Shown: positions 1 through 47,222 of the stretch, one piece after another | Numbering within the stretch: position 1 is the first letter of the stretch | Layout of the letters: each line of letters opens with the position of its first letter | NCBI GenBank assembly: GCA_937967615.1 | Contig: CALCMJ010000021.1 | Span: forward strand, 1-47,222 | Source: an uncultured Saprospiraceae bacterium | GTDB taxonomy: Bacteria; Bacteroidota; Bacteroidia; Chitinophagales; Saprospiraceae | DNA: 47,222 bases | Direction: 5' to 3' | Notes under the pieces: model-generated | Database searches by the model: none | What the model saw: the letters and a program-made list of their open reading frames with translations, nothing else | Told to the model about the DNA's origin: nothing | Program-made: the position numbers and the translations under genes

Positions 1-29
1 CCTAATTCATAATCCTTCCTTCCTCCCAT

Positions 30-175
30 CCCGCATAAGCAACATGGAGGGTTTAGTGTTCCTGAGTCAGAATGACTCTGGAACACCGCGCGAACAGCAA
101 GCCCGCAATACTGCGGCCCAAGGTGTGCAAAGCACACCGCAGGGATATGCCCACCCATTATTCCCTCCAGTCAAC
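30..175. repeat. GC-rich intergenic hairpin cluster
   Basis: This GC-rich island lies in otherwise AT-rich intergenic DNA and holds three hairpins in a row. The first pairs GTGTTCC (56-62) with GGAACAC (80-86) and GAGTCA with TGACTC around a GAA loop. The second pairs CCGCA (103-107) with TGCGG (112-116). The third pairs GGTGTGC (122-128) with GCACACC (132-138) around AAA. No convincing reading frame crosses it. The first 33 bases contain no G and resemble the TTCAT/CCTAATTC repeats at 26.5 kb. The rest of 176-460 is AT-rich, and I see nothing in it beyond the presumed promoter of the next gene. Confidence 0.6.
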
Positions 176-460
176 AGAAATTACTTTTGCATTAAATTTT
201 AAAAATTAATTATGTAGTCTCTTGACATAGAATTGCTTACTCAAAAACTAAAGATTAGTTTTTGCATTGCAGAAAATTATATGCAAAAATTACCAAGCAT
301 AAAAGAAATAAATGCGGTGGGTAGGAACCTATATTTGTGTCTCATAAACAACACTACTTAGGAGATTCCCCCCTCATTTAAGTATTCCCCTTTTAATCTG
401 AACAAGCTCTGAATTATCAGAGCGCATTATTACTTTATTTAATAACCAAAACTCTAAATC

Positions 461-3400
461 ATGGTTAAAGCCGATTTAACATGTAAGAGTAAAGTAGTAC
501 GCGTTTATAGCTTGTTAACTTTACTTTTATTTTTGGCTTCTAGTTCTATTTATTCTAACTCAAATGAGAAGGGATTACTTGATGTGACTTTAGCATGTAA
601 CGACAATGTTAATGTATCTTTAAGTGGAACTTGTGAAGCTATAATTTCTCCAGATGTTGTTCTGGAGGGGGAGGAATCCATACCAGGGTATGATCCTCTA
701 AATTATGAGGTTACCATCAATGGAGTAACAGGATCTACTGTTACACTTGATGAGCCAGGATACTATGAAGTATCTATTTACGAGATACCTACAGGAAATT
801 CTTGTTGGGGTCACGTTACTGTAGAAGACAAACTCGGACCTATTCTTGAGTGCGAATGTCCAGAAGGCGGAGAAGCCTTTGACGAATTTACATATGAATT
901 TGATGGTGGTGATCCAGTCGCTGTAACCTGTGCAACAATAAGCGGGGCCTTTGGTGGTCCAGAAGCTTTTTACCAAGTGCACAATTTTACAGTGAATGAA
1001 TTTACTGCAAGTTTTGAAGCAAACTTCACTATGCACACACTAGGTTGTGATCATGTAGGTGTGGTGTACGCTGGAAACTTTGACCCTGCTGATCCTTGTG
1101 CTAACATTGTTGCCATAGGTTCAGATGCAACAGGTTTGTTAATAAGTGGTCTTGCGACAGGAATTTACCAGTTGGTAGTATTTCTGGATGTAACTGATCT
1201 TATTGCACCTTGTTCGTATACTGTCAATACCAATGTGGAAATTTTCATGTATGATGAAGAATGTATGTTCACTTGTAATCAAGCAGATGGAATTACGGCA
1301 ACGCCGCAATCAATTCCAACGCCTACGCCTGATGCATCAGAAGAGTGTACAGATTATACGAGCGTATACAATGATGAAGTCTTAGACTTTGGATGTAGCT
1401 CTAAAAAGATTCTAAGAACATGGGTGTTTACTGATGAGTATGGAAACAGTTCTACATGTACTCAAGAGTTTCTATTGAAACCTATAAGTCTTGTAGATGT
1501 TGTACCGCCAGAGCCATTAGTGACTATGCATTGTGATTATGATGGAGATCCTGATGACGTGTATGCTTATTTCATAGCACAGGGAGAAAGTCCTGCAGAT
1601 GCTGCACATTATGCATATCCTACAATTAATGGTTTGCCTTTTACAGGATTAGTTTGTGGTCTTGCGATTACGTATGAAGATCATCTAATAGAACTGTGTC
1701 CAGGCGAATACAAGATTGTACGTGAATGGCTTGCAGTAGATTGGTGTTCTAGTTCTATTGCTGAGTATGTTCAAATTATCAAACTTGTAGATGATGACAT
1801 ATTTGTGTCGTGTCCAGATGATGGTATGACATTTCCGGTAGACGCACATCAGTGTACAGGAACTGCAGAATTACCACCTCCAGTAGTAGGAGCTTCGTGT
1901 TCTACATTGACATATGAGGTAGGGTATCTTCTTGCAGATGCTAACGGAAATCCGCCAACAAATGCACCATTTATATACACAGGAGTTGTATATCCAATTA
2001 CAAGTCCTGCACTTGTGTTTAATTTACCAGTAGGTAGATCATGGATTCAATATAAAGTTTCTGATGAATGTGGCAGATCTGAGACATGCTTTACAGAAGT
2101 TGATATGGTTGACAATTCTCCACCAACACCTGTATGTCAAGAATTCACTGTTGTTGGATTAACAACATTGGGTTGGGCACATGTTTATGCTGAATCATTT
2201 AATAGTGGTTCGCATGATAACTGTACAGATGTGGATATTTATGTAAGAAGAATGGATGGGGGTTGTGATGATCCCAATGTTCCTAGTCCGCCAGTTGCTT
2301 TTGAGGTAGGAAACATTGACTACTATGATTACGAAGCGTTCTGCTGTGATGACTTAGATGAGAATCCAATTATGGTAGAGCTTATTGTTGTGGATGCTTT
2401 TGGCAATTATAATACTTGTATGGTGGAAGCTACTGTGCAAGATAAATTGCCTGTGAGCATTTTATGTCCTCCAGATGTTACAATAGATTGTGATGAAGAT
2501 AGAGATGACTTGGACGTAACTGGAAGACCAACTGCAATAGGTAGTTGTGGTAATGTACCTACGAGTTATACAGATAATACTAGTGGTCTTAATGATTGTG
2601 GTACTGGACTTGTGCGTAGAACCTGGAGAGTTACAGGTACTAACATGACCTGTGTACAGAGGATAACAATTAGTCCAACAGATCCATTTGATGGCAATGA
2701 TATAAATTGGCCTTTGGATATGGAGGTAGATTGTGAAGACCTAGGTGATAATATACCTACGTGGGATGAAAATATTTGTGCTTTAGTAGGATATACCTTG
2801 GACAGTGATACATTCTTTATTGAGAATGGTGCTTGCTTCAAGATATTAAACTCATTTACTGTTATTGACTGGTGTGTGTATGATTCAAGTGATCCATTGG
2901 ATGAATCTTCTGATGGAGTTTGGCAGCATACACAAACGATCAAGGTAGATGATGATAATGCACCTATCATAAACTGTGCTAACACCCAAGTAGAAGCAGA
3001 TGACTTCTGGGATGTAGACAGTGACGGAATTACGTGCGAAGCAAAGAATGTTACGATAACAGCAAATGCGACGGATGTTGGAAATTGCATGAGCAATTGG
3101 CTGAAGTGGGAAGTAGAAATAGATTTATGGGGTGACGGAGTTGTAGAACATATATACTCAAGTTATCTCCCATACACTAACTCCAAATACATCTCCCCTA
3201 CGATGTCTGGAGAAGAACTATCTATTACACTATCAGAAGACATACCAGGTAGTATGAATAATCATATTATCAAATGGCATGTAACTGATGGTTGCGGTAA
3301 CGACGGCTCTTGCACATCTGTTTTAATGGTTGTGGATAATAAACCCCCTACACCTTACTGCTTAAATGTAAGTACTGCCTTAATGGATAATGGCGAACTA

Positions 3401-4885
3401 GAATTATGGGCTTGCGATTTTAACCTCGGAAGTTTTGATAATTGTTCGACTACATTAAAGTATACATTTAATGATAACTACGATAGCCCGGAAGAAGATC
3501 CTTTATATGATGACAATACTAAATGTTCCTCAAGATTATTTACATGTGATGACTTACCAGCTATACCTGGAGAGCCTATTACTTTAGATATCTATGTATG
3601 GGACGACAAAGATAATTACGATTACTGTACTGTAACTTTGACTCTACTTGATAATACGGGTTCTTGTGATGTTGTTTCATCATCAAAACTTGATCTAGGA
3701 GGGAAAATACGAACAGAAGACGGAAAAGATATTGAAAACGTAGAAGTACTTGCTACAAGTAATTCTTCAGAATTTCCGAAAACAGATTACACGGACGATA
3801 ACGGTCTCTATGCTTTTAATGATGTTCCAGCCTTATACGATTATACTGTAGATCCAAGCCTGGACAATAACTATTTAAATGGAGTAACAACACTTGACAT
3901 TTTGCTTATGCAAAAACATGTGTTAGGACTTCAAGTACTTAATTCACCTTATAAAATGATTGCAGCAGATATCAATAATGATCAATCTATTTCTGCAATT
4001 GATTTAATAGAACTGCGTAAACTTATCTTGGGTATATACCCAGAATTTCCAGCGAATGATAGTTGGAGATTTGTAGATGCAGATCAAAACCTTAATTCTA
4101 TACAGCCTTGGCCGTTTGATGAATTGATTCAAATCAATCCATTAAGCCAAAACTCAATCTCAGAGGACTTTATAGGAGTTAAGATAGGTGATGTAAACGG
4201 AAGTGTAAGTCCAAACTTCACGAACATTGACTCTGAAAACAGATCAGGTGAGACACTTGAATTTGTAACGGAGCAAATGGAGGATGGAAAAATCGCTTTC
4301 AAAGCTGGTAAAGGATTTGACGATGTGTATGGATATCAATTTGCAATGCGTATTGCAAACGCTGGTAATGTGACAGGAGTAGAAGCTGCTGCAATTGAGG
4401 TCAATACTGAAAATTTCGGTATCAATGCAGCTGGGGTTCTTACTACAAGTTTCCATACATTGAAAGCAATGAATTTTGCTGAAGGTACTCTATTGTTTAC
4501 TATAGGAACAGATGCAATTTCAGGAGTTACACTTGCTGAAGATCAATTAAGATCAGAAGGATACAAGAGTAGTGACTTCAGTGTTGTTGATGTGAGCTTA
4601 CGTAGCGATATGGTATTGACAAGTGGATATGAACTTCACCAGAATGAACCAAATCCATTTAGTGAATCAACTAAAATCAGTTTCAGTTTAGGACAAGCTG
4701 GCAAAACTACAATTCGGTTTTTCGATGTAGCAGGCAGACTTGTTAGACAGATTAACGGTGATTACGATCAAGGTGTACATTCCCTTACTCTTAATAAAGA
4801 GGATCTTGGGGAAAATGCCATAATTTATTATCAGTTGCATAGCGGTACTTTTAGTGCAACAAGAAAAATGATTATAATACAGTAA
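461..4885 (+). CDS. Large T9SS-secreted modular protein with dockerin-like repeat and type A sorting domain
   Basis: A 1474-residue exported protein. The N-terminus has basic residues followed by a hydrophobic stretch (about residues 15-32), consistent with a signal peptide. The bulk (about 40-1060) is a series of cysteine-rich beta-sandwich-like modules with recurring D-N-x-P-P-T-P and C-x-W motifs, of the HYR/Ig-like kind found in Saprospiria surface proteins. A carboxypeptidase-regulatory-like segment (LGGKIRTEDGKDIENV, about 1079) is followed by a dockerin type I-like pair (about 1140-1190), whose second copy reads ADINNDQSISAIDLIELRKL. The last 85 residues, starting near NEPNPFSESTKISFSL, form a classic T9SS type A sorting domain, which should be cleaved on export and the protein anchored or released at the surface. 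An adhesin or matrix role is plausible, but no enzyme domain is visible. A strong hairpin terminator follows. Confidence 0.85.
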   Translation: MVKADLTCKSKVVRVYSLLTLLLFLASSSIYSNSNEKGLLDVTLACNDNVNVSLSGTCEAIISPDVVLEGEESIPGYDPLNYEVTINGVTGSTVTLDEPGYYEVSIYEIPTGNSCWGHVTVEDKLGPILECECPEGGEAFDEFTYEFDGGDPVAVTCATISGAFGGPEAFYQVHNFTVNEFTASFEANFTMHTLGCDHVGVVYAGNFDPADPCANIVAIGSDATGLLISGLATGIYQLVVFLDVTDLIAPCSYTVNTNVEIFMYDEECMFTCNQADGITATPQSIPTPTPDASEECTDYTSVYNDEVLDFGCSSKKILRTWVFTDEYGNSSTCTQEFLLKPISLVDVVPPEPLVTMHCDYDGDPDDVYAYFIAQGESPADAAHYAYPTINGLPFTGLVCGLAITYEDHLIELCPGEYKIVREWLAVDWCSSSIAEYVQIIKLVDDDIFVSCPDDGMTFPVDAHQCTGTAELPPPVVGASCSTLTYEVGYLLADANGNPPTNAPFIYTGVVYPITSPALVFNLPVGRSWIQYKVSDECGRSETCFTEVDMVDNSPPTPVCQEFTVVGLTTLGWAHVYAESFNSGSHDNCTDVDIYVRRMDGGCDDPNVPSPPVAFEVGNIDYYDYEAFCCDDLDENPIMVELIVVDAFGNYNTCMVEATVQDKLPVSILCPPDVTIDCDEDRDDLDVTGRPTAIGSCGNVPTSYTDNTSGLNDCGTGLVRRTWRVTGTNMTCVQRITISPTDPFDGNDINWPLDMEVDCEDLGDNIPTWDENICALVGYTLDSDTFFIENGACFKILNSFTVIDWCVYDSSDPLDESSDGVWQHTQTIKVDDDNAPIINCANTQVEADDFWDVDSDGITCEAKNVTITANATDVGNCMSNWLKWEVEIDLWGDGVVEHIYSSYLPYTNSKYISPTMSGEELSITLSEDIPGSMNNHIIKWHVTDGCGNDGSCTSVLMVVDNKPPTPYCLNVSTALMDNGELELWACDFNLGSFDNCSTTLKYTFNDNYDSPEEDPLYDDNTKCSSRLFTCDDLPAIPGEPITLDIYVWDDKDNYDYCTVTLTLLDNTGSCDVVSSSKLDLGGKIRTEDGKDIENVEVLATSNSSEFPKTDYTDDNGLYAFNDVPALYDYTVDPSLDNNYLNGVTTLDILLMQKHVLGLQVLNSPYKMIAADINNDQSISAIDLIELRKLILGIYPEFPANDSWRFVDADQNLNSIQPWPFDELIQINPLSQNSISEDFIGVKIGDVNGSVSPNFTNIDSENRSGETLEFVTEQMEDGKIAFKAGKGFDDVYGYQFAMRIANAGNVTGVEAAAIEVNTENFGINAAGVLTTSFHTLKAMNFAEGTLLFTIGTDAISGVTLAEDQLRSEGYKSSDFSVVDVSLRSDMVLTSGYELHQNEPNPFSESTKISFSLGQAGKTTIRFFDVAGRLVRQINGDYDQGVHSLTLNKEDLGENAIIYYQLHSGTFSATRKMIIIQ

Positions 4886-4919
4886 TAATCATACTCAATC
4901 TCAAGCGGACCGCAATTTT

Positions 4920-4957
4920 TGATGAGGAACCCACACTGGGTTCCTCATTTTTATTTT
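4920..4957. terminator. Rho-independent terminator shared by convergent genes
   Basis: ATGAGGAACCCA (4922-4933) pairs perfectly with TGGGTTCCTCAT (4937-4948) around a CAC loop, followed by TTTTATTTT. It ends the secreted-protein gene on the plus strand and touches the stop codon of the convergent hydrolase gene. Confidence 0.9.
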
Positions 4958-5759
4958 AGCGTGAAAACTTATATTTTTTGTAGAATTCCAAACAGAGCGA
5001 ATTAAAAAGATCTGCTTTTTCAATACTCACCACATGGCCACACTTTTCTAATATCTGAATAGTGGTGTTTTTATGCCGCTTAGCATATTCTATAGCTGGG
5101 TTTAAAAACAGATGATCTTGAGCTCCCATAACTATGAGCTGGGGAATATTTGATGAAGCCTTGAAGAGCTCAACTAAGGTCTTATTCAATGTGAAGTACA
5201 TGTTAGTCCATTTTTTAAATTCACTATTGCTTAAGGCCTTGGATTCTCGAATAAAAATATCTCTGGAGAGTTTATGGTTTTTTCTTGGCAGCATAATAAG
5301 TGCACTCAATTTGTAGAACGCTCTGAAGCCTATGATTTTTGCCAGAAAAAGACTTGAGTTGGCTATCAGCTTGAGTTTAGGATTCAATTGGATAATACAA
5401 CCAGGAAGAATTACAGACTGAACTTGATTCAAAAACATCTGTCTCATTTGTAAGGCTATGACAGTACCTACAGATACACCAATGATGTGAAACTTCTTTA
5501 TAGAAAGGTGATCTATAAGAAGTTTAATTTTTTGAGAGATAGATGTAAACGTATAATTCAGATCAGTGTTGACGCGTTTAGCCATTTCTCCATGTCCAGG
5601 CAAATCGATTATAAGAAGGTTAAATTGTTTTTTAAGTTCAGGTACCTGTCTTTTCCAAGTAACTGTACTACCTCCCGCACCATGAATAAATAAAATCCAA
5701 TCAGATTCTGGTGAGGAGCCATGTAGTTCGTGATATAATAGTTGATTATCTGGGGACAT
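4956..5759 (-). CDS. Alpha/beta hydrolase
   Basis: A 267-residue cytoplasmic alpha/beta-hydrolase-fold protein. The oxyanion-hole motif HGAGGS lies near residue 26. The nucleophile elbow is G-V-S-V-G-T (about residue 96), the acid is probably the Asp in GAQDHLF (about 215), and the catalytic His is in CGHVVSIEKAD (about 242). Length and motif order match the MhpC/EstA-type family of small esterases and C-C hydrolases, but the sequence does not fix the substrate. It is transcribed alone, convergent to the T9SS gene, from an ATG at 5759. The M20 gene begins divergently about 140 bases away. Confidence 0.85.
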   Translation of the reverse strand: MSPDNQLLYHELHGSSPESDWILFIHGAGGSTVTWKRQVPELKKQFNLLIIDLPGHGEMAKRVNTDLNYTFTSISQKIKLLIDHLSIKKFHIIGVSVGTVIALQMRQMFLNQVQSVILPGCIIQLNPKLKLIANSSLFLAKIIGFRAFYKLSALIMLPRKNHKLSRDIFIRESKALSNSEFKKWTNMYFTLNKTLVELFKASSNIPQLIVMGAQDHLFLNPAIEYAKRHKNTTIQILEKCGHVVSIEKADLFNSLCLEFYKKYKFSR

Positions 5760-5899
5760 GCAGTTTGTATGAGCTTAATATTAGCTTATAAAATTGATAA
5801 CTACAGAGTTATGTCTTGCTAATTTTTCAAATACCTTTTTTTTTCTGCCAGACTCTACTTTTTAATAATTTCTTATCTTTTGAAAATAAATACCAACTT

Positions 5900-7186
5900 A
5901 TGAAGTATATGAGCCTTTCTTTTATTTTTCTAATGCTGGCTACAGCAATTTGTGGACAGACGATTTCAGAAGCGGAATATCAAGCTATTGAATCAGAAGT
6001 GATTACGTGGAGACGGCATTTCCACCAATATCCAGAATTGTCCAATAGAGAGGTGAACACTGCCAAATATATTTCAGAGAGATTAAAAGAAATGAATATT
6101 GAACATGAGACTGGAATTGCACATCATGGAGTAGTGGGAGTTATCCAAGGAGGACTACCTGGTCCTACTGTTGCTTTAAGAGCTGACATAGATGGGTTGC
6201 CAGTTGTGGAACGTGTAGATCTTGCTTTTGCTTCTAAAGAAAAAACGAATTATTTAGGTGAAGATGTGGGGACGATGCATGCTTGTGGACATGATACACA
6301 CATAGCAATGCTTTTAGGTGCAGCGAAATTGTTAAAGTCAAAGCAAAAATTGTTGAAAGGGAAAGTTGTATTGATTTTTCAACCAGCAGAGGAAGGCGCT
6401 CCTCCAGGTGAAGAGGGTGGAGCTAAGCTAATGGTGAAAGAGGGCGTTTTAGAAAAGCATGGTGTAGATGTGATATTTGGTCAACATATAAGTTCTGGTT
6501 TAGATGCAAATAGGGTAGACTATAAGGTAGGTGGGGCGATGGCTGCATCAGATAGGTTTGTTATTACAGTTAAGGGGAAGCAAGCGCATGGCTCCAGACC
6601 CTGGTCTGGTGTAGATCCCATAACGGTGGCAGCACAAATAATTATGGGATTGCAAACCGTAGTGAGCAGGCAAACTGAACTTACAAAAGAAGCAGCAGTG
6701 ATATCTGTAGGAAAGATTCAAGGGGGAGTGAGAAATAATATTATCCCAGAAGAATGTGAACTGATAGGTACAATAAGAACATTGGATGTAGGGATGCAGG
6801 AAAAAATACACGCAGACATTACACGGACTGCTACCTTGATTGCAGAAAGTGCTGGAGCAACAGCAGAAGTAGATATACAAATAGGTTATCCAGTTACATA
6901 TAATGATCCAGAGCTTACAAGAAAGATGATTAACACAATGTTCCAAACTGCAGGTGAAGACAATGTACGTGTAGTTGCAGCTAGAACTGGAGCTGAAGAT
7001 TTTTCATTTTTTGCTCAGAAGGTTCCTGGGCTTTATTGGTTTCTTGGAGGTAAGGATCCAAATGCCGCAGAAGCAACAGGGCATCATACCCCAGATTTTT
7101 ATGTTGTGGAAACGGGATTGGTCTTAGGGGTAAAGATGATGTGTAACATGACTTTGGACTTTATGAACATGGAAAAGAAACCATAA
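5900..7186 (+). CDS. Exported M20-family amidohydrolase (N-acyl amino acid / peptide deacylase type)
   Basis: A zinc-dependent M20D amidohydrolase of about 428 residues, related to hippurate/IAA-amino-acid hydrolases and N-acyl-L-amino-acid amidohydrolases. I chose the ATG at 5900 because MKYMSLSFIFLMLATAICGQ is a clean signal peptide. An upstream TTG at 5816 would put an unlikely 28-residue extension before it. Motifs include RHFHQYPELSNRE near the N-terminus, ALRADIDGLPV, the metal-binding HACGHDTH, QPAEEGAPPGEEGG with the catalytic Glu pair, QHI, and the C-terminal ligand region GAEDFSFF. The dimerisation domain lies between about 200 and 310. The protein probably acts in the periplasm on acylated or conjugated amino acids; the exact substrate is unknown. 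It is monocistronic between oppositely oriented neighbours. Confidence 0.9.
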   Translation: MKYMSLSFIFLMLATAICGQTISEAEYQAIESEVITWRRHFHQYPELSNREVNTAKYISERLKEMNIEHETGIAHHGVVGVIQGGLPGPTVALRADIDGLPVVERVDLAFASKEKTNYLGEDVGTMHACGHDTHIAMLLGAAKLLKSKQKLLKGKVVLIFQPAEEGAPPGEEGGAKLMVKEGVLEKHGVDVIFGQHISSGLDANRVDYKVGGAMAASDRFVITVKGKQAHGSRPWSGVDPITVAAQIIMGLQTVVSRQTELTKEAAVISVGKIQGGVRNNIIPEECELIGTIRTLDVGMQEKIHADITRTATLIAESAGATAEVDIQIGYPVTYNDPELTRKMINTMFQTAGEDNVRVVAARTGAEDFSFFAQKVPGLYWFLGGKDPNAAEATGHHTPDFYVVETGLVLGVKMMCNMTLDFMNMEKKP

Positions 7187-7199
7187 TAGTTATTCTTTC

Positions 7200-7805
7200 T
7201 TATTGTAAAACTGCAAAACCAATGTGGCTATTTCCAGTTGTCCTATCCACATGAAGTTCTCTGTTTTGATTCGTGCCATTGCATGAGTTTGGATTGCATA
7301 GATAGGAACCTCCTGCTAATCGTATTCTGTCTAATTTATCTGGCAATGTTAACTCCCAAATATTACCTACTAAGTTTACTTGATCAAGCGGAAGAATTTC
7401 AGGGCTATTTGCATTAATTGGCCTTGTGTCTTTTTCTGCAATATCCCAATAGTTTGAATAGCTTGGAATTTCTTTTTGCGCCCAGTTGCAATATGCTAAG
7501 GCATCATTATAACTTACCTGCCTTACTGCTTCTTTGTCTTTTGCATAATGAAATCCATCTGGGCACCGCCAGTCAATGCCACCTAGTATCTGAAAGTCAA
7601 CTATATTCTGTTGCACAATTGACCAGTCGTACTTTTCTGCATCGGTTTTATAGCCAGTGTCATCAACGAATTGTTTAAATTCTTCCACCGTAACAATATG
7701 TAAAGATTCTTCTAAGCAAGAGGGAAGACTCACGCTGATTATACAGGCAAGGAATAGATTGCGGATTTTAATCAATAGTATTTTGTCTTTGTAATTCTTC
7801 TTCAA
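7200..7805 (-). CDS. Small lipoprotein with formylglycine-generating-enzyme (FGE-sulfatase) domain
   Basis: A 201-residue predicted lipoprotein with its lipobox ending at Cys30 (SLPSC). The mature part looks like a compact FGE-sulfatase domain: FKQFVDDTGYKTDAEKY near residue 43, VRQVSYNDALAYCNWAQK (94-111), NLVGNIWELT (144-153), then RLAGGSYLCNPNSCNG and TTGNSHIGFAV at the end. Cys170 and Cys175 lie in the GGSYLC-x4-C arrangement, which matches the position and spacing of the copper-binding cysteine pair of true formylglycine-generating enzymes. Most small FGE-domain proteins of Bacteroidota lack this pair. The domain is shorter than the usual 250-300 residues, because the middle loops are missing. 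No sulfatase gene is in the window. The gene starts inside the 3' end of plsC (38-base overlap), so the two are probably co-transcribed. Confidence 0.7.
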   Translation of the reverse strand: MKKNYKDKILLIKIRNLFLACIISVSLPSCLEESLHIVTVEEFKQFVDDTGYKTDAEKYDWSIVQQNIVDFQILGGIDWRCPDGFHYAKDKEAVRQVSYNDALAYCNWAQKEIPSYSNYWDIAEKDTRPINANSPEILPLDQVNLVGNIWELTLPDKLDRIRLAGGSYLCNPNSCNGTNQNRELHVDRTTGNSHIGFAVLQ

Positions 7806-8511
7806 TCATCTTTTTTGTTTTAGCTGCGACCTCTGTTGCGCTCATCTTGGAAGGATCAAATGCTTGCAATGCAGTCCAAGAAAGTTTTATAAAGCTATTG
7901 ACTGGATATACTTTGTATGCGTCCATTTTACCAGTACCATTTACAGTAACTGGAAGGATATAGGCACTAGGTGCAGATTTCATTAAGACTTCTATCCCGC
8001 CACTAGAAAACTTCCTAAGCCCTTTTCTAGAACGTGTACCTTCAGGGAAAATTACTGCTGAATAGTTATTCTTTTCAATGTATTTCCCTAGATCAGAAAT
8101 TGCCGTAAGCGCTTGCTTTCTATTGCTTCTATCTATTAATGCGGCTTTGCTTTTCCTCAAATTATATGAAATGCTCGGAATGCCTTTAGCTAAAGCTGAT
8201 TTTGAAACAAAAATTGGATTGTGTTTTCGCATAAACCATATTATCCCAATAATGTCGTACATGCTTTGATGGTTTGCGATTATAATTAAGGGTTTGTCTT
8301 TAGGGAGATTTGCTGGAGGATTGTATTCTAAGCTTGATCCTACTAGATGACTGCCTCTCAAAAGGAAGAAATTAAGTAGATCTACAGTGGTCCTATGTGC
8401 TTTTAGACCAAATAGATTATATGCCAACCATTGAATTGGGTGGAATAGGAATAGGAAAAAGAAAAAGTACACTATATATAGCGCGCTTAAAATGTAATTT
8501 ATAATCATCAT
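7768..8511 (-). CDS. plsC: 1-acyl-sn-glycerol-3-phosphate acyltransferase (PlsC family)
   Basis: A 247-residue membrane-associated acyltransferase that adds the second acyl chain to lysophosphatidic acid. A hydrophobic N-terminal segment (about residues 4-32) should anchor it to the inner membrane. The family motifs appear in order: NHQSMYD (motif I, NHx4D, about 80), ALIDRSNRKQA (motif II region), FPEGTRSRKG (motif III, about 155) and ILPVTVNG (motif IV). Two adjacent ATG codons mark the start, and I kept the first. It is followed by an overlapping FGE-like lipoprotein gene. Assignment to the family is firm; whether it is the main PlsC or a paralogue acting on another lysolipid cannot be told here. 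Confidence 0.9.
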   Translation of the reverse strand: MMIINYILSALYIVYFFFFLFLFHPIQWLAYNLFGLKAHRTTVDLLNFFLLRGSHLVGSSLEYNPPANLPKDKPLIIIANHQSMYDIIGIIWFMRKHNPIFVSKSALAKGIPSISYNLRKSKAALIDRSNRKQALTAISDLGKYIEKNNYSAVIFPEGTRSRKGLRKFSSGGIEVLMKSAPSAYILPVTVNGTGKMDAYKVYPVNSFIKLSWTALQAFDPSKMSATEVAAKTKKMIEEELQRQNTID

Positions 8512-8583
8512 AATCTACAACTCGAAGATAATTTTTAATGCGCTATTTTGCTAAAGTCCATCTCTAAATGTGCATTTGTTTGG

Positions 8584-8591
8584 TACTTTTG
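8584..8591 (+). promoter_or_regulatory. Candidate Bacteroidota -7 promoter box (TAnnTTTG)
   Basis: TACTTTTG fits the Bacteroidota -7 consensus and lies 25 bases before the chosen ATG at 8616, which argues against the earlier start at 8568. No convincing -33 TTTG lies at the usual distance, so this is tentative. Confidence 0.35.
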
Positions 8592-8615
8592 TGCAAAGCA
8601 GAAAGTGAGGATCTT

Positions 8616-9437
8616 ATGGCAAATATTCCTTTAGAAGATTATGGTGGTGACGGAGAGCTTATACACTTCGCACATGCGAATGCATATCCTCCAGGTGCAT
8701 ATAAACAGTTATTAGTTGCACTAAACGCGAAGTATAAGGTCGTAGCAATTATTCAGAAGCCTCTTCAGAAGGATTCTGAATATCAAAAGTTCAATTCTTG
8801 GGAAGAGCTTGCGGATGATATTATTTCTTCTATAGAGGCACTGAATGTAGGTCAAGTCATAGGGATGGGGCATTCATTGGGCGCTGTTGCTACTATATTA
8901 GCTGCATATAAACGTCCAGAACTGTTTTCTAGGTTGGTATTGATTGATCCTGTTCTTTTTCCAAAATCTTTTGATTACCTAGGGATGATTATTCCCGTTT
9001 CTTTAAGGGCTAATATTATTCCTATTGCAAGAAAGGCACTTAAAAGAAAAACAGAATGGTACTCGAAAGAAAATGCGTTTAGTGCGTACCGCGATAAGGA
9101 AGTATTTAGACGATTTTCTGATGAGGCCTTATGGGATTACATACATGCCGGTCTAGTAACAGATGAAAAGACGAGTATGCAAGTATTGAAATTCACTAAG
9201 GAATGGGAAGCAAGGATCTATTCAACAGTACAATTTGTGATGGATAAATTGTATGCAATAGAAATTCCTATTTATGCTGTAAGAGGAGATGAAACAAATG
9301 TTATAAAAAAAGAACTGTGGGATACTTGGAAGGGGAAGCAGACACATAACCACTATTTAAATATTGCATTTGCTAGCCATTTAGTACCTATGGAGTATCC
9401 TGAGGTGATATCAAAGTGGCTATTAGAACATCTTTAA
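8616..9437 (+). CDS. Alpha/beta hydrolase
   Basis: About 273 residues counted from the ATG at 8616. This start follows a GAGG purine stretch and begins directly before the first strand of the fold (MANIPLEDYGG); an upstream ATG at 8568 would add 16 unrelated residues. HFAHANAYPPGAYKQLL forms the oxyanion-hole loop, G-M-G-H-S-L-G the nucleophile elbow, AVRGDETN carries the acid, and FASHLVPMEYPE the catalytic His. The lid segment around WYSKENAFSAYRDKEVFRRF is typical of epoxide-hydrolase-like and small esterase proteins. The stop is three bases before the metallo-hydrolase gene, so the two form an operon. The substrate is unknown. Confidence 0.85.
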   Translation: MANIPLEDYGGDGELIHFAHANAYPPGAYKQLLVALNAKYKVVAIIQKPLQKDSEYQKFNSWEELADDIISSIEALNVGQVIGMGHSLGAVATILAAYKRPELFSRLVLIDPVLFPKSFDYLGMIIPVSLRANIIPIARKALKRKTEWYSKENAFSAYRDKEVFRRFSDEALWDYIHAGLVTDEKTSMQVLKFTKEWEARIYSTVQFVMDKLYAIEIPIYAVRGDETNVIKKELWDTWKGKQTHNHYLNIAFASHLVPMEYPEVISKWLLEHL

Positions 9438-9440
9438 TGT

Positions 9441-10301
9441 ATGAGACATTATAAGTTTAAAATTGGAGAACTGAATTGTGTCAGCCTGGAAGAAGGGAAT
9501 GCTACGATTCCTATTGTTAAAGAATTCTCCGAAGAAAAACATCAAAGCGTTTTAGCGGCACATAAAGAGCATGGTTCAAAACTTGATACCGTGGAGATTG
9601 GTTTTAATTATTTATTACTCCAATGTGATGGTAAGAATGTATTAATAGATTGTGGGAAAGGACAGGGAGTTCTCGTAGCAAATTTGGAGGAGATTGGGAT
9701 CGCTCCTTCAGACATTGATTATTTGATAATTACTCATGGAGATGGCGACCATATAGGAGGATTGCATCATTTTGAGCACGCCAAGATTGTTATGGCTCAG
9801 AATGCCTATGATATTTGGATGGATGATGCAAGGAGGGAGCAATTAAAGCAGGGGGCTTTTGATGCTCTTGTGCGCATTTTTCCTGCAGATAAAATATCAG
9901 GGAGTAACTCTGGAAAAGAGAATTTTGCAAAAGAAGTAATTCCGTCACTCGGGGAAAGGCTAATATTAGTGAAAAATGAAGAAGAATTTTTGCCAGGCAT
10001 AAAAATGTTTGCTACACCAGGTCATAGAGAAGATCATTATGCCATAGAAATAAAAAGTGGAGCGCATACTCTTGTATGCTTAGCAGATGCAATCCGTCAT
10101 GGTTTTCAATTAAAATACCCAGAGCTTTCTAGCTTATATGATTCTTATGATAAGGACTGGTCCAGTTCTATAAGTATAATCAAGAGGAGGGATGTGGATA
10201 AAGAGTTTGTTTACTTTGGAACGCATGTGGCTTTTCCAGGACTATTAAGTTATGATGCAAACGGTCATCTTGTAGCGGTTAAAAAACACTCTGGATCTTA
10301 A
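9441..10301 (+). CDS. MBL-fold metallo-hydrolase (AHL-lactonase-like)
   Basis: A 286-residue metallo-beta-lactamase-fold hydrolase. The metal motif reads HGDGDHIGG (about residue 99), so it is H-x-D-x-D-H rather than the usual H-x-H-x-D-H. Further ligands are the His in TPGHREDHYA (about 196), the Asp in CLADAI (about 214) and the His in FGTHVAF near the C-terminus. Overall length and the layout with a long N-terminal beta section resemble AttM/AiiB-type lactonases and related cytosolic hydrolases. The gene starts three bases after the alpha/beta hydrolase stop, suggesting joint action on a related ester or lactone; this is inference. The Asp in place of the second His occurs in some MBL subfamilies and does not by itself imply inactivity. 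Confidence 0.85.
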   Translation: MRHYKFKIGELNCVSLEEGNATIPIVKEFSEEKHQSVLAAHKEHGSKLDTVEIGFNYLLLQCDGKNVLIDCGKGQGVLVANLEEIGIAPSDIDYLIITHGDGDHIGGLHHFEHAKIVMAQNAYDIWMDDARREQLKQGAFDALVRIFPADKISGSNSGKENFAKEVIPSLGERLILVKNEEEFLPGIKMFATPGHREDHYAIEIKSGAHTLVCLADAIRHGFQLKYPELSSLYDSYDKDWSSSISIIKRRDVDKEFVYFGTHVAFPGLLSYDANGHLVAVKKHSGS

Positions 10302-10401
10302 ATTGTTTTAGTTGAATTGTAGAGAAATTATATAGTTTTAATGCTTAGTTTTGGAATGTTTTTTGATTAGTGAAGCGTAGGCTAAAAATGTAAAAGCAAA
10401 A

Positions 10402-10908
10402 ATGAAGAAGGACTTAATAAAGAAGTGGAAGAAGGCAAATATAAAGGATGAGAAGAAGTACGAGAAAACAGTGAATAGGATATTTGAGAAGAAGAACAAG
10501 AATATCTTAAAACAAGTTGGGCAAGTACAAGATCAGGTGTTTAAAGAAATGAGTTGTATGGATTGTGCAAATTGTTGTAAAAGCATACCACCTCAACTGA
10601 TTAAGTCAGACGTAAAACGCATTTCCAAGCATCTGAGTCTTAGTAAAAAACAGTTTGAAAAGAAGTACACTATTATAGATGAGGATGGAGATATGGTATT
10701 TAAAAAGTCTCCCTGTGTATTCTTAGAAGAAGACAATGCATGCAGTATTTATGAAGTGCGGCCTGAAGCATGTAGATCTTATCCGCATACAGATAAATCT
10801 ATATTCAAACACGGGGCAGAGTGGCATGCTATTAATGTAGTATACTGTCCAGCAGTATACCATGTCTTGGAGCGCATGAAAGCGATGTTAGCTAGTAAGA
10901 AAAAATAA
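10402..10908 (+). CDS. YkgJ-family cysteine-cluster protein
   Basis: A 168-residue protein with a lysine-rich N-terminal helix (about 1-40), then the cysteine cluster CMDCANCCKSIPPQL (about 52-66), CVFLEEDNACSIYEVRPEACRSYP (about 112-135) and YCPAVY. This pattern defines the YkgJ/FliB-like family, proposed to bind a zinc or Fe-S centre; its biochemical role is not established. It is cytoplasmic, with no signal peptide. About 100 bases separate it from the preceding gene, so it may have its own promoter. The gene downstream is convergent, with only 5 bases between stop codons. Confidence 0.85.
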   Translation: MKKDLIKKWKKANIKDEKKYEKTVNRIFEKKNKNILKQVGQVQDQVFKEMSCMDCANCCKSIPPQLIKSDVKRISKHLSLSKKQFEKKYTIIDEDGDMVFKKSPCVFLEEDNACSIYEVRPEACRSYPHTDKSIFKHGAEWHAINVVYCPAVYHVLERMKAMLASKKK

Positions 10909-10913
10909 GGCTA

Positions 10914-11555
10914 CTAGCTTGTACGTGCAGCAATATATTTCCCTATAGTACTTTGGAATTCTTCAAGAGTTTTTGTGTAACCCGTTTTCCCAAGTGCAGA
11001 GAATTTATGTTTTCCTGCATCATCCACTCCAGCATCAAATAACCAGATTGTTGGATATCCTCTAACTTGAAACGATTGAGCAAGATTTCTATTCTGCATA
11101 GCAATTTCTTGCGGTACTCTAAAACGTTTTGGAAAATCTAATTCTAGGAGTACAACATTTTTATCAGCCCAGGGTTTGAACCCAGCTTGATGAAAAACAC
11201 TTTTATCTAAACGTTTACACCATCCACACCAGTCACTTCCAGTAAAGTTGGCTAAAATAGGTTTGCCCGTTTTTTTAGATTCCGCAATCGCATCCTCAAG
11301 ATTAACATGCCATCCCTCATTTTTAGGTTCATATTCTGCTAAAGTCTTTTGAGTAGGTGTTGGTCGCTTTTGCGCTTGGTTTTTTATTCCAGTTGGAGCT
11401 TTGACACCTGCAGCAGGGTGGTTTGTTTTAACTTGATTAGCTGTTGCTTTCGTTTTTGTAACTTCTGGCGTTGCTGAAGCTTCCTCCACTTTTACATTTT
11501 GACCTCCACAAGAAATTAAGCCTAACACAAGCAAATAGCAGAATACTTTTTTCAT
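10914..11555 (-). CDS. Thioredoxin-like lipoprotein (CGWC)
   Basis: A 213-residue envelope lipoprotein with its lipobox ending at Cys16 (GLISC). A low-complexity Lys/Thr/Pro/Ala linker (about 20-80) leads to a thioredoxin_7-type domain with FTGSDWCGWCKRLDKSVF, the redox pair being Cys110 and Cys113, and a cis-proline segment VRGYPTIWLFD (about 165). Proteins of this type act as periplasmic disulfide reductases or isomerases (DsbD-fed), or in cytochrome maturation. A cytochrome c lipoprotein gene starts divergently about 140 bases away, which is suggestive but not proof of a link. The ATG start gives an intact signal peptide. Confidence 0.85.
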   Translation of the reverse strand: MKKVFCYLLVLGLISCGGQNVKVEEASATPEVTKTKATANQVKTNHPAAGVKAPTGIKNQAQKRPTPTQKTLAEYEPKNEGWHVNLEDAIAESKKTGKPILANFTGSDWCGWCKRLDKSVFHQAGFKPWADKNVVLLELDFPKRFRVPQEIAMQNRNLAQSFQVRGYPTIWLFDAGVDDAGKHKFSALGKTGYTKTLEEFQSTIGKYIAARTS

Positions 11556-11691
11556 GATGTAAATTTTTTACAAAGATGCACGGTTTCATTAAAAAATGTA
11601 GCCTATTGTGGGTTAAAATTTCTTTAATAAGCCCTTCCTTTGTCTCTTGGATAACAAGTTTATGTGGAATACAATGCCAGAATTAGTCAAA

Positions 11692-12201
11692 ATGAGGTGT
11701 AAAACGGTAAAAAAGCCCTTGGCTTGCCTTTTTCTAATAATTCTATTAGCCAACGCTTGCTCAGACAATGAAGCGAAGAAAGCAAACTATAAAAGAAATC
11801 ATTCACCGGCGCAAGAAGTAATCTCCAATTCTACGCATGAAATTTCGTCAGATGGATTGACAAATGACAGCGCCTCTGATGGTGAAAAGATAGGATATAA
11901 GAAAGAAGCACATGATGAAGTACGTATTGCTTTTGGTGAGCAGTTAGAAAAAGACTATATAGATAAGACTTCCCAGATAGATGCTAAAAAATTATTCAGA
12001 AACTATTGCGCAAACTGCCACGGTATAAAAGGAAATCTGCAGCTCAATGGAGCCAAAGATTTGACTAAGATCCAATCAAGTATAGCAAGCAATATTACTC
12101 AGATATATTACGGTAAAGGACTTATGACACCCTTTCAAAAGGTGCTGAATGACGAAGAGATTGTTGTTTTGGCAAGATATGTACATTCTCTATCCAAGTG
12201 A
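11692..12201 (+). CDS. Monoheme cytochrome c lipoprotein
   Basis: About 169 residues from the ATG at 11692. I preferred this over the TTG at 11647 and the ATGs at 11662 and 11674 because it gives a compact lipoprotein signal (KPLACLFLIILLANAC, Cys23). After a charged linker comes a single class I cytochrome c domain with heme motif CANCHG (about 106-111), a GKGLMTPF segment supplying the distal Met (about 145), and a C-terminal helix EEIVVLARYVHSL. It is likely an electron carrier anchored in the envelope. It is followed 45 bases later by the T9SS type B protein gene, and the two may be co-transcribed. No oxidase or reductase partner is adjacent. Confidence 0.85.
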   Translation: MRCKTVKKPLACLFLIILLANACSDNEAKKANYKRNHSPAQEVISNSTHEISSDGLTNDSASDGEKIGYKKEAHDEVRIAFGEQLEKDYIDKTSQIDAKKLFRNYCANCHGIKGNLQLNGAKDLTKIQSSIASNITQIYYGKGLMTPFQKVLNDEEIVVLARYVHSLSK

Positions 12202-12246
12202 TATTCTGAAAACTTGTTGTATTTTGGAATACTCTATATCAATTAG

Positions 12247-14595
12247 ATGAAGGTCATTATTCGCATATCTACTCTCGTTAGTTTAAATCTTTTGGCAATG
12301 TTTTGCATTGCACAGCCTATGCCTTGTGATATCGAAAACCCTGAAATGACTTCTTTCTGCGATGAGGCATGTGTTATTTGTGATATAGATGGATTTACCG
12401 GCAGACATCAGGCGACAATTGTAGGACAAGCACCCCCGGGCTTTGCAGGGGAATGTACTATTGATGCACATAACATGCAATGGATTGCATTTATAGCAGG
12501 GAGTGTTGACCTAAGAGTGCGTCTATCTGTTTCAAATTGTGAAGATAATCTTGGACTTGAATTTGGATTATATAAGGGGGTCAATTGTATGAATTTTAAA
12601 AGGATATCAAATTGCTTTGGTGGCTTTAACGCGATAGGTCCAGGTGAGTCAGGCGTTATCTCTAATACGGAATCATTAGTAATTGGTCAATACTACTTTA
12701 TTGTCATGGATGGTGGTCTAGGAGATAATTGTGATTGGACGTTTACAGTAGAAGAGGGATCAACAAAGACTGCTCCGTTGACTTTTACTAGAGAGATTGA
12801 AGGACCTGCAATTTTTTGCCCAGATGTAGAAGTTTCATATGTGACAGAAGCGGAACTAGGCGCCACGTTATTTTTTTGGACTTTGGATGGCCAAGCTGTA
12901 GGAAACGAAAATTCAAATCAGCTAAATCTCAGCCTGCCCAGTTCTGGTACGTATACATTATGTGTAACTGCTGCGAATGCATGTGACGAAGCAATTCCTA
13001 ACTGCAGACAAATTGAAGTGATCGAAAATCCCGAGACGTATTTGTCGGATGTATTCTGTGAAGGAGAATGTTTTGAAATCAATGGAAATTCCTACTGTGA
13101 ATCAGGTGTCTATGATTTTACAATCGCTTTGCCAAATGGATGTGACAGCATAATATTTATTGACTTAGAAGAATTAGATCAAGCTATAAACACACTTGAT
13201 ATAAACATTTGCGAAGGAGATACAATTTATATAGATGGAGTCCCATATTCAGAAACGGACATGTACCAACAAGTTGTACTCACAGAAAATGATTGTGACA
13301 GCTTAGTAAATCTTGATCTATTCGTAATAATCTGTGATATAAAAGCAAATTATACTGCTACACCCCCTAAATGTCATGACTCCTTTGATGGAAAAATTTC
13401 ATTCAAGGTTGTGCAAGGGACTTTACCATTTACATATGTTTGGAAAACATTAAATGGTACTGAGTTTGGAACACCACAAATTATAAATGATACGATCTCA
13501 AGTATATTTTTAAATGACTTAAATGCGGAACAATACATTATTGAAATAAGTGACGAATTTGGAAACTCGGAAATACTACACATTAATCTGGAAGCACCAG
13601 AACCTCTTATAGTATCTGTACTTTCAAGTGATTACAATGGATACGGAGTTTCGTGTAATACGAGTTTTGATGGTTTCCTTTCTGCAGATGTCTCTGGCGG
13701 AGAAGTGCCATATAATATTGGATGGTCTACTGGGACATTTGGAGAAGGTATTGAAAATTTAGCTCCTGACTTATACGCATTGGCAGTTACTGATGCGAAT
13801 GGATGTATGAAAGTAAGCACGCATGATATTACAGCTCCAGCCCCCATAGAGGCTACTCTGATTTTAAATAATCCGGATTGTATGAGTTTAGAAACTGGGA
13901 GCATACAGGTAAATTCAGTAAGTGGTGGTACTAGCCCATTTCAATACCAAATTGAGAACTCTACTTTTCAAAATGAAGACATCTTTAATGAGCTTGGTCC
14001 TGATTCATATTCAATACAAGTAGTAGACGCAAATGGATGTTCTGCAGAATTCAATGCTACTTTGACTGCGCCCCAGATTCCTGTAATAAGTCTTCCTGAG
14101 GATATTACAATTCCATTAGGTGATAGTGTAATTATTTCTGCAAGTACGAATACAATAGAAATAGAATCCATAGAGTGGTCATCAACAGAATTTCTTTCTT
14201 GTCCTGAATGCTTGGAAATCCAAGTCCAAGGCTTACATTCTGCTGACTATTTTCTAGAAATTATTTCAGAAGATGGTTGTGCAAGTCGAGAGAGTATACA
14301 CATTGAGGTAGAAAAATCATATGCGTTTTATGCGCCCAATATTTTTAGTCCAAACAGCGATGGGCAGAACGATGAATTTACGATTTACAAAAGTTCTGAA
14401 ATAGAAAATTTGCACCTATACATTTATGATAGATGGGGAAGTATAATTTATGATGACCAAGGAAGAGGAGTGCCTTGGATTGGTGTTAAGGATGGGAAGC
14501 CTATTGGGATAGGTGTTTACACTTGGATAGTTGATATAGATTTTATTGATGGGGTCAGTAAAATGTATTCTGGAAATGTAAGTGTAATCAGGTAA
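12247..14595 (+). CDS. Secreted protein with CHU_C (T9SS type B / gliding-motility-associated) C-terminal domain
   Basis: A 782-residue exported protein with signal peptide MKVIIRISTLVSLNLLAMFCIAQ. The N-terminal part (about 40-180) resembles the Cys-containing beta-sandwich domain often seen at the front of such proteins. A PKD-like segment (about 190-260) follows, then SprB-like repeats in which T-x-P/NPKCHDSFDGKI, SCNTSFDGFLSADVSGG and NPDCMSLETGSIQV begin successive copies (about 375-620). The last 90 residues, from FYAPNIFSPNSDGQNDEF to YTWIVDIDFIDG, are a CHU_C domain, the T9SS type B sorting signal that pairs with PorP/SprF-like outer membrane proteins. It is probably a cell-surface adhesin-like protein. 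No PorP/SprF gene is adjacent. Confidence 0.88.
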   Translation: MKVIIRISTLVSLNLLAMFCIAQPMPCDIENPEMTSFCDEACVICDIDGFTGRHQATIVGQAPPGFAGECTIDAHNMQWIAFIAGSVDLRVRLSVSNCEDNLGLEFGLYKGVNCMNFKRISNCFGGFNAIGPGESGVISNTESLVIGQYYFIVMDGGLGDNCDWTFTVEEGSTKTAPLTFTREIEGPAIFCPDVEVSYVTEAELGATLFFWTLDGQAVGNENSNQLNLSLPSSGTYTLCVTAANACDEAIPNCRQIEVIENPETYLSDVFCEGECFEINGNSYCESGVYDFTIALPNGCDSIIFIDLEELDQAINTLDINICEGDTIYIDGVPYSETDMYQQVVLTENDCDSLVNLDLFVIICDIKANYTATPPKCHDSFDGKISFKVVQGTLPFTYVWKTLNGTEFGTPQIINDTISSIFLNDLNAEQYIIEISDEFGNSEILHINLEAPEPLIVSVLSSDYNGYGVSCNTSFDGFLSADVSGGEVPYNIGWSTGTFGEGIENLAPDLYALAVTDANGCMKVSTHDITAPAPIEATLILNNPDCMSLETGSIQVNSVSGGTSPFQYQIENSTFQNEDIFNELGPDSYSIQVVDANGCSAEFNATLTAPQIPVISLPEDITIPLGDSVIISASTNTIEIESIEWSSTEFLSCPECLEIQVQGLHSADYFLEIISEDGCASRESIHIEVEKSYAFYAPNIFSPNSDGQNDEFTIYKSSEIENLHLYIYDRWGSIIYDDQGRGVPWIGVKDGKPIGIGVYTWIVDIDFIDGVSKMYSGNVSVIR

Positions 14596-14614
14596 GGTTC
14601 TTTTTTCTTAAAAC

Positions 14615-15448
14615 TTAAGCATTCTTCTTTACCCAAACATTTGCTAGTAAACTCAATACAATTATTGACATTGCACCAAGACTAGCTAGGGTTTGGTACT
14701 CACCAAAGAATGTCCATCCTAATAGTATAGTAAATAATACTTCAGTGTATTTAAATGGTGCAATGATATTCGTTTCAGCAAGTTGAAAAGCTTGGGTCAT
14801 ATATAGTTGACCACCAAAACCAAATAGACCAATAGCAATAAGAACGACCCATTCAATGCCTTGAGGTTGTAACCAGTTTCCAATAGAAAATATACCTCCT
14901 ATGACTAATGCCATAATCATAAAGTAGTTGATGATAACAAGGGGATGTTCTGTAGTTCCTATTTTTCTTATAATAATATAAACAAATGAACTAACGAATG
15001 CTGTGAGCATTGATAGAGCAATTGCAAAATTGCTTACACGGGTATCAAACCCTTTAAGTAAAAAAACACCAAACAGAGCTGTGATGAAAAATAACCATTG
15101 AACGGGTTTCATCTTTTCTTTTAAAATAAGTACAGCAAGTATTGCTGCAAATAAAGGAGAAACATAACGTAGGGATACGGCTGTTCCTATGGGCATGATC
15201 TGTAATGTTTTGTAAAATAGGGACATAGCTATTACACCTACAATACCTCGCAAAAGCAGCAGTTTTTGATTATTCCCCTTCAAAGGAATTTTCTTTTTTA
15301 TTAGAAAACTCAGACTGCAAATAACAGTACCTAAGGAGCGAAAAAACACGATTTGCATCGTCGTAAAATGATCTACATATCGAATAGAGGAATTCAATAA
15401 TGAAAAGAAGGCGGAAGCGATTATCATATATAGAATAGCAGTACGCAC
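14615..15448 (-). CDS. EamA/DMT-superfamily permease
   Basis: A 277-residue inner-membrane protein made almost wholly of about ten hydrophobic helices in two tandem EamA halves (about 1-135 and 145-275). Family-typical segments include FFRSLGTVICSLSFL, LRGIVGVIAMSLFYKTLQ, GTAVSLRYVSPLFAAILAV and, in the second half, NIIAPFKYTEVLFTILLGW. This places it in the drug/metabolite transporter superfamily, likely exporting an amino acid or metabolite; the substrate cannot be predicted. The stop lies 19 bases from the stop of the convergent T9SS gene. The divergent acyl-CoA dehydrogenase starts about 110 bases upstream. Confidence 0.88.
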   Translation of the reverse strand: MRTAILYMIIASAFFSLLNSSIRYVDHFTTMQIVFFRSLGTVICSLSFLIKKKIPLKGNNQKLLLLRGIVGVIAMSLFYKTLQIMPIGTAVSLRYVSPLFAAILAVLILKEKMKPVQWLFFITALFGVFLLKGFDTRVSNFAIALSMLTAFVSSFVYIIIRKIGTTEHPLVIINYFMIMALVIGGIFSIGNWLQPQGIEWVVLIAIGLFGFGGQLYMTQAFQLAETNIIAPFKYTEVLFTILLGWTFFGEYQTLASLGAMSIIVLSLLANVWVKKNA

Positions 15449-15520
15449 GTAGTAAAGCTAAGAGAATTAATGATATTGGAGAGCTGTGTGCAGACATGAA
15501 TGGACTAAAAATAATTAATT

Positions 15521-15528
15521 TATATTTG
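15521..15528 (+). promoter_or_regulatory. Candidate -7 promoter box (TATATTTG) for the acyl-CoA dehydrogenase operon
   Basis: TATATTTG fits the Bacteroidota TAnnTTTG -7 consensus, 32 bases before the ATG at 15561. No clear -33 TTG at the expected spacing was found. Confidence 0.35.
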
Positions 15529-15560
15529 AATATATTTTAAAGCCAATAACTAAAAAGCAA

Positions 15561-16724
15561 ATGGAATTTACACTCTCAGAAGAACAGCTCATGATTCGTG
15601 AAGCAGCAAGAGATTTTGCGCAGAACGTACTCAAGCCAGGAGTCATAGAACGAGACTCACTCCAAATACATCCAACGGAATTTGTAAAACAAATGGGAGA
15701 ACTAGGATTCATGGGTTTGATGAGTTCAGAACAATATGGTGGAGCAGGAATGGATACACTATCTTATGCATTGGCGATAGAAGAATTGTCTAAAGTTGAT
15801 AATTCTTGTTCGGTTATCATGTCTGCTCACAATTCTCTGGCTCTTTGGGGTATTGAGAAATTTGGGGAAGAGGAATTGAAACAAAAGTATCTTCCCAAAA
15901 TGACAACGGGAGAAATGATAGGAGCGTTCTGCCTTTCTGAGCCAGAAGCAGGAAGTGATGCCACGAGTCAAAAAACTTCAGCAGAAGATAAGGGAGACCA
16001 TTACCTTTTGAACGGGACAAAGAACTGGATCACCAATGGAAAGAAAGCTGGAGCTTATGTTGTGATCGCACAAACGAATCCAGAAATCAGACATAAGGGA
16101 ATAAATGCATTTCTTGTGGATGCAAGATGGGAAGGAGTCACTACTGGCGTTAAAGAAGACAAGTTAGGCATTCGCTCATCAGATACTTCTTCTGTCATGT
16201 TTCAAGATGTTAAGGTTCCTAAATCGCATAGACTGGGTCCAGACGGATTTGGTTTTAAATATGCTATGAAAACTTTAGATGGAGGTCGCATAGGAATTGC
16301 GGCGCAAGCCTTAGGAATTGCATCTGGTGCATATGAATTGGCCATGATTTATTCTGACCAACGAAGAGCATTTGGTAAAGCAATTAATAATCACCAGGCA
16401 ATTGCATTTAAACTTGCAGACATGGCGATGGAGATAGAAGCGACAAGAATGTTAGTCTATAGAGCGGCTTGGTTAAAAGATACGGGAAGAGACTATGCAC
16501 AGGCAGCAGCAATGGCAAAATTATTTGCCTCAGAGGTAGCAATGAAAACAACTGTGGAAGCAGTGCAGGTGCATGGAGGGTATGGCTATGTAAAAGAGTA
16601 CCATGTGGAACGCTTAATGCGCGATGCCAAAATCACGCAGATCTACGAAGGAACCTCAGAAATACAAAGATTAGTTATATCTAGAAATATCATCAAAGGA
16701 GAAAATTACATTCCGCTTAAATAG
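15561..16724 (+). CDS. Short-chain acyl-CoA dehydrogenase
   Basis: A 387-residue FAD flavoenzyme that oxidises acyl-CoA to trans-2-enoyl-CoA. Signatures are MEFTLSEEQLMIREAARDFA at the N-terminus, CLSEPEAGSDATS (ACAD signature 1, about 128), NGTKNWITNG, and QVHGGYGYVKEYHVERLMRD followed by QIYEGTSEIQ (about 364-373), whose Glu sits at the catalytic-base position of short/medium-chain ACADs. The electron acceptor should be ETF. The length is exactly that of butyryl-CoA dehydrogenase-like enzymes. The MDR oxidoreductase gene starts six bases after the stop, so they form an operon for fatty acid or branched-chain acyl-CoA metabolism. Confidence 0.93.
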   Translation: MEFTLSEEQLMIREAARDFAQNVLKPGVIERDSLQIHPTEFVKQMGELGFMGLMSSEQYGGAGMDTLSYALAIEELSKVDNSCSVIMSAHNSLALWGIEKFGEEELKQKYLPKMTTGEMIGAFCLSEPEAGSDATSQKTSAEDKGDHYLLNGTKNWITNGKKAGAYVVIAQTNPEIRHKGINAFLVDARWEGVTTGVKEDKLGIRSSDTSSVMFQDVKVPKSHRLGPDGFGFKYAMKTLDGGRIGIAAQALGIASGAYELAMIYSDQRRAFGKAINNHQAIAFKLADMAMEIEATRMLVYRAAWLKDTGRDYAQAAAMAKLFASEVAMKTTVEAVQVHGGYGYVKEYHVERLMRDAKITQIYEGTSEIQRLVISRNIIKGENYIPLK

Positions 16725-16729
16725 AATCT

Positions 16730-17734
16730 GTGAAACGTATTGAAATACATAATGGAGGAGGACTTGAAAATCTGAAAGTAGTAGAAAGAGAAAAACCTAC
16801 GCCAGCAGCCGGCCAAGTTTTAGTGCAATGGCACGCGACAAGTTTAAATTATCACGATTATTTAGTAGGGATGGGAGCAATTCCAGTAGAGGAAGGAAGA
16901 GTGCCCATGTCAGATGGAGCAGGCGAAATCGTTGCGCTGGGAGATGGGGTAGAAGATTGGAAAGTTGGAGATAGAGTTATGTCCTTATTCTTTCCAGATT
17001 GGCAGAATGGAGATCCTAGTTTTGCGAGTATAAAAAATGTATCAGGTGAATCCATTAATGGATACCTTACTGAGTATTCCTGTCTATCAGAAAATGCAAT
17101 AACACATATTCCTAAAGATTATAGTTTTGCTGATGCTGCCTGTTTGCCATGTGCTGCCGTCACCGCTTGGAATGGTCTGATTCATTCTGATGGATTTAAG
17201 AATGGGGATTCTGTGCTGATAGAAGGCACTGGTGGGATGTCTATATTTGGTTTGCAAATAGCACTTGCAAAATCATGTAAAGTATATGCGACGAGTTCCA
17301 GTCCAGTGAAAATTAGTCGCTTAAAAGAAATGGGTGTTCAAGCTGTAGTTAACTATAAGGAAGACGAGCGGTGGGGGAAGTCCATTTTTAAACTTTCAGA
17401 TGGAGGTGTTCAGCATATTCTTGACGTTGGAGGAGGATCTACGATGCAGCAGTCTATTGAAGCTGCAACGATAGGAGGGAATATTTGCTCTATTGGAATT
17501 TTAGGAGACGGTAGAAAAGGAATGATTACATTTCCAAAGTTGTTTTTTAAATTTATCAAGATGCGCGGTATCGCTGTAGGTAGCAGAGCGATGCAAAATG
17601 ATCTTGTTTCTTTCCTGGAAACAAGCGATATCAAACCAATTATAGATAAGAGCTTTGGCTTTGATCAATTAGCAGATGCGTTTAGATATCAAGAGAGCGG
17701 TCAGCATTTTGGGAAGATAGTTTTGGAGTGGTAG
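16730..17734 (+). CDS. Zinc-independent MDR alcohol dehydrogenase / quinone oxidoreductase family protein
   Basis: A 334-residue medium-chain dehydrogenase/reductase beginning with GTG at 16730. The N-terminal GroES-like domain contains HATSLNYHDYLVGMG and VPMSDGAGEIVALGDGVEDWKVGDRV. The Rossmann domain carries VLIEGTGGMSIFGLQIA and ATSSSPVKISRLKEMG. The usual structural-zinc four-Cys lobe is missing, as in quinone oxidoreductase-like members. It would reduce an enone, quinone or similar compound using NAD(P)H. It follows the acyl-CoA dehydrogenase by six bases, which fits a 2-enoyl-CoA or related substrate, but that is inference. Confidence 0.87.
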   Translation: MKRIEIHNGGGLENLKVVEREKPTPAAGQVLVQWHATSLNYHDYLVGMGAIPVEEGRVPMSDGAGEIVALGDGVEDWKVGDRVMSLFFPDWQNGDPSFASIKNVSGESINGYLTEYSCLSENAITHIPKDYSFADAACLPCAAVTAWNGLIHSDGFKNGDSVLIEGTGGMSIFGLQIALAKSCKVYATSSSPVKISRLKEMGVQAVVNYKEDERWGKSIFKLSDGGVQHILDVGGGSTMQQSIEAATIGGNICSIGILGDGRKGMITFPKLFFKFIKMRGIAVGSRAMQNDLVSFLETSDIKPIIDKSFGFDQLADAFRYQESGQHFGKIVLEW

Positions 17735-17809
17735 TTAGGAACTATTTGATGGCACATCTCACATGTGCATTTAATCTCGTTTATAATTTCAATTAAAATA
17801 CGAATCACT

Positions 17810-19024
17810 ATGATAGGAATAGGAGGATCATCAGCGGAAGAAGTTTTAAATGCAATCCAACCAATTGCGCATTTAGTTGAGCCAATACAAAAAGAAGAAT
17901 ACCAGTCAAGAATAAATAAGGCTTGCAAACTCATGCAAGTGCAAAATGTAGCAGCACTGTATCTTCATGCTGGAACGAACCTGACATATTTCACAGGAAT
18001 GAAATGGAATTCGAGTGAACGCATGGTAGGAGCTATTTTATTTCCAAATGGAAAATTGATCTTCATTGCACCAGAATTTGAGAAAGGAACGATTCTGGAT
18101 TTTATGCTCATTGAGGGAGACGTAAGCTGTTGGGAAGAACATGAATCGCCGTACGAATTATTTGTGCAGATTTTATCCGAACAAGAGATAACGAATGGGG
18201 ATGTTTGTATGGATGCGTCTTGTCCATTTTTTATTATCGATGGAGTTAACAAAGTCCAGAATTCTTACAAGCTCATAAATGCAAAACAAATTACAGCTGC
18301 CTGTAGGATGAGAAAGTCGTCTGCAGAGATTGCAATAATTCAGCATGCGATGAATATTACTTTGGAAGTGCAAAAAGCTGCAGCGCGTATTTTGCGTGTA
18401 GGGATATCTTCAAAAGAAGTGACAGACTTTATTCATGAGGCACATATTAAATATGGCGTCGCAACAGGCTCATACTTTTGTATCGTTTTGTTTGGAGTTG
18501 ACTCCTCATTTCCGCACGGTGTAAAAGCACCAAAAAAATTAGAGCAGAACGAAGTCGTTTTGGTGGATACAGGTTGCAAGTTGCACGATTATATTTCAGA
18601 TATTACACGTACCTACGTTTTTGGTGAGGCGAATGATCTTCAGCGTTCAATATGGAACATCGAAAAGCAAACACAACAAGCCGCTTTTGAGGCTGCACGA
18701 ATAGGAAGTCCATGTTCAGATATAGATAATGCGTCCAGACGCATCTTAGAATTACATAATTTAGGACCTGATTATAAGTTGCCAGGTTTGCCGCATAGAA
18801 CCGGACATGGTATAGGTATGGATATTCATGAATGGCCATACATTGTCAGAAATGATAAAACAAGTCTTGACGTAGGCATGACGTTTAGTAATGAGCCCAT
18901 GATATGTGTTCCAGATAAGTTTGGAATTAGGTTAGAAGATCATATTTACATGACGGATGAAGGGGCGAAATGGTTTACGAAACCTTCACATTCTATTGAA
19001 GACCCGTTTGGGCTTAGTGCATAA
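17810..19024 (+). CDS. M24-family metallopeptidase (Xaa-Pro aminopeptidase/dipeptidase type)
   Basis: About 404 residues from the ATG at 17810; the longer frame from 17765 adds 15 residues that do not fit the family. There is a creatinase-type N-terminal domain (about 25-165: RINKACKLMQVQNVAALYLHAGTNLTYFTGMKW), then a pita-bread catalytic domain. All five dimetal ligands are visible: Asp in VLVDTGCK, Asp in SDITRTYVFG, His in RTGHGIGMDIHEW, Glu in NEPMICVPDKFG and Glu in RLEDHIYMT. The protein cleaves Xaa-Pro dipeptides or N-terminal Xaa-Pro bonds in the cytoplasm. Its gene follows the MDR gene by 75 bases and precedes a sodium/solute symporter. Confidence 0.92.
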   Translation: MIGIGGSSAEEVLNAIQPIAHLVEPIQKEEYQSRINKACKLMQVQNVAALYLHAGTNLTYFTGMKWNSSERMVGAILFPNGKLIFIAPEFEKGTILDFMLIEGDVSCWEEHESPYELFVQILSEQEITNGDVCMDASCPFFIIDGVNKVQNSYKLINAKQITAACRMRKSSAEIAIIQHAMNITLEVQKAAARILRVGISSKEVTDFIHEAHIKYGVATGSYFCIVLFGVDSSFPHGVKAPKKLEQNEVVLVDTGCKLHDYISDITRTYVFGEANDLQRSIWNIEKQTQQAAFEAARIGSPCSDIDNASRRILELHNLGPDYKLPGLPHRTGHGIGMDIHEWPYIVRNDKTSLDVGMTFSNEPMICVPDKFGIRLEDHIYMTDEGAKWFTKPSHSIEDPFGLSA

Positions 19025-19145
19025 AAGGGGTTTTGTTGAAAAAATTATGATAGCCGACCATTGGGATCCCGACTTCTTTTCTATTTTTACTTGTATCGTA
19101 CAGGAAAAATATAATTTCCCTTTTATCATCATTTAAACGAAAACA

Positions 19146-20807
19146 ATGCAATTCCTCACCTTTTTAGGTTTTACGACTTTAGTAGCAGTAATCGCCTATT
19201 TATCAACACGCAATTCCAAAGAAGAATCATCTGATGGCTATTTTTTAGCAGGAAGAAGTCTTACGGCCGGAGTTATTGCAGGTTCTTTACTGCTGACAAA
19301 TTTATCAACTGAACAAATTATTGGTTTAAATGGTGCGGCGTTTACGGAAGGAATTTTAGTAATGGCATGGGAAACCTTAGCTGCAATTGCAATGGTAGTA
19401 ACGGCTGTTTTTTTATTGCCGAGGTATTTAAAAGGAGGCTTAACCACGATTCCCCAATTTTTGGGAAATCGCTATGACAAGTCCACTAAGACGATTGCTT
19501 CCGCATTATTTCTTTCAGGTTATGTAGTCGTATTATTACCTATCGTTTTATATTCAGGGGCAGTTGCATTTAGTGCGATGTTTGACCTACCCTCTCTTAC
19601 AGGACTATCACGGATTCAAACAATTTGGGCAGCCGTTTGGGCAATAGGAATTATTGGTTCCATCTATGCTGTTTTCGGAGGATTAAAAGCAGTGGCAGTT
19701 TCAGATACAGTGAATGCAGTGGGTTTATTAATTGGTGGGATTATGATTCCACTTTTTGGATTATCCTACATCGGTGATGGAAGTATTGCGACTGGTTTTT
19801 CTGAATTGATGAGTAAGAATCCTGAGAGATTTAATTCCATAGGCGACGTAAAAGCTTCAGTCCCCTTTGCTACAATATTTACAGGAATGATGTTAGTACA
19901 GGTATTTTACTGGGGAACCAATCAAGCCATTATTCAACGTGCCTTAGCTGCTAAAAATCTAAAAGAAGGTCAAAAGGGATTATTACTAGCCAGTTTTATT
20001 AAAATATTGGGACCACTTATTTTAGTGATTCCGGGTATGATTGCTTTTCACATTTTCGGAGACACCTTGGCAAAGCCAGATGAAGCATATCCAAGATTGG
20101 TTGCTGAAGTCTTACCAGCATCCTTAGTCGGATTTTTTGCGGCTGTACTTTTTGGTGCGATTTTGAGTTCTTTTAATAGTGCCCTGAACAGTTCGGTGAC
20201 ATTATTTGGAGTGGATATCTACAAAGAGTATTTTAATAAAGCAGCTTCTGAAAAGCAGATAGTCAAAGCAGGAAAAATGTTTGGAATAAGTTTGGCTATC
20301 ATGGCCATGTTTATCGCACCTCTCATTGATAATGCACCAGATGGATTATTTGGCTATCTACAAGAAGTAAATGGTTGTTATAGTATTCCGATTTTGACCA
20401 TTATTGTCGTTGGGTATTTGACGAAAAAAGTGCCTGCTATTGCCGCAAAGATTGCAGTCTTCTCGGGAGTGATTTTTTATTCTATCAGCCAGTTTATATT
20501 AAAGCCGAATTTTACAGATTCAGCAATTGCAAAGGCGGAAGCTGCCGGAATTACTGGAAATGAATTGGATTATATAAAAGCAGAAGCTTATCCACATTTT
20601 CTTCATGTCATGGCTATCTTATTTGTTCTTAATATTATAATCATGTTAATCATCGGGAAGATGCGTCCAAGAACAGAAGACTTCAAATTAGAATATACAA
20701 ATCAGGTTGATATTTCACCATGGAAGTATGTTAAGCATGTAGGGATATTGGTTTGTGTGATTGTGATTTTTATTTATGTGTATTTTTCTCCGTTGATGAT
20801 GGGCTAG
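19146..20807 (+). CDS. Solute:sodium symporter (SSS/SLC5 family)
   Basis: A 553-residue inner-membrane transporter with about 14 hydrophobic helices. Family features are the N-terminal YLSTRNSKEESSDGYFLAGRSLT, LLTNLSTEQIIGLNGAAF in the TM1-TM2 (substrate/Na+) region, GGLTTIPQFLGNRY, and GAILSSFNSALNSSVTLFGVDIYKEYF near TM8, which provides the Na2-site serines. It imports a solute driven by sodium; the closest general type is sugar/myo-inositol-like SSS, but the substrate cannot be read from sequence. It lies 121 bases downstream of the M24 peptidase on the same strand. Confidence 0.92.
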   Translation: MQFLTFLGFTTLVAVIAYLSTRNSKEESSDGYFLAGRSLTAGVIAGSLLLTNLSTEQIIGLNGAAFTEGILVMAWETLAAIAMVVTAVFLLPRYLKGGLTTIPQFLGNRYDKSTKTIASALFLSGYVVVLLPIVLYSGAVAFSAMFDLPSLTGLSRIQTIWAAVWAIGIIGSIYAVFGGLKAVAVSDTVNAVGLLIGGIMIPLFGLSYIGDGSIATGFSELMSKNPERFNSIGDVKASVPFATIFTGMMLVQVFYWGTNQAIIQRALAAKNLKEGQKGLLLASFIKILGPLILVIPGMIAFHIFGDTLAKPDEAYPRLVAEVLPASLVGFFAAVLFGAILSSFNSALNSSVTLFGVDIYKEYFNKAASEKQIVKAGKMFGISLAIMAMFIAPLIDNAPDGLFGYLQEVNGCYSIPILTIIVVGYLTKKVPAIAAKIAVFSGVIFYSISQFILKPNFTDSAIAKAEAAGITGNELDYIKAEAYPHFLHVMAILFVLNIIIMLIIGKMRPRTEDFKLEYTNQVDISPWKYVKHVGILVCVIVIFIYVYFSPLMMG

Positions 20808-20846
20808 GCTTAGGCCAAAAAAAAACGTGGATTTCTAGATGTGAAT

Positions 20847-20867
20847 AGATTGTTAAACTAACAATCT
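20847..20867. other. Perfect inverted repeat upstream of the NTF2-like gene
   Basis: AGATTGTTA and TAACAATCT form a perfect 9-base inverted repeat around AAC. It has no T-run, so it is a weak terminator candidate and could equally be an operator between the symporter and the next gene. Confidence 0.35.
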
Positions 20868-20968
20868 GATTTCCTCTGGTCATAGTTTTATGCTAAATTC
20901 AATTTATTCGTTTAGGAACGATAATATTTAAAAAAGAAATCACTTAATTAATTTACAAAAATTGAGCA

Positions 20969-21397
20969 ATGAAATTTTCTCTTAATGTATTCTTTCAATT
21001 ACTTGTTCTTGTCCTGATAACTTCTTCTTTACATTCTCAAGAAACAGATTTTTCTGACCGTCAAGCTATTATTACGTCAACTGAAAACTTTTTCATAGGT
21101 GATCATACTGGAAGTATAAAACATAAAAAGCTATCGATGCACCCAAAGGGAGCTTATAGATACGTCAACAAAGATGGAGAATATTCAGAATTTGCTTTTG
21201 ACTTGGATTCAGATGACTCAGATACAAGTTATAAAGAGGAGATTTTGAGTATTGAAATTTACGGTACCCTTGCATTGGTTAAGCTTCGTCTAGCTGAACT
21301 TACTGGAGGTCAACACTATAAAGTGCTCACCTTACATAAGGCTAATGATGAATGGAAAATAACTTCAATCGTTTGGGGTTCAGAAATTACGCTATGA
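20969..21397 (+). CDS. Small exported NTF2-like (lumazine-binding-2 type) protein
   Basis: A 142-residue protein with a signal peptide (FSLNVFFQLLVLVLITSSLHSQ). The mature part resembles the small SnoaL/NTF2-like 'putative lumazine-binding' domain: ITSTENFFIGDHTGSIKHKKLSMHPKG at the front, then EEILSIEIYGTLALVKLRLAEL and HYKVLTLHKANDEWKITSIVW, the typical end of the cone-shaped fold. Such proteins are usually periplasmic in Bacteroidota, with unknown ligands. It stands alone between the symporter and the tRNA region. Confidence 0.72.
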   Translation: MKFSLNVFFQLLVLVLITSSLHSQETDFSDRQAIITSTENFFIGDHTGSIKHKKLSMHPKGAYRYVNKDGEYSEFAFDLDSDDSDTSYKEEILSIEIYGTLALVKLRLAELTGGQHYKVLTLHKANDEWKITSIVWGSEITL

Positions 21398-21504
21398 TGT
21401 ATTTTAATATGGGTCACTGATCAATTCAAGTTCATTAATAAATTGAGTCCACAGGTTTTCTCATTTCAATTGACGTTTAGTCAATCTGCTCGCGTTGCGA
21501 CCAC

Positions 21505-21545
21505 TCGTTCATCTTGAAAGGGCAAAGGTCGTGGGCTCGAATAAA
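21505..21545 (+). pseudogene. Eroded 3' half of a tRNA gene
   Basis: CTTGAAAGGGCAAAGGTCGT followed by GGGCTCGAAT lines up with the anticodon loop, variable loop and T-arm of the intact tRNA-Val at 21904 (CTTGACAGGG ... GGGTTCGAAT). The 5' half and the acceptor stem are not recognisable, so it is a remnant. The loop reads GAA where the anticodon would be. Confidence 0.5.
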
Positions 21546-21591
21546 TTGATGAGATAATTAATATTAAAATGTATACTTTTAGCCTCAGTTA

Positions 21592-21903
21592 GAGAGTGTA
21601 GCTCAGTTGGTTTAGAATGACTGATCGGTTTCTAAAATAGAAATCGAAGGTCCTAAAAGGACGTTCGAAGAGAAGGAACCGATTCATCAGAATCGGATGG
21701 GAGGCGGTAATGCTCGCGAGGGCTTAAAAATATGAAACGAGACTTTAATTTTAAGAGAGTAAGACTGAGTGGTGGCGAAGCCATTGAATTGACTAAAAGT
21801 CAATTTAAAATGAAGGAACCACAACATCAGTTGTGGATGGGTAGCGTTGGTTTAGAGTGACTGACTATTTGGTTTATTAAGTGAAACGAGACTTTAATTT
21901 TAA
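21592..21903 (+). repeat. Degenerate tRNA-Val-linked hairpin repeat array
   Basis: Bases 21592-21616 are identical over 25 bases to the 5' end of the intact tRNA-Val (21904-21928) but then diverge. A 28-base direct repeat occurs at 21733-21760 and 21882-21909, the second running into the true tRNA. GTTGGTTTAGA(A/G)TGACTGA occurs at 21606 and 21846. Between these lie hairpins of two kinds. One kind has a CTAAAA core: TTTCTA-AAA-TAGAAA at 21629, GTCCT-AAA-AGGAC at 21650 and TTGACT-AAA-AGTCAA at 21789. The other has a CATCAG loop: CCGATT-CATCAG-AATCGG at 21679 and CCACAA-CATCAG-TTGTGG at 21819, each preceded by GAAGGAA and followed by ATGGG. No open frame explains them. Confidence 0.75.
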
Positions 21904-21978
21904 GAGAGTGTAGCTCAGTTGGTTTAGAGCATTACCTTGACAGGGTAGGGGTCGGGGGTTCGAATCCCTCCACTCTCA
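21904..21978 (+). tRNA. tRNA-Val (anticodon GAC)
   Basis: A complete cloverleaf. Acceptor GAGAGTG pairs with CACTCTC, the D stem is GCTC/GAGC, the anticodon stem is TTACC/GGTAG (one wobble) around loop TTGACAG, giving anticodon GAC, and the T-arm is GGGGG-TTCGAAT-CCCTC. The discriminator is A and CCA is not encoded. A strong terminator follows at once. Confidence 0.95.
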
Positions 21979-21980
21979 CA

Positions 21981-22013
21981 AAACCTGTTGCATTCGCAAC
22001 AGGTTTTTTTTTT
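21981..22013 (+). terminator. Rho-independent terminator after tRNA-Val
   Basis: AAACCTGTTGC (21981-21991) pairs perfectly with GCAACAGGTTT (21996-22006) around ATTC and is followed by a run of T. Confidence 0.93.
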
Positions 22014-22087
22014 GTCCATCGCTCTTGCGTCTAAGCACTCCCAAAACTCTAAATATTTTCCTACCTTATATTCACCAAATAAAAACT

Positions 22088-23680
22088 ATGAATTTCCGCC
22101 CCTTTCTCCTCACCAGCATTTTTACCATTACATTCTGCTCACTCACCGCTCAAGTAAAACCCGCCCCCGATCGTGTACGCGGCGACGGCCCACATTCTCA
22201 ACTTATAATCCGTGGAGTTACTTTGATAAATGGTAATGGAGCACCACCAAGAGGCCCTATAGATGTGGTTGTAGAAAACAATGTGATCAAAGAAGTGAAA
22301 GTTGTAGGATATCCTGGAGTGCCCATTGACCCAGAAAAAAGACCTAAATTAAAAGCAGGAGGGAAGGAGCTTGATTGTGAAGGCATGTTTCTTTTACCTG
22401 GCTTTATTGACATGCACGGACACATAGGTGGTAAAAGCCAAGGAGCAGATGCGGAATATGTTTTTAAGCTCTGGATGGCACATGGGATTACAACGGTAAG
22501 AGATCCGGCTGCTTCCAATGGATTAGATTGGGTGCTCGACCAAAAGAGGAAGTCAGAACAGAATTTAATTACAGCTCCTCGCATAAAAGCATATACTGTT
22601 TTAGGCCAGGGTCTTGAAAATGGTGTGAATACAGAAGAAGAAGCAAGAGCCTGGGTACGGTCAAATTCTCAAAAGGGATCAGACGGAATTAAGTTCTTTG
22701 GAGCACCACCTGAAATTATGGCGGCGGCATTGGATGAAAACAAAAAATTGGGTCTGGGGTCAGCTTGTCATCATGCGCAAATGGATGTGGCAAGATGGAA
22801 TGTTTTGCATTCTGCACGCGCGGGACTGACGACGATGGAGCATTGGTATGGTTTACCAGAAGCTCTTTTTGAAAACCGCACAGTACAAGATTATCCAGTG
22901 GATTATAATTACCAAAATGAGCAACATAGATTTGCCGAAGCTGGACGTCTTTGGACGCAGGCGGCAGAGCCTTTTTCGGATCATTGGAACAAGGTAATGG
23001 ACGAACTTTTGTCACTAGATTTTACAATAGATCCTACGTTTAATATTTATGAGGCAAGTAGAGACTTACACAGAACGCGACGACTGGAATGGCATGAAGA
23101 ATATACCATGCCTTCTTTATGGCGTTTCTTTATGCCTTCTAAAATTTCGCACGGATCGTATTGGCATTTCTGGGGGACAGAGGAGGAAGTAGATTGGAGA
23201 AAAAACTATCAGCTTTGGATGACCTTTATTAACGAATATAAAAATAGGGGAGGTAGAGTAACTGCAGGTTCCGATTCAGGATTTATTTTTCAAGTATATG
23301 GCTTTGCGTTTATTCGTGAATTGGAATTATTGCGAGAGGCAGGTTTTCATCCTTTGGAAGTAATACGGTCAGCAACACTTAATGGAGCGGAGGCGCTGGG
23401 AATGGATGATAAGATAGGAGTTATAGAAGTGGGTAAATTAGCGGACATGATTATAGTGGATGAAAATCCATTGGCAAATTTAAAAGTACTCTATGGAACA
23501 GGAGCAATTAAACTGACGGAAGAAAATGAAGTTGTTCGGACTGGAGGTATACAGTATACAATTAAGGACGGTATTATTTTTGATTGCGATGAACTCTTGG
23601 CGGATGTCAGAAGGATGGTCAAAGCGTCAAAAGAAGGGGAGGAGTATGAGATCCAACAACCAGGTGTAGGGAAGAATTAA
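22088..23680 (+). CDS. Exported metal-dependent amidohydrolase
   Basis: About 530 residues from the ATG at 22088, which starts a proper signal peptide (FRPFLLTSIFTITFCSLTAQ); an earlier in-frame ATG at 22025 lies directly behind the tRNA terminator. It belongs to the amidohydrolase superfamily (imidazolonepropionase/prolidase-like secreted group). The metal motif is the H-x-H of FIDMHGHIGG (about 115), later His residues lie in ACHHAQMD and TMEHWYG, and the final Asp in TAGSDSGF (about 400). IRSATLNGAEALGMDDKIGVIEVGKLADMIIVDENPL is the standard C-terminal strand-exchange region. It is periplasmic; the substrate is unknown, with cyclic amides or X-Pro peptides as family precedents. Confidence 0.88.
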   Translation: MNFRPFLLTSIFTITFCSLTAQVKPAPDRVRGDGPHSQLIIRGVTLINGNGAPPRGPIDVVVENNVIKEVKVVGYPGVPIDPEKRPKLKAGGKELDCEGMFLLPGFIDMHGHIGGKSQGADAEYVFKLWMAHGITTVRDPAASNGLDWVLDQKRKSEQNLITAPRIKAYTVLGQGLENGVNTEEEARAWVRSNSQKGSDGIKFFGAPPEIMAAALDENKKLGLGSACHHAQMDVARWNVLHSARAGLTTMEHWYGLPEALFENRTVQDYPVDYNYQNEQHRFAEAGRLWTQAAEPFSDHWNKVMDELLSLDFTIDPTFNIYEASRDLHRTRRLEWHEEYTMPSLWRFFMPSKISHGSYWHFWGTEEEVDWRKNYQLWMTFINEYKNRGGRVTAGSDSGFIFQVYGFAFIRELELLREAGFHPLEVIRSATLNGAEALGMDDKIGVIEVGKLADMIIVDENPLANLKVLYGTGAIKLTEENEVVRTGGIQYTIKDGIIFDCDELLADVRRMVKASKEGEEYEIQQPGVGKN

Positions 23681-23745
23681 TATGTAATTTCAGTTTGCAA
23701 TTCATTTGTATGTCTTTGAAATGTATTTTATTATTTTGAAAATTA

Positions 23746-23852
23746 GGGCGTATCCTTGCACTCCAAAGGAGCACAAGGACCGGGTCATCCAGGGGTTCCG
23801 TCCTCGTGCCTTGCACGACGACAGCCTTCGGCTCCCTTACTGCCCCTCACGC
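23746..23852 (-). repeat. Dispersed three-hairpin GC-rich repeat, copy 1
   Basis: Read on the minus strand, this element shares constant blocks with the copy at 46956-47045: GCG-x2-3-AGGG, GTAAGGG, GGACGGAACCCCTGGA-x-GACC and a GGAT(A)CGCCC end. The parts between are hairpins whose sequences differ from copy to copy: AGCC/GGCT (23823-23833), TCGTGC/GCACGA (23804-23818), and TCCTTG/CAAGGA (23753-23779) with inner CTCC/GGAG. The surrounding 23681-24035 has no gene; short open frames across it are by-products of the repeat. The 180 bases before the sulfite dehydrogenase gene are AT-rich, without a clear motif. Confidence 0.7.
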
Positions 23853-24035
23853 GTAAGCTAATAATTGTAGATTTCATTAATACAGATAAACAAATTATTA
23901 CTTCATTTCTACGACAGCCGATTCAGCATTCCCGACAATTTTAGTGTTAACACAGTATTGCTTGTAAAATGCGTTTTATTTAATTCGAAAACACCAAGAT
24001 CAATTTCATAAGTTTAGAGAATAAATGAACTAAGG

Positions 24036-25262
24036 ATGAGTAACACGCGCAGAAAGTTTATACAAGAATCATTGCTTGCATCTATGGCAGTCTCATTAGG
24101 GACTAATATCGTTTATGGAAAAAACATCCCTTTTGATTTACAATTATTGGGATTAGAAGATTCAACTTCAGATCAATTTCCCGGAAAAAGTAGCCTAATG
24201 ACAGTATTGAATGATAGGCCTATTAATATGGAAACTCCGGCACATTTGTTAAAAGATGCATTAACACCTAATGATTTGTTTTTTGTGCGAAATAATGGCT
24301 TGGTCCCTAAAAATATTGATATAGATAATTGGACACTTACAATTTCTGGCGAATCTGCCAGGAAGACCAAAACTTACACCTTAAAAGAACTAAAGTCAAA
24401 ATTTGAAAATGTGAATTATAATTTGACCTTAGAATGTGGCGGGAATGGAAGAAAAGAATTTAGTCCTCCAGCAAAAGGAAATCAATGGAGTACGGGAGCA
24501 GTAGGATGTGCAAAGTGGACTGGCGTTAGACTAAGAGATGTTTTGAAAGATGTGGGAATAAAATCCAATGCGGTTTACGTAGCATATTATGGTGCAGATA
24601 TTCATCTTTCTGGAGCTGCAGATAAAGATCCAATATCAAGAGGAGTTCCTATTAAAAAAGCCAATGAGGAAGAGAGTATGATTGCTTGGGCAATGAATGA
24701 TGAAGATCTACCTCTACTGAATGGCTATCCACTCCGTCTTGTATTTGGTGGCTATCCTGCGTCTTGTTCAGGGAAGTGGTTAAACAAAATTCTTATCAGA
24801 GATAGAGTGCATGATGGCCAGAAGATGAATGGAAGTGCGTACAGAATTCCCTGTAAACCAGTTTCTCCTGGAGCTACTGTGGAAGATGAAGATATGTGCA
24901 TTATTGAAAACATGCCAGTCAAATCTCTTATCACATTCCCAAAAACTGGAGCGACTATTCAATTGAGTCAGTCGCTTCCTATTTCCGGGCATGCCTGGAC
25001 CTCAAGTAAAGAAATTGTGAAAGTGGAATATTCTATCGATTTTGGAATACAATGGCAAGAATCTACCTTATCGAAAAGCGCAAATAAGTATGCTTGGCAA
25101 AATTTTGAAGCCAAGGTAAAATTCCCGCAAACTGGTTACTACGAAGTATGGGCAAAAGCAACAGACTCAGATGGGAATGTACAAGCCATGTTGTTACCGG
25201 GTTGGAATCCAAAAGGATACTTAAATAATGCCTGTCATCGCATCGCTGTAAAAGTGTTATGA
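24036..25262 (+). CDS. Molybdopterin-dependent sulfite oxidase/dehydrogenase, catalytic subunit
   Basis: A 408-residue sulfite-oxidase-family protein. The N-terminus (NTRRKFIQESLLASMAVSLG) is a twin-arginine export signal. The Moco-binding domain contains NLTLECGGNGRKEF, where Cys134 is the molybdenum ligand, WSTGAVGCAKWTGVRLRDVL, and PLRLVFGGYPASCSGKWLNKI. The C-terminal Mo-co dimerisation domain (about 290-405) holds KVEYSIDFGIQWQESTL and YEVWAKATDSDGNVQ. It oxidises sulfite to sulfate in the periplasm. The next gene, one base after its stop, is a monoheme cytochrome c, as in SorAB-type sulfite:cytochrome c oxidoreductases. Other members of the family act on protein methionine sulfoxide (MsrP), but those lack this cytochrome pairing. 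Confidence 0.9.
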   Translation: MSNTRRKFIQESLLASMAVSLGTNIVYGKNIPFDLQLLGLEDSTSDQFPGKSSLMTVLNDRPINMETPAHLLKDALTPNDLFFVRNNGLVPKNIDIDNWTLTISGESARKTKTYTLKELKSKFENVNYNLTLECGGNGRKEFSPPAKGNQWSTGAVGCAKWTGVRLRDVLKDVGIKSNAVYVAYYGADIHLSGAADKDPISRGVPIKKANEEESMIAWAMNDEDLPLLNGYPLRLVFGGYPASCSGKWLNKILIRDRVHDGQKMNGSAYRIPCKPVSPGATVEDEDMCIIENMPVKSLITFPKTGATIQLSQSLPISGHAWTSSKEIVKVEYSIDFGIQWQESTLSKSANKYAWQNFEAKVKFPQTGYYEVWAKATDSDGNVQAMLLPGWNPKGYLNNACHRIAVKVL

Positions 25263-25263
25263 A

Positions 25264-25794
25264 ATGAATAATCATAATTACGATACAGCTAGCCTTTGGA
25301 GAATGTTAACTCTCCTTATTCACGTATTGCTATTCTTAGTCATTGTGTCATTTATGTATTTAATTTTAGAGGATCACATCGTGTCATTTTTAAATAAACC
25401 TAAACTCAGTGTAGAACAACTGGATGACATCGCTGCAAATAGAGCAAAGGGGAGAAGTCAAGTAAAAAATGATAAATGGGACTTAGTGGAGAACGGTATT
25501 CATCTAAGGACAGGTTTAAAGGCTGACGAAAACCTTCAACTAATAATTGGCGCATGCACAAGCTGTCATTCGGCGAAAATTATCACTCAGAATAGAGCAA
25601 GCAGGGAAGGCTGGAAAAGTATGATTGTTTGGATGCAGGAAACCCAAGGATTAGTAGATTTGGGTGATAAGGAATCTATTGTCTTGGATTATTTAGCAAA
25701 GAATTATGCTCCTCAAGAAATGGGACGAAGGAAAAATCTAGACCTTGCTGAAATTGAATGGTATATTTTAAATTTAGATGAAATTGAAGAATAG
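25264..25794 (+). CDS. Membrane-anchored monoheme cytochrome c, partner of the sulfite dehydrogenase
   Basis: A 176-residue protein with an N-terminal membrane helix (about 11-36: LWRMLTLLIHVLLFLVIVSF) and a periplasmic domain with one heme motif, ACTSCHSAKI (Cys98, Cys101, His102). The later WMQETQGL segment (about 123-130) offers the Met ligand. It starts one base after the catalytic subunit's stop, so translation is probably coupled. It should take electrons from the Moco subunit and pass them to the respiratory chain. Soluble SorB proteins lack the N-terminal anchor, so this looks like a membrane-tethered variant. Confidence 0.85.
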   Translation: MNNHNYDTASLWRMLTLLIHVLLFLVIVSFMYLILEDHIVSFLNKPKLSVEQLDDIAANRAKGRSQVKNDKWDLVENGIHLRTGLKADENLQLIIGACTSCHSAKIITQNRASREGWKSMIVWMQETQGLVDLGDKESIVLDYLAKNYAPQEMGRRKNLDLAEIEWYILNLDEIEE

Positions 25795-25855
25795 TTAAAT
25801 TCTAAAATCTCAATCTAAATGCGCTAAGAATTTCTCAACATAAAAAGAGTATTCC

Positions 25856-26488
25856 TTAGATTTTTAATGAGCCCTTTGGTCCGGTAATCACTGCCACAAT
25901 CCCCGCCTCTCCCGCTTCCTTAATCTCCAAACCCTCAACTATCGCAGACATGCAATCTGTCACTACCGCATTCTTTGGATGATAAAACTCCATAGATTCT
26001 AATCTACACATCTCATCCATCTTCTCTGTAGGATGAAAATCACTCTCTGACCAGTCCACCATGAAAGGTAGAATATCTACTTTGGGTTCTGCTAGTGGCT
26101 TTATCATTTTCCATTGCAGCATGCCCGCCTTCGTTTTTCTACTCCCTCCTATAATCTTCCCTAATTTAGGATTGCATTTTATAAGCTTGGAACTATCTGA
26201 TCCTAAATCTTCAGAAGCGAGTGCCCAACGCGTTAACTTGGCTTCTGTGATTAAATCAACACCCATCCATCTTGGAGCTATGACCTTTTTATTTGAATGA
26301 TCAACGGCAAGAATTTCTAAATAGCAATTATCTCCCAAGTTGATAAGTGCGTTCTTTGTCCCTTGGTCAAGGTGCTGCCCACCCACTTTCGCCTGTACAC
26401 CTAGGACATCATAAAAAAATGCAATTGCCTGATTCAAGTCAGGAACACAATACACGAGATGATCAATATTTCTATTATTTATCTTCAT
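25856..26488 (-). CDS. Glyoxalase-like (VOC superfamily) protein
   Basis: A 210-residue protein starting IDHLVYCVPDLNQAIAFFYDVLGVQAKVGGQH, which is the opening beta-alpha-beta unit of the glyoxalase_3-like VOC domain (His in IDHLVY is the likely first metal ligand). LINLGDNCYLEILAVDH (about 50) supplies the Glu position. The second half is less clear, with GIVAVITGPKGSLKI at the end. It is likely a cytoplasmic metal-binding enzyme or binding protein of unknown substrate. It lies downstream of xdhC, separated by a G-free repetitive spacer. Its first nine codons contain no C, continuing the base bias of that spacer. Confidence 0.8.
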   Translation of the reverse strand: MKINNRNIDHLVYCVPDLNQAIAFFYDVLGVQAKVGGQHLDQGTKNALINLGDNCYLEILAVDHSNKKVIAPRWMGVDLITEAKLTRWALASEDLGSDSSKLIKCNPKLGKIIGGSRKTKAGMLQWKMIKPLAEPKVDILPFMVDWSESDFHPTEKMDEMCRLESMEFYHPKNAVVTDCMSAIVEGLEIKEAGEAGIVAVITGPKGSLKI

Positions 26489-26737
26489 TCCTAATTCCTA
26501 TTCCCTAATTCTTCATTCATAAATCATAATTCTTCATTCCTATTTCCTAATACTTCATTCTTAAATCATAATTCTTCATTCCAAATTCCTATTTCCTAAT
26601 ACTTCATTCTTAAATCATAATTTTTCATTCCAAATTCCTAATCCCTAATTCTTCATTCTTAAATCATAATTCTTCATTCCAAATTCTTCATTCATAAATC
26701 ATAATTCTTCATTCTTAAATCCTATTCCCTAATTCTC
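26489..26737. repeat. G-free degenerate tandem repeat
   Basis: About five imperfect copies of a 35-49-base unit built from CTTCATTC(T/A)TAAATCATAATT and CCAAATTCCTAATCCCTAAT. The plus strand has no G at all from 26462 to 26745, so the RNA made from the minus strand, on which both flanking genes lie, would have no C and could hardly fold. It fills the whole space between xdhC and the VOC gene. I see no ORF, promoter or CRISPR-like order (the units vary, with no spacers). Confidence 0.85.
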
Positions 26738-27826
26738 TTACCCATGTATACTCCCTTCCAGCTCTCTTAAAAACCCACCCTTTTTATTCCGCATCGCCGC
26801 AACAATTTCTGCAAGAATAGAAAGCGCAATTTCTTCAGGCGATTCTGCTCCTATCTCCAGCCCAGTAGGACTATAAAAAAAATCAACTTTGCTCATGTCC
26901 AGATCTGGAAGCTGAGACATCATTTTTGTAAATCGTTTCTTAGGACCTAGCATGCCTATGTAAGCAGGTCGTTTTTCCAAAAAAATAGGGAGTAAAGATT
27001 TGTCATGATTAAAATCATGGGACATCAATACGACTGCCGTATATTCATTGACTAAGACAGAAGATGCTTCACGATAATCGAGAACCTGTTCGCTAAGTGC
27101 AAAAACTGCTTTAGATAATTTTTTTGCCTTTCCAATCACAGTCGTTTTCCAACCTAACTCCGTCGCCATATTGACCATAGATAAGACATCATAATTATCA
27201 CCTACGATAATCAGCTTTGTCTCGGGCCTTATAAATTCTACTAAAAGTTTTACTTCAAGATCTGCAGATTTGCAATTATAAATACCTGGCTTTTTTCTCT
27301 CTCTTGTCTCCTCAGTAAATTGTCTTAACTCCGTTTCATTTATTTTAGCAAATTCAATTTCACCCTCTGTGTTGTCTAGTAGTTTTATTTTACCTAGCAG
27401 CGGAGAATCTTCAGGACATTCAATTATTTTCAATAATAATTTGGGTTCGCTCGCGTCAATAATTTTCCGCAGCTGTTCTATTTCATTATCAGGGTCATTG
27501 GGATCAATAGGTGTAAATAAAACTTCAATCCTTCCATTGCAACCTAATCCAATCCCAATTTGATTTTTGTCATCCTCCATAGTATCATAGACAACATTGG
27601 AAGCGGCATTTTTAAAAATTGCTTTTTGAGATCTTTTCAAGGCATCTCCCTCTAAACATCCACCACTAATACCTCCCGTCCAAACCCCAGTACTTCGGAC
27701 TAACATCCTCGCACCTATCCTCCTGTAAGAGGACGCTTCCACATTTACAACTGAGGCCAATGCAAGCTTTTCTACACTGTGGTCCATTGCATCGTACTCT
27801 GCAATTATTTTTCTTATTTCTTTCAC
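26738..27826 (-). CDS. XdhC/CoxI-family molybdenum-enzyme maturation protein
   Basis: A 362-residue protein with an N-terminal XdhC/CoxI domain (KLALASVVNVEASSYRRIGARMLV and GGISGGCLEGDALKRS, about 20-70) and a C-terminal Rossmann-like XdhC_C domain (KLIIVGDNYDVLSMVNMATELGWKTTVIG; VVLMSHDFNHDKSLLPIFL; YIGMLGPKKRF). XdhC binds molybdenum cofactor, promotes its sulfuration and loads xanthine-dehydrogenase-type enzymes. No xanthine or aldehyde dehydrogenase gene lies in the window. The sulfite dehydrogenase nearby uses unsulfurated Moco and should not need it. It is preceded by about 400 bases without a gene, so it is probably not in the pxp operon. Confidence 0.9.
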   Translation of the reverse strand: MKEIRKIIAEYDAMDHSVEKLALASVVNVEASSYRRIGARMLVRSTGVWTGGISGGCLEGDALKRSQKAIFKNAASNVVYDTMEDDKNQIGIGLGCNGRIEVLFTPIDPNDPDNEIEQLRKIIDASEPKLLLKIIECPEDSPLLGKIKLLDNTEGEIEFAKINETELRQFTEETRERKKPGIYNCKSADLEVKLLVEFIRPETKLIIVGDNYDVLSMVNMATELGWKTTVIGKAKKLSKAVFALSEQVLDYREASSVLVNEYTAVVLMSHDFNHDKSLLPIFLEKRPAYIGMLGPKKRFTKMMSQLPDLDMSKVDFFYSPTGLEIGAESPEEIALSILAEIVAAMRNKKGGFLRELEGSIHG

Positions 27827-27969
27827 GTCAATCTTTCTCTTTATCCAAGAAACAAAATTTATAAGTATCAGGCATAAGCGTTTGATGAATTTTAAAAATA
27901 ACTGAATTTTAATTGAGAGGATGAAATTTAATACCTGTTTATGCTATACACGAAGTATGTTCTAAAAAA

Positions 27970-28050
27970 TGCGGGAGGCCGTCTGTCACAATATGGGTGG
28001 GAGGGTAGCCGGCACTCGCGTGCTTGAATTTGACAGTCAAGCCTTTTTTT
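27970..28050 (+). repeat. GC-rich hairpin element in a 394-base gene-free stretch
   Basis: This short GC-rich island sits in AT-rich spacer (27827-28220). It contains GCAC-TCGC-GTGC and then GCTTGA (28022-28027) pairing with TCAAGC (28037-28042) before C and seven T, which looks terminator-like on the plus strand, though no plus-strand gene precedes it. TGGGAGG, CTCGCG and GCTT occur in the same order as in the module at 21698-21725 next to tRNA-Val. The rest of the spacer is AT-rich, without recognisable motifs. Confidence 0.45.
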
Positions 28051-28220
28051 GTTACTTAATTTTGGGCTAGCAAAAAAAAGTAAATGACAATAAGTTGAAA
28101 CATTTTCAATTATAATTAATTGTCAAAAACCATCAATAAATTTTTAAAATATAACAAGGAGGACACTATTTTTTTGCTCTGTAAATGTTTTTATTAAAAA
28201 TTAACTTTAAGCCCCAAATG

Positions 28221-29081
28221 TCATACACTAAGTATAAACTTAAACTCCTTTCCAAATCTTATCTGATTAAATTTCCAAAGTTCTTCTTCTTCAATCAGTG
28301 CAATTCTAGGGTAGCCTCCTGTGGTCTGGCCATCTTGTAAAATTACAATAGGATTACCACTGGGTGGCAATTGTATCATGCCTGGAACAAGACAGGATGT
28401 CTTTGTCATAAAGTCTTTCTTCCATTCTAATTTCTCGCATTCCAATCTTGCTCCCATTCGGTTAGATTGCGCAGATATTTTAAATGTCATGTCTTGAAAT
28501 TGTTTGCTAGAGTACTCCGCTAATGCATCATATTCAGGACCCTTTATGCATTTTATAAGCGCAGCATCATAATCCGAAAAATGCATAAGAGAAAGAAAGG
28601 TTTTATTTAAAGGTCCCTCATGTTTTATTTCAAAAGCGTCGCCTTTTTTTATTGGCGCATTTCCTAATTTTGCATATGCATAACTGGAATGCGAATTGTA
28701 AACATGGGCACAATCTAATTTTCCTTGAATAGCCAAATAGCCACGCACGCCAGAAATGGAATAGCCGCCTTTTAATATATCGCCAGTCTTTACTTCAATC
28801 GTTTGGTACCTTCCGGCCTCTTCTCCATTAAGCATCCATTGCATATCCGCTCCCGTCATTCCAATGATGGCATTTTCTCCAAACTCGATTTCGCCTCCTT
28901 GTATTGTAAATTCAAAACAGGGAGAATCTTTCGCATTTCCAACAAGCATATTCGCCATACGTAGAGCACCATAATCCATGGCACCTGATCTCGGAATACC
29001 ATAGTATGCTAAACCCAATCTGCCCGCATCTTGAATACTCGTATACATCCCTGGTTTAGTAAACTCAATCATTGTACTCAA
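28221..29081 (-). CDS. pxpC: 5-oxoprolinase subunit C (PxpC/KipA, biotin-dependent carboxyltransferase fold)
   Basis: A 286-residue protein with the KipA/AHS2 domain throughout: FTKPGMYTSIQDAGRLGLAYYGIPRSGAMDY at the front, FEFTIQGGEIEFGE, GYSISGVRGYLAIQG (about 105), FKISAQSNRMGARLE (about 198) and the closing GNPIVILQDGQTTGGYPRIA. Together with PxpA and PxpB it forms the prokaryotic ATP-dependent 5-oxoprolinase, which opens 5-oxoproline to glutamate. Its start overlaps the end of pxpB by 17 bases, so translation is coupled. It is the last gene of the operon. Confidence 0.93.
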   Translation of the reverse strand: MSTMIEFTKPGMYTSIQDAGRLGLAYYGIPRSGAMDYGALRMANMLVGNAKDSPCFEFTIQGGEIEFGENAIIGMTGADMQWMLNGEEAGRYQTIEVKTGDILKGGYSISGVRGYLAIQGKLDCAHVYNSHSSYAYAKLGNAPIKKGDAFEIKHEGPLNKTFLSLMHFSDYDAALIKCIKGPEYDALAEYSSKQFQDMTFKISAQSNRMGARLECEKLEWKKDFMTKTSCLVPGMIQLPPSGNPIVILQDGQTTGGYPRIALIEEEELWKFNQIRFGKEFKFILSV

Positions 29082-29757
29082 TTATATTTTGCGCCATGAC
29101 TTCTAAAACTCTGAATTCATCTTCACTGATAGACTTTATCTCAATTGTATCTCCGGGAGAAACTACCATAGGCGGTGTATTGGGAATATCTAATACGCGA
29201 ATTGGAGTTTTACCAATAACATTCCAACCAGCAGGTGTGCTCAAACTATATAGTCCTAAAAATTCTCCCCCTACAGCAATACTCCCCGCAGGAATGTTTG
29301 TAACCGGCATTGATTTTCTGGGTACATGTAGTTTATTTTCTAGTCCTGTCATGTAAAGAAAGCCCGGAACGAATCCCAACATGCGCAATGTATATTTAGC
29401 TGATATTAAATGTTTAATATAGTCATCACTGCTCATCCCAGTATGTGTTTCAATATGGCTCATATCTTCTGTTTCGTAGAAAAGCACTGGCAACACAAAA
29501 TGTTTACGTGTTTCTGAAACTGTTTCAATGGGTAAAGTGCTTAAGTAATCTAAAATCTGCTCTGGACTTTCTGAATCATATGAGATACAGATTTCCTCTT
29601 CAGTTGCTCTTACATCAATTATAGTTGTATTGCTGTTGTCCAGAATCTGTTTTGCTAAATAGGGTAGGTGCAGGGTAGGCTTGTCGCTCGGATGCAACAA
29701 GAGATGATGCGAAAATGCACTTACTTTAAATTTTAAATTATTAAGTACAACGAACAT
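29065..29757 (-). CDS. pxpB: 5-oxoprolinase subunit B (PxpB/KipI)
   Basis: About 230 residues from the ATG at 29757, which overlaps the end of pxpA by 17 bases; the longer frame up to 29823 would run 83 bases into pxpA. AHS1/KipI domain signatures: HTGMSSDDYIKHLISAKYTLRMLGFVPGFLYM, the GFxPGF turn, LENKLHVPRKSMPVTNIPAGSIAVGG and SLSTPAGWNVIGKTPIRVLD. It is cytoplasmic and forms a complex with PxpC. In Bacillus the homologue KipI inhibits the kinase KinA, but the gene context here points to the oxoprolinase role. Confidence 0.93.
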   Translation of the reverse strand: MFVVLNNLKFKVSAFSHHLLLHPSDKPTLHLPYLAKQILDNSNTTIIDVRATEEEICISYDSESPEQILDYLSTLPIETVSETRKHFVLPVLFYETEDMSHIETHTGMSSDDYIKHLISAKYTLRMLGFVPGFLYMTGLENKLHVPRKSMPVTNIPAGSIAVGGEFLGLYSLSTPAGWNVIGKTPIRVLDIPNTPPMVVSPGDTIEIKSISEDEFRVLEVMAQNIIEYND

Positions 29758-30496
29758 GTATGTTTTCTTTATCGAGAAATCTTCGAATGCTAGATAATAT
29801 ATTAACAGAGTTCTCTGTATCACTATGCAGACAAATAGTTTCTACTGCTAAGGGAACTTCCTCTCCGCTATGAAGTAAAATAGTTTTTTTATGGGCGAAT
29901 CTAGCAAGCTGCGCTTCAATTAAATTAAGATCAGTAAGAACTGCTCCTTCCTTCTTTCTCCCTCTTAGTTTTGTTTGCTCGTCATATGCTCTGTCTGCAA
30001 AACCTTCGTGTATAAATCGAATTCCTTCTTGCGCAGCCAAAGCTGCAATGGGAGAATTTGCCAAACCATATAACTGTAAATCAGGATTTATACTTTTTAT
30101 TAATCCAATAATTAATTTTGCCTTTTCCTTATCTTGCACCATATCATTATAAAGTGCACCGTGAGGTTTTACATGATGGACACTTATGTCTAATTCATTA
30201 GCGATAGAAATAAAATGTGCAATTTGTTCTGCAATGGAATTTCTTAAATCTTCAAGAGGGATGTCCAGAGTTTTTCTCCCAAAATTTTCCCTATCCGGAT
30301 AGGAAGGATGTGCGCCTACTGCAACCCCATGTAATTTTGAAAGTTCTAAAGCATTACGCATAGTATCATCGTCTCCCGCATGCCCGCCTGTTGCAATATT
30401 ACAACTGCTCAAAAAGGGCATCAATTTGTCGTCGAAATTCCTACCCGTATGGATGGAAATTTCTGCTAGGTCACAATTTAAATCAAGGCTACTCAA
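29741..30496 (-). CDS. pxpA: 5-oxoprolinase subunit A (PxpA, LamB/YcsF family)
   Basis: A 251-residue LamB/YcsF protein. Motifs are LDLNCDLAEISIHTG at the N-terminus, SCNIATGGHAGDDDTMRNALELSKLHGVAVGAHPSYPDRENFGR (about 31-74), HHVKPHGALYNDMVQD (about 105-120) and FADRAYDEQTKLRGRKKEGAVL (about 160-182). The first motif usually reads DLNCDMGE; here it is DLNCDLAE, a mild change. It provides the 5-oxoproline-binding part of the ATP-dependent 5-oxoprolinase. It sits between the Nramp-like transporter gene (16-base gap upstream) and pxpB. Confidence 0.93.
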   Translation of the reverse strand: MSSLDLNCDLAEISIHTGRNFDDKLMPFLSSCNIATGGHAGDDDTMRNALELSKLHGVAVGAHPSYPDRENFGRKTLDIPLEDLRNSIAEQIAHFISIANELDISVHHVKPHGALYNDMVQDKEKAKLIIGLIKSINPDLQLYGLANSPIAALAAQEGIRFIHEGFADRAYDEQTKLRGRKKEGAVLTDLNLIEAQLARFAHKKTILLHSGEEVPLAVETICLHSDTENSVNILSSIRRFLDKENIHVRCT

Positions 30497-30512
30497 TCTT
30501 TATTATTTTATT

Positions 30513-31715
30513 TTAACCGGTGAAGAATCCAAAAACTGAATTCAATATTTTAAAGGATAATAAAAGTGTTATTAGTATTACAAACAAGCCTAGAATGTTT
30601 TGTAACAAAGAATTGCTGTGTTTGCCCAGTAACTCTTTTTTATTCATCATGTACAAAAGATAGATTGCAATAATGGGCAGTAACAAGCCATTTGCAATTT
30701 GAGCAAACTTAATTATAGTAATAGGTTTGAATCCTAAAGAGGAAAATAGAACACCTACTAAAAGAATAAATCCCCAAACCGCTTTAAATTGAATTGTATT
30801 TTTTGTTTTCTCCCATCCAAATATTCCTCTAGCAGCATACGCCGCTGCAAGCGGTGCCGTAATTGCCGAACTTATCCCTGCCGCAAACAAACCAATTGCC
30901 ATCACATATTTTGCCCATGATCCTAAAACAGGTTCTAGTTGTAATGCCATATCGCTCGCTGAATTAATTTCAACGCGGACACCCTGAGTAGCTGTCGCAG
31001 CAACAATGAGGATTGCCATAGACACTAATCCGCCTAAAAATATAGACACAAAATTTTCCCTGCGTATGTCAGAGAGACTTGCATCTGCTTTATATTTTTC
31101 TGAAACAGAAGATGCATGCAAGAACAAATTATAGGGAACTACTGTAGTGCCAATGAGCGCAAGTACAGTTAAAAAATCTGCTGAAGAAGATGGGACAAAG
31201 CCCTGGGCAATCATACTGAAGGAAGGCTTAAGTAATATTGCAGTTATTATAAAACACAAACTCATCAGAATGACCAAGCCGATCAATAGATTTTCTAGAT
31301 GTTTATATTTCCCTAAGAATAGAAAGATACCTGCTATTCCACCTATTACTAAAGGCCACACTTTAAATTTCCCAATAAGTAAATCTAATCCTAGAACACC
31401 TCCAGAAATATTTCCAGCCTCATACGCCGCATTCCCAATAAGAATTGCCGAAATAACAATAAAGAAAAACAGAATACGCAGAAAACCTTCAGGGGTATGT
31501 TTTCGTATGGCAGACCCCAAACCATCCTGAGTTATAAAACCCAAGCGGGCCGCCATTTCTTGTAGCACTATCGTTGCAAAGATGGAAAAGCCCAAAGCCC
31601 AGAGTAAGGTATATCCTGAATTTACCCCAGCGAGTGTACACACCGTTACAGTTCCTGGACCAATGAAAGCCGCAGTGACCAAGGTAGCTGGACCAAAATA
31701 TTTTTTTAAGCCCAT
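30513..31715 (-). CDS. Non-canonical Nramp-superfamily transporter linked to 5-oxoprolinase
   Basis: A 400-residue inner-membrane protein with about 11 hydrophobic helices and an overall Nramp (MntH) layout: GPATLVTAAFIGPGTVTV in TM1 and LALIGTTVVPYNLFLHAS in TM6. The metal-binding DPGN of TM1 is G19-P20-G21-T22, so the Asp and Asn ligands are gone. The TM6 motif, normally A-T-V-M-P-H-N, is T190-T-V-V193-P-Y195-N, so the metal-contacting Ala and Met and the conserved His are gone as well. A manganese or iron transporter role is therefore unlikely. Bacillus ycsG, also Nramp-like, sits beside ycsF (pxpA), and here the gene lies between DUF2891 and pxpA with a 1-base overlap and a 16-base gap. 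I infer import of 5-oxoproline or a related small acid. Confidence 0.85.
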   Translation of the reverse strand: MGLKKYFGPATLVTAAFIGPGTVTVCTLAGVNSGYTLLWALGFSIFATIVLQEMAARLGFITQDGLGSAIRKHTPEGFLRILFFFIVISAILIGNAAYEAGNISGGVLGLDLLIGKFKVWPLVIGGIAGIFLFLGKYKHLENLLIGLVILMSLCFIITAILLKPSFSMIAQGFVPSSSADFLTVLALIGTTVVPYNLFLHASSVSEKYKADASLSDIRRENFVSIFLGGLVSMAILIVAATATQGVRVEINSASDMALQLEPVLGSWAKYVMAIGLFAAGISSAITAPLAAAYAARGIFGWEKTKNTIQFKAVWGFILLVGVLFSSLGFKPITIIKFAQIANGLLLPIIAIYLLYMMNKKELLGKHSNSLLQNILGLFVILITLLLSFKILNSVFGFFTG

Positions 31716-32830
31716 TATTGTTCGTCTCTAGTTTTTAAAGCATATAATGCAAAGGAGGCCAACCAATGTTCGCCAGCATAATCTCCATCAGTAATTTTAG
31801 CCAAGGAATAATCTAAATGTGCATTTGCAATATTTTGAACATGTGCATTGGATTTTCCAAGGGGATAAAGACACCAGGCACGAGAAAAATTTAGTCCATC
31901 TAGATGTACGAGTTTGCCATCACTTCTGTCTTTTACTTTTCCAGGTGCAAGGCCTTCACTCCCGTTTATAAGCTTGGGTAAAAATGCAGTAGACCATGTA
32001 GAAAATTCTTCAGTATTGAGAACCCTGCGCATAAGGTTCATTTCTTCTAGACAAGGGGAAAGAAAATCATATCCACTGGGTTCCCAACTGATGGGACAGT
32101 CAGCATCATCTGAGTAAAACGATTTTGCACGATCAGTAATCATATTTTCCAATGGAGCATCACCTATGACACGCGCGTAATCCAAAGCAAAGCTTAGACC
32201 AAAGGCTGTATTGCTATGTTCGCCCACCCGAATAGGATAAACCAGTTTCGGCAAATAATCTAAATACTTTTCTGAAAGAAGATGACATAGAGGTTCTAGG
32301 TTAGCATACCATGCTTGGGCATCTGGATCTTCCCATGTTTTTAGTTCTTCCCCTAATTTTAGCAACCATGCCCATCCGTAAGTACGTTCAAATGATTTTG
32401 TGTAATCATTTAATGAAAAATAATCTATTTCTTTTTGGATATTTTCGGCTGTAAGATTTTCTGAAAGTTTTTTTCTTGCTTCCGCTTGGATGCTTAGTTC
32501 AGGGAATCGTTTTAAAAGGTAAACAAGAGACCAATGCCCATGCACAGCAGAATGCCAATCAAAACATCCATAAAAGGCAGGATGGTGAACTATGGGCAGT
32601 TGCAGATCTTCCTCTTTCGCTATAGTAAGACCTGCTTTGTAGGGAAGATTTGTCTGGATGCATTTCATTGGAAGTGTAGCCAGACGTTCTGCTTCTTCTA
32701 GACTTAATGTCTCTACAGATCTGTTCTCAGATTTAACTTGCGAAGGAAGTTTGCTTTCCGTTGTTGGTTTACAACTAAAGATTATGCAAATTGAGCTGGC
32801 AAACAATACGGTTAAAATATTTGTTCTCAT
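31715..32830 (-). CDS. DUF2891-family lipoprotein
   Basis: A 371-residue predicted lipoprotein, lipobox ending at the Cys of CIIFSC (about residue 20). The mature part matches the DUF2891 type: HPAFYGCFDWHSAVHGHWSLVYLLKRFPEL (about 92-121), RTYGWAWLLKLGEEL (about 149), HSNTAFGLSFALDYARV (about 205) and the Trp/His-rich end GDYAGEHWLASFALYAL. The fold looks all-alpha, like an (alpha/alpha) toroid, and the conserved His and Trp would line the cavity, but no activity is established. It is the first gene of the operon with the Nramp-like transporter (1-base overlap of stop and start) and pxpABC, so it probably helps obtain or release 5-oxoproline outside the cell. That role is inference. Only 37 bases separate it from the divergent DUF1684 gene. 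Confidence 0.85.
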   Translation of the reverse strand: MRTNILTVLFASSICIIFSCKPTTESKLPSQVKSENRSVETLSLEEAERLATLPMKCIQTNLPYKAGLTIAKEEDLQLPIVHHPAFYGCFDWHSAVHGHWSLVYLLKRFPELSIQAEARKKLSENLTAENIQKEIDYFSLNDYTKSFERTYGWAWLLKLGEELKTWEDPDAQAWYANLEPLCHLLSEKYLDYLPKLVYPIRVGEHSNTAFGLSFALDYARVIGDAPLENMITDRAKSFYSDDADCPISWEPSGYDFLSPCLEEMNLMRRVLNTEEFSTWSTAFLPKLINGSEGLAPGKVKDRSDGKLVHLDGLNFSRAWCLYPLGKSNAHVQNIANAHLDYSLAKITDGDYAGEHWLASFALYALKTRDEQ

Positions 32831-32867
32831 GACTAAAAGTTATAAATTATCTTAGACTTTACGAACT

Positions 32868-33770
32868 ATGCTAAAGAAACTCTCAGTATTAATACTATTT
32901 GGAACAGTATTCCTTGCTTGTAATACGAATAAACAGCTTGTAAGCGCGATTCCATCAGCTTATGAACAATCAATCTTGGATTGGCGCCAGCAAAGACTAT
33001 CCGGCTTAACAGCACCACAAGGATGGTTAAGTTTAGTAGGATTGCATTGGCTAAAAGCAGGTGTAAATACTATTGGTTCAGCACCCAAAAACACAGTTGT
33101 ATTAAATGCTAATGCACCACTGCATTTGGGATCAATAGAATTGTTACAAGACAGTATGTACTTTAGAAATCTGAGTAGAGCAGCAAGAGTAAATGATACT
33201 AAATTCAAAGAGGGACAAATTTTTAGCGATGGAGATGGAGAGATAAGTACAATTAACTACAAGAGTTTATTTGCCTACGTAATTAAAAGAGGAGAAAAGT
33301 ATGGACTGCGCGTCAGAGATACGAGCAATGCTGCACGATATGCCTTGAAAGAGATACCCAACTTTCCTGTAAATGCATCTTGGAATAAAAAGGCACGCTA
33401 TGTTGCTCCTCCAAAAGGAACCACCATTCCTATTACGAACGCTCAAGGATTAACTGAGGATAATCCAGTACTAGGCTACATAGAATTTGAACATAATGCG
33501 AAGACGCATAGGATTGCTGCACTCTATGGAGGTCCACTCCAATATTTTTTAATCATTGGTGATGAGACGAGCTCAGCAGAAACTTATGGAGGTGGACGTT
33601 TTATGTATGTGAACAAGCCAGATGCAAACGGGAATATCCAATTAGATTTTAATAAGGCATATAATCCACCCTGCGTATTTACAGATTTTGCAACCTGCCC
33701 CTTGCCACCTAAAGAAAATATAATGCCTTTTAGGATTGAGGCTGGCGAAATGAATTTAGAAGGACACTAA
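32868..33770 (+). CDS. DUF1684-family lipoprotein
   Basis: A 300-residue predicted lipoprotein (lipobox VFLAC, Cys18). The domain is recognisable by EQSILDWRQQRLSGLTAPQGWLSLVGLHWLKAGVNTIG near the front, YGLRVRDTSNAARYALKEIPNFPVN in the middle, FLIIGDETSSAETYGGGRFMYV, and the hallmark end LDFNKAYNPPCVFTDFATCPLPPKEN. DUF1684 proteins are widespread in Bacteroidota envelopes and have no proven function. It is divergent from the pxp operon with 37 bases between start codons, so the two promoters must overlap or lie within the genes. Confidence 0.87.
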   Translation: MLKKLSVLILFGTVFLACNTNKQLVSAIPSAYEQSILDWRQQRLSGLTAPQGWLSLVGLHWLKAGVNTIGSAPKNTVVLNANAPLHLGSIELLQDSMYFRNLSRAARVNDTKFKEGQIFSDGDGEISTINYKSLFAYVIKRGEKYGLRVRDTSNAARYALKEIPNFPVNASWNKKARYVAPPKGTTIPITNAQGLTEDNPVLGYIEFEHNAKTHRIAALYGGPLQYFLIIGDETSSAETYGGGRFMYVNKPDANGNIQLDFNKAYNPPCVFTDFATCPLPPKENIMPFRIEAGEMNLEGH

Positions 33771-33842
33771 ATAGATAATTCTTAATCTATCTACGAATTG
33801 AACTAGTATAACATTTTTTATCTTGAGACGGAAATAAGCAAA

Positions 33843-35321
33843 ATGAAAAATTCGCGTATAACCCTGATTGGAGCAGGTATTATGAGTGCAACCTTAGGTG
33901 TTCTTCTAAAGCACTTAATGCCAGACGTTCAAATTCATATAATTGAAAGATTAGACAAAGTAGGAGCAGAAAGTTCTGATGCCTGGAATAACGCAGGAAC
34001 AGGGCATTCAGCATTTTGTGAATTAAACTATACGCCCCTTAGGGAAAATGGAGAAGTAGATATTTCAAAGGCATTGTCAATAAGCGAGTCGTTTGAGATT
34101 TCAAAACAACTCTGGGCATTTCTCTTAGAACAGGAATTGATCAAAACGGACTCTCCTTTTATCAATGACATTGATCATATGAGTTTTGTATGGGGAAGCG
34201 CAAATAAAGAATTTCTAAAAAAACGGTATGATGCTCTTGTAAAATACGGAATGTTTTCTGACATGAAGTATACGGACTCTTTTGATGAGATAAAAAAGTG
34301 GGTGCCATTAATGATGGATGGAAGAGATAGTTCTGAAGAGATCGCCGCTACCCGCATGGAAATAGGTACTGATGTAAATTTTGGTTCTATTACGCGGGCG
34401 ATGATTGATTATTTAAAGTCTTGTGATGGAGTTGATGTGTTTTTGGGAAATGAGGTAGAGGATTTAGAAGAAATAGATAATGGATGGCTAGTTAAAGTTA
34501 AAGACATGCATTCAGGTGAGGTGAAAAAATTTGCTACTGACTTTGTGTTTATAGGTGCAGGAGGTGGGGCTCTTCCCTTGCTTGAAAAATCTGATATTCC
34601 AGAAGGCAAGGGCTATGGAGGATTTCCTGTAAGTGGCCAGTTTTTAAAGTGTAATAATCCAGAGGTCATTGCAAGACATGAAGCGAAGGTATATGGAAAG
34701 GCGGCGGAAGGTTCGCCACCTATGTCTGTTCCGCACTTAGATACAAGAATGTTAGATGGAGAGCGTTCTCTATTATTTGGTCCTTACGCTGGCTTTTCTA
34801 CAAAGTTTTTAAAGAATGGTTCCTATCTGGATCTGCCCTTATCCATTGAAGTGCATAATGTATGGCCCATGCTAAGCGCTGGCGTACATAATATAGGCTT
34901 GACGAAGTATTTGATTCAGCAAGTTATGCAATCAGATGAAGACCGATTTAAATTTTTAAAAACATTTTATCCGAAAGCCAATATTAAGGATTGGGAATTA
35001 ATATCCGCTGGACAGAGAGTACAGATTATTAAAAAGGATGGAGAAGAAGGAGGAGTATTAAAATTTGGTACTGAGATTGTTACAAATGAAAAAAACACAC
35101 TCGCAGCACTTTTAGGCGCATCTCCAGGAGCTTCCACATCAGTAGGCATTATGCTTGACCTCCTTGACGATTGTTTTACAGAAGAAATGAAGACGGAAGA
35201 TTGGAAAGATAAGATCAGAGAAATGATACCTAGTTATGGACGCTCATTAATTGATGATGATCAGCTCTGCAAAGAAGTCAGAGAAAGAACGACTAGGGTA
35301 CTTAAATTAAAACAAAATTAG
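33843..35321 (+). CDS. mqo: Malate:quinone oxidoreductase
   Basis: A 492-residue FAD-dependent peripheral membrane enzyme that oxidises L-malate to oxaloacetate and reduces quinone, as an alternative to soluble malate dehydrogenase. The N-terminal dinucleotide fold reads TLIGAGIMSATLGVLLK, followed by the Mqo-specific ESSDAWNNAGTGHSAFCELNYTP. Further conserved blocks are TDFVFIGAGGGALPLLEKSDIPE, GFPVSGQFLKC, and the C-terminal GTEIVTNEKNTLAALLGASPGASTSV. The length matches the family. It appears monocistronic, followed by a 155-base spacer before the FIST gene. Confidence 0.95.
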   Translation: MKNSRITLIGAGIMSATLGVLLKHLMPDVQIHIIERLDKVGAESSDAWNNAGTGHSAFCELNYTPLRENGEVDISKALSISESFEISKQLWAFLLEQELIKTDSPFINDIDHMSFVWGSANKEFLKKRYDALVKYGMFSDMKYTDSFDEIKKWVPLMMDGRDSSEEIAATRMEIGTDVNFGSITRAMIDYLKSCDGVDVFLGNEVEDLEEIDNGWLVKVKDMHSGEVKKFATDFVFIGAGGGALPLLEKSDIPEGKGYGGFPVSGQFLKCNNPEVIARHEAKVYGKAAEGSPPMSVPHLDTRMLDGERSLLFGPYAGFSTKFLKNGSYLDLPLSIEVHNVWPMLSAGVHNIGLTKYLIQQVMQSDEDRFKFLKTFYPKANIKDWELISAGQRVQIIKKDGEEGGVLKFGTEIVTNEKNTLAALLGASPGASTSVGIMLDLLDDCFTEEMKTEDWKDKIREMIPSYGRSLIDDDQLCKEVRERTTRVLKLKQN

Positions 35322-35476
35322 AGAGTTATGTCTTGCTATAAATGCATGGAATTGCTCTAGATCAAATTGTTAGTTAGTATGCATTTTAGCAAGTTTATTT
35401 ATATTTTTCTTGGTAAATATTTAAATTTGCTTAAACCTTTCGATTACAAGCCCACATTTACAATTAAGCATAAATT

Positions 35477-36589
35477 ATGTTAAAAAAATTTCTATCCGGT
35501 AAGGATATCTTTATTGCATTTGAGGATGTGATCAGCGAATGGAATTTTAATGATCAAGTTAAAAGTATACTTGTTTTGACTGCAGACGGAACAGTGGTTT
35601 CCAAAGACAAATATGATACGGTTTTATTAGCTTGTAAGAAACCAGTACTAGGTGGGATTTTTCCAGAAATTGTTTTTGAAGGAAAGAGGTATTCCTCTGG
35701 TACAATCATGATTGGATTGCCGCATGAAATGGATGTTACTATAATTCGAGATTTTAGTTCTGCAAGTAGTGTAAGTGCTTCTATAGAGTCCCAGTATTCT
35801 AATGTTGATCCACACAATAAGAGTTTATTTATATTTTCAGATTGTTTGATAAAGGATAAATCATTTTTGTTTGATACACTCTTTAATTTGTTTGGGTCGC
35901 AACCTAATTATATTGGAGCAGGTGCAGGGTCACTAAAATTTGAGACCTTTCCTTGTGTTTACACAAATCAAGGAGTTTTAAGTTCAGTCGCCATAGTGGG
36001 TATATACAACAGTAATATAAATATTGGGGTTGCACATGGATGGCAGGAAATTTCAGAACCACTTAAAGTAACAGAGGCAGAAAGTAATCGGATAATCAGT
36101 TTGGATTGGAAACCAGCAATGGAGGTTTATAAAAGTATTATAGAATCACATTCTGGGAAGTTGTTTGATTATAGTGATTTCATATCATCCGTTAAGAGTT
36201 ATCCATTTGGAATTTCTAAATTAGATTCTGAGATGGTAGTGCGAGATCCTTTCATGCATGAGGAGGGCTCAATTTATGTTTTGGATAAAATATTGCAAGG
36301 AAGTTTTGTGAGAATATTATATGGAAATAAGGACCTGCTCATTAAGGGAGCAAAATCTGCGTTTGAGAGAGCAAATGAAGAAAATTTAGACAAAAAATCA
36401 GAAATATTTATTGTTGATTGTATTTCTAGAGTCCTTTTTTTAGATGAAAATTATCAAGAAGAATTGAATGCATTAGATCCTGACAATACATCTTTTGGTG
36501 TTTTATCATTGGGAGAAATCGCAAATAATGGAGATACATATTTAGAAGTTTATAATAAAACAGCAGTTGTTTCTTTACTACATGAATAA
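35477..36589 (+). CDS. FIST-domain sensory protein
   Basis: A 370-residue protein with the FIST N and FIST C arrangement: ILVLTADGTVVSKDKYDTVLLACKKPVLGGIFPEIVF (about 30-65), a GAGAGSLKFETFPCVYTNQG segment (about 150-175) and NINIGVAHGWQEISEPLKVTEAESNRI (about 178), then FIST_C with the YPFGISK and SFVRILYGNKDLL regions. FIST is a proposed small-ligand sensor domain, possibly for amino acids. The stop overlaps the start of a hybrid histidine kinase by 8 bases, so it almost certainly feeds that kinase. No signal peptide is seen, so sensing is cytoplasmic. Confidence 0.88.
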   Translation: MLKKFLSGKDIFIAFEDVISEWNFNDQVKSILVLTADGTVVSKDKYDTVLLACKKPVLGGIFPEIVFEGKRYSSGTIMIGLPHEMDVTIIRDFSSASSVSASIESQYSNVDPHNKSLFIFSDCLIKDKSFLFDTLFNLFGSQPNYIGAGAGSLKFETFPCVYTNQGVLSSVAIVGIYNSNINIGVAHGWQEISEPLKVTEAESNRIISLDWKPAMEVYKSIIESHSGKLFDYSDFISSVKSYPFGISKLDSEMVVRDPFMHEEGSIYVLDKILQGSFVRILYGNKDLLIKGAKSAFERANEENLDKKSEIFIVDCISRVLFLDENYQEELNALDPDNTSFGVLSLGEIANNGDTYLEVYNKTAVVSLLHE

Positions 36590-38972
36590 GAAAGAAGAAC
36601 AAATATTAAGTGAAATATTACTTGAATTGACTTTAGCAATTGGGAGAGAGTCGAGCTATACGGCTTTAATGAAAAACACTTTAAGCCTATGGTTAAAACG
36701 ATTGAACTGTGTAGTTGGGATAACGTTTAGACAAGAAGGAGAAGAGGTGAATGTTGAGTATGTTTTACCACAGTATTTTACATCCTCAGATACTTTTAAA
36801 CAGCTCCAGCCCTTACTTAAATCGTATAATTCTAGTAAAAACCTGTATGATGAGTTTAAATTGAATGACTTATATCACTATTATTATAAACTTGATCATA
36901 ATCTAAAGTTTGTATTTGCTAGGAAGACTAAAATGTCAAATGGGCAATGCATGGAATTGCTCCCCATAGCCCAGTTTTTCTCCCGAGCTTTGGAAAATGC
37001 TAAAGAAAAAGAAAAAAGAATATTTACTCAAAAGCAATTAGATGCAGAGAGAAATCTTTTAAGAACATTAGTTGACCATATCCCTGATGCAGTCTATTTA
37101 AAAAATAATAATAGAGAAAAAATCTTAGCAAATAAGGCAGATCTTGTCAATATGGGAGTAGAGTTGGAATCTGAAATCCTTGGAATGACGGATGAAGAAA
37201 TTTATGGGGAAGAGAACGCAATAGATTCCATCAAGACGGAGAATGAACTTCTACAGACTTTAAATCCTATAGTAAATAAGGAAGATTATTTTGTACGTAA
37301 AAATGGAGAAAAAGCTTGGTTCTTAACCTCAAAATTTCCTTATAAAGATGTAGATGGAAAGAGTTTGGGGATTGTAGGGATAAGTAAAGATATATCTGAG
37401 ATTAAATCTAAGAATGAACAGATAAAACTATTATCGCTCGTTGCGTCTCAAAGTACAAATGGCGTTATAATTACAGATATAGAAGGAAGGATTGAATGGA
37501 TAAATGAGGGATTCACTCGATTGACTGGTTTTACTATTGAGGAACTCAAAGGGAAAAAACCAGGACATGTTTTGCAGGGAGAAGATACAGATCCAGAAGC
37601 CAACAAACTCATGTCTGAAAGTCTGGAAAAGAAGATACCTTTTGAGGTTGAGATTGTCAATTATGCAAAAAATGGTACTCCTTACTGGATACATATCCAA
37701 TGCAATCCTTTAAGAGATGAAAATGGAAATGTTACAGGTTTTATGGCTATCGAGCAAGATATTACTGAGAAAAAGATATACCAAGAAGAGCTTATCTCAG
37801 CAAAACAAATTGCTGAAAAAGCACAAAATGCGGAAAAGCAATTTTTGGCAAGTATGAGTCATGAAATCAGGACTCCATTAAATGCAATAATAGGTATGAC
37901 AAGCTTACTGCTGGACACAGCCGTTGATGCTGAGCAGAAAGACTATCTAGATACGTTAAATCATTCTTCCAAGTTTCTCCTTAGGTTAATATCTGACATT
38001 CTAGACCTAGCTAAAGTAGAAGCGGGCAAAATAGAATTGAACAATAAAGCCTTTGACCTGACTAGTTGTTTAAAGGGGATTCAAAAGATTTTTAAAACCA
38101 AAATAAAAAATAAAGGAAAAAATCTGGATATAGATATTTCTTTTTCAGAAGCGTTACCACGACACCTCATTGGTGATGAAGTGTTATTGGAACAAGTTCT
38201 TATGAATCTCGTGGGGAATGCTGAAAAATTCACTGAAAGGGGTAGGATACTTATTAAGGTTGAACAATTGAGTCAAATAGAGAATGAGTTGACTTTAAAA
38301 TTTACAATCGAAGACACTGGAATAGGAATGTCCAACGAAGATGTAATGACTATTTTTAATAAGTTTAAGCAAATTGAACAAGATCAGTTGAAAAATATAA
38401 AAGGTACAGGTCTTGGTCTTACGATTACGAAAGAGATTATTGAAATTTTAGGTGGAAATATTGAGGTTGAAAGCGTAAGAGGAGTAGGAACAAAATTTTA
38501 TTTTGCAATTCCGTTCTTGTCAACAACACAGAAGATTGAAGCAATTGAATTGCATCCATATACTACGATGGATGAGAATTTAAAACATTCTGAGAAAAAA
38601 CTACCTATCCTCGTTGTAGAGGATAATTTGATAAATCAAAAATACTTGACAAGACTTTTAGAGAAACAAGAAATAGCATATGACATTGCGAATAACGGTG
38701 AGGAAGCCGTGAATAGATCATTGCAAACGAAATACGGTTTGATTTTAATGGATATTCAAATGCCTATTTTAAATGGTTATGAAGCGACTTCAGTTATAAA
38801 AAATGCGCAAAACCCAAACAGTTCAACGCCCATAGTCGCTTTAACTGCATCGGCTATGCTTGATCAAAAGAATAAGGCGATGGAAACTGGTATGGATGGC
38901 TATCTTACCAAACCATTTACACCTCAACAGCTGCAAGTAGTTATTAATCAATACTACTACCTAGATTCTTAA
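36582..38972 (+). CDS. PAS-domain hybrid sensor histidine kinase/response regulator
   Basis: About 796 residues from the ATG at 36582, which overlaps the FIST stop; a TTG 15 bases earlier is less likely. Order: an N-terminal region without a clear family (1-150), PAS 1 (about 160-275, VDHIPDAVYLKNNNREKILA), PAS 2 (about 287-395, ending GFMAIEQDITEKK), a coiled linker, HisKA with FLASMSHEIRTPLNAIIGM (phospho-His about 427), HATPase with N box (NLVGNAEKF), DTGIGM and GTGLGLTI (about 540-645), and a C-terminal receiver with VVEDN, LMDIQMP (phospho-Asp about 725) and the Lys of YLTKPF. There are no transmembrane helices, so it is cytoplasmic. It ends in its own receiver with no DNA-binding output, so a downstream Hpt/regulator is probably elsewhere. 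Confidence 0.93.
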   Translation: MNKKEEQILSEILLELTLAIGRESSYTALMKNTLSLWLKRLNCVVGITFRQEGEEVNVEYVLPQYFTSSDTFKQLQPLLKSYNSSKNLYDEFKLNDLYHYYYKLDHNLKFVFARKTKMSNGQCMELLPIAQFFSRALENAKEKEKRIFTQKQLDAERNLLRTLVDHIPDAVYLKNNNREKILANKADLVNMGVELESEILGMTDEEIYGEENAIDSIKTENELLQTLNPIVNKEDYFVRKNGEKAWFLTSKFPYKDVDGKSLGIVGISKDISEIKSKNEQIKLLSLVASQSTNGVIITDIEGRIEWINEGFTRLTGFTIEELKGKKPGHVLQGEDTDPEANKLMSESLEKKIPFEVEIVNYAKNGTPYWIHIQCNPLRDENGNVTGFMAIEQDITEKKIYQEELISAKQIAEKAQNAEKQFLASMSHEIRTPLNAIIGMTSLLLDTAVDAEQKDYLDTLNHSSKFLLRLISDILDLAKVEAGKIELNNKAFDLTSCLKGIQKIFKTKIKNKGKNLDIDISFSEALPRHLIGDEVLLEQVLMNLVGNAEKFTERGRILIKVEQLSQIENELTLKFTIEDTGIGMSNEDVMTIFNKFKQIEQDQLKNIKGTGLGLTITKEIIEILGGNIEVESVRGVGTKFYFAIPFLSTTQKIEAIELHPYTTMDENLKHSEKKLPILVVEDNLINQKYLTRLLEKQEIAYDIANNGEEAVNRSLQTKYGLILMDIQMPILNGYEATSVIKNAQNPNSSTPIVALTASAMLDQKNKAMETGMDGYLTKPFTPQQLQVVINQYYYLDS

Positions 38973-39529
38973 ATATTATCCCTAACCATCTGAATCGCAA
39001 TAGCAATCAAAATAATCCCAAAAACCTTTCTCAAGGTATTCAAGGCAGCTGGAGGTAATTTCTTGCCTAACCAATCTGTAGATCTAAGAATGATGTAGAT
39101 GATAAATAGATTCACTAATATCCCTGCAATGATATTATAACTAGAATGTTCAATCTTTAATGCGAGAAGCGTAGTCAATGTACCTACTCCTGCTAAGAGA
39201 GGAAAAGCTAAGGGGACTATGCTGCCAGATGAACCATCTTCATGTTTGTCTCTAAAGAACCGTATTCCTAAGATCATTTCTAGTCCTATCAAGAAAAGAA
39301 TTAAAGACCCAGCCATCGCAAAAGATCCAATTTCTATGCCTAAGAATCCCAAGATCGTGGGGCCAAAAAATAAAAAACTTATCATAATTGTGGCAGCTGC
39401 AATAGTTGCAGAAAACGGATTTATAATGGTGCCTTGTTTCTTCATATCAATGATGATAGGAAGTGTCCCTATTATATCTATTACAGTGAATAGTATTAAG
39501 CTTACTGATATGACTGATGTTAAGTTCAT
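38969..39529 (-). CDS. MarC-family integral membrane protein
   Basis: A 186-residue inner-membrane protein with six hydrophobic helices and the MarC/UPF0056 pattern: LFTVIDIIGTLPIIIDM, a first-half ATIAAATIMISFLFFGPTILGFLGIEIGSFAMAGSLILFLIGLEMILG, and PLAFPLLAGVGTLTTLLAL. I chose the ATG at 39529; the frame opens earlier at a TTG (39550) whose seven extra residues do not fit. It was once linked to multiple antibiotic resistance, later judged not to be, and the function remains unknown. Its stop overlaps the stop of the convergent histidine kinase gene by 4 bases. Confidence 0.9.
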   Translation of the reverse strand: MNLTSVISVSLILFTVIDIIGTLPIIIDMKKQGTIINPFSATIAAATIMISFLFFGPTILGFLGIEIGSFAMAGSLILFLIGLEMILGIRFFRDKHEDGSSGSIVPLAFPLLAGVGTLTTLLALKIEHSSYNIIAGILVNLFIIYIILRSTDWLGKKLPPAALNTLRKVFGIILIAIAIQMVRDNI

Positions 39530-39661
39530 TTCTATATTATTATGACACAAATTTATTGATAAATAGTATGATATGAAATATATATAGCCTTACAGAGTCA
39601 AAAAATGCTTTAAATGCCTAAATTTGAGTCAATATCTATAATTCAAATAATTTCAATTAAG

Positions 39662-40126
39662 ATGGAAAATCAACTTGACCCTATAGACAAGCGAATCATG
39701 AAAGAATTGACATTGAATGCTCGCATTCCATTTGTCAAACTCGCTACAAAATTGAAGGTTTCTAATACACTTATTCATCAAAGAATGAAGAAGATGATTG
39801 CCTTAGGAATTATCTCAAATCCAACCTACAGATTAAAGCCCGCTCAGCTAGGATATGAAACATCTTCTTTTACTTCCATCATCTTAGAAAATTCTAAGAT
39901 GATTCCTCGAGTAGAAAAAGAACTGAGTGAAATTCCTGAAATTGTAGAGTGTGTAAATATCTCTGGGCGCTATGCTTTGCTCGTGAAAATTTATGCAAAG
40001 AATAACAAGCACTTGCGCGATATTATTTATGAAAGAATTCATACAATCGATGGGGTAGAAGGTACAAATTCAACGATCTCATTTGAAACAGCTTTTATTC
40101 GAAATGTACCTCTGGGAGATGATTAA
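39662..40126 (+). CDS. Lrp/AsnC-family transcriptional regulator
   Basis: About 154 residues from the ATG at 39662 (MENQLDPIDKRIMKELTLNARI), the standard start of the family; the open frame extends 16 residues further up without similarity. The N-terminal winged HTH contains FVKLATKLKVSNTLIHQRMKKMIALGII. The C-terminal RAM/AsnC ligand-binding ferredoxin fold follows (about 70-150), with VEKELSEIPEIVECVNISGRYALLVKIYAK and an IHTIDGVEGTNSTISFE end. It forms dimers or octamers and probably responds to an amino acid. The target genes are not evident, and the neighbours are MarC (divergent) and a PaaE-like reductase (convergent). Confidence 0.93.
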   Translation: MENQLDPIDKRIMKELTLNARIPFVKLATKLKVSNTLIHQRMKKMIALGIISNPTYRLKPAQLGYETSSFTSIILENSKMIPRVEKELSEIPEIVECVNISGRYALLVKIYAKNNKHLRDIIYERIHTIDGVEGTNSTISFETAFIRNVPLGDD

Positions 40127-40140
40127 AATATTCCTAAAAA

Positions 40141-40235
40141 AAGTGGGGACCTCCAGACCTGTACCTGGAAATCCCAACTAAAGTAAAGATTTTAAATCGT
40201 AATTGGATTCCAGAAAGAATAAGATAGTGACTGTC
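40141..40235 (+). other. Possible structured element between convergent genes
   Basis: GGGA (40144-40147) pairs with TCCC and CCAG with CTGG, forming an interrupted hairpin. A second pair, TCCAGA and TCTGGA, lies about 25-30 bases apart further on. There is no T-run, so it is not a typical terminator. The rest of 40127-40350 is AT-rich with nothing recognisable. Confidence 0.3.
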
Positions 40236-40350
40236 TGGACTAACTAAATATAGTTATTTTTTTATACATATTTTTATTTAAATGTGTTTTTCTTAAAGAA
40301 TACTAAATATTAAACGTACTTAGACGCGTGCAAACGTTTACAATATATAT

Positions 40351-41454
40351 TTATTCATCATAAGTTAACTTGATAACGTCTGAATCAGGATGCGCTTGGC
40401 AAGTTAAAATATACCCATCCGCAATTTCATCATCATCAAGTGCATGACAAACTTCCATATCCACTTTTCCTGTTGTTACCTTGGCGATGCATGTAGAACA
40501 AGCGCCACTGGTACAAGAATAGGGTGGATCTTCCCCTTTGTTTATAAGAGCATCCAAGATTGTTTCTTCTTTACTTACCTGAAGCTGGATTGTGCGGCCT
40601 CCTAAAATAACCTCCACAGATGCTCCTCCTGAATTATCACCAGCTGTCTTCCCTGGATTGTCGTTGCTGGCAGTGAAGTATTCTCGTTTTATTTGAGACT
40701 TTTCTTTTCCCTTTATAATCAATGTTTCAGAAATGGAATCAATCATATTCCCTGGACCACAAATGTAAAACACCTCGTCCTTGCTATGGGAAGGAGAATC
40801 ATTCATCATGGCATATAGATTTTCCTTTGTAATCCTTCCTTTATATCCTTCCCATTTCACTTTCGCTTTTTTAAATACTCCCAGCAATCCGCCTTCCTTT
40901 GACGTGGGTGGATCTTCTAAGCAATGCAGAACTTCTAATTGGCCCGCATACATATTTTGCAACGTGTCTAGTTCGTCCTTGAAAATTATGCTCTCTAGAT
41001 TTCTATTGGCATAAAAGAGATGTGCAACACTTTTAGGCTCGTCTTCTAGAATTGTTTTAATCATTGACATCATAGGAGTAATTCCACTTCCTCCTGCAAT
41101 GAAGTAATGATCTCTTTTCTTATCTGCATTTGGCAACAAAACAAATTTGCCTTCCGGGGGCATGACAGCTAGATGTGTGAGCTCGTCCTTATTGTCATTG
41201 AGAAAGTTAGAAATCTTCCCCGTTTTTACCCTTTTTACAGTAACAGCATGTTCATTTTCTAATGGACTGCTGCACAAGGAGTAGCATCTTCTGTATTCTT
41301 TTCCATCTATATCCACCTTAAGGGTCAGATATTGTCCTGCTTTAAATGAAAATCTTTCCTTTAATTCCTCAGGGACTTCAAAATAAAAGCTAGTGGCATC
41401 AGTAGTCTCTGCTACTGTCTTCTTAATCTTTAAATCGTAGAAACTTACATTCAT
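40351..41454 (-). CDS. PaaE-like ferredoxin reductase with C-terminal 2Fe-2S domain
   Basis: A 367-residue electron-transfer protein: an FAD-binding ferredoxin-reductase domain (about 5-110, EYRRCYSLCSSP with the RxYS motif), an NAD(P)-binding domain (GGSGITPMMSMIKTIL, about 118; YICGPGNMIDSI, about 229), and a plant-type 2Fe-2S domain at the C-terminus with C-x4-C-x2-C in YSCTSGACSTC and the fourth Cys in YILTCQAHP. This arrangement is that of PaaE, the reductase of phenylacetyl-CoA epoxidase. No paaABCD genes lie beside it, and orphan homologues are common in Bacteroidota, so its partner (an epoxidase, a desaturase or a beta-carotene hydroxylase-type oxygenase) is unknown. Confidence 0.9.
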   Translation of the reverse strand: MNVSFYDLKIKKTVAETTDATSFYFEVPEELKERFSFKAGQYLTLKVDIDGKEYRRCYSLCSSPLENEHAVTVKRVKTGKISNFLNDNKDELTHLAVMPPEGKFVLLPNADKKRDHYFIAGGSGITPMMSMIKTILEDEPKSVAHLFYANRNLESIIFKDELDTLQNMYAGQLEVLHCLEDPPTSKEGGLLGVFKKAKVKWEGYKGRITKENLYAMMNDSPSHSKDEVFYICGPGNMIDSISETLIIKGKEKSQIKREYFTASNDNPGKTAGDNSGGASVEVILGGRTIQLQVSKEETILDALINKGEDPPYSCTSGACSTCIAKVTTGKVDMEVCHALDDDEIADGYILTCQAHPDSDVIKLTYDE

Positions 41455-41548
41455 TCTTGGATATTAATCTATTTTTGGTCTTCATTCATCCGGCAGTATT
41501 GCTTTGATGGCTGTAAATTACTAAATAATCAAAATTGCAAATAAGTTC

Positions 41549-42265
41549 TTGAGTACTCTATCTATTATTATTCCGGCATTTAATGAAGAGAGAACTATTC
41601 AGAATATTCTGAAGAGAATCAATGAAGTAGAGCTTATAGGTGCTGTGCAAAAAGAGATTATCGTAGTAAATGACCATTCTACAGACAATACGGAAGGCGA
41701 ATTGCAAAAATTTGTGGAGGCAAATCCAGAATTGAACATATCGTATTTTAAACATGAGAAAAACATGGGCAAGGGTGCTGCTTTACATACCGGCATTGCT
41801 AAAGCCACTGGGGATTATGTTGTCATACAAGATGCTGACCTTGAATATGACCCTGTAGAATTTAATATTTTACTTAAACCCATACTAGATGAATTTGCTG
41901 ATGTCGTCTATGGGTCCAGATTTATAGGAGGAAAACCTCACCGCATTTTATTCTTCTGGCATAGTATAGGGAATAAATGGCTTACCTCTCTTTCCAATGC
42001 TTTCTGTAATCTGAATCTTACTGATATGGAAACCTGCTACAAAATGTGGAAGAGAGAACTTATCCAATCCGTGAAACTGCAAGAAAAACGGTTTGGTTTT
42101 GAGCCAGAAGTAACAGCAAAAATATCCAGAATTCCCAATGTCCGTATTTATGAGGTAGGAATCTCCTATTATGGACGTACATATGAGGAAGGGAAAAAAA
42201 TAAATTGGAAGGATGGTTTCCGCGCAATATATTGCATACTTAAGTATAATATCTGGTCTAAGTAA
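41549..42265 (+). CDS. GT2-family glycosyltransferase (polyprenyl-phosphate mannose synthase-like)
   Basis: A 238-residue family 2 glycosyltransferase: STLSIIIPAFNEERTIQNIL at the start, VVNDHSTDNTEGEL, KNMGKGAALHTGIAKATGDYVVIQDADLEYDP with the D-A-D metal motif, then VVYGSRFIGG and DMETCYKMWKRE, which match the DPM1-type subgroup. There are no transmembrane helices at the C-terminus, unlike many bacterial homologues. The start is a TTG at 41549: there is no ATG before the first strand and an in-frame stop lies nine codons upstream. Its stop overlaps the ABC-F start by one base. Confidence 0.9.
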   Translation: MSTLSIIIPAFNEERTIQNILKRINEVELIGAVQKEIIVVNDHSTDNTEGELQKFVEANPELNISYFKHEKNMGKGAALHTGIAKATGDYVVIQDADLEYDPVEFNILLKPILDEFADVVYGSRFIGGKPHRILFFWHSIGNKWLTSLSNAFCNLNLTDMETCYKMWKRELIQSVKLQEKRFGFEPEVTAKISRIPNVRIYEVGISYYGRTYEEGKKINWKDGFRAIYCILKYNIWSK

Positions 42266-44109
42266 TGCAGTACCTCAAGCTGGAAAATATCAGTAAGTCG
42301 TATGGTGAGAAAACACTTTTTGACCAAGTTTCCCTTTCTATCTCTAGAGGAGAAAAGATTGCTCTTATTGCAAGAAACGGCGCAGGAAAATCCACTCTAC
42401 TCAGAGTCATTGCAGGGGAAGAGTCGCCTGAAGGAGAGAATGCGAAAGTATACCTAACGAAAGATGTCCGTATTACTTTTCTTAAACAAAATCCTTACAT
42501 GGATTTGAAGCAAAGTATCCTAGAAAAAGTCATGTCTATTGATAACCCTTCTATTCAAGCATTCAGTAATTATCAAGATGCACAAGCAGAGGGCAATACG
42601 GAAAATGCTGAGACCTATTCTAGAAAACTGGACCAGTTACATGGCTGGGGCATAGAAGCTAAAATCCACGGACTACTTGCTCAAGTAAATCTACAAGACA
42701 CTTCACAAATTCTATCTAGCTTATCTGGCGGACAACTGAAACGACTTTCTCTTGCTTGTGTACTTCTGGAGGAACCAGATTTTCTTATCATGGATGAACC
42801 CACTAACCACCTTGATATAGAAATGATAGAGTGGTTAGAAGAATATATGCAAAATCCAAAGCTTACGCTTTTGATGGTGACCCATGATAGATATTTTCTT
42901 GACAGGGTGTGTGATCAGATCATTGAGTTAGAACGTGGAAAATTGCAGGTATACAGAGGAAATTATTCCTCTTACATTGAAAAGAAAGCAGAACGTTCCG
43001 CAAACGAACAAGTAAACCTAGAAAAGTCGAAAAAGTTATTCAAGAAAGAATTGGATTGGATACGCAGACAGCCTCAGGCAAGAACAACAAAGGCAAAATC
43101 TAGAGTAGATGACTTTGAAAGGATTAAAGATGAGGCCCACAAAAATCTCAATGCAGATGATGCAATCATAGAAATGAAATCATCACGATTAGGTTCTAAA
43201 ATCCTGGAAGCACATGCCGTGTCTAAATCGTTTGGTGATAAGCAAATATTAGATGCCTTCAGTTATAAGTTTAGAAAAGGGGAACGTCTAGGAATTGTAG
43301 GCCCCAATGGAGCTGGTAAATCTACCTTTCTCAATATTATAACAAAAGAACTACGTCCAGATGGAGGTAAGATTATTGTAGGAGATACGATCAAGTTTGG
43401 ATACTATACCCAGGATGGGATTACAATTAAAGAAGATAAACGTGTTATAGATGTCATTCGGGATATTGCAGAGTACATACCACTCGATAAAGGGAGAAAA
43501 CTCACTGCAGAACGGATGCTAGAAAATTTCCTTTTCCCGCGGCCTCAGCAGCAAGTCTATGTTTCCCAACTCAGTGGGGGAGAAAAAAGAAGATTATACT
43601 TACTGACAGTATTGATGGATAATCCTAATTTCTTGATTCTGGATGAGCCCACAAATGATCTTGACATCATGACATTGAATGTGCTGGAAGATTACCTATT
43701 GCATTTTGCAGGCTGCGTTCTTATAGTGACCCATGATAGGTTTTTCTTAGACAAGATGGTTGACCATCTTTTTATACTACAAGGGAATGGAAAGATTAAA
43801 GACTATAATGGTAAATATTCTGAATTCAGAAAAGAGCAGAAGAAAACAGAAAAGCTGGCACAGACAAGTCCAAAAGAAAAGTCTGAAAAAAATCTAGGAC
43901 ATCAGGAGAGAAAACGGCTTAAGAATCAGATTAGAAAGCTGGAACGCGATATGGAAGCGCTGGAAAAGCGGAAAAAAGAAATTCAGACTCTTTTTACGGA
44001 TCAGCCTGATATGGAATTGGATAAAATGATGACGCTTTCCAAAGAACTCAAAGAAATAGAAGAAAAGCTTTCTGTGTGTGAAGATGAGTGGTTAGAGCTG
44101 AGTGAATAG
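42265..44109 (+). CDS. ABC-F family ATPase (Uup-like)
   Basis: A 614-residue soluble protein with two ABC domains in tandem and no membrane helices. Domain 1 has Walker A ARNGAGKSTLL, signature LSGGQLKRLSLA, Walker B FLIMDEPTNHLD. The linker (about 230-310) carries KKLFKKELDWIRRQPQARTTKAKSR, as in ABC-F proteins. Domain 2 has GPNGAGKSTFL, LSGGEKRRLYLL and FLILDEPTNDLD. A C-terminal coiled coil (about 545-612) resembles the DNA-binding tail of Uup. ABC-F proteins act on the ribosome, and Uup also affects transposon excision and branched DNA. It overlaps the upstream GT2 gene by one base. Confidence 0.92.
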   Translation: MQYLKLENISKSYGEKTLFDQVSLSISRGEKIALIARNGAGKSTLLRVIAGEESPEGENAKVYLTKDVRITFLKQNPYMDLKQSILEKVMSIDNPSIQAFSNYQDAQAEGNTENAETYSRKLDQLHGWGIEAKIHGLLAQVNLQDTSQILSSLSGGQLKRLSLACVLLEEPDFLIMDEPTNHLDIEMIEWLEEYMQNPKLTLLMVTHDRYFLDRVCDQIIELERGKLQVYRGNYSSYIEKKAERSANEQVNLEKSKKLFKKELDWIRRQPQARTTKAKSRVDDFERIKDEAHKNLNADDAIIEMKSSRLGSKILEAHAVSKSFGDKQILDAFSYKFRKGERLGIVGPNGAGKSTFLNIITKELRPDGGKIIVGDTIKFGYYTQDGITIKEDKRVIDVIRDIAEYIPLDKGRKLTAERMLENFLFPRPQQQVYVSQLSGGEKRRLYLLTVLMDNPNFLILDEPTNDLDIMTLNVLEDYLLHFAGCVLIVTHDRFFLDKMVDHLFILQGNGKIKDYNGKYSEFRKEQKKTEKLAQTSPKEKSEKNLGHQERKRLKNQIRKLERDMEALEKRKKEIQTLFTDQPDMELDKMMTLSKELKEIEEKLSVCEDEWLELSE

Positions 44110-44149
44110 TTTTTTCCACAATTTTAGGGAGATACCTCCACCGCCTACA

Positions 44150-44225
44150 GCGGCTCCGGCCCGGGCTATCCGTTCATATGTGCTCACTGCGTTCCGCGCA
44201 ACCCACTTCTATCCCTATCTCGGGA
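44150..44225 (-). repeat. GC-rich dispersed element (AGGGATAGAAG ... CGGATAGCCCGG)
   Basis: Read on the minus strand it begins AGGGATAGAAGTGGGT, contains GCGCGGAACGCAGTGAGCAC, and ends CGGATAGCCCGGGCCGGAG. I recognise this layout from memory as a common intergenic element near gene ends in Bacteroidota genomes; I could not check it. It separates the ABC-F gene from the broken serine hydrolase. The remaining part of 44110-44370 shows no gene. Confidence 0.5.
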
Positions 44226-44370
44226 CGCAGATGAACTATTGACAGAGTTTAATGATTATGACATGCGGAGTATGCTTGCAGTGCTCGCAATAAATATAAT
44301 AAGAAAATCACTGCGAATAGAAGTTGCTACTCTACTTAAAAGAGTAACCATTACCAATCAATCGAGACAG

Positions 44371-44974
44371 ATTCATTTAGAGTTTAGTTACATGAACAAA
44401 TAACTGCTAGAGGTCCTCTCGCATACTTCGGGACTCCCTAATTGGAGGAGCGATAGCCTCAAAATAGATTTTTATCCCGGCACTCAGTATCAATATTCAG
44501 GAGAAGGTTACCGGTATCTTTCAAAAGTTTTGGCAAGTATAAATGAAATTCCATTTGAAAAACTTGACAGCCTCTTTCAAGAAGAAATTGTAAAACCATT
44601 GGAAGCTAATAAGCTGTATTTTCAATGAAATCAAGAAATTGATAGCAATCATGAAAAGAACATCCTTTCATCTCAAATAGTGAGTTATTAAAAGAGCAGA
44701 TCAAACTTCCAGAGAATGATATCAATTCAATTCTCATGAATGCATCAGGTTGGAGCCTTGGTTTTGGAATGATTCCTACATCTGCTGAGGTATGTTATTG
44801 GCATTCAGGCAACAATCAAGATTTTCAATCTTGGTTTCATTTTTTTATCCTGAAAGAAAATATGGAATAGTAATCTTTTCAAACTCTGACAAAATACAAA
44901 CACCTGAATTCTTTACTAAATTCTTTGACTTTCTTGATGACGGAATAGAATTCGATATGGACAATTTAGAATAA
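44371..44974 (+). pseudogene. Broken serine hydrolase (beta-lactamase-related) gene
   Basis: Fragments of a class C beta-lactamase-type serine hydrolase in changing frames. One frame reads LLEVLSHTSGLPNWRSDSLK, then DFYPGTQYQYSGEGYRYLSK and KPLEANKLYFQ before a stop near 44626. A second section reads GWSLGFGMIPTSAEV and YWHSGNNQDFQSW (about 44750-44835), and after a further frameshift KYGIVIFSNSDKIQTPEFFT to a stop at 44974. The N-terminal third with the S-x-x-K serine is missing. It lines up with the intact serine hydrolase at 45136 (LSHSTGLPNWR, YSGEG), but the two are only distantly similar, so it is a separate family member rather than a fresh copy. An attC-like site follows at once. Confidence 0.85.
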
Positions 44975-44986
44975 AATGAAATTTTG

Positions 44987-45125
44987 TTCATAACAATAAG
45001 TGATGATGTCATATGTTTTTGTCGCTTCATTTGATGCGCGTAGTTAAGCATTAGCTGAATATTTCTTATTATCTTAGTTTGGTGCACTAGCAAGCGTACA
45101 CCCCATAGTAAAAGCGTTACACACA
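44987..45125 (+). other. attC-like recombination site A
   Basis: The site starts with R''-like TTCATAAC (44987-44994), followed by AATAAGTGATGATGTCATAT, and ends about 130 bases later in GCGTTACACACA (45114-45125), which contains an R'-like GTTACAC core. The left arm (44991-45014) is identical in 23 of 24 positions to that of site B. The arms pair only imperfectly (ATGATGT with ACACCCCAT). The length is within the range of long attC sites such as the Vibrio repeats. Confidence 0.5.
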
Positions 45126-45135
45126 ATTAGAAAAA

Positions 45136-46332
45136 ATGAAGAATTGGCAATTGATATATATTATGGCTATTATATTACAAATTTCGTGCAATACTCCAAC
45201 TGATAATCAAATTAAAAGAATTGATGACTCAACAATCTCTGAAAAGCTGTTAGATAAAAAAATTAAGTCCCTTATAGATAAAGCAAATGTAACAGGAATT
45301 GCAATCTCAATTTTTAATTATCAGGATGTAGTTTATCAAAAAGCTTTCGGGTATTCAAATTTTGAAACAAAAGAATCCCTTGATGTTAATCATATATTTT
45401 ATGGAGCATCATTAAGTAAATCAGTTTTTGCTTACTTAGTCGCTCAATTATTAAGTGAGAATAAAATTGATTTAGACAAACCCGTACACTCATATTTTGA
45501 TATAGAATTGCCAGAAATATCAATTGATAAAGAATTTAGAAGATTGCATGACTTAAAGGGTGATGACCGGTATAAGCAGTTTACCACAAGGATGTGTCTT
45601 TCTCACTCAACTGGTCTTCCAAATTGGAGGTGGATAAATAATCCTGATGAAAAACTAAGAATTCATTTTGACCCAGGCACAAATCATAGTTATTCAGGTG
45701 AAGGGATAATGTTGGCACAATGGTTAGTCGAGCATATAACAAACGAAAAACTTGAAGACATAGCAAAGGAAAAGATTTTTATACCACTTGGGATGAAGAA
45801 TAGTGATTATTTATGGCGAGATGATTTCAAAAAACATTTCTGCTATGGACATTCAAAAAAACAAGAGAAACTTCCTAAGGATATAGAAACTGAAGATGCC
45901 GCAGCAGCTGGCTCAATGGAAACAACAATCATAGACTATTCTCTATTCTTGCAAAATATATTGCAATTGAGTAAAAAGAACTCAGAAGTCACAAAGAACC
46001 TATTCGCACCAACAATTAGAATAAAATCCAAAGCACAATTTGGACCTTTAGCTAAAGAAATTACAAATGAATACGATGATATTGAATTAAGTTATGGTTT
46101 AGGATGGGCAATACTAAAATCTCCATATGGAATTGGTGCTGGAAGAGGTGGACATAGTGAAGGATTTCAACACTACTCAATAATTTTTCCTGATAAAGGT
46201 ATTGGAGTTGTTTTTATGTCAAATAGCGATAATGCAGAAAGTATTTTTAAAGAATTATTAGAAATTACAATTGCGGATACTTTTACACCATGGAAATGGA
46301 AAGGTTATATTCCTTACGATTTAAATGAATAA
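45136..46332 (+). CDS. Serine hydrolase lipoprotein (beta-lactamase/penicillin-binding-like) in an integron-like cassette
   Basis: A 398-residue class C beta-lactamase-family serine hydrolase with a probable lipoprotein signal (MAIILQISC, Cys18). The catalytic S-x-x-K is S92-L-S-K95 in YGASLSKSVFAYLVAQLL. LSHSTGLPNWR is the family block at about 155. The second motif is Y186-S-G, instead of the usual Y-x-N, in HSYSGEGIMLAQWLVE, and the third is GGHSEGF, an HxG variant. Such proteins are usually esterases or D-amino-acid peptidases rather than true beta-lactamases. The gene begins 10 bases after the end of attC-like site A and its stop is 4 bases before the start of site B, leaving almost no free spacer, as in integron cassettes. 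Confidence 0.9.
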   Translation: MKNWQLIYIMAIILQISCNTPTDNQIKRIDDSTISEKLLDKKIKSLIDKANVTGIAISIFNYQDVVYQKAFGYSNFETKESLDVNHIFYGASLSKSVFAYLVAQLLSENKIDLDKPVHSYFDIELPEISIDKEFRRLHDLKGDDRYKQFTTRMCLSHSTGLPNWRWINNPDEKLRIHFDPGTNHSYSGEGIMLAQWLVEHITNEKLEDIAKEKIFIPLGMKNSDYLWRDDFKKHFCYGHSKKQEKLPKDIETEDAAAAGSMETTIIDYSLFLQNILQLSKKNSEVTKNLFAPTIRIKSKAQFGPLAKEITNEYDDIELSYGLGWAILKSPYGIGAGRGGHSEGFQHYSIIFPDKGIGVVFMSNSDNAESIFKELLEITIADTFTPWKWKGYIPYDLNE

Positions 46333-46336
46333 AAAC

Positions 46337-46414
46337 TGTGTGTAACAATAAGTGATGACGTCATATCTGTTTCGTACCTCACAGAGACGATGCATACTAT
46401 AACCGTTATAAGTA
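46337..46414 (+). other. attC-like recombination site B
   Basis: R''-like TGTGTGTAAC (46337-46346) is followed by AATAAGTGATGACGTCATAT. An imperfect stem follows, in which CGTC-(ATA)-TCTGT pairs with ACAGA-GACG and extra unpaired bases lie on the left arm. The site ends ATAACCGTTATAAG with an R'-like GTTATAA. TGTGTGTAAC is the exact complement of GTTACACACA at 45116-45125, just before this cassette's gene, as required if the cassette circle once joined these ends. The match of GTTATAA to GTTRRRY is imperfect. Confidence 0.55.
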
Positions 46415-46544
46415 TCTAGATTTAAGCTTTTAATTTTATGAGGTTTATGTAATTAAGCTTTTAAGATAATATTTCACTAAATCAGAAAACAGTTTGTCAT
46501 TTACTATACGATGGAGTTTAGATTTAAAGGAGGAGATAGATTTG

Positions 46545-46862
46545 TTAACTTGCTTTTTTCAATTCATACGGCTTCAAAAACGCATAGAATTTCAAGTTAA
46601 ACTCTACGCCTAATTTAAGAGCTATACGCTTTGTGATTTCTCTTCTATATTTAGTTATATCATTAATCAATTGAGGTGATACTTGAATTCTTTTTGAAAA
46701 TTCTTTTTGACTGATGTTGTTCTCAGTTAGCAATTCAATAAGCAACTCAACTGGATTTAGATTAAGTAAATATTTTTCAGTTTGTTCTTCATTGAATTTC
46801 TGAATTAAATAGGAGAGTAATTCAATTTCATTCTCACTTCTATTATCAAAACTCCCAAACAA
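46545..46862 (-). CDS. XRE-type helix-turn-helix protein (orphan antitoxin-like)
   Basis: Up to 105 residues with an HTH_3 domain in the second half: LIELLTENNISQKEFSKRIQVSPQLINDITKYRREITKR, then LALKLGVEF-like ending ALKLGVEFNLKFYAFLKPYE. The arrangement resembles HigA/MqsA-type antitoxins. No toxin gene is beside it on either side, and there is no ATG: the only start in frame is TTG at 46862, with a TGA two codons upstream. It may be a decayed toxin-antitoxin remnant or a regulator with an unusual start. It lies just beyond attC-like site B and might have belonged to another cassette. Confidence 0.6.
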   Translation of the reverse strand: MFGSFDNRSENEIELLSYLIQKFNEEQTEKYLLNLNPVELLIELLTENNISQKEFSKRIQVSPQLINDITKYRREITKRIALKLGVEFNLKFYAFLKPYELKKAS

Positions 46863-46955
46863 TATGACTCATATTGTGACAAGTTAGAAAGCCTTACAGA
46901 GAACTATGTAAAGCACAAATAATCTTTGAAATTTTACTTGCGTTTAAGTGTTCTT

Positions 46956-47045
46956 GCGATAAGGGTTGTAAGGGCACGCTTGCGTGGTCCCGCAAGGGAC
47001 GGAACCCCTGGAAGACCTGACCACTGCGAAGCAGTGGGATCGCCC
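46956..47045 (+). repeat. Dispersed three-hairpin GC-rich repeat, copy 2
   Basis: In order: GCG-ATA-AGGG, GTAAGGG, hairpin CACGC-TT-GCGTG (46975-46986), hairpin GTCCC-GCAA-GGGAC (46987-47000), GGAACCCCTGGAAGACC, hairpin CACTGC-GAA-GCAGTG (47022-47036) and GGGATCGCCC. The constant blocks match the minus-strand copy at 23746-23852; the stems do not match in sequence but are still paired. Confidence 0.7.
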
Positions 47046-47048
47046 ATA

Positions 47049-47082
47049 TAAAAAAAGCCCTGAAGTTTCCTCCAAGGCTTAT
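47049..47082 (-). terminator. Rho-independent terminator of the thioredoxin-family gene
   Basis: On the minus strand AGCCTTGGAG pairs with CTTCAGGGCT (two wobbles) around GAAA, followed by a T-run. It lies 22 bases after the stop at 47105. Confidence 0.88.
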
Positions 47083-47104
47083 ATATATATCGTAATTAAA
47101 ATTC

Positions 47105-47222
47105 TTACTTTTTCATTTTTGCAAGCACGTCTTCTAACTCAACTTCATCGCCAGGGTTATAGCCATTATGTGAGTAAACAATCTCGCCATTACCATCTAA
47201 TACAAATGTTTGTGGGATAGTC
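47105..47222 (-). CDS. Thioredoxin-family (TlpA/ResA-like) protein, C-terminal fragment at window edge
   Basis: The last 38 codons of a minus-strand gene whose start lies beyond the window. It reads TIPQTFVLDGNGEIVYSHNG and ends ELEDVLAKMKK. T-I-P-Q-T-F-V-L-D with the cis-proline is the conserved loop opposite the active site in TlpA/ResA thioredoxin-like proteins, followed by the final strand and helix. The CxxC motif would be upstream and out of view. A strong terminator follows. Confidence 0.8.
   Translation of the reverse strand, partial: TIPQTFVLDGNGEIVYSHNGYNPGDEVELEDVLAKMKK

Follow-up and report, generated by a model that had tools for sequence, protein, structure and literature searches.

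Integron-type gene cassettes in a Saprospiraceae genome and the I2-less tyrosine recombinase that may run such arrays in Bacteroidota

Is a serine hydrolase gene that stands between two similar sites in a Bacteroidota chromosome an integron gene cassette, and if it is, which enzyme moved it? The question was raised by a sequence-only reading of the window, by which we mean the whole stretch of 47,222 nucleotides analysed here (contig CALCMJ010000021.1 of the Saprospiraceae assembly GCA_937967615.1). Our best explanation, to which we give a probability of about 80% as a whole, has three joint parts: the window carries remnants of integron-type gene cassettes, one of them intact and one decayed; arrays of such cassettes in Bacteroidota are run by a tyrosine recombinase without the I2 domain; and the integrase of the window's own genome has been lost or was missed.

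The cassette occupies 45117-46405 on the forward strand. It begins with the T that follows the crossover G (G|TT) in its own R' box, closes with the crossover G belonging to the next R' box, and has complementary R'/R'' ends and a full attC-like site at its 3' end. As the sequence-only reading had claimed, ten bases shortly before the gene (R' box at the cassette start, GTTACACACA, 45116-45125, forward strand) are the exact reverse complement, at 10/10 positions, of ten bases shortly after it (R'' box at the cassette end, TGTGTGTAAC, 46337-46346, forward strand). The gene between them (45136-46332, forward strand) encodes a 398-residue serine hydrolase of PF00144 (Pfam 138 bits), with a beta-lactamase/penicillin-binding-protein-like fold and a lipoprotein-like N terminus; none of the specific beta-lactamase families of NCBIfam matched it at cut-off (best 71.5 bits, cut-off 550). 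The near-absence of spacer around the gene was likewise confirmed: R' is separated from the ATG by 10 bases, and the stop codon from R'' by 4.

Recombination sites had been proposed on both flanks, and the proposal held in full for one of them and in half for the other. Site B (TAACAATAAGTGATGACG...CCGTTA, 46343-46408, forward strand) is a full attC-like recombination site belonging to a covarying hairpin family of 62 members (see below). Site A (44991-45122, forward strand) has the left half of the same family (TAACAATAAGTGATGATGTCATAT) followed by an unrelated right half ending in GCGTTA. Its 132-nt span gave no attC hairpin on folding, and the site is probably degenerate or chimeric. Because it is only half a site, the left boundary of the cassette rests on the R' box and not on a complete attC. 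Both flanks begin with TAACAATAAGTGATGA, at 44991 and 46343, and the reported identity of their left arms at 23/24 positions was reproduced.

Could the resemblance of the flanks be due to chance, or to one tandem duplication that took in the intergenic region, as the sequence-only reading had itself considered? A decayed relative of the serine hydrolase does lie directly upstream of site A (44413-44902, forward strand), which would suit a duplication. However, this pseudogene is merely 44% identical to the intact protein over 68 residues (with a second fragment), shuffled windows give an expectation of 0.00 for the left-arm pattern, and the site family covaries. The search for further copies of the 24-base arm found it at 7 dispersed places in the genome to which the window belongs, and reading the arm backwards gave 0 matches. 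Copies elsewhere in this genome and across the family are more than one duplication would give, and this explanation is refuted. The pseudogene is probably an older cassette. With complementary R'/R'' ends, dispersed arm copies and a covarying site family all supporting the proposed mobile or formerly mobile cassette, we regard the reading of the serine-hydrolase locus as settled: by its sequence, it is an integron-type, formerly mobile cassette. Downstream of site B lies a lone HTH_3 (HigA-like antitoxin) gene (46545-46862, reverse strand), beside which we saw no toxin partner. The window also contains dispersed noncoding repeats of two kinds, at 44122-44225 and 46954-47057, with several copies in the sister genome G291.

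The window's genome (3.79 Mb in 190 contigs, 82.6% complete) contains more of these elements. Full sites, alignable over their whole length, were found on contigs C2, C21 (site B itself), C90 and C146, and a wider covariance model gives at least 8 sites. Searching a partner for each R' and R'' revealed two more intact cassettes, of 818 bp on C90 and 752 bp on C169, each with ends complementary at 10/11 positions. The site on C2 stands 17 bp behind a HigB/HigA-type toxin-antitoxin pair. Several of the sites are at contig ends, which is typical of repeats. The ends of contigs C80 (L009) and C90 (L010) carry identical sequence at an attC site, so that the assembly break there falls on a repeat. 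The absence of an integrase, first noted for the window, extends to the genome: neither IntI nor the I2-less recombinase described below was found in the 82.6%-complete assembly. The matches that a TIGR02249 profile search returned there were discarded as IntI, being Xer-like genes only, and the one on C146 is XerD by the NCBIfam cut-off.

The sister species G291 shows the same chromosomal place without this cassette. Its genes for an ABC-F ATPase and a TlpA-like protein are 1.05 kb apart, against 2.9 kb in the window, and the place has neither the serine hydrolase nor its sites nor the pseudogene. G291 does have the I2-less recombinase, 50 bp from a contig end. At the syntenic place (G291:C14, L264:437-762) an oppositely oriented attC-like palindrome directly precedes a gene for 91 aa, and cassettes may have targeted this spot repeatedly.

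Do the sites fold as attC sites should? Bottom-strand folding agreed with the attC reading for the full sites of C2, C90 and C146 and for arrays in isolates, and it disagreed for site B taken alone and for site A. In the bottom strands of C2, C90 and C146, a 7-bp R stem is separated by an unpaired spacer from an L stem, beyond which a terminal stem follows. Three single-base bulges interrupt the L stem, all on one arm, and the terminal stem varies among full sites. Free-energy z-scores were modest for these three sites (-0.5 to -1.7) and +0.2 for site B, whose minimum-energy structure, when folded alone, differs from the attC hairpin. Among the sites of isolate arrays, the bottom strand folds more stably than the top in 15/16.

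An Rfam search gave no attC match at the window's sites. The covariance-model search that had been proposed as a check was fruitful with a model made from the genome's own sites: R1, built from four of them, found relatives and arrays, with full-length matches in 30 of the 150 genomes of the family, some of them in arrays. In an alignment of 62 sites, 93% of base-pair cells are paired (79% when shuffled) and 210 are doubly changed (64 when shuffled), although the alignment was fitted to the structure and these absolute figures are biased upward. Sliding the partners abolished the covariation signal. One genome of the set, G392, has five sites within a single 6.5-kb contig, in cassettes of HigB/HTH and Gp49/HTH toxin-antitoxin types. 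A second, family-specific model (R2) found hardly any sites outside the family, because other lineages have attC sequences of their own; outside the family we used instead a sequence-independent R'/R'' scan with controls, together with self-comparison.

What stands beside these sites in relatives? The integrase search had a divided outcome: a tyrosine recombinase heads the arrays of relatives, but it is not a classical IntI, and none was found in the window's own genome. The enzyme was first met as TIGR02249 matches below cut-off adjoining sites in relatives. The arrays start directly 3' of a recombinase gene of about 370-580 codons, in the same orientation, in Flavobacterium, Portibacter, Arenibacter, Planktosalinus and others. 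The distance from the recombinase stop codon to the first R' is about 25-110 bp, and the attC copies that come after it, up to 7-14, share one orientation. In G301 the R' box behind the recombinase (GTTATACACC) is complementary to the first cassette end (GGTGTATAAC), and the corresponding pairs in G394 and G371 are complementary at 13/14 positions each. Model R2 places at least 14 sites around the G301 recombinase and finds downstream cassette-strand sites also in G257, G340, G118, G351, G394, G371 and G199; a single one of its 26 matches (L115:3709) is on the opposite strand. In G371, G302 and G087, which belong to three genera, the recombinase has the same divergent neighbour gene, and its site is a conserved chromosomal place. 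The layout of a complete integron, with a tyrosine recombinase, an attI-like site and an array, is thus present in relatives and was not found in the window's genome. As an attI consensus, TATA[CT]N1-5GTT occurred at 14/96 loci against 4.4 in shuffled sequence, which is too weak to claim.

The association extends beyond the family. One scan of GTDB representative contigs returned 80 recombinase loci, mostly from Bacteroidota and including isolates. Of these, 49 had enough downstream sequence for the R'/R'' scan, and a strict pattern (an R' within 125 bp of the stop codon, at least 9/10 complementary to a hairpin-opening cassette end) was found at 15, against 46 of 1020 control starts; the other 34/49 were without a strict match. 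Chains of two cassettes were found at 4/49 loci and at 0/680 controls. Self-comparison revealed 3-7 near-identical copies of 110-150 bp behind the recombinase, on one strand and at cassette spacing, in Flavobacterium cellulosilyticum, Portibacter lacus, Arenibacter arenosicollis, Paludibacter and a Prolixibacteraceae MAG; in Arenibacter arenosicollis a cassette unit of 777 bp is exactly repeated. Repeats lie downstream of the recombinase at 10/21 loci and upstream at 2/21.

The ends of these cassettes behave as integron ends do. In five arrays, the R' and R'' of one cassette match at 5.0/7 variable positions against 3.0/7 for other pairings (p=5e-6), in a table that keeps an early-picked Portibacter boundary (L176) and a cassette with an indel (L186), both of which depress the real score. 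The two flanks of one site differ, and each cassette carries its own complementary R'/R'' pair. All of the array ORFs found (7/7) are on the cassette strand. These features bear on the proposal that the sites are the ends of an IS91-type rolling-circle transposon or of a palindromic repeat element, with the gene between the copies there by accident. In G352 and G391 a site does lie 116-137 bp upstream of a tyrosine recombinase that is followed by an IS91-family transposase. However, private R'/R'' pairs together with differing flanks, single genes in one orientation and the absence of an IS91 gene from most arrays make this proposal very improbable, and the test for IS91-type (HUH) ends found an IS91 transposase near sites in these two genomes only, with none in the window or in the other arrays examined. 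The two units (L066:2688-5025 in G352:C129 and L107:1042-3262 in G391:C8) have the same order in both genera, a recombinase of about 300 aa and then the transposase, and are possibly an IS91-type element that targets attC sites. We considered these short recombinases as the integrase and rejected them, as they are few, form a separate branch and head no arrays.

Intact arrays are seldom recovered, and assembly probably accounts for this. Contig ends within 350 bp of the recombinase were found on its 3' side in 17/35 cases and on its 5' side in 0/62 (p=1e-9). In an independent GTDB set, contigs end within 2 kb downstream in 33/65 cases and upstream in 3. We attribute the 3' breaks to the repeated attC copies that stand just behind the recombinase gene, and the same repeats probably explain why so few arrays are recovered whole.

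The recombinase differs from classical IntI. It scores about 200 bits with TIGR02249, below the cut-off of 265, and its match to the profile breaks in two around positions 181-237. Throughout the family, the catalytic residues R, K, H, R, H and Y do not vary. The interval that holds I2 measures 93-94 aa in the classical IntI (7/7) and nearly all the other proteins have about 51-52 aa there, residues 180-246 of the Vibrio cholerae IntI (2A3V) have no counterpart, and the IntI-specific (I2) insertion of about 42 residues around patch III is absent. In a quick tree with a weak root, 7/7 IntI form one clade (SH-aLRT 99), with the recombinase family outside it. The predicted structure (mean pLDDT 86) lacks the I2 helix and has an extra N-terminal domain of beta-beta-alpha-beta-beta-alpha type; its nearest solved folds are XerA and IntI. 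Some members of the family reach 560-600 aa (L111:28-1782, L120:4489-6273, L176, L177), and a W/P-rich motif in the N-terminal part of L111 and L120 seems to be repeated. Across the 150 genomes of the family, the R1 site goes with the closest recombinase subgroup (10/15 against 20/135, p=4e-5, relatedness not corrected) and shows no clear co-occurrence with any recombinase of the group. Sites occur without the recombinase in several genomes (G253, G235 and G392).

Two other enzymes could have moved the cassettes. A classical IntI might do so, missing from the draft or residing in another cell or element, with the I2-less recombinase a bystander or cargo. Within the family, G018 has such an enzyme (421.9 bits), and so does 1/18 named genomes that carry the I2-less gene; an attC-like site also stands just upstream of the G301 recombinase, as though the latter sat within an array, and the draft of the own genome is only 82.6% complete. 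Yet G018 is the one genome among 299 of the order with an IntI over the TIGR02249 cut-off, 17/18 named genomes with the I2-less recombinase are without one, and none was found in the array genomes L122, L143, L146, L153, L158, L176 and L177. The interval from the I2-less gene to the first R' is short and fixed, and the divergent neighbour recurs beside that gene in three genera. We consider a classical IntI an unlikely agent. The IntI of G018 (contig C40, L022:3295-4542) has an N-terminal extension and an attC-like site nearby (L022:97-181). Host XerC/XerD could also recombine the hairpins, as for phage CTX, without a dedicated integrase, and no tyrosine recombinases but XerC/D-like ones were seen in the own genome. 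This has little to commend it when the site family is large and lineage specific and has a dedicated recombinase at its head in most relatives, and when its bulges are one-sided, unlike the CTX stem as described (PMC4792948). We infer from the linkage that the I2-less tyrosine recombinase is the integrase of these arrays.

How close is this to a known system? Sedentary chromosomal integrons of the classical type (Vibrio cholerae VchIntIA, 2A3V) resemble the present arrays in their attC hairpins, which have R and L boxes, single bulges on one side and a variable stem. They also share the complementary R'/R'' ends, the single-gene cassettes in one orientation, toxin-antitoxin pairs included, the array beside a tyrosine recombinase with an adjacent attI-like crossover G|TT, and the conservation of site sequence within a lineage. 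By contrast, the recombinase of the present arrays is without the I2 of about 42 residues and outside the IntI clade, has an extra and sometimes repeated N-terminal domain, and is oriented with the cassettes, not against them. XerA resolves chromosome dimers at dif. XerA-like recombinases (NF040815; PDB 5HXY, 4A8E) are also without I2 and are, with IntI, the closest in sequence and fold, but the present family has an extended N terminus and stands at the head of cassette arrays. The window's genome resembles the CALIN or single attC elements of IntegronFinder (PMC9024848) in having attC sites and cassettes without an integrase, whereas the same sites in relatives do adjoin a recombinase, one below the IntI-profile cut-off. 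In the passages of Smyshlyaev et al. 2021 (PMC8138268) on the "integron-like" simple tyrosine recombinases, the I2 insertion is said not to be fully conserved in the subgroup, and the I2-less members are not tied to attC arrays or to Bacteroidota.

The mechanism that we propose follows that of integrons. The recombinase would recognise the folded bottom strand of attC and cut it at G|TT; cassettes would leave as circles and then enter attI downstream of the recombinase's own gene. Extrahelical bases would be handled without I2, perhaps via the extra N-terminal alpha/beta domain or another surface. The N-terminal domain is perhaps a substitute for I2, a candidate by its presence in the predicted structure. 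In the window's genome, the dispersed cassettes could be survivors of a broken array or off-target insertions, and the integrase may have been lost or may be missing from the 82.6%-complete assembly.

Integrons have been reported in Bacteroidota (PMC9668308, PMC8618304), and a 2022 survey of complete genomes names one complete Bacteroidetes integron, in Salinibacter ruber M1 (PMC9024848). The additional (I2) domain is said to serve in the recognition of intI (PMC2426708), and is described as a domain that cassette capture requires and that no other proteins have (PMC7790495). The co-evolution of I2 with the extrahelical bases has been called a chicken-and-egg paradox, resolvable by intermediate forms (PMC4792948). 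Our search, which covered an open-access library of published papers, found no report tying I2-less recombinases to attC arrays. Judged on sequence evidence, the arrays seem to represent gene-collecting integrons of a class that is widespread in Bacteroidota and driven by an I2-less recombinase. We lean, with moderate confidence, towards a distinct Bacteroidota class whose integrase would recombine single-stranded folded attC without I2, and which integron searches, by requiring the I2 domain, have so far counted as absent from the phylum.

Such a class would represent either the state before IntI gained I2 or an independent solution, possibly via the N-terminal domain. Arrays of bulged attC sites under I2-less recombinases would then be the intermediates called for, or a second solution to the same problem. 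Finally, integron surveys detect integrases by IntI profiles. The recombinase was found in 93 of the 150 sampled genomes of one Bacteroidota family, and hence a large reservoir of mobile cassettes may be overlooked.
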